Shown piece by piece: positions 1-45,447 of a DNA stretch of 45,447 bases. Position numbers and translations under genes: made by a program. Positions within the stretch are counted from its first letter, which is position 1; each line of letters starts with the position of its first letter. The notes beneath the pieces are model-generated. The model was not told the DNA's origin, did not search any database, and saw only the letters and a list, made by a program, of their open reading frames with translations. Source of the stretch: Campylobacteraceae bacterium (GTDB lineage: Bacteria > Campylobacterota > Campylobacteria > Campylobacterales > Sulfurospirillaceae); the NCBI GenBank assembly GCA_027050775.1, contig JALUBH010000045.1, positions 1-45,447 on the forward strand. Reading direction: 5' to 3'.

Positions 1-261
1 GGTAGGGCTACTGATAATATAGCAATAGAGAGATTGTGGAGAAGTGTGAAATGTGAAAGGATATATCTCAATGAGTATAATTCAATTAAAGAACTAAAAC
101 AAGATTTATCAAACTATTTTCACTTTTACAACTATTATAGATTTCATCAAACACTTGAATATAAAAGACCAATGGAGGTGTATGACAAAGAAAAATATTT
201 AAAGAACATTAAACAAAATAAAACAGTTGTAAGTCATCAAATGTCACAAAAGGTAGCATAA
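1..261 (+). CDS. IS3-family transposase OrfB, C-terminal end (5' end outside window)
   Basis: The frame is open from base 1, so only the last 86 codons are in the window. It begins with the C-terminal part of an IS3-type DDE integrase core: the pattern D-N-x-A-x-E-R-L-W followed by S-V-K-x-E holds the third catalytic acid (Glu), and the Y-N-x-x-R-x-H-Q-x-L block followed by R-P is the usual end of OrfB. The family catalyses cut-out/paste-in transposition through a circular intermediate. A terminal-repeat-like sequence lies about 30 bases after the stop, as expected for the right end of such an element. The left end, OrfA and the first two catalytic acids are outside the window, so intactness cannot be judged. 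Confidence 0.9.
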   Translation, partial: GRATDNIAIERLWRSVKCERIYLNEYNSIKELKQDLSNYFHFYNYYRFHQTLEYKRPMEVYDKEKYLKNIKQNKTVVSHQMSQKVA

Positions 262-290
262 TAGCAATGGAATTAAAAAAATTTAAAAGT

Positions 291-310
291 TGTCTTGACT
301 TTTGGGGTGG
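291..310 (+). repeat. Probable right terminal inverted repeat of the IS3-family element
   Basis: The sequence TGTCTTGACTTTTGGGGTGG lies just downstream of the transposase stop. It resembles the inner-to-outer half of many IS3-family right ends (…AAGTC…/…CCACCCC… read on the other strand). The exact outer base and any target duplication cannot be fixed because the left end is not in the window. The sequence beyond it changes abruptly to the coiled-coil coding region of a different gene. Confidence 0.55.
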
Positions 311-2172
311 AAAAAATTGGGGATTTAAAAAATAAAATTGAAGGTTTAGAAAAATCAAAAAATAAACAAAAAGAAAAAATATCACAAGAAAGAGAAAAAT
401 TAGAAAAAAAGGCTTGGGCATTAAAAAAGAAATATGAAGTAGATTTTAAACCTGCTTTTACTGGCTATATGGGAAGTGCAAAAGCATTTTTTGATAAATG
501 TATTACTGAACAAAAAAACACTTCTGACTTACTTAATGAAAAAAAAATTATTGAGAAAAGTAAAAAGGTTTTTAGTGATGATTTAAAATTCTATGATCCT
601 ATAAATGAATTTACATTTGATGATTTGAAAAAATATGAAAATTCTGAAATTTTAAAGACAAAGATTGTAGGTAAAGAAGATATTGAAATTGGTAAACTGA
701 TTAAAAAACTTAATAATAGCGATTGGGTAAAAGACGGTGTTGATTACCTGCAACAAACTGAAAATATTTGTCCTTTTTGCCAACAATCAATTAGTAAAGA
801 TTTACATGCACAAATCGAGTCGTTTTTTGATGAAACTTACGAAAACAAAAAGCAAGAACTAAATGATTTTATTCATAATTATAAAACATATGTTGATGGC
901 TTACTTTCAAATCTACAATTATTGATTAGCAGAGATATTCCTATTCTTGACTTTAAAGAGCTAAAAAACAAAATAGCAAAACTAAAAAACACTTATCAAA
1001 ATAATTTAAGTAAATTAGAAAAAAAGCAGAAAACACCGAGTACTCCTGTTGAAATAGAAAGTTTAGAATCAGTATTATCTGAAATTTCAGAAATCATTAA
1101 AATATTAAAAAAAGAGGTTGAGGATAATAATAGTACTTATAAAAATATAAAAACCGAAAGAACTTTATTAAAATCCAAAATTTGGCGATTTATTGTAAAT
1201 GAATTAGACATTGACTTAAAAACATTTAACAAAATAAAAACAAATGCAGAAAAGGCAATTGAAAGAATTGGAGAAACATTAAAAACAACCAAAGTTGAAA
1301 AAAGCAAACTTGAAAAAGAAGTTGAAGAAAAAGAATCAAAAGTTACAAGTGTAAAACCAACTGTAAATGAAATCAATAAAATTTTAAAGCTGTTTGGTTT
1401 TACAAACTTTATGCTTGATGAAGCTGATAAAAAAGGGTTTTATAAAGTTGTCAGAGAAGATGGAAGTGAAGTAAAAGAAACTTTAAGTGAGGGAGAATCT
1501 ACTTTTTTAACATTTTTGTATTTTTGTCATATGCTACGAGGAAGCACAAATGACACAGGTATTGGTAAAGATAAAATTGTAGTTATTGATGACCCTATTT
1601 CGAGTTTAGATAGCAATGTTTTATTTATCGTCAGTAATTTAACAAAAGAACTTGTACAAGATATGCGAAATGGAAATAATGGAATCAAACAAATTTTTAT
1701 ACTTACACATAATGTCTATTTCTTTAGAGAAGTTACTTTTAGAGGCAACGGGAATAATAAATGGAAAGAAGAAGCATATTGGATTGTTAGAAAGCTAAAC
1801 AATATAACACAAATAACAGAATATGATAATAATCCAATCAAAACCACTTATGAATTATTATGGCGTGAATTAGATGATATTGAAAAAATAAATTCGGCAA
1901 CGATTTTCAATACTTTACGAAGAATATTAGAATATTATTTTAATATTCTAGGTGGTCTTGATTATGAAGATGCAATAAGTAAATTTGAAGGAGAAGAGCA
2001 AATAATTTGCAAATCCCTGATTTCTTGGGTAAACGACGGTTCACATTTTATCAATGATGATTTGGTAGTAGATGCAGAACCTGAGAATGTAGAGAAGTAT
2101 TTGAAAGTATTTGAATTAATTTTTGATAAAATGGGACATAAAAGTCATTATAAAATGATGATGAATATATAA
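295..2172 (+). pseudogene. RloC/PrrC-like AAA_13 ATPase, 5' end removed by IS insertion
   Basis: The open frame starts with a TTG that lies inside the IS terminal repeat, so its first few residues are IS-encoded. The rest is an AAA_13-type ABC ATPase seen in RloC/PrrC anticodon nucleases and related phage-defence proteins. Visible parts: coiled coil, a zinc-hook-like C-P-F-C (about residues 159-162), a second coiled coil, an ABC signature LSEGE (about 397), a Walker B ending V-V-I-D-D-P (about 428-433) with D-loop S-S-L-D, and the switch His in LTHN. Near the C-terminus R542-x3-E546 and H584 (in N-D-G-S-H) could be an Arg-Glu-His nuclease triad like that of PrrC. No Walker A P-loop is present; the family carries it in the missing N-terminal 100 or so residues. 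I infer the gene was split by the IS and is inactive. Nuclease specificity is inferred, not seen. Confidence 0.75.
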
Positions 2173-2175
2173 AAT

Positions 2176-2436
2176 GTACAACAAATCATTGGAGAGAAAT
2201 ATTTGACCCTATCGGCTCAAATATTTCTCAACTCAGCCGTTGTTCGTGCCCGCTACGCGGGCCCGAACAACGGTCGCGCTGAGCACACTATAAAGTGTGC
2301 CACCTGCTTTTTGATTCGTTCTACGCTTCGCTACGAACAACAAAAAGCAGGAGTCACACCCTCAAGCTTATTTCCAGGAAACCCTGCGGGATTTCCTGAA
2401 ACTAAACTTAAGGGGTGCTCAGCGCGACCGTTAGAT
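2176..2436 (+). other. attC-like integron recombination site, copy 1 (unusually long)
   Basis: This is a 261-bp GC-rich block between two AT-rich genes. It starts with GTACAAC (a weak R''-like site) and ends with GTTAGAT (2430-2436), a perfect GTTRRRY integron core site. Inside are nested perfect inverted repeats: a 13-bp stem (2194-2206 with 2217-2229), GTTGTTCG…CGAACAAC with an inner GCCCGC/GCGGGC, and GGTCGCGCTGAGCAC pairing with GTGCTCAGCGCGACC immediately before the core site. A second copy lies at 3252. The 13-bp stems of the two copies differ in sequence but both pair perfectly, as expected of sites selected for folded single-strand structure. It is longer than the usual 57-141 bp attC, and no integrase gene is in the window. 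A different kind of structured repeat remains possible. Confidence 0.6.
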
Positions 2437-2453
2437 ACATAAGGAGATAGAAA

Positions 2454-2735
2454 ATGGGTTTAATATCAAAAAGTGATTTGCAATATGACTACAGTTGGAC
2501 AGCAATAGATGGAGATAATCCAAAAGTAACAGGTCAACCTGACAGTACACTATTTAATAGAAATGAAGGGTATGAAGTTTTATATCTTATTAACAAACTA
2601 GCCGAATTATGGAATTTGAAACAAAAAGCATCTTGTTTAAAAATAGAAAGAATGATCAAGAAACATTTACCATCAGATGTTAGAAGTCAAATAAATGTAA
2701 AAAAATGGCTTGCCGATAATTGGAAGAATTATTAG
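2454..2735 (+). CDS. Hypothetical 93-residue cassette protein
   Basis: I do not recognise a named domain. The protein is small, soluble and slightly basic, with no signal peptide or membrane segment, and aromatic-rich (several Trp and Tyr), ending in a W-L-x-x-N-W-K-N-Y tail. The start is 17 bases after the integron-type core site at 2430-2436 and has an AAGGAG ribosome site, the compact layout typical of the first gene in an integron cassette. A DUF2321-type gene follows 29 bases later on the same strand, so the two are probably co-transcribed. Function unknown. Confidence 0.7.
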   Translation: MGLISKSDLQYDYSWTAIDGDNPKVTGQPDSTLFNRNEGYEVLYLINKLAELWNLKQKASCLKIERMIKKHLPSDVRSQINVKKWLADNWKNY

Positions 2736-2764
2736 AATCAAACGAATATTGAAAGGATAAAAGA

Positions 2765-3250
2765 ATGGGATATTATGATGTTGCACAAGTTTGTTTAAAT
2801 GGTCATGTAATAAATGATAATTATATAAGTAGCCCAGAATTCAATCAAAAGTTTTGTGATAAATGTGGAGCTGAAACCATAACAGATTGTCCAAAATGCA
2901 AAACTCCTATCCGAGGTGATTATCATGTTGATGGTGTAGTAGCAATAGGACATCAATATACACCACCATCATACTGTTATAACTGTGGAAATGCTTTTCC
3001 ATGGTTACAAACAGCACTAGAGAGTGCACAGGAATTATTAGATATTGATGAATCAATCAATGATTCTGATAAAGCACTCCTTATTAATTCGATGAAAGAA
3101 ATTTCAAAAGATACTCCAAAAACGGAAGTTAATGCATTGAAAATTAAGAAGATTGCAAAGAAACTAGGTTCCGATACTTATGATGCATTTATTAAAATCG
3201 CTGTTGATGTCGGAACAGAAATAGCAAAAAAATCATTGTTAGGTAGTTGA
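2765..3250 (+). CDS. DUF2321-family zinc-ribbon protein
   Basis: A 161-residue soluble protein. The N-terminal 80 residues match what I know of DUF2321: it opens with a D-x-A-Q-V-C-L-N-G-H motif, then has paired cysteines C-D-K-C, C-P-K-C and C-Y-N-C that should bind one or two zinc ions, with the block G-x-Y-H-V-x-G-V between. The C-terminal half is helical and charged with no motif I recognise. Members of this family are common in accessory DNA and have no established function. It is the second gene of the putative cassette; its stop (3250) lies one base before the R''-like site ATCTAAC (3252-3258), as in integron cassettes. Confidence 0.75.
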   Translation: MGYYDVAQVCLNGHVINDNYISSPEFNQKFCDKCGAETITDCPKCKTPIRGDYHVDGVVAIGHQYTPPSYCYNCGNAFPWLQTALESAQELLDIDESINDSDKALLINSMKEISKDTPKTEVNALKIKKIAKKLGSDTYDAFIKIAVDVGTEIAKKSLLGS

Positions 3251-3251
3251 T

Positions 3252-3488
3252 ATCTAACAAAGCAGAGGAGCCAATAAATTACCCTGCAGGCAATTTATTG
3301 GCTCACTTCAATCGTTGTTCGTGCCCGCTACGCGGGCCCGAACAACGGTCGCGCTGAGCACACTACGTGTGCCACCTGCTTTTTGATTCGTTCTGCGCTC
3401 CGCTACGAACAACAAAACTAGCGAATAGCGGTTTGCGATAGCAAAAGTTTCTATGAAAAAGCAGGAGTCACACCTTTCTCTTATTTAG
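3252..3488 (+). other. attC-like integron site, copy 2 (3' end truncated)
   Basis: It begins with ATCTAAC (3252-3258), which fits the RYYYAAC core and is the exact reverse complement of GTTAGAT at 2430-2436. That is the relation expected between the R'' end and the start of one circularised cassette. A 13-bp perfect stem follows (3268-3280 with 3292-3304), then a block starting at 3313 that is identical to copy 1 for about 50 bp. After the motif CTTATTT, similarity to copy 1 stops, and the pairing arm GTGCTCAGCGCGACC with its core site is absent. A GTTAAGT at 3489-3495 fits GTTRRRY but is not homologous to the end of copy 1 and may be chance. This 237-bp stretch is therefore best read as the truncated last attC of the array. 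Confidence 0.55.
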
Positions 3489-3599
3489 GTTAAGTTATTG
3501 TTTTTTATGGCTTGTCAAAGCTTCTTGGGCAAGTGGGATACTCTATCAAGATATTATTTAAATGTTGATACATCAATTTGTCGTAAATAATATATGGAG

Positions 3600-3627
3600 A
3601 GTTTTGAGGGTCAAGTTTTGAGGGTCA
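3600..3627 (+). repeat. Perfect 14-bp tandem duplication
   Basis: AGTTTTGAGGGTCA is present twice head to tail directly upstream of the PIN-domain remnant. It lies in the gene-free stretch 3496-3607, in which I see no other structure. It may mark a recombination or slippage scar. Confidence 0.6.
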
Positions 3628-3847
3628 GAGGTTTACTTTTAATGATGCAGATATATTAATGATACTAGACGAGATGGGTATAGAGGTTTTGGACTTTGAT
3701 GCAAATAGTGCTTTGCTTTTAGGCTCTTTACCTTTTTATCATCGTGATCCATTTGATAGAATGATCATATCTCAGGCTATTACTAGGAAATACAAGATTA
3801 TTAGTGTAGATAAAAAATTTAAATTATATGATTGCGAATTATTGTAA
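3608..3847 (+). pseudogene. C-terminal remnant of a PIN-domain (VapC-like) toxin
   Basis: The frame is open from 3608; the first ATG is at 3659. The last 65 or so residues match the end of PIN-domain ribonuclease toxins: a short helix, then L-P-x-x-H-R-D-P-F-D-R-M-I-I-x-Q-A holding the third and fourth acidic residues of the active site, then I-I-S-V-D-K-x-F. The N-terminal half with the first catalytic Asp, and any antitoxin gene, are missing. A full PIN toxin is about 125-140 residues. I call it a non-functional relic in a degraded accessory region. Confidence 0.7.
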
Positions 3848-3902
3848 AGAATAAGCAAAAAGGAGACAGACTGCTTTATGTATTGTGCTTATAAAGTAGC
3901 TG

Positions 3903-4172
3903 TCACCTTTTAGTTGTCCTTACGATATCATCAACCCCTTGAAAAAATATGCAAATATCAACATTAAGAACTTTAGCTATCTTGGCTAAATGCTCTATGT
4001 TGAAGTGTTTTTTGTTTATAAGATTTTCTGCCATAGATATAGTTCCTACAGCTTTATGTCCTATAGATAGAGATAAAGAGAGCTGAGAGATATCTTTTTC
4101 TTTTCTTATTTGCTTTACATTTTTGCCAATTTGTTTATAAATATTCTCTACTTGTTCATCATTTAAAGACAT
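3903..4172 (-). CDS. Cro/CI (XRE)-type helix-turn-helix regulator
   Basis: An 89-residue single-domain DNA-binding protein. The helix-turn-helix occupies about residues 15-75: I-R-K-E-K-x-I-S-Q-L-S-L-S, then T-I-S-M-A-E-N, then I-E-H-L-A-K-I-A-K-V-L-N-V, the standard XRE pattern. There is no extra effector domain. Its upstream region carries repeated CTATAGTTA half-sites, suggesting autoregulation and possibly control of the divergent lipoprotein gene at 4327. A phage- or toxin-antitoxin-type role is possible, but no partner gene overlaps it. Confidence 0.85.
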   Translation of the reverse strand: MSLNDEQVENIYKQIGKNVKQIRKEKDISQLSLSLSIGHKAVGTISMAENLINKKHFNIEHLAKIAKVLNVDICIFFQGVDDIVRTTKR

Positions 4173-4181
4173 AAAATATAC

Positions 4182-4243
4182 CTATAGTTAAGTTAACCAT
4201 AAGTATATTTTAGTAATAATCATTTATCAACTAACTATAGTTA
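4182..4243. promoter_or_regulatory. Candidate operator sites between the XRE gene and the lipoprotein gene
   Basis: CTATAGTTA occurs twice in the same orientation, at 4182-4190 and 4235-4243; the second is inside the perfect palindrome AACTATAGTT (4233-4242). The first is followed by the palindromic GTTAAC. Repeated dyads in the divergent region beside an XRE gene are typical of its operators. This is inference from position and symmetry only. Confidence 0.3.
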
Positions 4244-4326
4244 TGCATTGGTGATTTTTATTGCATTAAAAAAGTAGAATATTACCTTTTTTTGGTAAAA
4301 TTTGGCACAAAGGAGAGGAAAATTTA

Positions 4327-5349
4327 ATGAAAAAGATTATAATTATTTCATTGTATATTGCCATATTTGGTATTTTTGCTGGTTGTGCTCAGTATCAACT
4401 TGATCTAAAACCGGATAAGGTCAATCATAAAGCAATTATAAAATTTGGCAATAATTGTCAATATGTTGTTAATAATTTAACCCATAATACAAAAAATGTG
4501 AAGACATTAATGAGTCCTACTATAACAAAAATATCACAAAATTTTATTTCAGATGATATTTGTCATAATATAAATTTTAGAACTTCTAAGATTGATGGAG
4601 GATATTATTTTTTAACATCAGCATCGGATGATGTTTTTTCATCCTATCATGGTTGCACAACAATCGCATCAATAAGCGGAGTAAATTATATTTTGTGTAA
4701 AGATGCGAAGGTAATAACCTATTCAAGCTCTAAAGATATTGGATATGATGAGAAAAAATTTTTAGCTGTACGCAATACACAATGTTTTTATAATATCTTA
4801 AATACATTACAAAAGTGTAGTAGTAAAAAAAATACTATTGCTTCAAATAAAGAACCAATAATATTATACAACAAAGATGCAAAAACATTAAGAATAGGAG
4901 ATACGATATATTATAGTAATTTTTCTACATCAAATAAGATTAAAAAGACAAACAATACTGGCATGCGTAAACAAACATTTTATGTTGTAAATTATAATAA
5001 AAGCGATACCTGTGGATCTTTTTACTATGATGTTTTGACTGCTGACAATGGTAATTATATTAAATTATCCATGAGAGATCGTATTATCAATGATTACGAT
5101 AATAATTGTAAAATAGAGAAAAATAATAATAAGATATCTTTTTTAGAATGCAAAAGAAAAACTATGGTGACTACTACAGAAGTTAAATCAGGCAAAATTA
5201 TATCGATATCAAAAAAATATTTTTCTAAGAGTAATGAAAAAGATTATGCTATAACCAGATCAATTTTAGATAAAAATGGAAAATATATTACAGAAATTGC
5301 AATTTGGCCATCTGAAAAATGTTATGAAAAAATAAAAAAGAAACTGTAA
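4327..5349 (+). CDS. Putative lipoprotein of unknown function
   Basis: A 340-residue protein starting with a lipoprotein signal: M-K-K, a hydrophobic stretch, then the lipobox F-A-G-C with the lipidated Cys at about residue 19. The mature part is rich in Asn, Lys, Ile and Cys with no domain I recognise. Eight or more cysteines in the mature part suggest disulphides in an exported protein. Base composition is notably AT-rich compared with the housekeeping genes, pointing to acquired DNA. A good AGGAGAGG ribosome site precedes the ATG. It stands alone between the XRE gene and toxin/transposase remnants. Confidence 0.7.
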   Translation: MKKIIIISLYIAIFGIFAGCAQYQLDLKPDKVNHKAIIKFGNNCQYVVNNLTHNTKNVKTLMSPTITKISQNFISDDICHNINFRTSKIDGGYYFLTSASDDVFSSYHGCTTIASISGVNYILCKDAKVITYSSSKDIGYDEKKFLAVRNTQCFYNILNTLQKCSSKKNTIASNKEPIILYNKDAKTLRIGDTIYYSNFSTSNKIKKTNNTGMRKQTFYVVNYNKSDTCGSFYYDVLTADNGNYIKLSMRDRIINDYDNNCKIEKNNNKISFLECKRKTMVTTTEVKSGKIISISKKYFSKSNEKDYAITRSILDKNGKYITEIAIWPSEKCYEKIKKKL

Positions 5350-5366
5350 GTAGATGGGGTTTAGGT

Positions 5367-5462
5367 TTGACTTTTGATTCTTTTTATAAAAATAAACTTT
5401 TAAAAAAGCAAAGATATATAAGTTTTGAAGATGTAATATTGGCACTAGAGAGTGACGAATGA
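5367..5462 (+). pseudogene. Possible BrnT-like toxin fragment
   Basis: A 31-codon open stretch ends in Q-R-Y-I-S-F-E-D-V-I-L-A-L-E-S-D-E before a stop. This resembles the N-terminal part of BrnT-type ribonuclease toxins, where a conserved S-F-E-D-V-x-x-A-I block follows an N-K-x-x-L-K-x-x-R segment. The rest of the domain is missing. The match is short and could be chance, but the neighbourhood is full of broken toxin and transposase genes. Confidence 0.3.
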
Positions 5463-5550
5463 TTAAAATAATAACTAAGCAAGAGAATTTTAATAATCAA
5501 GCCATCTCCTGCGCTAACAAGCTCTTAAAATTACTTTTAAGGCTTTCAAA

Positions 5551-5793
5551 ATGTATTCTATCGGATTAGATATCTCTAAGTCAAATATAGCTGTTTATAT
5601 TCCAAAAGGTAAGTTGGATATTGAAATCGAAAATAGCATAAAATCATTAAAATCTCTCTATGTTAAACTTAAAGAAAATGGCAAACATACCACAGTAGCT
5701 CAAATAGCAGTTATGGGAAAACTTGTAATTATCGCTCACTCTTTGTTTAAAAGGGGTGAATTATATGATGAAAATAGGTATTTGAGCTATTGA
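5551..5793 (+). pseudogene. IS110-family transposase with an internal deletion
   Basis: The first 45 or so residues match the start of IS110-type DEDD transposases (M-Y-S-I-G-L-D-I-S-K-S-N, including the first catalytic Asp). The last 35 match the very end of the same family (V-A-Q-I-A-V-M-G-K-L-V-I-I-A-H-x-L-F-K-x-G, then Y-D-E). A normal IS110 transposase is about 300-400 residues, so about 250 have been removed from the middle while the frame stayed open. The product lacks the other acidic residues and the catalytic Ser region and should be inactive. Confidence 0.7.
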
Positions 5794-5926
5794 TTTATGA
5801 GTGTGACTTTACAGTTTTTAGCTTAATTTTTGAAAATAGTAGAATTATTTATGACTTTCCTTAGTTTTTAATAGGGGTTTAAGGTGGCAACTGACCCCCT
5901 TTAATGTAGAATTAGGAGTAAATAGA

Positions 5927-6235
5927 ATGATAGAACCAAAAAAATGTAAAGATATGAATGATATAAGATGTGCAATAGATAAGATAGATGCTAATATTGT
6001 GAAACTGATTTCAAAGAGATCAAGATATGTGCATGAAGCATCAAAATTCAAAAAAAATGAGACAGCCGTAAAAGATTCGAGTAGAGTAGCCAAAGTTATT
6101 GAATCTAAAAAGGAGTTAGCGATTCAACATCGAATATCTCCAAAATTGATTGGAGATATTTATAAAATGATGATAGACTTTTTTATAAAAGAAGAGTTAA
6201 AAAAGTGGAGTAAACAACAAAATAAAGCACTCTAG
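5927..6235 (+). CDS. Chorismate mutase, AroQ type (PchB-like)
   Basis: A 102-residue all-helical protein. It contains the AroQ signature: D-I-R-x-x-I-D-x-I-D-x-x-I-V-x-L-I-x-x-R near residues 11-31 (the first Arg binds chorismate), Y-V-x-x-A-x-x-F-K with the active-site Lys, R-V-x-x-V-I in the middle and a closing M-I-D-F-F-I-K-E-E-L. Enzymes of this fold convert chorismate to prephenate, or in PchB cleave isochorismate to salicylate and pyruvate. The sequence resembles PchB and stand-alone mutases, and no salicylate genes are near, so I favour chorismate mutase. The start has a TTAGGAG ribosome site. It faces the suf operon convergently, with only 17 bases between the stops. Confidence 0.8.
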   Translation: MIEPKKCKDMNDIRCAIDKIDANIVKLISKRSRYVHEASKFKKNETAVKDSSRVAKVIESKKELAIQHRISPKLIGDIYKMMIDFFIKEELKKWSKQQNKAL

Positions 6236-6252
6236 AAATTATCCAAATAATG

Positions 6253-6606
6253 TTACAGCATCCCCATTTGGAGCTTTGCTTCATCGCTCATTTTGTTTGG
6301 GTCCCAAGGAGGATCAAAAACAAGATCAACTTCGAGGGATTTTATAGAACTATCCTCTATGCGGTTTGGGATGGTTTTGACCAGATCGACTATCACCTCA
6401 GACATGGAGCAAGTAGCGGAAGTAAGAGTCATTTTGACTTTGCATGTGTTTAGTTTACTCACCTCATCTTTTTCGCATTTTACATCATAAATAAGTCCCA
6501 AATTGTATATATCAACAGGGATTTCAGGGTCGTATATCTTTTGCAACTCTTCTATAATTTGCTCTTCGCTCTGTTTTGGGGTTACAGTTCTAGGGTCTTT
6601 GCTCAT
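6253..6606 (-). CDS. sufT: SufT-type MIP18/DUF59 iron-sulfur assembly protein
   Basis: A 117-residue protein made of a single MIP18 (DUF59) domain: I-I-E-E-L-x-K-I-Y-D-P-E-I-P-V-D-I-Y-N-L-G-L-I-Y-D near residues 17-42, then M-T-L-T-S-A-T-C-S-M-S with the conserved Cys, and V-D-L-V-F-D-P-P-W-D-P near the end. In known systems this family helps mature Fe-S proteins. It is the last gene of the suf operon; its ATG overlaps the sufE stop by 4 bases, implying coupled translation. Confidence 0.88.
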   Translation of the reverse strand: MSKDPRTVTPKQSEEQIIEELQKIYDPEIPVDIYNLGLIYDVKCEKDEVSKLNTCKVKMTLTSATCSMSEVIVDLVKTIPNRIEDSSIKSLEVDLVFDPPWDPNKMSDEAKLQMGML

Positions 6607-7022
6607 CTGTTTTCCTTACATCTCTTCGCATAGTCATAGACCTTGTTTAAAAAAGCTTCCAAACTTTTTTGTCTGACAGGAGAAAGTAACTCGACTATTC
6701 CTAGTTGATTCAATTCATTAGGATTGAAATTTAAGATTTCATCAGGTGTATTTTCACTAAATATATCCAAAAACAATCCAAGCATCCCTTTTGCCATCTC
6801 AGAAGTGCCTTCACCTTTTAGTATGAGTTGTCCATTTTTGCACTCATAAGTAAGCCATGCCGCAGATGCACAACCAACTACAAAAGTATCGTCATTTTTT
6901 TGATCTTGCGGTAAAGTAGTATGCTTTTTTCCCAAGTCGAAGATATACTCAAGTTTTTCATTTGGCGTTTCAAAAAGATCAAAATCTTCTTTATATTGTT
7001 CTATCTTTTCTTTTAGTGTCAT
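6603..7022 (-). CDS. sufE: SufE sulfur-acceptor protein
   Basis: 139 residues, normal length for SufE. The sulfur-accepting Cys sits in F-V-V-G-C-A-S-A-A-W-L (about residue 51), the standard SufE loop, and the C-terminal G-L-x-x-L-L-S-P-x-R-x-x-S block is present. SufE takes persulfide sulfur from a cysteine desulfurase and passes it to SufBCD. The ATG overlaps the sufD stop by 4 bases. No desulfurase gene (sufS) is in this operon, so the partner must be encoded elsewhere. Confidence 0.92.
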   Translation of the reverse strand: MTLKEKIEQYKEDFDLFETPNEKLEYIFDLGKKHTTLPQDQKNDDTFVVGCASAAWLTYECKNGQLILKGEGTSEMAKGMLGLFLDIFSENTPDEILNFNPNELNQLGIVELLSPVRQKSLEAFLNKVYDYAKRCKENR

Positions 7023-8236
7023 GATTTCTCCTTTAACATTATTTCCTCACAGTTGTGACAAGTAGCTATACACTCTATCTGAGGTTTATTGCGATATACA
7101 TAGTCAAATGACTTATGAATTGTCTCTTTTACATCTTTTTCTTCTATCAAATCTATCATTTCGTTTGCGAAAGCCAGTATGAGCATTTTTCTTGCTTCAT
7201 TTTGTTCCATACCTCTTGATCTTAGATAAAAAAGTTGGCCGGCATCAAGTTCACCTATGGTTGAGCCGTGGCCCGCTTCTACATCATCTATGTAGATTTC
7301 AAGTTGAGGTTTGCTCGCCATAAAAGCACCGTCATTTAGCAAAATTGCCTGAGAGTTTTGGTTGGTTGTGCTTTTTGGTGCTTGGTTATCTATCTTTATT
7401 AAAGCATCAAATATCCCTTTTGCACTGTCTTGAAGTATATTTTTTGACTTTTGTATACTTTTTGAGTTTTTGCCCTTATGGATAATCTTTGATACGGTTC
7501 CCATATTGGCATTTTCTTTGGCAAAAAGAAGGTGGTAAGAGTTTATATGGGCTTCATTTTGAAGTTCGGCTTTTATAAGATTTAAACTTTCCCCATCTCC
7601 AAAGTTAAAAGTATGTAAGTTAAATGTAGCATTTGGCTTTATATGTGCTCTATCTGAAGATATACAAACACAACCATTCTTTCTTGTAGTTTGCTCTTTT
7701 ATAAGAGAAACATTTGCATTTTTTGCGACAAATATATCGGACCCAGAGCAAACAAAAGAGTTATCGGCGTTTGCATCTTCCGTAAATTCTACTATATCTG
7801 CTTTGACATTGTCATCAATATACAAAAAGGTTCTGTATGGGATGAGTTTATCAGCGATACTGTAAATATGCCTTATAATCACATCACAATTTTTTGAAAA
7901 GTGTATTTTGATATTTGTTTTACTGAGTGCATATCCAAGATAGTAAAGTGGGTCAAAATGATTTTTATCCATATCTGCTTTGGTTACATACTCTATGGTG
8001 ATACCTTTGTTTTTAGGCATACTGATTACTATGCCGTTTTGTATAATGATATCTTTTCCGTCTTTTATATCTATTTCATCCCCAATATATCTATCCCACT
8101 TTTTTGACATCAGCGCTTTAATGTCAAAGTATCTGTATTCTTCGGTTTTTTTTGTGGGCAAGCCGAGCTGCTTTAGTTTTTCCAAAGCCTCTATCTGCAT
8201 TTCATTCGGACTCAAAAGATTTAATAATCGTGTCAT
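7019..8236 (-). CDS. sufD: SufD, Fe-S scaffold complex subunit
   Basis: 405 residues. The C-terminal half is the SufB/SufD beta-helix domain, with Q-A-I-L-L-N-D, the A-G-H-G-S-T-I-G-E-L-D motif with its conserved His, and Q-L-F-Y-L-R-S-R-G. The N-terminus has the K-T-E-E-Y-R-Y segment usual in SufD. SufD pairs with SufB on the SufC2 ATPase to build Fe-S clusters in the cytosol. The C-terminal tail has C-x-x-C-H-N-C, a cysteine cluster seen in some SufD proteins. It starts one base after the sufC stop. Confidence 0.93.
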   Translation of the reverse strand: MTRLLNLLSPNEMQIEALEKLKQLGLPTKKTEEYRYFDIKALMSKKWDRYIGDEIDIKDGKDIIIQNGIVISMPKNKGITIEYVTKADMDKNHFDPLYYLGYALSKTNIKIHFSKNCDVIIRHIYSIADKLIPYRTFLYIDDNVKADIVEFTEDANADNSFVCSGSDIFVAKNANVSLIKEQTTRKNGCVCISSDRAHIKPNATFNLHTFNFGDGESLNLIKAELQNEAHINSYHLLFAKENANMGTVSKIIHKGKNSKSIQKSKNILQDSAKGIFDALIKIDNQAPKSTTNQNSQAILLNDGAFMASKPQLEIYIDDVEAGHGSTIGELDAGQLFYLRSRGMEQNEARKMLILAFANEMIDLIEEKDVKETIHKSFDYVYRNKPQIECIATCHNCEEIMLKEKS

Positions 8237-8237
8237 G

Positions 8238-9002
8238 TCATATCTCCTCTAAAGCTTCATATCCTGTCTCTTCAAGTTGTGCCACAAGGTCAGCTCCTCC
8301 TGTTTTTATGATTTTGCCATCTTTCAAGACATGTACAAAATCAGGCTTTATATACTCTAGGATTCTGCTGTAGTGAGTTATGATAAGAAAGCTTCTTTTT
8401 CCGTCTTTCATCTTGTTTATACCTTCGCTGACATCTCTTAGGGCATCTATGTCAAGCCCGGAATCTATCTCGTCGAGTATGATAAAATCAGGCTTAAGTA
8501 CCATCATTTGGAGGATTTCATTTCTCTTCTTCTCTCCTCCTGAAAAGCCTTGGTTTAAAGATCTTTGTATCATTTCAGGTTTCATTCCAAGTTCTTTAAG
8601 GAGCTTTTTCAATTCTCTTAGAAATTGGGCGGCATTTAGCTCGCTAAGTCCTAGGTACTTTCTTTTTGTATTTAGTGCCGTTCTTAAAAAGTATGCATTG
8701 TTTACTCCAGGAACTTCTATGGGATTTTGGAAACTCATAAAAATTCCCTTTAAAGCCCTCTCTTCGGGAGAAAGGTCAACGATATTTTCATTTTTATATA
8801 GTATGTCTCCACTTTTTATCTCTGTGTCATAGTGACCCACAATGGTCTTAGATAGAGTCGATTTTCCAGCACCGTTTGGCCCCATGATAACATGTACTTT
8901 GCCTTCTTGGATTTGCAAATCCAACCCTTTTAATATCTCTTTTTCCGCTATACTTGCATATAAATTTTTAATATCAAGTACAATTTTTTTATCTTTATTC
9001 AT
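8238..9002 (-). CDS. sufC: SufC, ABC-type ATPase of the SUF system
   Basis: 254 residues, full length. Walker [10 protein letters not shown] (about residues 40-48), Q-loop Q-N-P-I-E-V-P-G-V (typical of SufC rather than of transport ATPases), signature [11 protein letters not shown], Walker [13 protein letters not shown] and H-loop T-H-Y are all present. SufC powers conformational change of the SufBD scaffold. Its ATG overlaps the sufB stop by 4 bases. Confidence 0.95.
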
Positions 9003-10432
9003 CCTACACTTCCTTCTAATGTTAAATCCAATAATGCTTTCGCTTCAACCGCATACTCCATAGGAAGTTGGTTAAATACTTCCTTGCAAAATCCGTGGAC
9101 TATCATGCCCACTGCATCTTCTTCTTTTATGCCTCTTTGCCTTAGGTAAAAGAGTTGTTCATCACTTATCTTTGTTGTTGTGGCCTCATGTTCAACTTTT
9201 GCTTTTGCATTTTTACTCTCAAGATAAGGAAAAGTGTGAGCACCGCATTTGTCGCCTATGAGTAAAGAGTCACACTCGCTGTAATTATGGGCATTTTGAG
9301 CTTTTGTAGCTATTTTCACCAAGCCTCTGTAACTATTTTGACCTTTCATGGCCGAGATACCTTTTGAGATGATAGTAGAGTGCGTATTTTTGCCCAAATG
9401 TATCATCTTTGTCCCTGTATCAGCCTGTTGAGCCAAAGTGGTAACGGCGACAGAGTAAAACTCTCCTACACTGTTGTCACCCTGTAAAATACAGCTTGGA
9501 TATTTCCAAGTGATTGAAGAGCCTGTTTCAACCTGTGCCCAAGATATTTTTGCATTTTCACCTTTGCATATAGCTCTTTTTGTTACAAAGTTATAGATGC
9601 CACCTTGCCCGTTTTCATCTCCTGGGTACCAGTTTTGGATAGTGGAGTATTTTATCTGTGCATCTTTGAGCACCACAAGTTCAACTACTGCTGCATGGAG
9701 TTGATTGGAATCTCTTTGAGGTGCGGAACATCCTTCGTTGTAACTGACATAACTTCCCTTATCTGCAATTATAAGTGTTCTCTCAAACTGTCCGGTATTC
9801 ATGGCATTGATACGAAAGTAAGTGCTAAGTTCCATCGGACATCTGACACCTTTTGGAATATATACAAAAGTTCCATCTGTAAAAACCGCAGAGTTGAGCG
9901 CGGCAAAATAGTTGTCATTCATAGGAACTACCGAAAACATATATTTTTTTACTAGCTCGGGATAGTCTCTTATGGCTTCGGATATCGAGCAAAATATAAC
10001 ACCCTTCTTTTTTAATTCCTCGGAAAAAGTTGTTTTGACAGATACCGAGTCAACCACCGCATCCACGGCAATTCCTTGAAGTTGTTTTTGCTCTTCAAGG
10101 GGAATTCCTAACTTATCATAAGCTTCTAAAATTTTTGGATCAACTTCATCAAGAGAGTTTGCACCTTTTTTTGGAGCTGAAAAGTATGAAATAGCTTGAT
10201 AATCTATGGGCTCATGATGTATATGCGCCCAATGTGGCTCTTCCATGGTTTTCCATTTTTCCAATGCCTTAAGTCTAAGTTTTAGCATCCACTTTGGTTC
10301 ATCTTTTTTCTGTGATATAAAAGATATCACATCTTCGCTCAATCCGGGAGGAATAGTATCTTGGTCGATATCTATCTCGAAACCTAGGGCATATTCTCCC
10401 GATACCGCCTTGTTTAATTCTTGCTGGGGCAT
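8999..10432 (-). CDS. sufB: SufB, Fe-S cluster scaffold protein
   Basis: About 477 residues, the usual SufB length. Hallmarks include E-P-x-W-x-x-I, [20 protein letters not shown]-x-E-G-C-S-A-P near the middle, the N-C/A-Q-N-W-Y-P-G segment, S-I-T-W-K-Y-P-S-C and the C-terminal E-H-E-A-T-T-T-K-I. It is the scaffold on which clusters assemble and the first gene of the operon. I placed the start at the ATG at 10432, nine bases after an AAGG ribosome site; the two ATGs upstream (10441, 10438) lie too close to that site. A promoter with an overlapping inverted repeat precedes it. Confidence 0.94.
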
Positions 10433-10467
10433 GTTCATCATCCTTGCGTAGCTTTGTATTTTCGATG

Positions 10468-10512
10468 ATTATAACACTATTTGTTTAATTAGGACTTAAA
10501 TTGTCCTAATTA
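10468..10512 (-). promoter_or_regulatory. suf operon promoter with a 27-bp inverted-repeat operator
   Basis: On the minus strand a consensus TATAAT (plus coordinates 10468-10473) lies about 36 bases upstream of sufB. The inverted repeat TAATTAGGAC - 7 bases - GTCCTAATTA occupies 10486-10512, where the -35 box would be. A perfect 10-bp dyad overlapping the -35 region suggests a repressor site. The GGAC…GTCC dyad loosely recalls Rrf2/IscR-type sites, so an Fe-S or iron regulator is my inference. No T-run follows, so it is not a terminator for the upstream helicase gene. Confidence 0.55.
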
Positions 10513-10567
10513 GTTTTAAGCTTAATATTTCTATTATTTTACTGTGTAGCGGTTCCTTGTAGTTTTG

Positions 10568-11836
10568 TTAAATCTTGTTGTTTCTCCCCCTGCTTCTTGG
10601 TGAGCGTGAAGTGGTTGGTTTGTTGTCTTTTTGTGGAGATCTTGCTCTTTTTCTATTTCTTGAGTTGCCTTTTTTCTTTACTGGTTCCGGTTTTATGGTG
10701 GGGTCCGGTTCAAATCCTTCTACTACCTTGCTTGGGATTTTGCTTTTTATCAGTTTTTCTATATCTTTTAAGTATTGAAGTTCATCTACGCATACTAAAG
10801 AAACGGCTATGCCTTCGCTGCCTGCTCGCCCTGTTCTTCCTATGCGGTGGATGTAGTCTTCACTTATATTTGGTAGTTCAAAGTTTACGACATAAGGGAG
10901 TTGATCTATATCGATACCACGAGCGGCTATGTCAGTTGCGACCAAAACTCTCACGGAACCTGCTTTGAAGTCTGCCAATGCTCTTGTCCTTGCTCCTTGG
11001 CTTTTATTTCCATGGATTGCGGCTGAACTGATACCGTCTTTTTCAAGTTGTCCGCTTAGTTTGTTTGCTCCGTGCTTTGTCCTTGTGAAGACTAAGACTT
11101 GTTTCCAGTTTTCTTTTTTGATTAAATGAGAGAGAAGTGCCCTTTTCTTTGCTTTGTCAACCGGGTGTACCAGTTGTTCTACCAATTCTGAAGCTGTGTT
11201 TCTTCTGGCTACTTCTATAAGTTTTGGGGAGTTGAGTAGGTTGTCCGCTAGTTTTTTTATATCATTTGAAAAGGTTGCTGAGAAGAGTAAACTTTGTCTC
11301 TTTTTTGGCAAGAGTGCGAGTATCTTTTTGATGTCGTGAATGAAGCCCATATCTAGCATTCTGTCTGCTTCATCAAGCACTAAAAACTCTACTCTTGAGA
11401 GATTTATAGTTCTTCTTCCTATGTGATCCAAAAGTCTGCCCGGAGTTGCTACTACTATGTCCACTCCTCTTCTGAGGTTTCCTATCTGAGGGTTTATGCC
11501 TACTCCGCCAAAGATTACGGCAGAAGTGTAGGGCAGATATTTTCCATACTCTTTTATGCTTTCATGAACTTGGGTCGCAAGCTCTCTAGTAGGAGTAAGT
11601 ATGAGCACTCGCACTGGGCGTTTTCCTTTTGAGCCGGCATGTTCACCAAGAAGCTCTAAAATAGGCAGAGTAAAACCGGCAGTTTTTCCCGTACCTGTTT
11701 GTGCTCCGGCTAAAACATCTTTTTTTGAGAGTATAATCGGAATTGCTTGTTTTTGTATAGGAGTCGGCTTGCTATAACCTTGTTCTTGGATTGCTTTTAA
11801 AATAGGTTTAGACAAACCTAGTTTTGTAAATGACAT
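10568..11836 (-). CDS. DEAD-box RNA helicase, RhlE-like
   Basis: 422 residues from the ATG at 11836. Motifs run in order: F-x-x-L-G-L (Q-motif region, with G-Y-x-x-P-T-P-I-Q), [21 protein letters not shown], then T-D-I-A-A-R-G-I-D and [10 protein letters not shown]. The C-terminal tail is Arg/Lys/Ser-rich, as in RNA-binding tails of RhlE/CsdA helicases. It unwinds structured RNA in ribosome assembly or decay. The frame stays open upstream to 11962 with a hydrophobic stretch, but typical RhlE proteins start at M-S-F-x-x-L-G-L and an AAGAAG precedes 11836, so I reject the longer form. Confidence 0.92.
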
Positions 11837-12024
11837 AAATTCTTCTTTATTTTTTATTGGGAGGGGATTATAGCGTAATTTTGGTTTGAATAAAGAGAAG
11901 ATGTAAAAACATAAAAATATCGATATTATGCATACTGCTATATAAACTAAGAAATAGGACAATATTACTCTTATTTACTTTTTATTTATAAAAGGTTGTT
12001 TTTTATTTAATATATAATCCTATA

Positions 12025-12115
12025 CTTTCATTACCAAGACGCAACCCTCCTTTTTAGAAAACGAATATATTTTTTAAAATCAGCGTTCGAGATGCCCACC
12101 TCGAACGCTTTTTTT
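12025..12115 (+). ncRNA. Candidate orphan small RNA with C/U-rich segment
   Basis: A consensus -10 box TATAAT sits at 12013-12018, and a strong intrinsic terminator ends at 12115, inside the region between two divergent genes where neither gene needs a terminator. That predicts a transcript of about 90 nt starting near 12025. It contains ACCCTCCTTTTTAG (12044-12057), a C/U-rich stretch that could pair with G/A-rich ribosome-binding sites, the mode used by C/U-rich sRNAs such as RepG in Helicobacter. No ORF with a ribosome site is visible. No clear -35 was identified, as is usual in this phylum. Confidence 0.45.
12082..12115 (+). terminator. Strong intrinsic terminator
   Basis: The perfect 10-bp stem AGCGTTCGAG / CTCGAACGCT (12082-12091 with 12100-12109) has an 8-base loop ATGCCCAC and is followed by six or more T on the plus strand. 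The opposite strand lacks a T-run, so it works only left to right. Since the flanking genes diverge, it must end a short plus-strand transcript. Confidence 0.85.
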
Positions 12116-12208
12116 ATGCCCAATTTTTACCTATCTTCCTCTATTTATCAGATTTTTTGCTATCTTTTGTTAAAATAAAATATTATAAAATGTTTAAGGA
12201 TAAGATTG

Positions 12209-12763
12209 ATGAGTATTCAAGAAGAGTTAGAAAGTAGAAGTGGTGGAGTTTGTGAACTCTGCGGAAGTAGTGATAATTTAGGTATTTTTGAGGTTGCTCC
12301 GTCAAACGGTAGTGTTGAAGAGTCCATTTTTATATGCTCTACATGTAGAGCTCAAATAAAAGAGCAAGATAGCTTGGATGAGACTCATTGGAACTGTTTA
12401 AATGATAGCATGTGGAGTGAAGTTTCAGCTGTTAAAGTTGTAGCTTTTAGACTACTACAAAAGCTTGGTCGTCAAGATTTACTAGATATGATGTATCTTG
12501 AAGATGATGAGAGAAAATGGGCAGAGTCAGGTATAGAAGCTGTTGATGAGCTAGTTGTCAAAGATGCAAATGGCACTAATTTAAAAGCAGGGGATAGTGT
12601 TGTTATCTTGAAAGACCTAGATGTCAAGGGTGCCGGTTTTACTGCAAAAAGAGGAACAACGGTACGAAATATTGCGATTCCTAGTGATGTTGAAGGACAT
12701 ATAGAAGGAAGAGTAAACGGCACAAAAATCTACCTTAAGACTGAATTCTTGAAAAAAGCATAA
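12209..12763 (+). CDS. phnA: PhnA (YjdM) family zinc-ribbon protein
   Basis: 184 residues. The N-terminal zinc ribbon has C15-x2-C18 and C43-x2-C46. The C-terminal PhnA domain has the pattern V-K-D-A-N-G-T-x-L-x-x-G-D-S-V-x-x-I-K-D-L-x-V-K-G-A, then K-R-G-T-x-V-R-N-I and K-T-E-F-L-K-K at the end. Despite the name it is not needed for phosphonate use; its role is not settled. The frame is open from a TTG at 12206, but the ATG at 12209 has an AAGGA site at the right spacing. A perfect 16-bp palindrome (12336-12351) lies inside the codons of the second Cys pair. Confidence 0.9.
   Translation: MSIQEELESRSGGVCELCGSSDNLGIFEVAPSNGSVEESIFICSTCRAQIKEQDSLDETHWNCLNDSMWSEVSAVKVVAFRLLQKLGRQDLLDMMYLEDDERKWAESGIEAVDELVVKDANGTNLKAGDSVVILKDLDVKGAGFTAKRGTTVRNIAIPSDVEGHIEGRVNGTKIYLKTEFLKKA
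12336..12351. repeat. Perfect 16-bp palindrome GCTCTACATGTAGAGC (iterated palindrome)
   Basis: It lies inside phnA and is the longest copy of a palindrome whose 14-bp core CTCTACATGTAGAG also occurs at 15116 and 33407, with partial copies at about 15710, 19130, 41157 and 44060. Its reading frame here (S-T-C-R) differs from the L-H-V-E/D frame of the other copies, so protein constraint alone does not explain it. Confidence 0.8.
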
Positions 12764-12765
12764 AA

Positions 12766-13992
12766 GTGTATGATGTTGTAGTTATAGGCTCTGGAGCTGC
12801 TGGCATGATGAGCGCTATAACTGCTGCGAGAGATAAAAAAAGAGTTTTACTTCTGGAAAAAATGACTGCTTTAGGATTGAAACTAAAAGCTACCGGCGGC
12901 GGCAAATGCAATATCACAAATAGACTAAATAAAGAGGATTTTATAAACTCTTTTGACAAACAAGGCAGGTTTATGCGTGATGCTTTGAGTCTTTTTGATT
13001 CGCAAGATCTTGTGGATTTTTTGAATGATATTGGACTTAGCACTCATGCACTGGATGGTTTTAGGGTTTTCCCTCTCACTCATGACTCAAAAAGTGTCTT
13101 AGATGTTTTGAGTATGGAGATGGTAAGACTTGCCGTAGAAGTAAAGTGCAAACAAGATGTTCAAAATATAGACAAAGTAGAAGACCTCTTTTTCATCAAG
13201 ACAGGAACCGACACTTTTAAAACTAAAAATGTTGTGATTGCTACTGGTGGGTTGGGCTATAGTTCGTTAGGATCGACAGGAGACGGTTATAAGTTTGCCA
13301 CATCTTTCGGTCACTCTATTAAAGACTTGCATCCTGCTATGCTGCCCCTGCATGTAGCGGAGAAATGGGTCAAAAATTGCAGAGCCGATACTATAGCAAA
13401 AGCAACACTAAAGATAGATATACCTAAGATGAAAAAATATCATATGCGAGGCGATCTTATATTTACTCAAAAAGGTATAAGAGGACCCGTCGTTTTGGAT
13501 TTTGCTACATACATCACCCCGCTTTTGAAAATATACGACATGGTTCCTTTGTTGGTAAATTTGACAAAGGGTATGAATGAAGAGGAAGTTAGAAATTTTC
13601 TTAAAGAAAATCACAAAATAGAGCCAAATCAGAGTGTTTTAGAGCTTCTTGCCAAGCTTTTGCCAAAATCAGTCAGTCAAGAGTTGTGCAATCTCGCACA
13701 GGTAGAGAGAGACAAAAGATACTCAGAGATAAAAGCTGTAAAAAAAGATAAACTTATCAAACTTTTAGCATGGACACCTTTAAATGTTGTCGGTCATGAT
13801 GGATTTGATAAAGCTATGATTACAAAAGGCGGTGTTAAGCTAAAAGAGATAGATCCAAAAACTATGCAAAGCCGACTTGTAAAAGGTTTGTATTTTTGTG
13901 GAGAAGTCGTTGATTTGGACGGTCCTTGCGGCGGATACAACCTGCAGTGGTCATTTTCTAGTGGGTACCTAGCGGGTTGTATGCTAGATTAG
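12766..13992 (+). CDS. HI0933/YhiN-type FAD-dependent oxidoreductase
   Basis: 408 residues with GTG as start codon, two bases after the phnA stop. The N-terminal dinucleotide fold shows V-V-I-G-S-G-A-A-G-M-M-S-A then E-K at the end of the second strand; G-L-K-L-K-A-T-G-G-G-K-C-N-I-T-N is the diagnostic HI0933-family motif; a second FAD contact A-T-G-G-L-G-Y is near residue 160; and the C-terminal C-G-E-V-V-D-L-D-G-P-C-G-G-Y-N-L-Q-W is also family-specific. The substrate is unknown in most bacteria. Probably cytosolic and co-transcribed with phnA. Confidence 0.9.
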   Translation: MYDVVVIGSGAAGMMSAITAARDKKRVLLLEKMTALGLKLKATGGGKCNITNRLNKEDFINSFDKQGRFMRDALSLFDSQDLVDFLNDIGLSTHALDGFRVFPLTHDSKSVLDVLSMEMVRLAVEVKCKQDVQNIDKVEDLFFIKTGTDTFKTKNVVIATGGLGYSSLGSTGDGYKFATSFGHSIKDLHPAMLPLHVAEKWVKNCRADTIAKATLKIDIPKMKKYHMRGDLIFTQKGIRGPVVLDFATYITPLLKIYDMVPLLVNLTKGMNEEEVRNFLKENHKIEPNQSVLELLAKLLPKSVSQELCNLAQVERDKRYSEIKAVKKDKLIKLLAWTPLNVVGHDGFDKAMITKGGVKLKEIDPKTMQSRLVKGLYFCGEVVDLDGPCGGYNLQWSFSSGYLAGCMLD

Positions 13993-14119
13993 ATATAATA
14001 GACTAATAGATAAACTAGAGTTTTTTAAACTATTTCTTGCAGGACAAATACCCTTGTTGGTCTGAGTTTTGCGATGTGGTTTTAGAAGAGCTCTAGCATA
14101 AAAAAATACGGAGAAAAAT

Positions 14120-14902
14120 ATGAAAAAGGTTATTTTTGTTTTATTTGCATCTGCGAGTTTGGTTTTTGCTTTTAATTTAGGTAATTTTGCCAAAAGTGTT
14201 ATGGGCTCAAGTAGTAGTTCAAGTACGGTAACATCAGGTCTAAACAATGCTACGATAGCGAGTGGTTTAAAGGAAGCTTTAAAAAAAGGTGTTAGTTTTG
14301 CTGCGCAGAAGCTGGGTAAAAATGGAGGCTATCTAAATAATTCTTTGGTTAAGATACCATTGCCAAAAAATCTTTCAAAAGTTGAAAAATTAGTCAGAAA
14401 ATTCGGTGGGGACAGGGTTGCCGATGAGTTGATAGATTCTATGAACTCGGCTGCTTCGAAAGCTGCTCCAAAAACTGTCAAAATCTTTATGAATGCCATA
14501 GATAACATGTCTCTGAATGATGCAAAAAAAATCTTAACGGGCGATAAAAATGCTGCAACCCAATATTTTAAATCTCACACTTCAAAATCACTAGAGAAGA
14601 TGATAGCACCAATTGTGCAAAATACCATGAAAAACAATAGTGTTGCCAAATATTATGATGCCTTTAACAGCTATTACGATAAATATGGAAAAAAATATGT
14701 GCAAAATAGTAATATCTTGTCTTTGGCTAAAAGTTTTGGTGCAGACTCATATCTGCCAAGTGGAAAGAAAGAAGATTTAAACAAATATGTTACGCAAAAA
14801 GCGATAGACGGGTTGTTTAAGATGATTGCGAAAGAAGAGGCAAATATAAGAGAAAACCCGGTTGCAAGGACAACATCTCTTCTTAAAAAAGTATTTAATT
14901 AA
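14120..14902 (+). CDS. DUF4197 family exported protein
   Basis: 260 residues starting with a signal peptide (M-K-K-V-I-F-V-L-F-A-S-A-S-L-V-F-A). Mature features of DUF4197 are visible: G-L-K-E-A-L-x-x-G, the I-P-L-P-K-x-L-x-K-V-E block, then D-x-M-N-x-A-A-x-x-A-A-P and a central M-x-L-x-D-A-K-x-I-L with G-x-x-x-A-A-T-x-Y-F. The function of the family is unknown. A GGAG site precedes the start. proC follows 8 bases after its stop, so the two may be co-transcribed. Confidence 0.85.
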   Translation: MKKVIFVLFASASLVFAFNLGNFAKSVMGSSSSSSTVTSGLNNATIASGLKEALKKGVSFAAQKLGKNGGYLNNSLVKIPLPKNLSKVEKLVRKFGGDRVADELIDSMNSAASKAAPKTVKIFMNAIDNMSLNDAKKILTGDKNAATQYFKSHTSKSLEKMIAPIVQNTMKNNSVAKYYDAFNSYYDKYGKKYVQNSNILSLAKSFGADSYLPSGKKEDLNKYVTQKAIDGLFKMIAKEEANIRENPVARTTSLLKKVFN

Positions 14903-14910
14903 GGAAGAAA

Positions 14911-15654
14911 ATGAAATTATTATTGATTGGTGCGGGAAATATGGGTGGAGCGATGCTCCAAGGATTGCAATCCTATAATATTACAGTGGTTGAGACTTAT
15001 CCGAAGAGGGCTGAAGAGTTAAAAAGTATGTATTCAAACTTAAATATAGTCGAAGATATACCAAATCTTGATGGATATATAGTTATTTTAGCTATAAAAC
15101 CACAATCTCTAAAAGCTCTACATGTAGAGGGTTGTGCAGATGGGCTTATCTCCATATTAGCAGGTACAAAACTTGAGAAATTAAAAGCAAAAATTGATTC
15201 GAAATTTTATATAAGAGCTATGCCAAATATGGCAGCACTTGTGCAAAAATCAGCCACTTCACTTTGTGGAGATGCACAGCTCAAAGATATAGCCATAGAG
15301 GTTTTAAGCTCATTTGGTGTGTGTTTTTGGCTAGAGAGTGAAAACGAACTTGAAATTGCAACAGGTCTAGCAGGGTCTGCTCCTGCTTGGATAGCTCTTG
15401 TGGCGGAAGCTTTGAGCGATGGTGCAGTAAATCTTGGGTTAAAAAGAGATATAAGCTACAGGTATATAGCAGCACTGTTTGAAGGAGTAGGAACAGTCCT
15501 GAGAGATGAACACCCTGCTATTTTGAAAGACAAAGTGACTTCTCCAAATGGAACTACAATAGCAGGTATCGCAAAACTAGAAGAGGGTCGCGTGAGAGAT
15601 AGTTTTATAAAAGCGATGAGAGCGTCTTACGAAAAAACAAAAGAGATGGATTAA
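14911..15654 (+). CDS. proC: Pyrroline-5-carboxylate reductase (proline synthesis)
   Basis: 247 residues, slightly shorter than the usual 260-280. The N-terminal G-A-G-N-M-G-G-A-M is the NAD(P)-binding motif. A-I-K-P-Q follows near residue 67, R-A-M-P-N near 108, and the C-terminal T-S-P-N-G-T-T-I-A-G (about 217-226) is the P5C reductase signature that lines the substrate pocket. It makes the last step of proline synthesis. The C-terminus overlaps the convergent modE gene by 4 bases. A 14-bp palindrome (15116-15129) is embedded in frame as A-L-H-V-E. Confidence 0.93.
   Translation: MKLLLIGAGNMGGAMLQGLQSYNITVVETYPKRAEELKSMYSNLNIVEDIPNLDGYIVILAIKPQSLKALHVEGCADGLISILAGTKLEKLKAKIDSKFYIRAMPNMAALVQKSATSLCGDAQLKDIAIEVLSSFGVCFWLESENELEIATGLAGSAPAWIALVAEALSDGAVNLGLKRDISYRYIAALFEGVGTVLRDEHPAILKDKVTSPNGTTIAGIAKLEEGRVRDSFIKAMRASYEKTKEMD
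15116..15129. repeat. 14-bp iterated palindrome CTCTACATGTAGAG (inside proC)
   Basis: Identical to the core at 12337-12350 and to 33407-33420. Here it encodes L-H-V-E in the frame CTA CAT GTA GAG. Confidence 0.8.
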
Positions 15655-16433
15655 ACCCCGATAATCGTATCATTTGGTTCAAATGATGCGATTATTTTTT
15701 CACCTAGCTCTACATGTAGTGCTCCAAATTTTTCGACTTTCATTACTGATATGAGAGATATATCGTGGCTTGCTTGTAGTGTTAATTCGACTAGATTCCC
15801 CTCTGTTTTTATGCTTTTGATAATACACTCTATCTGATTTTCACTCTCTTGTTTCTTCTTGGAAATTTTTATCCAGGGTGCTTTTATAAGCACGAAAACA
15901 CTTTTTGCTTTCTTGATTCCAAGCTCTTTTATGCTTTGATTTGTGATAGATGAACTGATCTCTATATTTTTATCTATTGAAATCAAGATTTTTGAGCTGA
16001 TTGAACTTTTCTCAAGATTTTTTACTCTTCCAAAGAGCTGATTTCTAGCACTTGTTCTAAGTGAACTCCTATGTAAAAAAGTTTGTAAATCAGAAAAATT
16101 TTTAGTATGTGATTCTATAGTCTTTAAAAATTCTTGTTGTGATTTATAGAGTAGTTCATATATCTCTATGTACTCTTTTGCACTGTTTGTCAGCTTGCTT
16201 CCACCTCCACCGCTTCCACCGGTGCTTGAGATAATCAACTCTTTACTAGAGAGGTTTTTCATCTCATTTAGTGAATCCCATGCAGCTTTATAACTCATAT
16301 TCATAGCCTTTGCTGCTTTTGAAAGAGAACCGTAAGTGTCGATATTTTTTAAAAGCTCAATTCGCCCTTTGCCAAGAAAACCTTTTTTGTCATAATCAAG
16401 CCAAAGACTACTATCTATATGTAATGGTTTCAC
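15651..16433 (-). CDS. modE: ModE-type molybdate-responsive regulator
   Basis: 260 residues. The N-terminal winged helix (about 15-110) has the ModE layout: G-R-I-E-L-L-K-x-I-x-x-x-G-S-L-S-K-A-A-K-A-M-x-M-S-Y-K-A-A-W, then the Gly-rich S-T-G-G-S-G-G-G-G-S turn before the wing. Two molybdopterin-binding (TOBE/Mop) domains follow: S-A-R-N-Q-L-F-G-x-V near 125 and a second with V-x-L-x-A-S-x-D-I near 230. ModE binds molybdate and controls molybdate uptake and molybdoenzyme genes. No modABC genes are adjacent. The first Mop domain carries insertions but all parts are present. Confidence 0.9.
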   Translation of the reverse strand: MKPLHIDSSLWLDYDKKGFLGKGRIELLKNIDTYGSLSKAAKAMNMSYKAAWDSLNEMKNLSSKELIISSTGGSGGGGSKLTNSAKEYIEIYELLYKSQQEFLKTIESHTKNFSDLQTFLHRSSLRTSARNQLFGRVKNLEKSSISSKILISIDKNIEISSSITNQSIKELGIKKAKSVFVLIKAPWIKISKKKQESENQIECIIKSIKTEGNLVELTLQASHDISLISVMKVEKFGALHVELGEKIIASFEPNDTIIGV

Positions 16434-16485
16434 TATTTCTCATCATCTTTAAATAAAAATTTCAAGTTCCTTCTGAGAATTTCTG

Positions 16486-16941
16486 TCATTTAAGATATCC
16501 TATAAGTTGCCATATTCCGGCACTGCAGATACCTGCTAACACTCCTGCAAGCATATCATCCCCCATCACTCCTAGTCCCCCTTTTACATCTCTGTCTATT
16601 TTGCCTATAAAAGATGGTTTCCATATATCAAAAATCCTAAAAAACACAAAGCTAAGAAGCATTTGTGTGATAGTTGCTGAGCTGAGTATGAAAGCTAGCC
16701 AGAGCCCGACAACCTCGTCTATGACTATGCTTTTGTCGTCATGTGAGTTAGTTTTTATCTCATATTTGTTTATCTCTGTTATGGCTATGAGCGTGATGAG
16801 TATGGTCAATAAAAACAGAGTATCTGTATGAAAATACTGCAAAATTACGAATCCAATCAGCCCTGCTAGTATACTTCCCATGGTTCCTGGGGCATAAGGA
16901 GATAGCCCGCTATAAAAAAAAGTCAAAAAAAGTTTTTGCAA
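16486..16941 (-). CDS. pgpA: Phosphatidylglycerophosphatase A
   Basis: 151 residues. It contains the PgpA motifs Y-A-P-G-T-M-G-S near residue 17, V-I-D-E-V-V-G near 75, F-R-x-F-D-I-W-K-P near 101, and G-V-M-G-D-D-M-L-A-G near 125, the acidic residues that bind Mg2+. Three or four membrane-spanning stretches surround them. It dephosphorylates phosphatidylglycerophosphate to phosphatidylglycerol at the inner membrane. The start lies 11 bases after the stop of the Sat-like gene, so it is the downstream end of the ispDF operon. Confidence 0.92.
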   Translation of the reverse strand: MQKLFLTFFYSGLSPYAPGTMGSILAGLIGFVILQYFHTDTLFLLTILITLIAITEINKYEIKTNSHDDKSIVIDEVVGLWLAFILSSATITQMLLSFVFFRIFDIWKPSFIGKIDRDVKGGLGVMGDDMLAGVLAGICSAGIWQLIGYLK

Positions 16942-16951
16942 AATAGAGTCC

Positions 16952-18145
16952 TTATGTAAGTGATGTTGTTTGGTGAAGTTTCATGAGATTTAGGTAAAAA
17001 TCCTCTTCACTATGGTCTTCAAGTAGTCCACTGTTTGGAAATATATCATCATAAAGAGTATTTATATTTTCAAATCTATTTGGCATGCAAGCACTCAAGA
17101 ATTTTGAAGATATATCTGTTCTCATGAGAACAGCTGGTGGCAGTATTCCTATTCTAAAAAATCTTCTAAGTGCTTTAGAGTTGTATTTTATATGCCTGTG
17201 AGGTCCGTGAGGGCAAGTGCTCGTATTTACAAGGGTTTTGCAGTCCTTACAATATACGAATTTTGAAATCACTTCGATGTTTATGTCTAAGGATTCGTAC
17301 TTGCTAAGTATAGATTTTATCTCATTTTTATCATAATACAACCCAATTCCTGTGTGATTATTGCCTATTATGAATTTGTTACAACCGAAATTATTTGCAC
17401 AGATACAATCAAGTATAGCGTCATTGAAGCCTGCAAACAGATATGTGCTTTCAAATGGTACCACTAGTACTCTATTTTTTGGCAGATAGTTATCTATAGC
17501 ATATTTAAGAATATCTCTTTTTGTTTCATAAGATATCTTGTCTGTTTTTCTTTGGTGTTTGGAGAGAAAAACTACCACGAGGTCAGTTTTCTCAAGTGTG
17601 ATTCTAAGAAGCCTCTCATGAGCTCTATGAAATGGTCTTGCATCCATCATAATAGCTGCCACACTCTTTGCTCCACTTGATTTTATAGCATCTTTTATAT
17701 CTTTTTTTACATTTTTTATGCCATCATAATTAACACTATATTTGCCATATATGGAGTATTTGCCAAGTCTGTTTAAAAATGCCCTTGTAGCAGGATTTTG
17801 TGTGTCGTAGTTGCCAAAAATCTGCTCTATTCTGTTTCGCCTGTTTATCTCGAAAAAGCCATCTGCTATGATATAACCTCTGATATCTCTATCTACAACC
17901 AAATCTATCTTTTCACCTTTTTTTATACTGCTTATAACCTCTTCGTTTTTTCTTCCTGAGGGTGCAAGTATAAATGGAAAAGGAAAAGGTTTACCTTTGT
18001 AGCATCTCGTGCTATCTACCTCTATAGCCTCTTCTTTATTCATTAGTTTATCTACGGGCTTAAAGATGCCTTCTTGTGCAAATGAAAGAGTAGCTAATGC
18101 TTGAGAATCTATAACTATTTGTCTATTTTTTCTTGTTGAGTCCAT
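16952..18145 (-). CDS. Sulfate adenylyltransferase-like protein with altered active site
   Basis: 397 residues with the ATP-sulfurylase layout: an N-terminal PUA-like domain (about 1-160) and a nucleotidyltransferase domain. The active-site motifs are changed. Where true enzymes have Q-T-R-N-P-x-H-R-A-H-E this has M-D-A-R-P-F-H-R-A-H-E, and where they have G-R-D-H-A-G it has G-N-N-H-T-G. A zinc-ribbon-like C-K-D-C…C-P-H follows, and the closing R-x-x-x-x-G-x-L-P-P segment is kept. The two His of H-x-x-H remain, so nucleotide binding or another adenylyl transfer is possible, but sulfate activation is doubtful. Its start overlaps the response-regulator gene by 23 bases. From memory the same pairing occurs in Campylobacter (Cj1608/Cj1609), implying a shared role. 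Confidence 0.75.
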   Translation of the reverse strand: MDSTRKNRQIVIDSQALATLSFAQEGIFKPVDKLMNKEEAIEVDSTRCYKGKPFPFPFILAPSGRKNEEVISSIKKGEKIDLVVDRDIRGYIIADGFFEINRRNRIEQIFGNYDTQNPATRAFLNRLGKYSIYGKYSVNYDGIKNVKKDIKDAIKSSGAKSVAAIMMDARPFHRAHERLLRITLEKTDLVVVFLSKHQRKTDKISYETKRDILKYAIDNYLPKNRVLVVPFESTYLFAGFNDAILDCICANNFGCNKFIIGNNHTGIGLYYDKNEIKSILSKYESLDINIEVISKFVYCKDCKTLVNTSTCPHGPHRHIKYNSKALRRFFRIGILPPAVLMRTDISSKFLSACMPNRFENINTLYDDIFPNSGLLEDHSEEDFYLNLMKLHQTTSLT

Positions 18146-19010
18146 ATTTTTTCCTCTTTTCCCAAAGACTTTTTCGTGATATTCCTAATTTTTTAGATAA
18201 CTCTGTATCGGGAAATTTGTTTTGAAAATTTAAAATTATATGCTTTACATAATCATCAATCGAAAGTATTTCTCCATGGTTTAAAATTTTACTGTTATTA
18301 TTTAATTCTATATAAAAAAATGGTGCATTTTCTGTAAAATCCGTTGTTGACATAAAGACTAGTCTATCAGCGATGGTATTAAAGAGTTTTGTTTTTTCAC
18401 TTTTTTTAAGCTTTTGTAACTCTGTTAGATATATGATTTCATCGCTCGGTATTTTTAGTATTTGTTCTGTTGTGTTTGAACTTGTCAAGGATATAAATGT
18501 AAATGACTTTTTAGCAGATGCACAATACTCAAACACAAGAGCATCTGCAATCTTTTGTGAGTTTGTCTTAATGATGGCTGGAAATTTTACCTTTTTGTCA
18601 AATTCAGGCAGATTTGTACTTTCAAAGATATGTTTGAGATATCTCTTATATGTATTGTTATCTTTTTTTATTGTATCAAAATCAGCCAAATGCTGGAGCT
18701 TTCTGACCAACTCTTCTATCATAAAAGGTTTTTGTATATAGTCGTTTGCTCCCGCTTTTATAGGGTTTGAAACCGTATCATTGCTGATATATGAAATCAT
18801 CAATATGATGATAGAAGATTTGTGTTTGTCTATGACTGGATAAAAATTTTGCCCAGAGATATTTGTGGACAAAAGAACAGAGTCATACTTTTCATTTTTC
18901 AAGGCATCTTGAACTGTCGTAGCGATGTCGCATTTGTACCCAATCTCGGTTAGCTTGGAAGCTATGCTTTGTGCTAAGTAAATTTCATTTTCAACTATTA
19001 AAATCTTCAT
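18123..19010 (-). CDS. HP1021/Cj1608-like orphan response regulator
   Basis: 295 residues from the ATG at 19010. The receiver domain (1-110) is atypical: the first acidic pair reads V-E-N-E, the phospho-acceptor Asp is replaced by Ser48 (V-L-L-S-T-N), while the K-P pair in Y-I-Q-K-P-F is kept. The C-terminal 45 residues form a Fis/NtrC-type helix-turn-helix (E-L-S-K-K-L-G-I-S-R-K-S-L-W). This matches HP1021 of Helicobacter, reported to act without phosphorylation and to link replication initiation and redox response. Position next to ispDF and the Sat-like gene matches Campylobacter. The ATG overlaps the ispDF stop (ATGA), which decides it over the TTG at 19022. Confidence 0.88.
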   Translation of the reverse strand: MKILIVENEIYLAQSIASKLTEIGYKCDIATTVQDALKNEKYDSVLLSTNISGQNFYPVIDKHKSSIIILMISYISNDTVSNPIKAGANDYIQKPFMIEELVRKLQHLADFDTIKKDNNTYKRYLKHIFESTNLPEFDKKVKFPAIIKTNSQKIADALVFEYCASAKKSFTFISLTSSNTTEQILKIPSDEIIYLTELQKLKKSEKTKLFNTIADRLVFMSTTDFTENAPFFYIELNNNSKILNHGEILSIDDYVKHIILNFQNKFPDTELSKKLGISRKSLWEKRKKYGLNKKK

Positions 19011-20131
19011 ATTTTTGTCCAATTAACATATCTTAATGTAGAGGTAGCATTTACGCCAATCCCCTCTTTTCTGCCTATAAAGCCCAAATTTTCTGTAGTA
19101 GTAGCTTTTATATTCACAAAAATAGGCTCTACATGTAAAATCTTTGCTAGGATTTTTGACATTTCGCTTTTAAACTCTTTTAATTTTGGTGTTTGAGCCA
19201 TTATGGTTATATCACAATTGATTACTTCATATCCAACACTTGTTACAAATCTATACACATTTTTAAGTAACTCTTTGGAGTCTATATCTTTAAATCTTTC
19301 ATTATCATCTGGAAAAAGTTCGCCAATATCTCCTGCGCCTATAGCTCCCAATATAGAATCTATGAGAGCGTGTATGGCGACATCACCATCAGAATGTGCC
19401 TTAAATCCAAAATCTTCACGAATCTTCACACCGCCTAGCATCATTACTTTGTCTTTTTCAAATTCGTGTACATCAAATCCATTGCCTACAAATATATCTG
19501 AAGATGGTTTTTCTTTACAGCCAATTTCGTCTAAATCTTCTAAAAAAGTTAGCTTTTTTGCTCTAGTGTCACCTTTGATGTATGTTACTTTTCCGCCAAC
19601 AGCTTTTATGGCACTGCTATCATCTGTATATTGGGTGTTTGTATCTAGTGCTTTTTTTAAAATAGTAGTTTTTGAAAGTTGTGGAGTTTGTATAAGCTTG
19701 ATCCTGTCTCTATCTATAGTATTTTCTTTGTAGATTACAGTATCGCTTACATTTAGGTACGGCACGACTATATCGCTTTTAGCCCTTTTTTCTACTACTC
19801 GCTCTAACATTGGTTTGTCTATACATGCTCTAGCTATATCGCTTACTAAAACATAGGGGGTATCTACATGTGAGAGTGCATTTTTGAGTGACTCTTGTCG
19901 TGTTGAGCCACCTATGATATATGTGAAAGAGTCATCAAATCTTTTCATATATCTGATCTCATCAGGCGAGCAAGCTATGATAATTTTGCTAAAATTCAAT
20001 TTGCTTGTTATATTTCTTGTCGAAAATAACCAAAGTGGAATATGTCCAAATCTAAGCCACTGTTTTTTTACAGAGTGCTCAAATCTTGTCGAATTTCCAG
20101 CTCCTAACATAATAAGAGACAAATCAGGCAA
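19007..20131 (-). CDS. ispDF: IspDF, bifunctional isoprenoid-precursor enzyme
   Basis: About 374 residues in two domains. IspD part (1-205): L-I-M-L-G-A-G-N-S-T-R-F-x-x-x-x-K-K-Q-W for CTP binding, then D-I-A-R-A and D-D-S-S-A. IspF part (215-374): G-N-G-F-D-V-H-E-F with the zinc-binding Asp and His, A-H-S-D-G-D-V, G-D-I-G-E-L-F-P-D, and K-A-T-T-T-E-N-L-G-F-I-G-R-K-E-G. It performs the cytidylylation and cyclisation steps of the MEP pathway; the fusion is typical of Campylobacterota. The frame is open to a TTG at 20152, but AAAGGA sits 6 bases before the TTG at 20131, and a -10 box lies close upstream, so I prefer 20131. Confidence 0.93.
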   Translation of the reverse strand: MPDLSLIMLGAGNSTRFEHSVKKQWLRFGHIPLWLFSTRNITSKLNFSKIIIACSPDEIRYMKRFDDSFTYIIGGSTRQESLKNALSHVDTPYVLVSDIARACIDKPMLERVVEKRAKSDIVVPYLNVSDTVIYKENTIDRDRIKLIQTPQLSKTTILKKALDTNTQYTDDSSAIKAVGGKVTYIKGDTRAKKLTFLEDLDEIGCKEKPSSDIFVGNGFDVHEFEKDKVMMLGGVKIREDFGFKAHSDGDVAIHALIDSILGAIGAGDIGELFPDDNERFKDIDSKELLKNVYRFVTSVGYEVINCDITIMAQTPKLKEFKSEMSKILAKILHVEPIFVNIKATTTENLGFIGRKEGIGVNATSTLRYVNWTKI

Positions 20132-20163
20132 TTTTTGTCCTTTTTCAATCAAAGTGTTACAAT

Positions 20164-20169
20164 ATTATA
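20164..20169 (-). promoter_or_regulatory. -10 box of the ispDF operon promoter
   Basis: On the minus strand GTATAATATTG gives a consensus TATAAT 33 bases before the chosen ispDF start. The 87-base region up to mrp (20240) is divergent and AT-rich. The operon would include ispDF, the HP1021-like regulator, the Sat-like gene and pgpA, which are joined by overlaps or gaps of 10 bases or less. Confidence 0.5.
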
Positions 20170-20239
20170 CACTACCAAAGCTTTTTTTTATCTTTTTTGT
20201 GATAAATTTCACTCATCAAAAATAAGGAGTTTATATTTT

Positions 20240-21373
20240 ATGTTAGACAAAAATAGTGTAAATGAAAAACTAAGAGAGGTAGTGTATCCCGGATTTGAAA
20301 AGGATATAGTCTCTTTTGGTTTTGTAAAAGTTATAGATGTGAAAGATGACAATGTATATGTAGAACTTGACATCGTTTCATCAAGCCAAGAGGTAGCAGA
20401 TCAGCTAAAAGCTGATGTTACTGCAAAGCTAGGCGAAGTAGGAGCCAAAAGAGTGGATGTGGCGGTAAAACAGCCAAAAGCACCTGCTCAAAAGAGTAAC
20501 TCTCAAAGCGGCAAAAACATAGCCCCACAAATCAAAAACTTTGTGATGGTAAGTAGTGGAAAAGGTGGAGTTGGTAAAACAACTACAACTGTAAACTTAG
20601 CTATAGCACTTGCAAGTCAAGGCAAAAAAGTAGGCATCTTGGATTCAGATATATATGGTCCAAATGTACCTAGGATGATGGGAACAGTCGGTAAAAATCC
20701 AGAAGTTGTCGGAAACAAAGTTAAGCCTATGTTGGTTGACGGTGTTGAGATGATGAGCATGGGAAGTCTTATGGAAGAGGGTCAATCTCTCATCTGGAGA
20801 GGTGCTATGATCATGAAAGCCATAGAGCAACTCTTAAGAGATATACTCTGGAGTGATTTAGATGTACTATTTATCGATATGCCACCAGGAACCGGTGATG
20901 CTCAACTGACTTTGGCTCAAAGCGTGCCTGTGACTGCCGGTGTGTGCGTAACAACCCCACAAATCGTAGCACTTGATGATACCGAGAGAAGTTTGGATAT
21001 GTTTAAAAAACTTCATATTCCAATAGCCGGAATCGTTGAAAACATGAGTGGCTTTATCTGCCCGGAAACCGGCAAAGAGTATGATATATTTGGCAAAGGA
21101 ACAACTGAGCCGTTAGCTAGAAAATTTGATACTCAAATCTTAGGTGAAATTCCAATCGAACCGGCTATTAGGGAGGGTGGAGATGCAGGAAAACCTGTGA
21201 CATTTAACCAGCCTCAAAGCCAAAGCGCTAAAAAATACCAAGAAGCTGCTAGTAAACTTTGGGATTATATAGTAGAAGTAAACGAAGAGGGCGGAGTCGA
21301 TAACGAAGCGATTCAACCAACCATCGGCGTAAACGGTGGAGCAAGCGCATGCTCTACAACAAGCGGCGGTTGA
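20240..21373 (+). CDS. mrp: Mrp/ApbC-type Fe-S carrier ATPase
   Basis: 377 residues. The N-terminal MIP18/DUF59 domain is about residues 5-75. The P-loop NTPase domain follows, with deviant Walker A S-S-G-K-G-G-V-G-K-T-T-T near 100, D-S-D-I-Y-G-P-N-V-P near 130, D-M-P-P-G-T-G-D-A near 217 and the C-terminal F-I-C-P-E-T-G region whose single visible Cys precedes the C-x-x-C position seen in some Mrp proteins. It is thought to bind and transfer Fe-S clusters. The AAGGAG at 20224-20229 supports the ATG at 20240; the open frame upstream to 20135 has no match. Confidence 0.92.
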   Translation: MLDKNSVNEKLREVVYPGFEKDIVSFGFVKVIDVKDDNVYVELDIVSSSQEVADQLKADVTAKLGEVGAKRVDVAVKQPKAPAQKSNSQSGKNIAPQIKNFVMVSSGKGGVGKTTTTVNLAIALASQGKKVGILDSDIYGPNVPRMMGTVGKNPEVVGNKVKPMLVDGVEMMSMGSLMEEGQSLIWRGAMIMKAIEQLLRDILWSDLDVLFIDMPPGTGDAQLTLAQSVPVTAGVCVTTPQIVALDDTERSLDMFKKLHIPIAGIVENMSGFICPETGKEYDIFGKGTTEPLARKFDTQILGEIPIEPAIREGGDAGKPVTFNQPQSQSAKKYQEAASKLWDYIVEVNEEGGVDNEAIQPTIGVNGGASACSTTSGG

Positions 21374-21427
21374 AGTTCTTAAATAGCTCTAAGTTTTAGA
21401 GATACAAAATTAAGAATTAAAAACCTG

Positions 21428-21487
21428 ACCTTACGCACTTTTTTCTCGAAAAGTCTCACTTTTCGTAGCTTTAGGGGGGGGTAAGGT
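21428..21487. repeat. Structured intergenic element with nested hairpins and a G8 tract
   Basis: ACCTTAC (21428-21434) pairs with GTAAGGT (21481-21487), enclosing CGAAAAGT-CTC-ACTTTTCG, a perfect 8-bp hairpin, and a run of eight G (21474-21481). It lies in the 336-base gap between mrp and the NYN gene. G-runs are prone to slippage in Campylobacterota. A related GTAAGGTCAG occurs near 31090. Could be a degenerate mobile-element end or a phase-variable site; the rest of the gap shows only the terminator below and AT-rich sequence. Confidence 0.4.
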
Positions 21488-21501
21488 AAGTTAAAACATA
21501 T

Positions 21502-21533
21502 AAAAGGCAGGGTACATGCTCTGCCTTTTTTCT
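21502..21533 (+). terminator. Intrinsic terminator after mrp
   Basis: Stem AAAAGGCAG / CTGCCTTTT (21502-21510 with 21521-21529), 10-base loop, then a T-run to about 21531. It is 129 bases after the mrp stop, consistent with the end of that transcript. Confidence 0.8.
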
Positions 21534-21709
21534 ACTAAGTATTGGTATGCTTTTCTAATACTTCTCAATATTCTAATAATTTTTTCAATAATATTTACAT
21601 ATATTATGCAGCTATCCCATTATTCTTTTATGCAGATGAAAAATCAAGCACAAAAAGGCTATAATGGCTTAAATTGATAATGCTAAAAATTTTAAAGGAA
21701 AAGAAAAAT

Positions 21710-22432
21710 ATGGAAGAAAATTTTAAAAAAAATCTAAAATTGGCAGTTTTGATAGACTCTGACAATGCACAAGCTTCAATCGTTTCAAATTTACTAAAAG
21801 AGATTGCAAAATATGGTACGGCAAATATAAAAAGAGCCTATGGAGATTGGACAACAGGACGGTTAAAAAACTGGAAAGAGTATCTGCATAAACATGCGAT
21901 TCAGCCAATTCAGCAATTCAGCTATACGGTTGGAAAAAATTCTACGGATTCATCACTGATTATTGATGCTATGGATATATTGCATGATGACAATATAGAT
22001 GGCTTTTGTATCGTCTCTTCGGATAGTGATTTTACAAGATTATCGACGAGAATACGAGAAAATGGCTTGGTCGTTTATGGTTTTGGTGAGAAAAAAACAC
22101 CGGAAGCCTTCATATCCGCTTGTGATGAATTTATATTTACAGAAAATCTAAGAAAGACTCCAAAGCCCGTAAATACCGTCAGTAGTGACGATAAACTAAA
22201 ACAAATGATAATCAATGCCGTAAAAGCTGTTTCTGATGAGAATGGGTTGGCGAGATTGACAAGTGTGACTATTCACATCAAAAAAACAAATCCGGAATTT
22301 GATACTAGAACATACGGGTATGAAAAGATGGGGCAGTTGGTGAGGTCGCTAGAATACTTAACGATTGAAGAAAAGAGTTTTAACGATGGCTCAAATAATA
22401 AGCATATAATGGTAAAAATCAAAAATTCGTAG
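21710..22432 (+). CDS. NYN-domain (PIN-like) ribonuclease with OST-HTH/LOTUS domain
   Basis: 240 residues. The N-terminal NYN domain (about 8-150) has the PIN-like acidic residues: L-I-D-S-D-N, then G-K-N-S-T-D-S-x-L-I-I-D-A-M-D, and I-V-S-S-D-S-D-F. The C-terminal domain (about 165-235) resembles OST-HTH/LOTUS, which binds RNA (G-x-x-x-L-T-S-V…, closing T-Y-G-Y-x-K-M-G-Q-L-V-R-S). Similar proteins (LabA/DUF88 type) are predicted RNA nucleases; the target here is unknown. ATG at 21710 has AAAGGA at good spacing; a longer frame from 21674 is less likely. It is transcribed alone between mrp and dapD. Confidence 0.88.
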   Translation: MEENFKKNLKLAVLIDSDNAQASIVSNLLKEIAKYGTANIKRAYGDWTTGRLKNWKEYLHKHAIQPIQQFSYTVGKNSTDSSLIIDAMDILHDDNIDGFCIVSSDSDFTRLSTRIRENGLVVYGFGEKKTPEAFISACDEFIFTENLRKTPKPVNTVSSDDKLKQMIINAVKAVSDENGLARLTSVTIHIKKTNPEFDTRTYGYEKMGQLVRSLEYLTIEEKSFNDGSNNKHIMVKIKNS

Positions 22433-22501
22433 CACTTTCAAATTAGGATAATTTTAGTATGATTTTGCTAAAATGCTAACTAAAAACAGGGGATATATAA
22501 A

Positions 22502-23701
22502 ATGAAAAAATTAGAAACAGTAAAAGAGTTTAAGAAATTAGTATCAAGTATAGAAGCCAAAGGATATAAAAAACCACTTGGTTTTGGGATAGCCAAAGTA
22601 GATAGAGGTCAGAGTGATTATAACCTAGTGCTTCAAGCAAATTATCCTATTGTAAATTGGGATGAAAACTTTGGTTCAGCTTCTGTATTTTTAGAAGCTT
22701 TGATTCAAAGTGGCGTTGAAGTTAACTTTAACGCAAGTGAGTTTGTAAGTGAAGTTAACAAGAAATTTATCAAATTTGCATACAATGCATTTTATCCGTT
22801 TTTGGATGAAGCTGTGGGAGATGCTCATAAAAATGTACAAGTGATAAATGTACTCAAATGGATCAAAAAAGATGTGGATTTAGGGGATTATAGGGTTGTA
22901 TTTATATTTGAAGATGAAGCTCCTAAAAGTGTAGAAAGTGTTTATTTGAAATTATATGCTCTTTCAAGCGGAAAAGCAAAACTAAGAAGCCTCAATCTAA
23001 ATGGCGCTTTTGGAGTATTGCCAAATGTTGCTTGGAGCGGTAGAGAGCCGATAGAGCTTGATTGGCTTAGAGTTAATGAGATAGAGTTAAAGCTTTTGGG
23101 TGAGTATCCGACTATAGACAGCGTAGATAAATTTCCAAGATTTCTCTCTCATATCATTCCGAGTGACAATACAAGAATTTTAGATAGTTCAAAAGTTCGT
23201 ATGGGTGCACAATTAGCAGCAGGTACGACCGTGATGCCAGGAGCCAGTTATATAAATTTTAATGCAGGCACAACCGGAGCTGTTATGGTTGAGGGCCGTA
23301 TAAGTTCGTCCGCGATAGTTGCAAAAGGTAGTGATGTTGGCGGAGGAGCCAGTATATTGGGTGTTTTAAGTGGTACAAACGGAAATCCTGTGGGCATAGG
23401 AGAAAATACTCTGCTTGGAGCAAACTCAGTCACAGGGATACCTTTGGGTGACGGTTGTATAGTAGATGCCGGTATAGCAATACTTGAGGGCACAAAGATA
23501 GGTATAGCTTCAAATCAGCTAGAAAAGATAAGAGAGGTAAATCCCGATTTTACTTTTGAACAAGGCGGTGAGATGCAGTTTTTTAAGGGATTGGAATTAG
23601 CAGGAATGAATGGCATACATTTTAGACAAAACAGCACAACAGGTATGATTCAAGCGCTTAGAAGCCAAAGAGAAGTGGTTCTAAATAGCGAATTACACTA
23701 A
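22502..23701 (+). CDS. dapD: Tetrahydrodipicolinate N-succinyltransferase (epsilon-type DapD)
   Basis: 399 residues, the long form usual in Campylobacterota. The N-terminal region has the V-x-N-W-D-E-N-F-G-S-A motif. The C-terminal part is a left-handed beta helix of the hexapeptide acyltransferase type, with M-G-A-Q-L-A-A-G-T-T-V-M-P-G-A-S-Y-I-N-F-N-A and a succinyl-CoA site rich in Gly (G-G-G-A-S-I-L-G-V-L-S-G-T-N). It catalyses a step of lysine and diaminopimelate synthesis, feeding cell-wall peptide. GGGGATATATAA precedes the ATG. Confidence 0.92.
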   Translation: MKKLETVKEFKKLVSSIEAKGYKKPLGFGIAKVDRGQSDYNLVLQANYPIVNWDENFGSASVFLEALIQSGVEVNFNASEFVSEVNKKFIKFAYNAFYPFLDEAVGDAHKNVQVINVLKWIKKDVDLGDYRVVFIFEDEAPKSVESVYLKLYALSSGKAKLRSLNLNGAFGVLPNVAWSGREPIELDWLRVNEIELKLLGEYPTIDSVDKFPRFLSHIIPSDNTRILDSSKVRMGAQLAAGTTVMPGASYINFNAGTTGAVMVEGRISSSAIVAKGSDVGGGASILGVLSGTNGNPVGIGENTLLGANSVTGIPLGDGCIVDAGIAILEGTKIGIASNQLEKIREVNPDFTFEQGGEMQFFKGLELAGMNGIHFRQNSTTGMIQALRSQREVVLNSELH

Positions 23702-23744
23702 TCAGTTAAAAATATAAGAATAAAAATTTAGGATTGCAGATATA

Positions 23745-25337
23745 ATGGTAGAAGTAAATAATTTAACGATGAGATATGGTTCAAGAGTTTTGTTTGAAAA
23801 TATAAATTTAAAACTTGGTGTTGGTAAAAGATATGGTTTGATTGGTGCAAACGGTGCTGGAAAAAGTACATTTATGAAGATTTTATCCAAAGAGTTACAT
23901 CCTACTAGCGGAAATATTTCAGTTCAAAGTGCTCTTAAAGTCGGGACATTGAGCCAAAATCAATATGCTTTTGAGGATTTTACTCTTAAAGATGCCGTTA
24001 TGTATGGTAATAAAAAACTATATGATGCCATAAAAGAGAAAGAAGAACTTTATGCACATGGTGACTTTGAAGATGAAAAAGTCAATGACAGATTGGCTCA
24101 GCTTGAGATGATTTGCGCAGAAGAGGATCCGACTTATGAGGTGGATATAAATATCGAAAAGACTCTCACCTCTTTAGGGTTTGCCGTAGAGACTCACGAA
24201 GAGTTGATGAGTTCACTCTCGGGAGGAGATAAGTTTAAAATTTTACTTGCCCAAGTTTTATACTATAAGCCGGAAGTTCTATTTTTGGATGAGCCTACAA
24301 ATAGTCTTGATCTCGAAGCCATAGCTTGGTTGGAAGATAAACTTAAAAGGCATGAGGGAACTATGGTGGTTATATCTCACGATAGACACTTTCTAAATTC
24401 AATTTGTACAAATATACTAGACCTTGATTTTAAAAAGATAAGAGAGTTTACGGGTAACTACAATGATTGGTATATGGCGGTAAATCTTATACAAAAGCAG
24501 CAAGAACTTGAGAGAAGTAAAAAACTAAAAGAGAAAGAGGAGCTAGAAGCCTTTGTGAGAAGATTTTCGGCAAATGCTTCAAAGGCGAAGCAGGCTACAA
24601 GTCGTCAAAAACAGTTGGAAAAACTAAATATAGAAGATTTGCAAACTTCAACTAGAAGAGATCCAAGCATAGTCTTTAAACTTAAAAGAGAGATAGGCAA
24701 TGAGATTTTAGAGGTGGAAAATATCTCAAAAAGCTTTGATGAAAAGGTTTTGAACGGCATCAGTTTTAGAGTTGAAAAAGGTGACAAGATAGCACTTATC
24801 GGACCAAATGGCATAGGTAAAACCACACTTTTGAGTATCATCATGCAAAATTTACAAAGTGACAGTGGAGTGGTAAAGTGGGGTGCTACGATAGAGTCTA
24901 GCTATTTTCCTCAAAATACAACCGATCTTATAGATGGCGAAGAGCCACTATACGAGTGGCTACAGGGTTTTGGAGAAAAAAAAGACATAGATGAGGTAAG
25001 AAAGTGTCTTGGTCGTATGCTCTTTTCTGGAGAGGAGCAAAAAAAGAGTATCAAAAGCATAAGTGGTGGTGAAAAACATCGTATGATGCTCTCAAAAATG
25101 ATGCTCCAAAGAGGAAATTTTTTAGTGCTCGATGAGCCGGATAATCATCTTGATTTAGAGGCGATTATCGCACTAGGAGAGGGTTTGCTTGGTTTTGATG
25201 GAAATGTTATTTGCGCTACTCACGATAGAGAACTCGTAGATGCTTTTGCAAATAGAATTATAGAGTTAAAAGACGATGGAAGTTTTGTAGATTTTAGAGG
25301 TAATTATGAAGAGTACAAAGAGCATATAAGCGGTTAA
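23745..25337 (+). CDS. ABC-F family ATPase (YbiT-like)
   Basis: 530 residues with two ABC domains and no membrane segments. First domain: Walker A G-A-N-G-A-G-K-S-T near 36, signature S-L-S-G-G-D-K-F near 160, Walker B L-F-L-D-E-P-T-N-S-L-D. A charged linker (about 240-310) holds the K-x-x-E-L-E-A-F-V-x-R-F segment typical of ABC-F. Second domain: G-P-N-G-I-G-K-T-T, S-I-S-G-G-E-K-H-R, L-V-L-D-E-P-D-N-H-L-D. ABC-F proteins act on the ribosome as translation factors; the subfamily (YbiT) is inferred from length and linker. Confidence 0.92.
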   Translation: MVEVNNLTMRYGSRVLFENINLKLGVGKRYGLIGANGAGKSTFMKILSKELHPTSGNISVQSALKVGTLSQNQYAFEDFTLKDAVMYGNKKLYDAIKEKEELYAHGDFEDEKVNDRLAQLEMICAEEDPTYEVDINIEKTLTSLGFAVETHEELMSSLSGGDKFKILLAQVLYYKPEVLFLDEPTNSLDLEAIAWLEDKLKRHEGTMVVISHDRHFLNSICTNILDLDFKKIREFTGNYNDWYMAVNLIQKQQELERSKKLKEKEELEAFVRRFSANASKAKQATSRQKQLEKLNIEDLQTSTRRDPSIVFKLKREIGNEILEVENISKSFDEKVLNGISFRVEKGDKIALIGPNGIGKTTLLSIIMQNLQSDSGVVKWGATIESSYFPQNTTDLIDGEEPLYEWLQGFGEKKDIDEVRKCLGRMLFSGEEQKKSIKSISGGEKHRMMLSKMMLQRGNFLVLDEPDNHLDLEAIIALGEGLLGFDGNVICATHDRELVDAFANRIIELKDDGSFVDFRGNYEEYKEHISG

Positions 25338-25375
25338 AAGACTGTATATGCTCTCTTGGAGTTTGGATTGTGAAT

Positions 25376-26203
25376 TTAGTTATTTTTTAAAGAGTAGAAG
25401 TAATTAGTTGCTTCTACGAAGCCATCTATACTACCACAATCAAATCTTCTTCCTTTGAATTTATAAGCTATTACCATACCTTTTTGAGCCATTTTACATA
25501 GCGCATCTGTGATTTGAATTTCACCGTTTTTACCGGGTTTTGTTGTTTTTATGAGTGGAAAGATATCAGGCGTAAGTATATATCTGCCTATGACCGCTAG
25601 ATTACTTGGTGCTTTGTTTTTATCTGGTTTTTCTATCATATTAGAGACCATAAAAACATCTTTTTCAAGCTCTTTGCCTTCTATAACTCCATATTTATCG
25701 GTATCTTCTTTTGGCACTTCCATTATAGCCACGATACAGCATTTGTATTTTTTGTATAGTTTTATCATTTGTGTTAATATACCATCGCCATCGGGATTGA
25801 TACATAAATCATCGGCGAGCACTACGGCAAAAGGAAATTTCTCTCCCACGAGTGCTTTACCTTTGTATATAGCATCCCCTAAACCATTCATCTCATTTTG
25901 CCTAGTGTATGTAAAAGTGCACTTTTCTATGATGTTTCTTATACCTTCAAGCAGATTTTCTTTTGAAGTGCCCTTTATTTGGTGCTCCAATTCATAAGAT
26001 ATATCAAAATGATCCGTTATAGCTCGTTTTCCACGACCTGTGATTATCGCCATGATGTTACATTGTGCTTCCATCGCTTCTTCGACACCATATTGTATGA
26101 GAGGTTTTGTGAGTACAGGAAGCATCTCTTTTGGCATAGCTTTTGTTGCAGGTAAAAATCTTGTGCCATACCCTGCTGCTGGAAATAGACATTTTTTTAT
26201 CAT
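25376..26203 (-). CDS. galU: UTP-glucose-1-phosphate uridylyltransferase
   Basis: 275 residues. N-terminal nucleotide-binding motif F-P-A-A-G-Y-G-T-R-F-L-P-A-T-K-A-M-P-K-E-M-L-P-V, followed by I-I-T-G-R-G-K-R-A-I-x-D-H-F-D, F-A-V-V-L-A-D-D-L for the metal-binding Asp, and F-x-C-G-S-I-D-G-F near the end. It makes UDP-glucose for polysaccharide and lipopolysaccharide. It is convergent with the ABC-F gene and follows the transporter/SelW operon on the same strand, but 126 bases separate it from the SelW-like stop. Confidence 0.94.
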   Translation of the reverse strand: MIKKCLFPAAGYGTRFLPATKAMPKEMLPVLTKPLIQYGVEEAMEAQCNIMAIITGRGKRAITDHFDISYELEHQIKGTSKENLLEGIRNIIEKCTFTYTRQNEMNGLGDAIYKGKALVGEKFPFAVVLADDLCINPDGDGILTQMIKLYKKYKCCIVAIMEVPKEDTDKYGVIEGKELEKDVFMVSNMIEKPDKNKAPSNLAVIGRYILTPDIFPLIKTTKPGKNGEIQITDALCKMAQKGMVIAYKFKGRRFDCGSIDGFVEATNYFYSLKNN

Positions 26204-26318
26204 AAATATTGCTCCAAATTATATAGATTGGCAAAGTATAACATAAATCAGTTTATTGTTATCGCAATTATATTTAAAAGGAGAATTGTTTTTTTGGAGA
26301 TTTTTATCTATCGTGTTT

Positions 26319-26348
26319 AGAGGGTTAAGTCAATAACCCTCTTTTTTT
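26319..26348 (+). terminator. Terminator-like hairpin, plus strand
   Basis: Perfect 9-bp stem AGAGGGTTA / TAACCCTCT (26319-26327 with 26334-26342), a 6-base loop and T7 on the plus strand. The stem overlaps the stop codon of the minus-strand SelW-like gene; on the minus strand no T-run follows. It would end a short plus-strand transcript starting near the TATAAC at 26237-26242, upstream of which no plus-strand gene exists. Confidence 0.55.
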
Positions 26349-26575
26349 ATAAGTTTTGTCAACTCTCTTGGATCTGGAAATCTTTCCACAAAAGTTGCAA
26401 CTTTGTATAGTTTTGAAAAGATTAATTTTCCATTTAGACTCACTTCAAAAGCACCTCGTTCACCTGGTTTTAGTGTTACTTTTGCATCTCTAAATACCGA
26501 TTTTATCTCTTCTTCCGCACGGGAAGCTTTTGGTAAATAGTCTCAAATAACGCAGTATTTTATAACTATATCCAT
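26330..26575 (-). CDS. SelW/Rdx-like selenoprotein with C-x-x-U motif (in-frame UGA)
   Basis: 81 residues if UGA at codon 11 (26543-26545) is read as selenocysteine. It begins M-D-I-V-I-K-Y-C-V-I-U-D-Y-L-P-K-A, giving Cys8-x-x-Sec11 at the end of the first beta strand, exactly where Rdx (SelW/SelT/SelH) thioredoxin-like proteins carry their redox pair. The rest fits the family: a helix R-A-x-E-E-I, then V-x-L-x-P-G-E-R-G-A-F-E-V, then L-I-F-S-K and F-P-D-P-R-E-L. A hairpin with a G in the first loop positions lies downstream of the UGA. The ATG is preceded by AAGGA and begins one base after the stop of the upstream gene. Role: presumably thiol redox; the partner is unknown. A standard ORF call stops at the UGA and misses it. 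Confidence 0.82.
26504..26545 (-). promoter_or_regulatory. Candidate bacterial SECIS element
   Basis: Minus strand, after the UGA: 16 bases, then stem CTTCC, loop CGTGC, stem GGAAG (26512-26526). A lower stem TATTT/AGATA (26535-26539 with 26504-26508) extends it across an internal loop. The apical loop starts 21 bases after the UGA and has G as its second base, in line with the published bacterial SECIS pattern (loop 16-37 bases after UGA, G in the first two loop positions). SelB binding would decode the UGA. Confidence 0.65.
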
Positions 26576-26576
26576 A

Positions 26577-27509
26577 TTATCCATTCCTTAATTTGTCTCT
26601 GAGTTCTGCCATTTTTTGTGAAATCAGACTAGCATCTTTGACGAGTTTTGAAAGGTCTCCAAATGATTCGAGTATGACTATATGATTTTGAGCGATAGCT
26701 TGTTTGAGCAGCTCCATCATAGGTTTGAAATTTTCTTCATAAGAGGTCTTGCTTATCATCTTGTTTTTAAAGTCATAGTCTATGCCTTTGAGTATGTAGT
26801 ACATGGCTATCAAATTGCCCTTTATACGATAAAATTTATCGTCTTGTGTTGTGAAAGTTGTCTTTAGCATCAAGTTGGTTTGAAGTTGTTGCTTAAGTCT
26901 ATCAAGTGCAACTGCTAGGTTGTCAGAGTTCACTATGAAGACAGCTCTTTTCTTGCTCATATCCTTATTTTTATCCTCTTTGAGTTGTTTTAAGTATATG
27001 TTTATATTTGCTATGGCTTCTTTCACTCTTGTGCTGTAACTAGTAAATATTGGGATTCTAAAATCAGCATATACATCTGACCTTGCCTGGACTATATGTT
27101 CATTTGCCCCACCTGTTCCCCTGTTTCTTGCGAGATTATTTTCGAGTGTATATAGACCGATTCGGTACATCTCTATTTCTCCCACTTGCTCATAGTATTT
27201 GTTGTCTATCCAGCTTCTGACACCCACAAAGTTGGTTACCAATCCTTCGTTTAGTAGATTTTGCAAACCACTTTTTAGAGCATCAGTTGTTGTTTTGCCT
27301 ACTAGATTTTTATAGGTTTTGATGACTGGTACTTTGTCTGTTGTTATGCTGTAAAATGGTGCTACGATAAGACTGATGGGGAAAAACCAAAGTACAAAAG
27401 CTATGATAGCTAGTACGATAAGCAGTAAAAATCTTTTTATAAAAATTCCCCATTCTCTATAGTCAAACAGATATGAAAATATCTTTTTTTCTTCTTGAGT
27501 CTCTTCCAT
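26577..27509 (-). CDS. DUF2333-like membrane protein
   Basis: 310 residues. One membrane helix near residues 25-50 follows a short cytosolic N-terminus; the remainder should face the periplasm. Patterns such as N-L-A-R-N-R-G-T-G-G-A-N-E-H-I-V-Q-A-R-S-D and V-N-S-D-N-L-A-V-A-L-D-R-L match what I recall of DUF2333, a proteobacterial family of unknown function. It sits between the peptide-transporter ATPase gene (6-base gap) and the SelW-like gene, so it is part of that operon. Function unknown; a link to peptide uptake is only contextual. Confidence 0.65.
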   Translation of the reverse strand: MEETQEEKKIFSYLFDYREWGIFIKRFLLLIVLAIIAFVLWFFPISLIVAPFYSITTDKVPVIKTYKNLVGKTTTDALKSGLQNLLNEGLVTNFVGVRSWIDNKYYEQVGEIEMYRIGLYTLENNLARNRGTGGANEHIVQARSDVYADFRIPIFTSYSTRVKEAIANINIYLKQLKEDKNKDMSKKRAVFIVNSDNLAVALDRLKQQLQTNLMLKTTFTTQDDKFYRIKGNLIAMYYILKGIDYDFKNKMISKTSYEENFKPMMELLKQAIAQNHIVILESFGDLSKLVKDASLISQKMAELRDKLRNG

Positions 27510-27515
27510 CTGATT

Positions 27516-28307
27516 TTAATCCTTTATTGTTGGAATCGCACTAAGGAGCTTTTTTGTGTAGTCTGCTTCGGGGTTTCTAAACAGATCATCCACACTTTTT
27601 AACTCCACTATATCTCCAAAGTACATAACTACAATTCTATCTGAAATATGCTCAACAACACTTAAATCGTGTGAGATAAATATATATGTAAGGTTAAACT
27701 CTTTTTGCAAATCAAGCAATAGATTTAAAACTTGTGCCTGTATGGAGACATCAAGTGCGCTCACAGGCTCATCACAGACTATAATCTCAGGATTTAGAGC
27801 CAATGCCCTTGCTATCCCTATCCTCTGTCTTTGTCCGCCTGAAAATTGGTGAGGATATCTCTCATACCAATCAGAATGCATACCAACTTTATCCATTAGA
27901 TATAAAACTCTCTCTTTTATCTCTTTTTTGCTCATGTTAGTGTTTAGCTTCAAAGGTTCTCCTATGATGGCTCCTACTTTCCATCTAGGATTTAAGGAGG
28001 AGTATGGGTCTTGGAAGATGATTTGTACTTTTTTTCTATACTCTTCTAATTCATGGTGCTGCAGTTTGGTTATATCTTCACCATTAAAGAGTATTTTCCC
28101 TCCTGTTGGCTCTTCAATCTTTAAGATGAGTTTTGCTGTGGTTGATTTTCCGCAGCCACTCTCACCAACTATGCTTAAAACCTCACCTCTTCTGACATCA
28201 AATGATATCCCGTTTAATGCTTTTACGATTTTTGGTTTTTTAAATAACCCTAAATTTATCTCATAATATTTTTGCAAATCTTTTATTTCATATATCACAT
28301 TGCTCAT
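27516..28307 (-). CDS. dppF: Peptide ABC transporter ATPase (DppF/OppF type)
   Basis: 263 residues. Walker A G-E-S-G-C-G-K-S-T near 51, Q-loop Q-D-P-Y-S-S-L-N-P, signature F-S-G-G-Q-R-Q-R-I-G-I-A-R-A-L, Walker B I-I-V-C-D-E-P-V-S-A-L-D-V-S-I-Q-A-Q-V. These are typical of the second ATPase of dipeptide/oligopeptide importers. It lacks the long C-terminal oligopeptide extension, ending soon after the domain. Its start overlaps the dppD stop by 4 bases. Confidence 0.9.
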   Translation of the reverse strand: MSNVIYEIKDLQKYYEINLGLFKKPKIVKALNGISFDVRRGEVLSIVGESGCGKSTTAKLILKIEEPTGGKILFNGEDITKLQHHELEEYRKKVQIIFQDPYSSLNPRWKVGAIIGEPLKLNTNMSKKEIKERVLYLMDKVGMHSDWYERYPHQFSGGQRQRIGIARALALNPEIIVCDEPVSALDVSIQAQVLNLLLDLQKEFNLTYIFISHDLSVVEHISDRIVVMYFGDIVELKSVDDLFRNPEADYTKKLLSAIPTIKD

Positions 28308-29170
28308 CTAATCTCCTTTGGAAAAGAGAGATAGTCTACATCTTCATCAACAGTATCAAGTTTTGATTTTCTAGGAGTTACACCAGGCACTGGAATCGAG
28401 TGTAAAAGCGCCTTGGTATATGGGTGTTTTGGGTTATGAAAAAGTTCTTTTGCACTCGCTTTTTCGACTATATGCCCTTTGTACATAACCACTACTTCGT
28501 CAGCTATCTGATAAACTACGCCTAAGTCATGGGTGATAAAGAGTATTGATGTCCCTTTTTTCTCCTGTAACTCTTTCATGAGATCAAGCACTTGGGCTTG
28601 TATGGTCACATCAAGTGCAGTTGTGGGCTCATCTGCTATGAGAAGCTTTGGTTCACATGCCATAGCGATGGCAATCATCACTCTTTGTCTTTGTCCACCA
28701 CTTAGTTTAAACGGAAACTCCCTGTATTTTTCCCTAGGATCCGGAATTCCAACCAAATCAAGAGAATCAACAACTTTTTCAAATCTTTGTTTTTTGTTTA
28801 AGTGTTTTTGATGAAGTCCAAGTGCCTCGTCTATTTGATATCCGACAGTATAAGACGGATTTAAAGATGTCATGGGTTCTTGAAATATCATGGATATTTC
28901 GCGGCCTCTTACTTTTCTCATCTGTGCATCACTAAGTTTCAAGAGGTCTGTTCCGTCTAGTATGACTTCTCCTCCTTCTATCTCTCCTGGATGGTCTATT
29001 AGCCTTAAAATAGAGAGGGATGTTATACTTTTTCCACTACCGCTTTCTCCGACTATACATACGGTTTTGCCTTTTGGTATCTCAAAACTTACATCATTTA
29101 CTGCCTTATTCACTCCGGCCTCAGAGTGGAAAAATGTTTTTAAATTTTTTACTTCTAATAGATTTTTCAT
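28304..29170 (-). CDS. dppD: Peptide ABC transporter ATPase (DppD/OppD type)
   Basis: 288 residues. Walker A G-E-S-G-S-G-K-S, Q-loop Q-E-P-M-T-S-L-N-P, signature L-S-G-G-Q-R-Q-R-V-M-I-A-I-A-M, Walker B L-L-I-A-D-E-P-T-T-A-L-D-V-T-I-Q-A-Q-V. The C-terminal H-P-Y-T-K-A-L-L-x-S-I-P belongs to the oligopeptide/dipeptide C-terminal domain, although the four Cys of the Fe-S-type tail are absent. It pairs with dppF to power the DppBC channel. Confidence 0.9.
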   Translation of the reverse strand: MKNLLEVKNLKTFFHSEAGVNKAVNDVSFEIPKGKTVCIVGESGSGKSITSLSILRLIDHPGEIEGGEVILDGTDLLKLSDAQMRKVRGREISMIFQEPMTSLNPSYTVGYQIDEALGLHQKHLNKKQRFEKVVDSLDLVGIPDPREKYREFPFKLSGGQRQRVMIAIAMACEPKLLIADEPTTALDVTIQAQVLDLMKELQEKKGTSILFITHDLGVVYQIADEVVVMYKGHIVEKASAKELFHNPKHPYTKALLHSIPVPGVTPRKSKLDTVDEDVDYLSFPKEIR

Positions 29171-30030
29171 TATTTATCCTTTAGCTTTGGATCCAACACA
29201 TCCATAAGCCCGTCACCCATAAGGTTAAAGCTAAGAACAGTCAAAAATATAGCAACACCGGGATAAAAAATCATCCAAGAAGCAGTAGTGATAAACTCTA
29301 GTGAATCGCTTAACATCGCACCCCATTCAGGAGTTGGAGGTTGGGCACCAAGTCCTAGAAAGCTAAGACCGGCCGCTTCTAATACGGCAGAAGCAAAACC
29401 CATAGTAGCTTGAACTATGATTGGACTTGCACAGTTTGGGAGTATTACCGCAAACATCAGTCTTATATTTGATGAACCGTTGATTCGACTCGCTATCACA
29501 TACTCTTTCTCTCTCTCTGCTAGTACGGAAGCTCGTACAATCCTTGCGTAAGTCGGGATTCCTACAATTCCTATGGCTGTCATTGCACTAAAGAGACTAG
29601 GTCCGAGTATGGAGACGATTACGATAGCAAGTAAAATAGCAGGAATAGAAAGCATGATATCAACAATTCGCATGATGAAAAGATCAGTTTTACCTCCAAA
29701 GTATGCTGCTACTATGCCCATCACGAGGCCAAAGGAGAGTGAAACTCCAACAGATATAGCACCAACCATCAAAGATATACGAGATCCAAAAATTATCCTC
29801 GAGAAGAGATCTCTTCCAAAGTCATCAGTACCTAGGATGTGACTACTCACTCCTTTTGCATCCCACATAGGAGGTATGAGTCTGTCTGCCAAGTTTTGAA
29901 TATCCGGTGAATATGGTGCCACTATAGGTGCAAAAATAGCAGTAAGCAAAAGTAGTACAACTACAATAAATCCTGCAACGGCTGCCTTATTTTTTTTGTA
30001 TTGTTTTATAAATTCAAATAATTGTTCCAT
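29170..30030 (-). CDS. dppC: Peptide ABC transporter permease (DppC type)
   Basis: 286 residues, six membrane helices. An N-terminal OppC-type cap (Y-K-K-N-K-A-A-V-A-G near 11) and the periplasmic H-I-L-G-T-D-D-F-G-R-D-L-F-S-R block near 66 are characteristic; the EAA motif is E-A-A-G-L-S-F-L-G-L-G near 237. It forms the inner-membrane pore with DppB. Start and stop share single bases with dppB and dppD, showing tight coupling. Confidence 0.92.
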   Translation of the reverse strand: MEQLFEFIKQYKKNKAAVAGFIVVVLLLLTAIFAPIVAPYSPDIQNLADRLIPPMWDAKGVSSHILGTDDFGRDLFSRIIFGSRISLMVGAISVGVSLSFGLVMGIVAAYFGGKTDLFIMRIVDIMLSIPAILLAIVIVSILGPSLFSAMTAIGIVGIPTYARIVRASVLAEREKEYVIASRINGSSNIRLMFAVILPNCASPIIVQATMGFASAVLEAAGLSFLGLGAQPPTPEWGAMLSDSLEFITTASWMIFYPGVAIFLTVLSFNLMGDGLMDVLDPKLKDK

Positions 30031-31034
30031 CAGCTAAGCCTTATCTTAGGATTTATAAAAGCGTAAAGCAAATCAACTATAAAATTTACAATGATAAATA
30101 TGATGGCGATTATGAGTGTTGTTGATTGTATAACCGGAAAATCTCTTTGATAAACAGCATTTACCAGCCACTTTCCAATTCCTGGCCACGAAAATGTTGT
30201 CTCTGTTAAAATAGCCCCTGCAAAGAGACTACCTAGCATCAAACCGATTATCGTAACAACCGGCATCATGGCATTTCTTAGAGCATGTATAAATATAACT
30301 TGAAATCTACTGCATCCTTTGGCTCTTGCAGTTTTTATATACTCCTCTTTCATCACCTCTATCATACTGCTTCTAGTCATCCTAGCGATTATCGCCATAG
30401 GGATAGTACCTAGTGCAATAGCTGGAAGAATTAGATGTTTTAAAGCATCCCAAAATGCAGGTATATTGTCTGTTAAAAGTGAATCTACAAGATATAATCC
30501 TGTGATATGGTCTATGTCAAACTGATACCCAAGCCGACCTGAAACAGGAAGCCACTCAAGCCGTACGGAAAAAAAGTATATAAGCACAAGCCCGAGCCAA
30601 AAGACGGGCATCGAAACCCCGGCCAATGCACCAAACATACTCCCGTAATCAAATATGGAGTATCTCTTCACCGCAGAAACTATTCCAGCCCCGATACCCA
30701 AAATAATAGCAAAAAACATAGCCACCATGGAGAGCTCAACCGTAGCTGGAAAACGATCCATAAACTCAGTCATAACTTCTTCATCACTATTTGCTGATTT
30801 CCCAAAATCACCATGTGATAAATTTTTAATATATATAAAATATTGCATATATAGTGGCTTATCAAGTCCCATTTGTGCTCTCAAATCAGCTATAGATTGT
30901 TTGTTTGCTTTGTCACCAAGTATGGCTGCAGCTGGATCACCGGGTGTTAGGTGAACCATAGAAAAAACAAGTAGAGTAACGCCAAAGAGAGTGGGAATTG
31001 TCCAAAGTAGCCTTTTAACAATGTATGAAAACAA
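30030..31034 (-). CDS. dppB: Peptide ABC transporter permease (DppB type)
   Basis: 334 residues with six membrane helices. N-terminal W-T-I-P-T-L-F-G-V-T and H-L-T-P-G-D-P are typical of DppB/OppB; the EAA loop reads T-A-R-A-K-G-C-S near 238. The C-terminal T-E-T-x-F-S-W-P-G-I-G and Y-A-F-I-N-P-K-I-R complete the family pattern. It is the first gene after the binding protein, separated from it by 114 bases with a strong hairpin. Confidence 0.92.
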   Translation of the reverse strand: MFSYIVKRLLWTIPTLFGVTLLVFSMVHLTPGDPAAAILGDKANKQSIADLRAQMGLDKPLYMQYFIYIKNLSHGDFGKSANSDEEVMTEFMDRFPATVELSMVAMFFAIILGIGAGIVSAVKRYSIFDYGSMFGALAGVSMPVFWLGLVLIYFFSVRLEWLPVSGRLGYQFDIDHITGLYLVDSLLTDNIPAFWDALKHLILPAIALGTIPMAIIARMTRSSMIEVMKEEYIKTARAKGCSRFQVIFIHALRNAMMPVVTIIGLMLGSLFAGAILTETTFSWPGIGKWLVNAVYQRDFPVIQSTTLIIAIIFIIVNFIVDLLYAFINPKIRLS

Positions 31035-31108
31035 AAATTCTCCTTAATATATCTGAGCTTACACACGAGCTATAAAATATAAATAGTGGGTAAGGTCAGT
31101 TAGTGGTG

Positions 31109-31137
31109 ATGTAAAGAGAGCTCGGCTCTCTTTACAT
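31109..31137 (-). terminator. 13-bp stem-loop between dppA and dppB
   Basis: ATGTAAAGAGAGC / GCTCTCTTTACAT (31109-31121 with 31125-31137), a perfect 13-bp stem with loop TCG. It lies 10 bases after the binding-protein stop and lacks a run of U on the minus strand, so it is more likely an mRNA-stabilising or partially attenuating structure that keeps binding-protein expression above the permease genes. It is overlapped by the palindrome TTTACATGTAAA. Confidence 0.6.
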
Positions 31138-31148
31138 GTAAAGGTCTG

Positions 31149-32741
31149 TTATTTACCAAACCAAACTTTATTGAATCTTCTTTTACCTATAGGGTCAAGC
31201 TTGAAGTTCATAACATTTTTTCTAATAGGCTCAACAACCAATGAGTTGGCGATTGTTACCCAAGGAACTTGCTTTGCAAATATCTCTTGAGCTTCCATGT
31301 AGAGTTTAGTTCTTACTTTTATGTCAGTTGTAGTTTTTGCTTTTGCTATCAAAGCATCAAACTTTTTATTTTTCCAACCGGCTCTGTTTGAAGCTGGAAT
31401 TTTAGCGGCATTTGAAGTCAAAAGAACATTTAGGAAGTTATCCGGATCCCCGTTGTCACCAGTCCATCCAAGGAGACAAGAGTCATCTTTATAGTGTCTT
31501 CCTTTGTCTAGATAAGTACCCCAGTCATAGCTTACAATTTTTGTTGTAACACCAACTTTTGCCAAGTCTGCTTGCATAGCTTCTGCTACTTTTCTTGCAT
31601 TTGGCATATATGGACGAGCCACCGGCATTGCCCAAAGTTCAAATGAAAGTTTTGGATAGCCAGCCTCTTTTAAAAGTTGCTTTGCTTTTGCAGGGTTATA
31701 CTTGTATTTTGTTACATTTGGATTGTAACTCCACATCGTAGGAGGAATCGGAGTATATGCAGGTCTACCAAAACCGGCATATATCGCTTTTACTATCGCT
31801 TCTTTATTGATGGCGTAGTTTATAGCTCTTCTTACTCTTACATCTCTAAATGGAGCAAATTTTACTTGATCAAGAGCAAGATAGCCGACATTTAAACCTT
31901 CTTGCTTTACAAGTTTTATGTTGGGATCTGCTTGAAGTCCCGCGATTTCTGCAGGATTTGGAAAGTCCATCACTTGTATGGAGCCGGTTCTTAACTCGGC
32001 CGCTCTAACTGAAGAGTTTGTGATAACTTTAAGAATCAGCTTCTTGATGTAAGGCTTGCCTTCCCAATAGTTTTTATTTGCTGTAAATATCATTTTGTCA
32101 TCTTTTACCCACTTTACCAAAACAAATGGCCCGGTTCCTACGGGGTATCTTGAAAGTTTATCAGCCTTACCCTCTTTTAGTAAATCCATAGCATATGTTT
32201 TTGAGAGGATTGAAGCGAAGTCCATAGCCATATTTGATAAAAACGGAGCTTCTGGTTTTTTTAGTGTGATTTTTACAGTGTATTTATCGATTTTGATAAC
32301 ATCTTTGACGATTTCACCCATATCCATAGCGCCCCAATACTTGTAAGAACCACCTATTTTATTGTAAGGGTTTGTTTTGTCAAACTGTCTTTTTATAGAA
32401 AAGAGTACATCATCTGCTGTAAATTCATTTCTTTTCTTATAATATTTTGTAGGATGAAAATATACACCTTTTCTTAAATGAAAAGTGTATGATAAACCAT
32501 CTTTTGCTACATCCCAAGATGTGGCAAGTCCTGGTTCCATAATTGTTGTTCTGTTTTTGAACTGCACAAGAGTATTATATACTTGTGTTGAAGCATAAAA
32601 GCTCTCCCCGTCAGTTACATATGCCGGATCAATTCCAACTGAATTCCCACTTCTTCCAAAGACCAATACGCCACCATACTTCGGTGCAGCATACATTAAA
32701 GTTGTTGCAAACAACAAAGCTGTTATGAGTAGTTTTCTCAT
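31149..32741 (-). CDS. dppA: Periplasmic peptide-binding protein (DppA/OppA type)
   Basis: 530 residues. Signal peptide M-R-K-L-L-I-T-A-L-L-F-A-T-T-L-M-Y-A then a mature start G-G-V-L-V-F-G. The SBP_bac_5 signature is visible: Y-x-F-H-L-R-K-G-V-Y-F-H near 88, F-T-A-D-D-V-L-F-S, Y-P-V-G-T-G-P-F, then F-R-D-V-R-V-R-R-A-I-N-Y-A-I-N. It captures the peptide in the periplasm for DppBCDF. With a murein-type dipeptide epimerase gene divergent from it, murein peptides are a reasonable ligand, but this is inference. An AGGTAATTC site precedes the ATG. Confidence 0.92.
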   Translation of the reverse strand: MRKLLITALLFATTLMYAAPKYGGVLVFGRSGNSVGIDPAYVTDGESFYASTQVYNTLVQFKNRTTIMEPGLATSWDVAKDGLSYTFHLRKGVYFHPTKYYKKRNEFTADDVLFSIKRQFDKTNPYNKIGGSYKYWGAMDMGEIVKDVIKIDKYTVKITLKKPEAPFLSNMAMDFASILSKTYAMDLLKEGKADKLSRYPVGTGPFVLVKWVKDDKMIFTANKNYWEGKPYIKKLILKVITNSSVRAAELRTGSIQVMDFPNPAEIAGLQADPNIKLVKQEGLNVGYLALDQVKFAPFRDVRVRRAINYAINKEAIVKAIYAGFGRPAYTPIPPTMWSYNPNVTKYKYNPAKAKQLLKEAGYPKLSFELWAMPVARPYMPNARKVAEAMQADLAKVGVTTKIVSYDWGTYLDKGRHYKDDSCLLGWTGDNGDPDNFLNVLLTSNAAKIPASNRAGWKNKKFDALIAKAKTTTDIKVRTKLYMEAQEIFAKQVPWVTIANSLVVEPIRKNVMNFKLDPIGKRRFNKVWFGK

Positions 32742-32831
32742 GAATTACCTCCAATTTGTTTTTGTTCGTATTAATTGCACCAAAGTTTCATGGCTCAAGC
32801 CTTAAAAAAGAGTAAAAGATCTATTTTTTGA

Positions 32832-32837
32832 TATAAT
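32832..32837 (+). promoter_or_regulatory. -10 box upstream of the epimerase gene
   Basis: TTTTTTGATATAATTTC gives a consensus TATAAT at 32832-32837, 36 bases before the epimerase ATG. The 131-base divergent region to dppA contains no other clear structure. Confidence 0.45.
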
Positions 32838-32872
32838 TTCAGCTAATAAATGCGAAAGTGAGTAAAAACGAA

Positions 32873-33951
32873 ATGTTTATTAAAAAAATAGCTGTAAAAA
32901 TAACAAAGTACCACTTATCAAGCCCTTTATAACTGCTTTAAGAAGTGCATATGAACTCAAATCCATAGTTTTAACCATAGAGGCGGAAAATGGTTTTGTT
33001 GGATATGGAGAGACAGCACCGACTTTCGCAGTTACAGGTGATTGTGAAGAGTCAATCATAAAAGCCTTGCACATAATAGGAAAAAATATAACAGGCAGAT
33101 CAGTAGAAGATTTTACCAAACTACTTAATGTCGTCCATAACTCAATAGAAAAAAACTTTAGTGCAAAATCAGCAGTTGAGATTGCATTGTATGATCTTTT
33201 TGCGCAAAATTTAAAAACTCCTCTATATAAATTGCTTGGTGGAACAAAAAGAGAGTTTAAGACAGGCATCACTATAAGTCTAAATTGCATAGATACGATG
33301 ATAACAGATTGCGTTGAGGCGGAAAAGCAAGGTTTTGGATCTTTAAAGATAAAGTTAGGAGATGACTATAAAGAAGATATAAAAAGGGTGATCAACATAA
33401 AAAAAGCTCTACATGTAGAGACCTCTTTGAAACTAGACGCAAATCAAGGTTGGAGCAAAGAGGATTGTGTAGAGTTTTTAAACAGTATAGAAAAACACCA
33501 AATTCCAATAGAACTGATAGAGCAGCCCGTAAAAAAAGGTGATATAGAGGGATTAAAATATATAAAAGAGAAAAGTTCTATACCGATACTAGCTGACGAG
33601 AGTGTTTTTTCACCGATGGATGCCGTGAAAATCTTGGAAAAAGATGCTGTTGATTTTGTAAATATAAAATTAGATAAATGCGGTGGAATCTCAAATGCCC
33701 TTTTAATAGCGGACATTTGCAAACTTTATGGTGTGAAATGTATGATAGGCTGCATGCTAGAGGGTGCTATCAGTGTAGGAGCTGCTGCACATGTAGCTTC
33801 AGCTAGAAGAGAAACTATCACTATGCTTGACCTTGATGCTCCAATCTTGTGTAAAACTTCTTTGGTTAGTGGTGGTGTGAAATTTGATGGAGCTGATATA
33901 AAGTTGTCAGACGGATATGGTTTGGGTATCAATGGAATGATTGCACGATAG
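32873..33951 (+). pseudogene. Dipeptide (Ala-D/L-Glu) epimerase with one-base frameshift
   Basis: The region reads as a 359-residue enolase-superfamily epimerase if one A is added to the run at 32905-32907. From the ATG at 32873, M-F-I-K-K-I-A-V-K-I-T is in one frame; K-V-P-L-I-K-P-F-I-T-A-L-R and all the rest are in the next. The total of 1079 bases is one short of 360 codons. Downstream features are intact: catalytic Lys in S-L-K-I-K-L, metal ligands D (K-L-D-A-N-Q), E (I-E-Q-P) and D (L-A-D-E-S), and Lys in I-K-L-D-K. The family epimerises L-Ala-D-Glu from murein to L-Ala-L-Glu. It could be a true mutation, a phase-variable A-run or a sequencing error. The in-frame downstream start at 33067 would give a truncated, probably inactive protein. 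Confidence 0.8.
33407..33420. repeat. 14-bp iterated palindrome CTCTACATGTAGAG (inside epimerase gene)
   Basis: Third perfect 14-bp copy, again encoding A-L-H-V-E as in proC. Confidence 0.8.
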
Positions 33952-34049
33952 ACTTATTGCGTATAGTATGATATTTAGTTTTTGCAAATTTTAAACCAAA
34001 AGATATTATAATGAGCGTGATATTTTAGTAATAATTTAAGGAAAATGGT

Positions 34050-34505
34050 TTGAAAGAGAACGAGTTAGGGAAAGTATTGGAGATTTTTAGTGCCTCAAAA
34101 GGCTCTTCCGGTTTACCTCGTCCAAAGGTAGAAGAGCTGCTTTTGATAGAGGGACATGGAATAGATAATGACAAATTTGCAGGAGAAGAACTTCATAAAA
34201 CTGTGATGATAATAGGTCTTAAATCTTACGAGATGGCAAAAGAGAATGGTATAGATTTAAAGAGAGGAAGTTATGGTGAAAATATACTTTTTGATTTTGA
34301 TCCGCATCTTTTAAATATCTCTCAAAGGTTGCAGATAGGCGATACAATCTTAGAAATAACAGAAAAATGTACACTATGCAATCACTTAAGTGTGTTTGGT
34401 GCAAAGCTGCCAAAACTCATAAAAAATCACCGAGGATTGTATTGTAAAATCATAAAAGGAGGAGTGATTACAAAGAATTTAGCTGTTTCAAAAGTCTCTG
34501 CTTAA
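34050..34505 (+). CDS. MOSC-domain protein
   Basis: 151 residues spanning a single MOSC domain, a fold used to bind molybdenum cofactor and handle sulfur. Visible: I-F-x-A-S-x-G near 10, L-x-x-G-H-G-I-D-N-D-K-F-A near 36, I-D-L-x-x-G-S-Y-G-E-N-I near 74, and C-T-L-C near 108 (x-x-C region of the domain, though the usual single Cys is here a pair). It likely serves molybdoenzyme maturation; ModE in this window shows molybdate is regulated here. Start is TTG with AAGGA 8 bases upstream; an ATG three codons earlier in another frame runs into a stop. The 3' end overlaps the HIT gene by 38 bases. Confidence 0.85.
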   Translation: MKENELGKVLEIFSASKGSSGLPRPKVEELLLIEGHGIDNDKFAGEELHKTVMIIGLKSYEMAKENGIDLKRGSYGENILFDFDPHLLNISQRLQIGDTILEITEKCTLCNHLSVFGAKLPKLIKNHRGLYCKIIKGGVITKNLAVSKVSA

Positions 34506-34836
34506 ACTTTTGGAAATCTGGCAAATCAAGCTTTGCATCTCTTTGTTTTTTACCCCACATCGGTTCAGGATAATACGAATCCTCCTTAAATCTCGCCATC
34601 ACATGTATATGAAGTTGTGGTAGATAATTTCCAAACATAGCAATATTTATCTTTTTTGGCCTATAGTATTTTATCATCTCTGTTTCGATAAGTAGCATTA
34701 CTTTGAAGAGTTCTTCTCGTGTTTTATCATCACAGTTGCTCAACTCTTTACATTTTTTTTGAGGAAAGATTTTTAACCAAGGTATTTGAGACTCCTCTTT
34801 TTGTATATAGAGCAGTTTATCTTCATATATAAGCAT
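34468..34836 (-). CDS. HIT-family nucleotide hydrolase/transferase
   Basis: 122 residues from the ATG at 34836, which has AAGGAG five bases upstream; a GTG at 34842 overlaps that site and is rejected. The core motif is L-H-I-H-V-M-A-R-F near residue 76 (the H-x-H-x part of the HIT triad; the final His is replaced by Ala-Arg here, as in some DUF-type HIT proteins). An N-terminal I-P-W-L-K-I-F-P and a central N-I-A-M-F-G-N-x-x-P-Q match small HIT proteins. The family hydrolyses nucleotide phosphoramidates. Convergent with the MOSC gene. Confidence 0.85.
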   Translation of the reverse strand: MLIYEDKLLYIQKEESQIPWLKIFPQKKCKELSNCDDKTREELFKVMLLIETEMIKYYRPKKINIAMFGNYLPQLHIHVMARFKEDSYYPEPMWGKKQRDAKLDLPDFQKFKQRLLKQLNSL

Positions 34837-34956
34837 GTTCACTCCTTGGGCAAGCTAAGATTGCTGAATTATATCTAAAATTTGCTCATGTATTTTTATA
34901 TTGCTTTTTATGTTGTTTTGCTATTATACTATCACTTCAGTTTTTTAGGATATTGT

Positions 34957-37900
34957 TTGAGAATTTTTATTGTAATATGTCTATTTTTTATGTCTGTTTT
35001 TGCAAATGATAAAGTTTCCCTGCAACTTCAATGGTTTGATCAGTTCCAGTTTGCCGGATATTATATGGCAAAAGAAAAAGGTTACTATAAGGATGTTGGT
35101 CTTGATGTAGATATAAAAAAGTTTAAAATTGGTCTTGATGCCGAAAAGGAAGTCGTAAATGGCAAAGCAACTTTTGGTATAGGAAGAACTTCCCTCCTTT
35201 TAGATGAGAGCAAAGGTGACAAGCTTCAACTGATGTCTGCAATACTCCAATCTTCTCCTTTGGTTCTAGTTACAAAAAAATCATCACAAATCAATACAAT
35301 TGAAGATTTTAAAAATAAAAGAGCCATGTTGACAGAAACCAAAACACCAGTTGGTATATTTGCTATGTTGGCTTCAAGTGGTATTACACAAAAAGATATG
35401 AAAATACTCAAAAGCAAAGACAAAATACAACAGTTCATAGATGGTAAAGTCGATATCATATCTGTATATACATCAAATGGAGCACGCACGCTAAGGGAAA
35501 AAGGTATAGGGATAAATGTTTTTAATCCTAAAGATTTTGGCTTTGATTTTTACAGTGATATTTTGTTTACGAGTCAAAAAGAGTACATAAATCATCCCCA
35601 AACTGTTATAAATTTTAATAAAGCATCACTCAAAGGCTGGGAGTATGCTTTTTCTCATGTGGAAGAGACTATCAAATTGATTTTAAAAAAGCACAACTCG
35701 CAGCACAAGAGTGATTCTGAGTTGTTTTTTGAAGCCATGAAACTCAAAGAGCTTGCATATAGAAATACAAATAAGCTAGGCAATATAAATAAAGATAAAA
35801 TCAGGCAGATATATTATATATACAAAACCATGGGTTTTATTAAGCATCCAATCGATTTGAATAAATTTATTTTGGATACAGGTACGACAAAACTTCATCT
35901 TAGCGATAAAGATAAACAGTGGATAAAAAATCATCCCATCATAACATATAGTGAAGTGAATTGGAAACCTCTATCTATAATTAAAAATGGAAAGATGAGG
36001 GGAATTTTTGGTGACTTTTTAGACTTGGTTTCGGAAAAAACAGGTTTAAAATTTAGATACATATATTCTAGTTCATGGAATGGTGTTATAAGGAAATTTA
36101 AAAATAAAATGATAGATTTTATTCCCTCAAATCCTGAAAATCTAAATTTGGGTTTAGTGAGTAAGGTTTACAAAACATACCCTATGGTGATCGTTACAGG
36201 GAAGCGATTTAGGTATGTATCTAGCCTTAAAGATTTGAGCGGGAAAACTATCGCGGTACCGAAGCATTATACGAGTTATAATTATTTGGTTAAAAATTTT
36301 CCAAATATAAAGTTAAAAACAACTAAAAACATACCTGAAGCATTAAGCCTTGTAGAAGAAGGAAAGGCAGATGCATTTGTAGGGCACATTGCAACTTCTA
36401 TATATTATATATCTGCTCTTCATCTTACAAATTTAAAGATTGCAGGGAGTACAAATTTTAAATTTAAACATAGCTTTCTTGTTCAAAAAAAGTATCCCGA
36501 ATTGCTCTCAATCTTAAATAAAGCCCTTATTTCCATCACTCCTGAAGAGAGATACAAGATATACTCCAAATGGTCAAATGTGACTATGAAAAAAATAAAT
36601 TATGAAATTATAATCAAGGTTCTAATTTTTGTTTTTATAATTTTCCTATTTCTTATATATAGAAATAGACAACTTAAACGCCATAATATAGAAACAGGGA
36701 AGTTAAAAGAGCGTTTAGAGTTGGCGTTAATGGGAAACAATGATGGAATATGGGATAGGAATTTTATAGATGATACTTTATACCTTTCTCCAAGATGGAA
36801 AGAAATATTGGGATATAAAGACAGTGAAATGAAAAATGAAACAAGCACTTGGAGAGATAGAGTGCATCCTGATGATTTGCAAAAAGTTTTAAAAGATATA
36901 CAAGATCATTTAGATGGAAAAACTGAATTTTATGAAAATATCCATAGATTGAAACATAAAGACGGGCACTGGGTGTGGATTTTGGATAGAGGAAAAAAGA
37001 TACTAGGTGATAATGCTAAAGTGGCTAGGATGATAGGAACTCACACTGATATAAGTAAAGAAAAAGAGATGCAATTAAAATTCAAACATCAACAGCAAAT
37101 CATAGAGCAGATACATGATTGCGTTATCTTGACAGACACAAATGGCTATATAATGAGCTGGAACAGAGGCGCAGAAATACTCTTGGAGTACAGTAAAGAA
37201 GAGATTATAGGAGAGTACATAGGAGTACTATACGGAGATAAAGGCAGATACATAATAAACAGATACATAAAAACTTTGCAGAAAAAAGAGAAATTAGATA
37301 TTGAGTTAGAGTTGATAAAAAAATCTAAAAAGAAAATATTTACCGAAAGCTCCATATCTGTCTTTAAAGATGAAAACGGAAAAACAGTAGGAATTATAGG
37401 GTATATCAAAGATATATCAAAGAGAAAAGAGGTGGAAAAAGAGCTAAAAAAACAAGAAAAAGTATTATGGTATCAGGCAAACTATGACTCTTTGACCAAA
37501 TTGCCAAATAGGGTGTTATTTGGCGATCGTTTAGAGAGAAATATAGAAAAAGCAAAAAGACACAATGAAAAATTTGCACTGTTTTTTCTAGACCTAGATA
37601 GATTTAAGCAGATCAATGACTCTTTAGGGCATGAAATCGGAGATAAGGTTTTAAAAAAAGTAAGTTTCCTTATCAAATCCCTACTAAGAAAAGAAGATAC
37701 ACTAGCAAGACTAGGAGGCGACGAGTTTACAATTATCACCGGATGCTTGAGTGATGCCAAAAACATAGGGGTCATGGCAAGCAAAATCATTGATGCCCTA
37801 AAAGAGCCGGTTGCGGTCAATGAGTATAAACTCTACATATCTGTCAGTATCGGAATCAGCCTCTTTCCTGATGATAGCAAAAGTGCTCACAATTTACTGA

Positions 37901-38772
37901 AGTTTGCTGACTCTGCCATGTATAAAGCTAAAGAAGAGGGGAGAAATAATTATCAGTTTTATTCCCAAGAGATGACCAAGATAGCATTTGAAAGAGTTGC
38001 TTTGGAGACTGATTTGCGTTTGGCGATAAAAAATCGTGAGTTTATAGTGTATTACCAACCACAAGTCGATGCCTTGAGTGGAGATATAGTGGGCATGGAG
38101 GCTCTAGTCAGATGGATTCATCCTAAAAAAGGATTGATTCCACCAGATGATTTTATACCGATAGCAGAAGAGACAGGCATGATAGTGAATATAGATCAAA
38201 TTGTTATGGCAGAGGCGATGAGGCAAGTCGGAGAGTGGCGAGCAAAAGGTTTAAAACCAGGGGTGCTTGCGTTAAACCTTTCTATGGACCATTTAAACAA
38301 TCAAAATTTGATTCAAATAATCCAAAAAAGTATGTTGGAAAATGGCTTGGATGCCCAATTTTTAGAGCTTGAAGTTACTGAAAACAGAGTTATGAAGAAA
38401 CCAAAAGAGATGATATTTAAACTCAAGAAACTAAATGATATGGGTATTAAAATAGCTATAGATGATTTTGGTACAGGCTACTCTTCTTTGTCATACTTAA
38501 AAAAATTACCGATAAATATGCTCAAAATAGATAAATCCTTTGTTAGACATATTCCGGATAGTGAAGATGACTCTTCTATAGCAAAAGCAATCATTGCACT
38601 CGCAAAAAGTTTAAATCTAGATTTGATAGCAGAGGGGGTTGAGACGATAGAGCAGAAAAATTTTCTAATTGAAAATGGATGTAAAAATATTCAAGGTTAC
38701 TACTATAGCAAACCTGTATGTTCGCAAGATATGGAAAAATTACTCTTAAAAAGTGGCTTTGACAGCCTTTGA
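34957..38772 (+). CDS. Membrane GGDEF-EAL protein with two periplasmic binding domains and PAS
   Basis: About 1,271 residues. Order: signal/anchor (1-18), NMT1/THI5-like binding domain (about 18-285, W-F-D-Q-F-Q-F-A-G-Y-Y), SBP_bac_3 amino-acid-type binding domain (about 325-538), one membrane helix (about 548-566), PAS (588-700), PAS (714-825), GGDEF (838-1004) and EAL (1015-1262). The catalytic L-G-G-D-E-F and M-E-A-L-V-R motifs are both intact, with D-D-F-G-T-G-Y-S-S and I-A-E-G-V-E-T in EAL, so it may both make and degrade c-di-GMP. Start choices: TTG 34957 (signal peptide M-R-I-F-I-V-I-C-L-F-F, AGGAT upstream), or TTG 34882 / ATG 34888 which add a hydrophobic stretch. Ligand unknown; NMT1 domains bind pyrimidine-like or sulfonate compounds. 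Confidence 0.9.
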   Translation: MRIFIVICLFFMSVFANDKVSLQLQWFDQFQFAGYYMAKEKGYYKDVGLDVDIKKFKIGLDAEKEVVNGKATFGIGRTSLLLDESKGDKLQLMSAILQSSPLVLVTKKSSQINTIEDFKNKRAMLTETKTPVGIFAMLASSGITQKDMKILKSKDKIQQFIDGKVDIISVYTSNGARTLREKGIGINVFNPKDFGFDFYSDILFTSQKEYINHPQTVINFNKASLKGWEYAFSHVEETIKLILKKHNSQHKSDSELFFEAMKLKELAYRNTNKLGNINKDKIRQIYYIYKTMGFIKHPIDLNKFILDTGTTKLHLSDKDKQWIKNHPIITYSEVNWKPLSIIKNGKMRGIFGDFLDLVSEKTGLKFRYIYSSSWNGVIRKFKNKMIDFIPSNPENLNLGLVSKVYKTYPMVIVTGKRFRYVSSLKDLSGKTIAVPKHYTSYNYLVKNFPNIKLKTTKNIPEALSLVEEGKADAFVGHIATSIYYISALHLTNLKIAGSTNFKFKHSFLVQKKYPELLSILNKALISITPEERYKIYSKWSNVTMKKINYEIIIKVLIFVFIIFLFLIYRNRQLKRHNIETGKLKERLELALMGNNDGIWDRNFIDDTLYLSPRWKEILGYKDSEMKNETSTWRDRVHPDDLQKVLKDIQDHLDGKTEFYENIHRLKHKDGHWVWILDRGKKILGDNAKVARMIGTHTDISKEKEMQLKFKHQQQIIEQIHDCVILTDTNGYIMSWNRGAEILLEYSKEEIIGEYIGVLYGDKGRYIINRYIKTLQKKEKLDIELELIKKSKKKIFTESSISVFKDENGKTVGIIGYIKDISKRKEVEKELKKQEKVLWYQANYDSLTKLPNRVLFGDRLERNIEKAKRHNEKFALFFLDLDRFKQINDSLGHEIGDKVLKKVSFLIKSLLRKEDTLARLGGDEFTIITGCLSDAKNIGVMASKIIDALKEPVAVNEYKLYISVSIGISLFPDDSKSAHNLLKFADSAMYKAKEEGRNNYQFYSQEMTKIAFERVALETDLRLAIKNREFIVYYQPQVDALSGDIVGMEALVRWIHPKKGLIPPDDFIPIAEETGMIVNIDQIVMAEAMRQVGEWRAKGLKPGVLALNLSMDHLNNQNLIQIIQKSMLENGLDAQFLELEVTENRVMKKPKEMIFKLKKLNDMGIKIAIDDFGTGYSSLSYLKKLPINMLKIDKSFVRHIPDSEDDSSIAKAIIALAKSLNLDLIAEGVETIEQKNFLIENGCKNIQGYYYSKPVCSQDMEKLLLKSGFDSL

Positions 38773-38883
38773 TTAAAAGTAGTTTTTTGTGATAGAAAAA
38801 TAAGTAGATTTTATTATCGGTTTTTATCAAATTAAAATAAAACTTTAGCTAAAATATTCGAAAATTCAACACAAAGAGTTAAA

Positions 38884-39954
38884 ATGGAAGAGTTAAAAAG
38901 GACAGTACTTTTTGATAAGCACAAAGAGCTAAATGCGAGAAATGTAGGTTTTTGTGGTTGGGAGATGCCTGTTCAATATGCTGGAGTCATAAAAGAACAC
39001 GATGCTTGTAGAAACGGGGCAGCCTTGTTTGATATCTCGCACATGGGAGAGTTTTTTTATGAAGGTGATATCGCAAATAGCGGTATAAACAACTCATGCA
39101 CCACTGATTTTGTAAAATTACCGGTCGGTAAGTGCAAGTATGGTTTTTTGCTAAATGAAAAAGGTGGCGTTGTAGATGATCTCATCGTCTATAAACTAGA
39201 TGATACACACCTGATGTTTGTAGTAAATGCCGCTAGAATTGATGTAGATTTTGCCAGGATAAAATCACACATAAAAAGTGGTAGATTTGAAAATAGATCT
39301 GATGAAACCTCAAAGATAGATATACAAGGTCCAAACTCCAAAGAGATGCTTCAAAAAATCGTCTCATTTGATTTGAGTGAGCTTAAATTTTTTGGTTTTA
39401 AACAGACAACACTTTTAGATGTTCCTGCGATCGTTAGTCGAACAGGATACACAGGAGAACTTGGATACGAACTTTATGTCGGAAACGATACAGCACCAAA
39501 ATTATGGGATAAACTTTTGAGTCTTGGTGCAGTTCCTGCCGGACTTGGCGCTAGAGATGTGCTGAGGTTAGAAAAAGGATATAGCCTTTACGGACATGAG
39601 TTAAATGAAGAGACAACCCCCGCTGAAGCCGGAATAGACATGTTTGTGCAGTACAAAACACATGACTTTACAGGAAAAGAGGCACTTTTAAAGCAAAAAG
39701 AGAGTGGAATTTCCAAAAAAATCATAGCTTTTAAAACAAACTCTAAAAGATCACCGCGAGATGGTTTTGAGATATATCAAAATGGCAAAAAGATTGGATA
39801 TGTCACAAGCGGAACATATTCTCCATCTGTAGGCAGTGGTATAGGACTCGGTTTTGTAAATACTAAACTATTTGATGAAGATGTGGCTTTGGAATTAAAA
39901 ACAGGAAGAGGAAGTATACCGATATATAGGGCAGATCTTCCATTTTTAAAGTAA
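38884..39954 (+). CDS. gcvT: Aminomethyltransferase, glycine cleavage T protein
   Basis: 356 residues. F-D-I-S-H-M-G-E-F near 50, the folate-binding N-C-T-T-D/F-V region, K-C-K-Y-G-F-L-L-N near 85, S-R-T-G-Y-T-G-E-L-G-Y-E near 186, and the C-terminal G-Y-V-T-S-G-T-Y-S-P-S. It transfers the aminomethyl carbon from lipoyl-GcvH to tetrahydrofolate. First gene of the cluster. The 110 bases upstream contain an AT-rich promoter region but no glycine-riboswitch-like conserved GGAGAG/core sequence. Confidence 0.94.
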   Translation: MEELKRTVLFDKHKELNARNVGFCGWEMPVQYAGVIKEHDACRNGAALFDISHMGEFFYEGDIANSGINNSCTTDFVKLPVGKCKYGFLLNEKGGVVDDLIVYKLDDTHLMFVVNAARIDVDFARIKSHIKSGRFENRSDETSKIDIQGPNSKEMLQKIVSFDLSELKFFGFKQTTLLDVPAIVSRTGYTGELGYELYVGNDTAPKLWDKLLSLGAVPAGLGARDVLRLEKGYSLYGHELNEETTPAEAGIDMFVQYKTHDFTGKEALLKQKESGISKKIIAFKTNSKRSPRDGFEIYQNGKKIGYVTSGTYSPSVGSGIGLGFVNTKLFDEDVALELKTGRGSIPIYRADLPFLK

Positions 39955-40108
39955 TTCTCGGCATTAGCTAGAGTTTTAGTAGAGTGTGAATTGTCAAGGA
40001 ATTCACTTCCTTGGCAAGATGACAGTTAAATAGTAAATTCTTCGCAAAGCGAAAGCTTTAGTGAAAGGAATTTTTAATGGGCTTTGCCCATAAAAAAGGA
40101 GAAATAAA
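39955..40108 (+). other. Structured spacer between gcvT and gcvH
   Basis: The 154-base gap holds three hairpins: TGTCAAGGAA / TTCCTTGGCA (39992-40001 with 40007-40016, one G-T pair), TTCGC-AAA-GCGAA (40041-40053) and ATGGGC-TTT-GCCCAT (40077-40091). None has a terminating T-run, and an AAGGAG before gcvH follows. They may set relative expression or mRNA stability within the operon, or be a degenerate inserted repeat. Confidence 0.45.
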
Positions 40109-40474
40109 ATGAAAAGATATACAAATGAACACGAATGGGCCCAGCTTGATGGCGATATAGCGACTATAGGCTTATCAGAATATGCCATAAAAGAGTTAGG
40201 AGATATAACTTTTGTAGAGCTTCCTGAAGTTGGAGTGAGTGGGAACAAGAATGGCGGTATGGCGTTTATCGAGTCTGTTAAGGCCGCTAGTGATATATAT
40301 TTTCCTCTTAGTGGTGAAATTATTGAGATAAACTCTGAACTAGAGGATAAGCCCGAACTCTTAAATGAAGATGCTCTAAGCACTTGGATTTCAAAGATAA
40401 AATGTAGTGATGTGAGTGAATTTGAAGATTTGATGGATGAAAAGGCATATCTTGCTTTCATAGAAACACTTTAA
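40109..40474 (+). CDS. gcvH: Glycine cleavage H protein (lipoyl carrier)
   Basis: 121 residues, standard length. The lipoylated Lys is in I-E-S-V-K-A-A-S-D-I (about residue 55). N-terminal Y-T-N-E-H-E-W-A, then I-G-L-S-E-Y-A-x-x-E-L-G-D-I and D-E-K-A-Y-L-A-F at the end, match GcvH. It shuttles the aminomethyl group between P, T and L proteins. AAGGAG 8 bases before the ATG. Confidence 0.94.
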   Translation: MKRYTNEHEWAQLDGDIATIGLSEYAIKELGDITFVELPEVGVSGNKNGGMAFIESVKAASDIYFPLSGEIIEINSELEDKPELLNEDALSTWISKIKCSDVSEFEDLMDEKAYLAFIETL

Positions 40475-40483
40475 GAAGATTTT

Positions 40484-41815
40484 ATGCCATATACACCACA
40501 TACAAAAGACGATGTGAGCCGTATGCTCACTCAAATAGGCATAGAAGATGAGAGTGAACTTTTTAAATCAATTCCGCAAGAATTAAGAGCAAAAAGTTTC
40601 GATTTAGCGCAGGGGCTTAGCGAATTTGAAGTTTATGAAAACCTCAAAGAGATGGCTAGTAAAAATGATACTTCAAAAGCCTGCTTTTTAGGTGGTGGTT
40701 ATTATGACCATGTCATCCCATCGGCAGTAGATGCGCTCTCAGGTAGGAGTGAATTTTATACGGCATATACTCCCTATCAGGCGGAGGCTTCACAAGGCAC
40801 TCTTCAAGCACTGTATGAGTATCAAAGCTTGATTTGTGAATTGACAAATATGGAGGTGACAAACGCCTCTATGTATGATGGTGGTTCAGCCATGGCAGAA
40901 GCCGCTTTGATGGCCATAAGAATCACAAGACGAAATAAAATCATAGTTGACAGTGGCGTAAATCCGATATATATAGAGATTTTAAAGACATATCTTGCCT
41001 ACCACGACATAGAGCTTGTACTTATGCAAGCAAAAGGTGATGGAGTTGATGTGGATGAATTAAAATCCTTGATTGATGATAAAACAGCTGCTTATATCTT
41101 TCAAAATCCAAACTTCTTTGGCTCCATAGGAGATTATTCACAGATAGTAGAAGCTCTACATGTAAACAAATCTCTTGCCATCATGAGTGCTTATCCTATA
41201 GCACTTGGCGTGCTTAAAACTCCGGGTGAACTGGATGCAGATATATATTGTGGTGACGGACAGAGCCTTGGAAACTATCTTGGTTTCGGAGGTCCTAGTT
41301 TTGGGATACTAGCCACTAAGCAAAAGTATGTAAGAAATCTTCCCGGAAGAATCGTGGGGCTTACAAATGACAGAAATGACAAGCGAGCATTTGTCTTGAC
41401 CCTTCAAGCAAGAGAGCAGCACATAAGGCGACAAAAAGCGACTTCAAATATATGTAGCAACCAAAATCTTATGACTCTAAGAGCGACTATATTTATGTCT
41501 CTTTTGGGAAAAGACGGTTTTAAGAAACTCGCACTTCAAAACTATAACAATGCTGACTATCTAAAGAGTGAACTAGGAAAGCTTCCAAATATAAAAATCT
41601 TCAACCAAAGCCCGACTTTTAATGAATTTGTTGTGGAGCTACCTATCGGATGTGACGAATTTTTGGACAAGATGAGTCAAAAGGGCTTTTTCGCCGGACT
41701 AAAACTAGACAATCTATATGAAAACTTTGAAAACAGAGTGCTTATAAGTGTGACCGAAAAGAGAACAAAGGCACAGATGGACAGCTTCGTTGCGAGCGTA
41801 AAGGAGATATTATGA
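40484..41815 (+). CDS. gcvPA: Glycine decarboxylase subunit 1 (P protein, alpha)
   Basis: 443 residues, the two-subunit form of P protein. G-G-G-Y-Y-D-H near 67, P-Y-Q-A-E-A-S-Q-G-T-L-Q near 95, D-G-G-S-A-M-A-E-A near 128, and R-R-Q-K-A-T-S-N-I-C-S-N-Q near 317 match GcvPA. It partners GcvPB, which holds the PLP, to decarboxylate glycine. Starts 9 bases after gcvH; its last codons overlap the gcvPB start by 4 bases. Confidence 0.94.
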   Translation: MPYTPHTKDDVSRMLTQIGIEDESELFKSIPQELRAKSFDLAQGLSEFEVYENLKEMASKNDTSKACFLGGGYYDHVIPSAVDALSGRSEFYTAYTPYQAEASQGTLQALYEYQSLICELTNMEVTNASMYDGGSAMAEAALMAIRITRRNKIIVDSGVNPIYIEILKTYLAYHDIELVLMQAKGDGVDVDELKSLIDDKTAAYIFQNPNFFGSIGDYSQIVEALHVNKSLAIMSAYPIALGVLKTPGELDADIYCGDGQSLGNYLGFGGPSFGILATKQKYVRNLPGRIVGLTNDRNDKRAFVLTLQAREQHIRRQKATSNICSNQNLMTLRATIFMSLLGKDGFKKLALQNYNNADYLKSELGKLPNIKIFNQSPTFNEFVVELPIGCDEFLDKMSQKGFFAGLKLDNLYENFENRVLISVTEKRTKAQMDSFVASVKEIL

Positions 41816-43266
41816 GTGCTACTATATTTGAAAAATCACATCTTGGCAGAGCTGGAATAAATCTTCCAAAACAGCAGGTAAGTGATGCTCCAACTCTAAA
41901 CAGAGAGCTTTTAAGAAGTGAAAAAGCAAAATTGCCCGAGCTTAGTGAATTTGATGTGGTAAGGCACTTTACAAATCTTTCAAAAAAGAACTTCTCTATC
42001 GATTCAAATTTTTATCCGCTTGGAAGCTGTACTATGAAGTACAATCCAAAAGTAGAAGAGAGAGTAGGGGCGCTTGATGGTTTTGCAAATCTTCACCCTC
42101 ATCACATCACAAACAACAAACCAGAGTTCATGCAAGGTGCGCTTGAGAGTTTGAAGATTTTGGAAGATGATTTAAAAGAGATAACAGGTATGGATGCTTT
42201 TACTCTAACACCAGAAGCAGGAGCTCACGGCGAGATGACAGGCATCATGCTAATAGGTGCTTACCACAAAAAAAGAGGAAATAAAAAGAGGTATGTCATC
42301 GTTCCAGACTCATCACACGGAACAAACCCGGCGACTGCCGCGATGGTTGACTTTGAAGTTATCACAGTCAAATCTGATAAAAATGGTGCTATGGATGTAG
42401 AGGCTTTTAAAGAGGTCATAAGTGATGAGGTAGCGGCCGTGATGATGACTGTACCAAACACGGTGGGACTCTTTAATCCTGGCATAAAAGAGATTTGCGA
42501 TATTGCTCACGAACATGATGCTTTGATGTATTATGACGGAGCAAATCTAAATGCTATCCTAGGTCTTATTCGTCCAGGAGATATAGGATTTGATGTGGTT
42601 CATCTAAACTTGCACAAAACTTTTGCAACTCCTCATGGCGGCGGTGGTCCCGGAGCAGGTCCTGTTGGTGTCAGAGAGCATTTGGTAGAATTTTTGCCAC
42701 AACTCAGAGTTGGATATGAAGATGGAAAGGGGTATTTTCTGAAAGACAAAAGTCCTGATTCTATAGGTAGAATTTCACCATTTTTCGGCAACTATCTTGT
42801 GATGTTAAGAGCCTTGGTGTATATGCAGACTCTTGGCCGTGAGGGCATGATAAATGTCAGTAAAAAAGCAGTTTTAAATGCAAATTATGTACTTGCAAAA
42901 TTGAAAGATTATTTGGATGTACCTTACGATACATTTTGTATGCACGAGTGCGTTTTGAGTGCAGAATCACTATATAAAAAATACCATGTAAGCACACTTG
43001 ATATCGCCAAGTATCTATTGGATTTTGGTCTTCATGCGCCGACTATCTACTTTCCGTTGATAGTGCATGAAGCCATCATGATAGAGCCGACCGAGACTGA
43101 AAATATAGACTCTATAGACTATTTTTGCCAAAAAGTTATAGATGCAGTAGAGTTAGCCAAAAGCAATCCTGAAGCATTTAAAGAGTTTCCAAAAACCCTG
43201 CCGATAAGCAGAGCAGACGAAACAAAAGCAGCAAGAAGTTTAAATATAAGATGGCAACAAGACTAG
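41812..43266 (+). CDS. gcvPB: Glycine decarboxylase subunit 2 (P protein, beta)
   Basis: 484 residues. P-L-G-S-C-T-M-K-Y-N-P-K near 72, E-A-G-A-H-G-E-M-T-G near 136, P-D-S-S-H-G-T-N-P-A near 165, and the PLP-binding Lys in L-N-L-H-K-T-F-A-T-P-H-G-G-G-G-P near 267. It carries out the PLP-dependent step and passes the carbon to GcvH. No gcvL (dihydrolipoyl dehydrogenase) is in the window, as is common since it is shared with other complexes. Confidence 0.94.
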   Translation: MSATIFEKSHLGRAGINLPKQQVSDAPTLNRELLRSEKAKLPELSEFDVVRHFTNLSKKNFSIDSNFYPLGSCTMKYNPKVEERVGALDGFANLHPHHITNNKPEFMQGALESLKILEDDLKEITGMDAFTLTPEAGAHGEMTGIMLIGAYHKKRGNKKRYVIVPDSSHGTNPATAAMVDFEVITVKSDKNGAMDVEAFKEVISDEVAAVMMTVPNTVGLFNPGIKEICDIAHEHDALMYYDGANLNAILGLIRPGDIGFDVVHLNLHKTFATPHGGGGPGAGPVGVREHLVEFLPQLRVGYEDGKGYFLKDKSPDSIGRISPFFGNYLVMLRALVYMQTLGREGMINVSKKAVLNANYVLAKLKDYLDVPYDTFCMHECVLSAESLYKKYHVSTLDIAKYLLDFGLHAPTIYFPLIVHEAIMIEPTETENIDSIDYFCQKVIDAVELAKSNPEAFKEFPKTLPISRADETKAARSLNIRWQQD

Positions 43267-43281
43267 TTTTAGGTTTTACCT

Positions 43282-44673
43282 ATGTATGAACAATTACAAA
43301 CTGATAAAAATCAGATAAACGATATCATTGATTACTTTTGTAACTACTCAAAAGAAAAATTAGCTCATTTTGATGAGAGAGATGTAGGCATAAAGCAGAT
43401 AGACTTTGGCATAGAGCCTCTTAGCAAAAATGGTATCGGTTTGTTCAATTCTTTAGAAAAGTTTAAAAACAGATATGAAAAGTATTTGAGTGCTAGCATG
43501 GGAGCTAGGTATTTTGGTTTTGTAACCGGTGGCTCTACTCCTGCGGCACTCATCGGTGATTGGATAAGCGCACTATATGACAACAATGTAGCAAACTTAA
43601 AAGAGTCGAGCTCTAGTCACATCACACTAGAAACCTTGCAACTGCTCAAAAATCTATTTGGATTGCATGATGCGTTTGATGGGGTTTTTGTCAGTGGTGC
43701 TACGATGTCAAATTTTGTGGGGCTAGCAACTGCAAGGCAGTGGATCGGAAAACATTATGCCAAAGATATCGCAAATGATGGCTTGCAAAACTTACCGGAG
43801 CCTATCAATATATATAGTGCTTCCCCGCACTCTAGCATATATAAATCATTATCTATGTTGGGATTAGGCAAAACATCACTGAAAAAAGTCCAAACATATA
43901 AGCAGAGTGAGTCAATCGATATAGAAGATTTAAAAAGACATTTAGAAATGCAGGGCAACAAACCTTGTATCATTGTCGCAAATTGCGGGACAGTCAATAC
44001 TGTTAGTTTTGATAACTTAAAAGAGATATCTAAACTTAGAAAAAAATATACTTTTTGGTTACATGTAGATGCTGCATTTGGTGGATTTGCTAGGTGTTCA
44101 ACAAAATATAGGCACTTGATAGAAAATTTGGAAGATGCCGACTCTATCACTATAGATGCACATAAATGGCTCAATGTTCCCTATGATAGTGCGATGCACT
44201 TCACAAAGCATCTAAGATTACAATTTGAAGTTTTTCAAAATGCTGCAGCCTATTTGGACCCAGATTTTTCAAACGATAACTATGTGCACCTAACGCCTGA
44301 AAATTCACAAAGGATGAGGGCTTTGCCTGTATGGTTTTCACTAAATGCTTACGGTAAAAAAGGCTATGAAGAGATAGTGGATAGAAATTGTGCTCTAGCG
44401 TATAGTTTAGGTGAGAAAATCAAAACTTCAAAGAAATTTATACTCTTGCATGAAGTGATATTAAATGGAGTTTTGTTTACTTTAAGTAAAGATAACACAA
44501 CAAGCCAAAGTATCAATGAATTTGTCAGCAAAATCAAAGAAACAGGTAAGATTTTTATCACTCCAAGTCTCTATAAAAACCAACCTTGTCTCAGGATTTC
44601 TATCTCAAATTGGCAAACAACACAAAAAGATATAGAAATAGCTTGGGAGACTTTAAACAATACACCATGCTAA
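43282..44673 (+). CDS. PLP-dependent group II amino-acid decarboxylase
   Basis: 463 residues. The family pattern is clear: G-A-R-Y-F-G-F-V-T-G-G-S-T-P-A near 72, S-G-A-T-M-S-N near 137, S-P-H-S-S-I-Y-K-S near 178, H-V-D-A-A-F-G-G-F near 254, and the Schiff-base Lys in T-I-D-A-H-K-W-L-N near 290. Members decarboxylate aromatic amino acids, glutamate or others; the substrate cannot be told from the sequence. It starts 15 bases after gcvPB and overlaps the lipoate ligase gene, so it seems part of the glycine-cleavage operon although its substrate is not obviously linked. Confidence 0.88.
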   Translation: MYEQLQTDKNQINDIIDYFCNYSKEKLAHFDERDVGIKQIDFGIEPLSKNGIGLFNSLEKFKNRYEKYLSASMGARYFGFVTGGSTPAALIGDWISALYDNNVANLKESSSSHITLETLQLLKNLFGLHDAFDGVFVSGATMSNFVGLATARQWIGKHYAKDIANDGLQNLPEPINIYSASPHSSIYKSLSMLGLGKTSLKKVQTYKQSESIDIEDLKRHLEMQGNKPCIIVANCGTVNTVSFDNLKEISKLRKKYTFWLHVDAAFGGFARCSTKYRHLIENLEDADSITIDAHKWLNVPYDSAMHFTKHLRLQFEVFQNAAAYLDPDFSNDNYVHLTPENSQRMRALPVWFSLNAYGKKGYEEIVDRNCALAYSLGEKIKTSKKFILLHEVILNGVLFTLSKDNTTSQSINEFVSKIKETGKIFITPSLYKNQPCLRISISNWQTTQKDIEIAWETLNNTPC

Positions 44674-45302
44674 ACTTTAAAAATGAGTGGAGATTTATCG
44701 ATAGTCCAAAAATGAGCGCAAAAGCCAATATGGACTTCGATAAATCTTTGCTAGAGAACTTCGACGGCACACCTGTATTTCGACTATATAGTTGGGAAGA
44801 TAACTCTTTTACGATAGGAAGATTTCAAAAGCTAGAAGAGATACAAAATATCGAGAGATTTGGCACAAACTATGCCAAACGCATGACAGGTGGAGGTCTT
44901 TTGCTACACGGTTTTGATGTCTCCTACTCCATAGTTTTATCCATAAGTCAGCTAGGACGAAGAGGCGTAAAAGAGAGCTATGAATTTTTGTGCCAATTTA
45001 TACTAAACTTCTACAAAGATTTAGGTTTTGAGCCTGCATGGGCAAAGGATACACTGCCAAACTCTTTATCTAAAAGCCCTTTTTGCCAAGAGGGTTTTGA
45101 GCCATACGACATCATAATCAATGGCAAAAAAATAGGCGGAAACGCCCAAAAAAGAACAAAAAGCCTAATCCTCCAACACGGTTCAATCCCCTTGCGAAAA
45201 GACAAAAGAAAATACAGCGGATACTCTTTGGAAGAACTAGGAATCGAGTTAAGCGAAAAAGAGACAAAAGAGAGACTATTGAAAAGTTTCAAAGAGTTGT
45301 AA
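44667..45302 (+). CDS. Lipoate-protein ligase A family protein
   Basis: 211 residues from the ATG at 44667, which overlaps the decarboxylase stop (ATGCTAA). The frame is open further upstream but nothing there matches. The BPL/LplA fold is shown by K-R-M-T-G-G-G-L-L-L-H near 74 (lipoate-binding loop), D-V-S-Y-S near 88 and the catalytic Lys in I-N-G-K-K-I-G-G-N-A-Q-K near 152. It attaches or transfers lipoate to carrier proteins; position after gcv genes points to GcvH as substrate. No separate LplA C-terminal domain is present, so it may be a LipM/LipL-type transferase. The remaining 145 bases to the window end are AT-rich and show no gene. Confidence 0.88.
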   Translation: MLNFKNEWRFIDSPKMSAKANMDFDKSLLENFDGTPVFRLYSWEDNSFTIGRFQKLEEIQNIERFGTNYAKRMTGGGLLLHGFDVSYSIVLSISQLGRRGVKESYEFLCQFILNFYKDLGFEPAWAKDTLPNSLSKSPFCQEGFEPYDIIINGKKIGGNAQKRTKSLILQHGSIPLRKDKRKYSGYSLEELGIELSEKETKERLLKSFKEL

Positions 45303-45447
45303 AACTGAGGTGAGACTTATAATTTTAAAACAGACACTTTGTCCTTTTAATGCATATATTCAAGTATTAACGCCCAATATATACTTTTTAACCGTAATTA
45401 TACAAGTAAAAACATTAGATTTCAAGCAACATATGGGTAATAATCAA

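Follow-up and report, generated by a model that had tools for sequence, protein, structure and literature searches.

Insertion of selenocysteine (Sec) by SelB at a SECIS element is an established process in bacteria. SELENOW-like CxxU proteins are among the predicted prokaryotic selenoproteins (PMC13188914), and the SelW of Campylobacter jejuni was included in a selenoprotein survey of 2005 (PMC1242214). In Epsilonproteobacteria, Cravedi et al. (2015) described a selenoproteome of Fdh, SelD and SelW, with SECIS elements having an apical hairpin of 5/6 bp and an invariant loop G, and reported that the SelW genes had been wholly missed by annotation (PMC4607533). The C. jejuni SelW, located on CJnc60 and 81 or 80 aa long with a UGA decoded by tRNA-Sec, was also overlooked by annotation, and its full-length translation past the UGA was demonstrated in 2025 by Ribo-seq, termination-site profiling and mass spectrometry (PMC11955535). 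The SelW family, its UGA codon and its annotation gaps are already published for this bacterial group.

Here we describe a selW gene in a window of 45,447 nucleotides, that is, the whole stretch of DNA analysed, from a Campylobacteraceae genome. This genome is like the selenoproteome of Cravedi et al. in its Fdh, SelD and SelW and in its type of hairpin with an invariant loop G. Judged by the published description, the C. jejuni SelW resembles the present one in being small, UGA-containing and prone to be overlooked by annotation, whereas the former comes from an intergenic RNA and the latter follows a DUF2333 gene after 1 nt. We regard it as almost certain that selW encodes an Rdx-family, SelW-like selenoprotein, a presumed thiol-disulfide oxidoreductase which takes up Sec at codon 11 by means of a hairpin. 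The gene is an ordinary new example, whose correct annotation leaves the understanding of the family unchanged, and it illustrates an annotation blind spot in which the UGA hides a gene from a standard ORF search.

The selW frame and its read-through product

The frame lies on the minus strand, where it opens with the ATG at 26575, passes through 9 codons to the UGA at codon 11 and continues for 70 codons to a TGA ending at 26330 (Table 1). The preliminary description of this DNA had given the span 26330-26575, and these coordinates stand; it left the strand unstated, and a plus-strand reading of the same span was rejected, as it contains stops throughout. The UGA at codon 11 within a C-x-x-U motif, as claimed there, is found on the minus strand as C8-V-I-U11. 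Read through, the predicted sequence is MDIVIKYCVIUDYLPKASRAEEEIKSVFRDAKVTLKPGERGAFEVSLNGKLIFSKLYKVATFVERFPDPRELTKLIKKEGY. Because of the in-frame UGA, selW is absent from the standard ORF list, in which no table 11 ORF of at least 60 aa occurs in the minus-strand selW region, so a standard gene caller would probably miss it. When both strands were scanned for a TGA with a comparable hairpin, 30 sites were obtained, and selW alone among them combines an upstream start with 55 or more open codons past the TGA.

Table 1. Positions of selW, its predicted decoding signals and the genes preceding it, numbered along the window.
Feature	Position	Strand	Basis or remark
selW	26330..26575	minus	81 residues, predicted Sec at codon 11, terminal stop TGA
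UGA codon, predicted selenocysteine	26543..26545	minus	motif C8-V-I-U11
Candidate SECIS apical hairpin CUUCC-CGUGC-GGAAG	26512..26526	minus	pairing and covariation in 28 distinct sequences; MFE fold
DUF2333 gene	26577..27509	minus	directly upstream of selW; Pfam PF10095, 46.8 bits
Peptide ABC transporter operon (dppF, D, C, B, A-like)	27516..32741	minus	ORF list; precedes DUF2333

The product scores 68.5 bits with the Pfam family PF10262 (Rdx; cutoff 22.6), over positions 2-74 of the 74 in the profile, and 57.9 bits with TIGR02174 (CXXU_selWTH; cutoff 34.2). Its match to the Campylobacter-specific equivalog NF041051 (SelTWH_Campy), by which the organism would belong to the Campylobacterota, also takes in the whole domain, at 83.3 bits and thus slightly below the cutoff of 88; since this cutoff is not reached while that of TIGR02174 is passed, the predicted protein is filed under the broader TIGR02174. 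Both the SelW/Rdx identity and the fit of the 81 read-through residues to the family up to the end, as proposed before, are borne out by these scores and by an Rdx match over the full domain length. The NCBIfam and Pfam domain matches span residues 3 to 77-78, and solved Rdx structures such as 2oka, 2obk and 2fa8 match the same region by sequence comparison; family membership would predict a thioredoxin-like fold. The top PDB matches were designed PPR/alpha-solenoid proteins, which we dismissed as repeat artefacts. In an alignment of 20 sequences the invariant residues include Y7, C8, U11, Y13, P15, A17, R19, G41, F43, F53-S54-K55, R65, P67 and E71, so that both ends of the C-x-x-U redox motif near the N-terminus (positions 8 and 11) are among them.

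Conservation of the UGA codon and the hairpin

We searched for selW in a sample of 60 genomes, the own genome of the gene included. It was found in 32 of them, each copy with exactly one in-frame TGA (32/32), and the TGA sits at the same codon in all 30 copies that were extracted; no Cys copy was found among the 32 carriers in the 60 genomes. Homologues without Cys or Sec at position 11 and with broken frames, which the preliminary description had named as a possible refutation, are not what these copies present, the UGA codon being kept. In comparison with the nearest relative, the changes downstream of the UGA number 3, 2 and 11 at codon positions 1, 2 and 3, and this third-position bias indicates that the part behind the UGA is under coding constraint. 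Cys-containing homologues occur in Demequina, archaea and other lineages, as obtained with a pattern scan that required Cys at the motif and hence returned Cys forms alone; they belong to the same family with a C-x-x-C motif, carrying Cys where the present protein would carry Sec at position 11. A tblastn search of a plasmid collection gave only two distant Rhizobium-type relatives. In one genome (G034, locus L046) the selW frame shifts after about residue 52 and reads IFQRQKKLARPLSAF where the family has IFSKTEKIGTPIERF, suggestive of a frameshift that is either real or due to sequencing error.

The hairpin with loop CGUGC that had been noted to start 16 nt past the UGA is confirmed as conserved and covarying. 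It has a 5-bp stem and is the minimum-free-energy fold of the single sequence at -5.4 kcal/mol, though with a stability z of only -0.88 in single-sequence folding, which is unexceptional; stability by itself therefore proves nothing, and the evidence lies in conservation. All cells of the stem (100%) are paired in 28 distinct sequences; 3 of its 5 pairs show compensatory changes, and 17 cells are changed on both sides, compared with 4.4 in shuffles. The apical loop is CGUGC/U or a variant of it, and its G is invariant in the relatives. The lower stem that was thought to extend the hairpin did not hold up in the same way: the window contains bases that could form it, yet the predicted fold lacks it, and in the relatives 75% of its cells are paired and no covariation was found, so the lower part of the putative SECIS appears weak. 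An Rfam scan of the window returned no RNA family at the gathering threshold and thus gives no SECIS support either way.

Selenocysteine machinery and other readings of the UGA codon

Absence of selA, selB and selC from the genome had also been named as grounds for refutation; a check for these genes and selD found all four in the own genome. Its tRNA-Sec scores 53.7 bits and is also called as tRNA-SeC by ARAGORN, selA and selB adjoin on one contig (C11) with selB over cutoff, and both selD and the formate dehydrogenase gene for FdhA contain an in-frame UGA. As a well-supported addition, selW joins SelD and formate dehydrogenase in the selenoproteome of this genome. The selD gene (L018:1237-2466, on the same contig C11) has its UGA as KAAGUAAKL and comes after a gene resembling yedF.

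Among the 32 selW carriers of the sample, 29 have selA over cutoff; among the 28 other genomes, 9 do. Two carriers without selA, G004 and G005, look like incomplete assemblies, because both have tRNA-Sec and G005 has selB as well. Another carrier, G029 of genus g3 (locus L041), is 99% complete and keeps selW with its UGA and a compensated hairpin, CUCUG/CAGAG, while selA, selB, tRNA-Sec (selC), selD and a UGA-containing formate dehydrogenase were looked for there and not found. In its relative G015 a single contig of 160 kb contains selA, selB, selC, selD and two UGA-containing fdhA. The G029 assembly may therefore lack a piece; a recent loss is possible too.

It is G029 that could favour a reading of the UGA not as selenocysteine but by a suppressor such as a near-cognate tRNA, in that selW is kept where none of the four sel genes was found. 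We consider this very improbable, given the covarying SECIS hairpin and the CxxU site, the complete Sec machinery of the own genome and the strong co-occurrence of selW with selA, and given that the gap in G029 may itself reflect a missing piece of its assembly. Still less credible is that selW is a pseudogene or a sequencing error, in which a TGA would interrupt an Rdx gene of the Cys type. An in-frame stop usually signals decay, and Cys forms do occur in other lineages, but the TGA is shared by all 32 homologues of the sample, which belong to five genera, the frame past it stays open with changes biased to third positions, and the hairpin behind it covaries. With the UGA and the frame thus conserved, we rejected the pseudogene reading and retain that of a selenoprotein.

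Genomic neighbourhood and proposed role

We propose that the ribosome starts at the ATG of selW, probably through coupling to the DUF2333 gene or re-initiation behind it, and that a complex of SelB and Sec-tRNA, recruited by the downstream hairpin, would then place Sec at codon 11 without termination. The product would be a thioredoxin-like Rdx fold carrying the C-x-x-U site, which most likely cycles between the reduced selenolate/thiol and the selenenylsulfide, so that SelW, as a thiol-disulfide oxidoreductase, may help to maintain the redox state of the cytoplasm; that the site has a redox role is deduced from the family. In this organism, frame, UGA, hairpin, family and sel genes are read directly from the sequence, and we infer from them the Sec insertion, the coupling, the fold and the redox chemistry.

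The coupling to a DUF2333 gene at the end of a peptide transporter operon, which the preliminary description considered an unexpected place for such a protein, stands as to the adjacency and not as to the oddity. A gap of 1 nt separates the end of the DUF2333 gene from the selW ATG, and in all nine members of the genus that have selW the DUF2333 gene lies directly before it, with a gap of -1 to 9 nt; a dppF-like sequence precedes DUF2333 in eight of these nine, the dpp names in the operon having been given by reading the translations and not by a family search. In other genera selW mostly follows a different gene, or stands alone. Since the adjacency is constant within the genus and inconstant outside it, the coupling is not a general functional link, and the placement of selW behind the dpp operon is mainly a local gene-order habit at the genus level.

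The same neighbourhood could be taken to mean that SelW is a dedicated redox partner of DUF2333 or of the peptide transporter and not a general thiol-redox protein. In favour of this are the constant position of DUF2333 within the genus and the dpp genes found upstream of selW in some genomes from two further genera (G033, G019, G021). However, outside the genus selW has other upstream genes, such as one in genus g3 that looks like an EAL-HDOD protein (its translation read by eye only), or none, and most of the members examined in the other genera have no dpp genes within ~8 kb upstream of selW. We therefore judge a dedicated partner unlikely, and a genus-specific partnership, in which SelW would keep an envelope or transport protein reduced, similarly doubtful; a general thiol-redox role for SelW is preferred.

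A different arrangement was observed in G008, of the same genus, where a stop-less selW (L024:355-1752, minus strand) continues in frame into a glycerate-kinase-type protein. The Pfam domains follow in the order Rdx (61 bits), DUF4147 (190 bits) and MOFRL (91 bits), and a SelW-kinase fusion is possible. At L022, which is related to L024, a similar-looking ORF forms a gene of its own, 8 nt downstream of selW.
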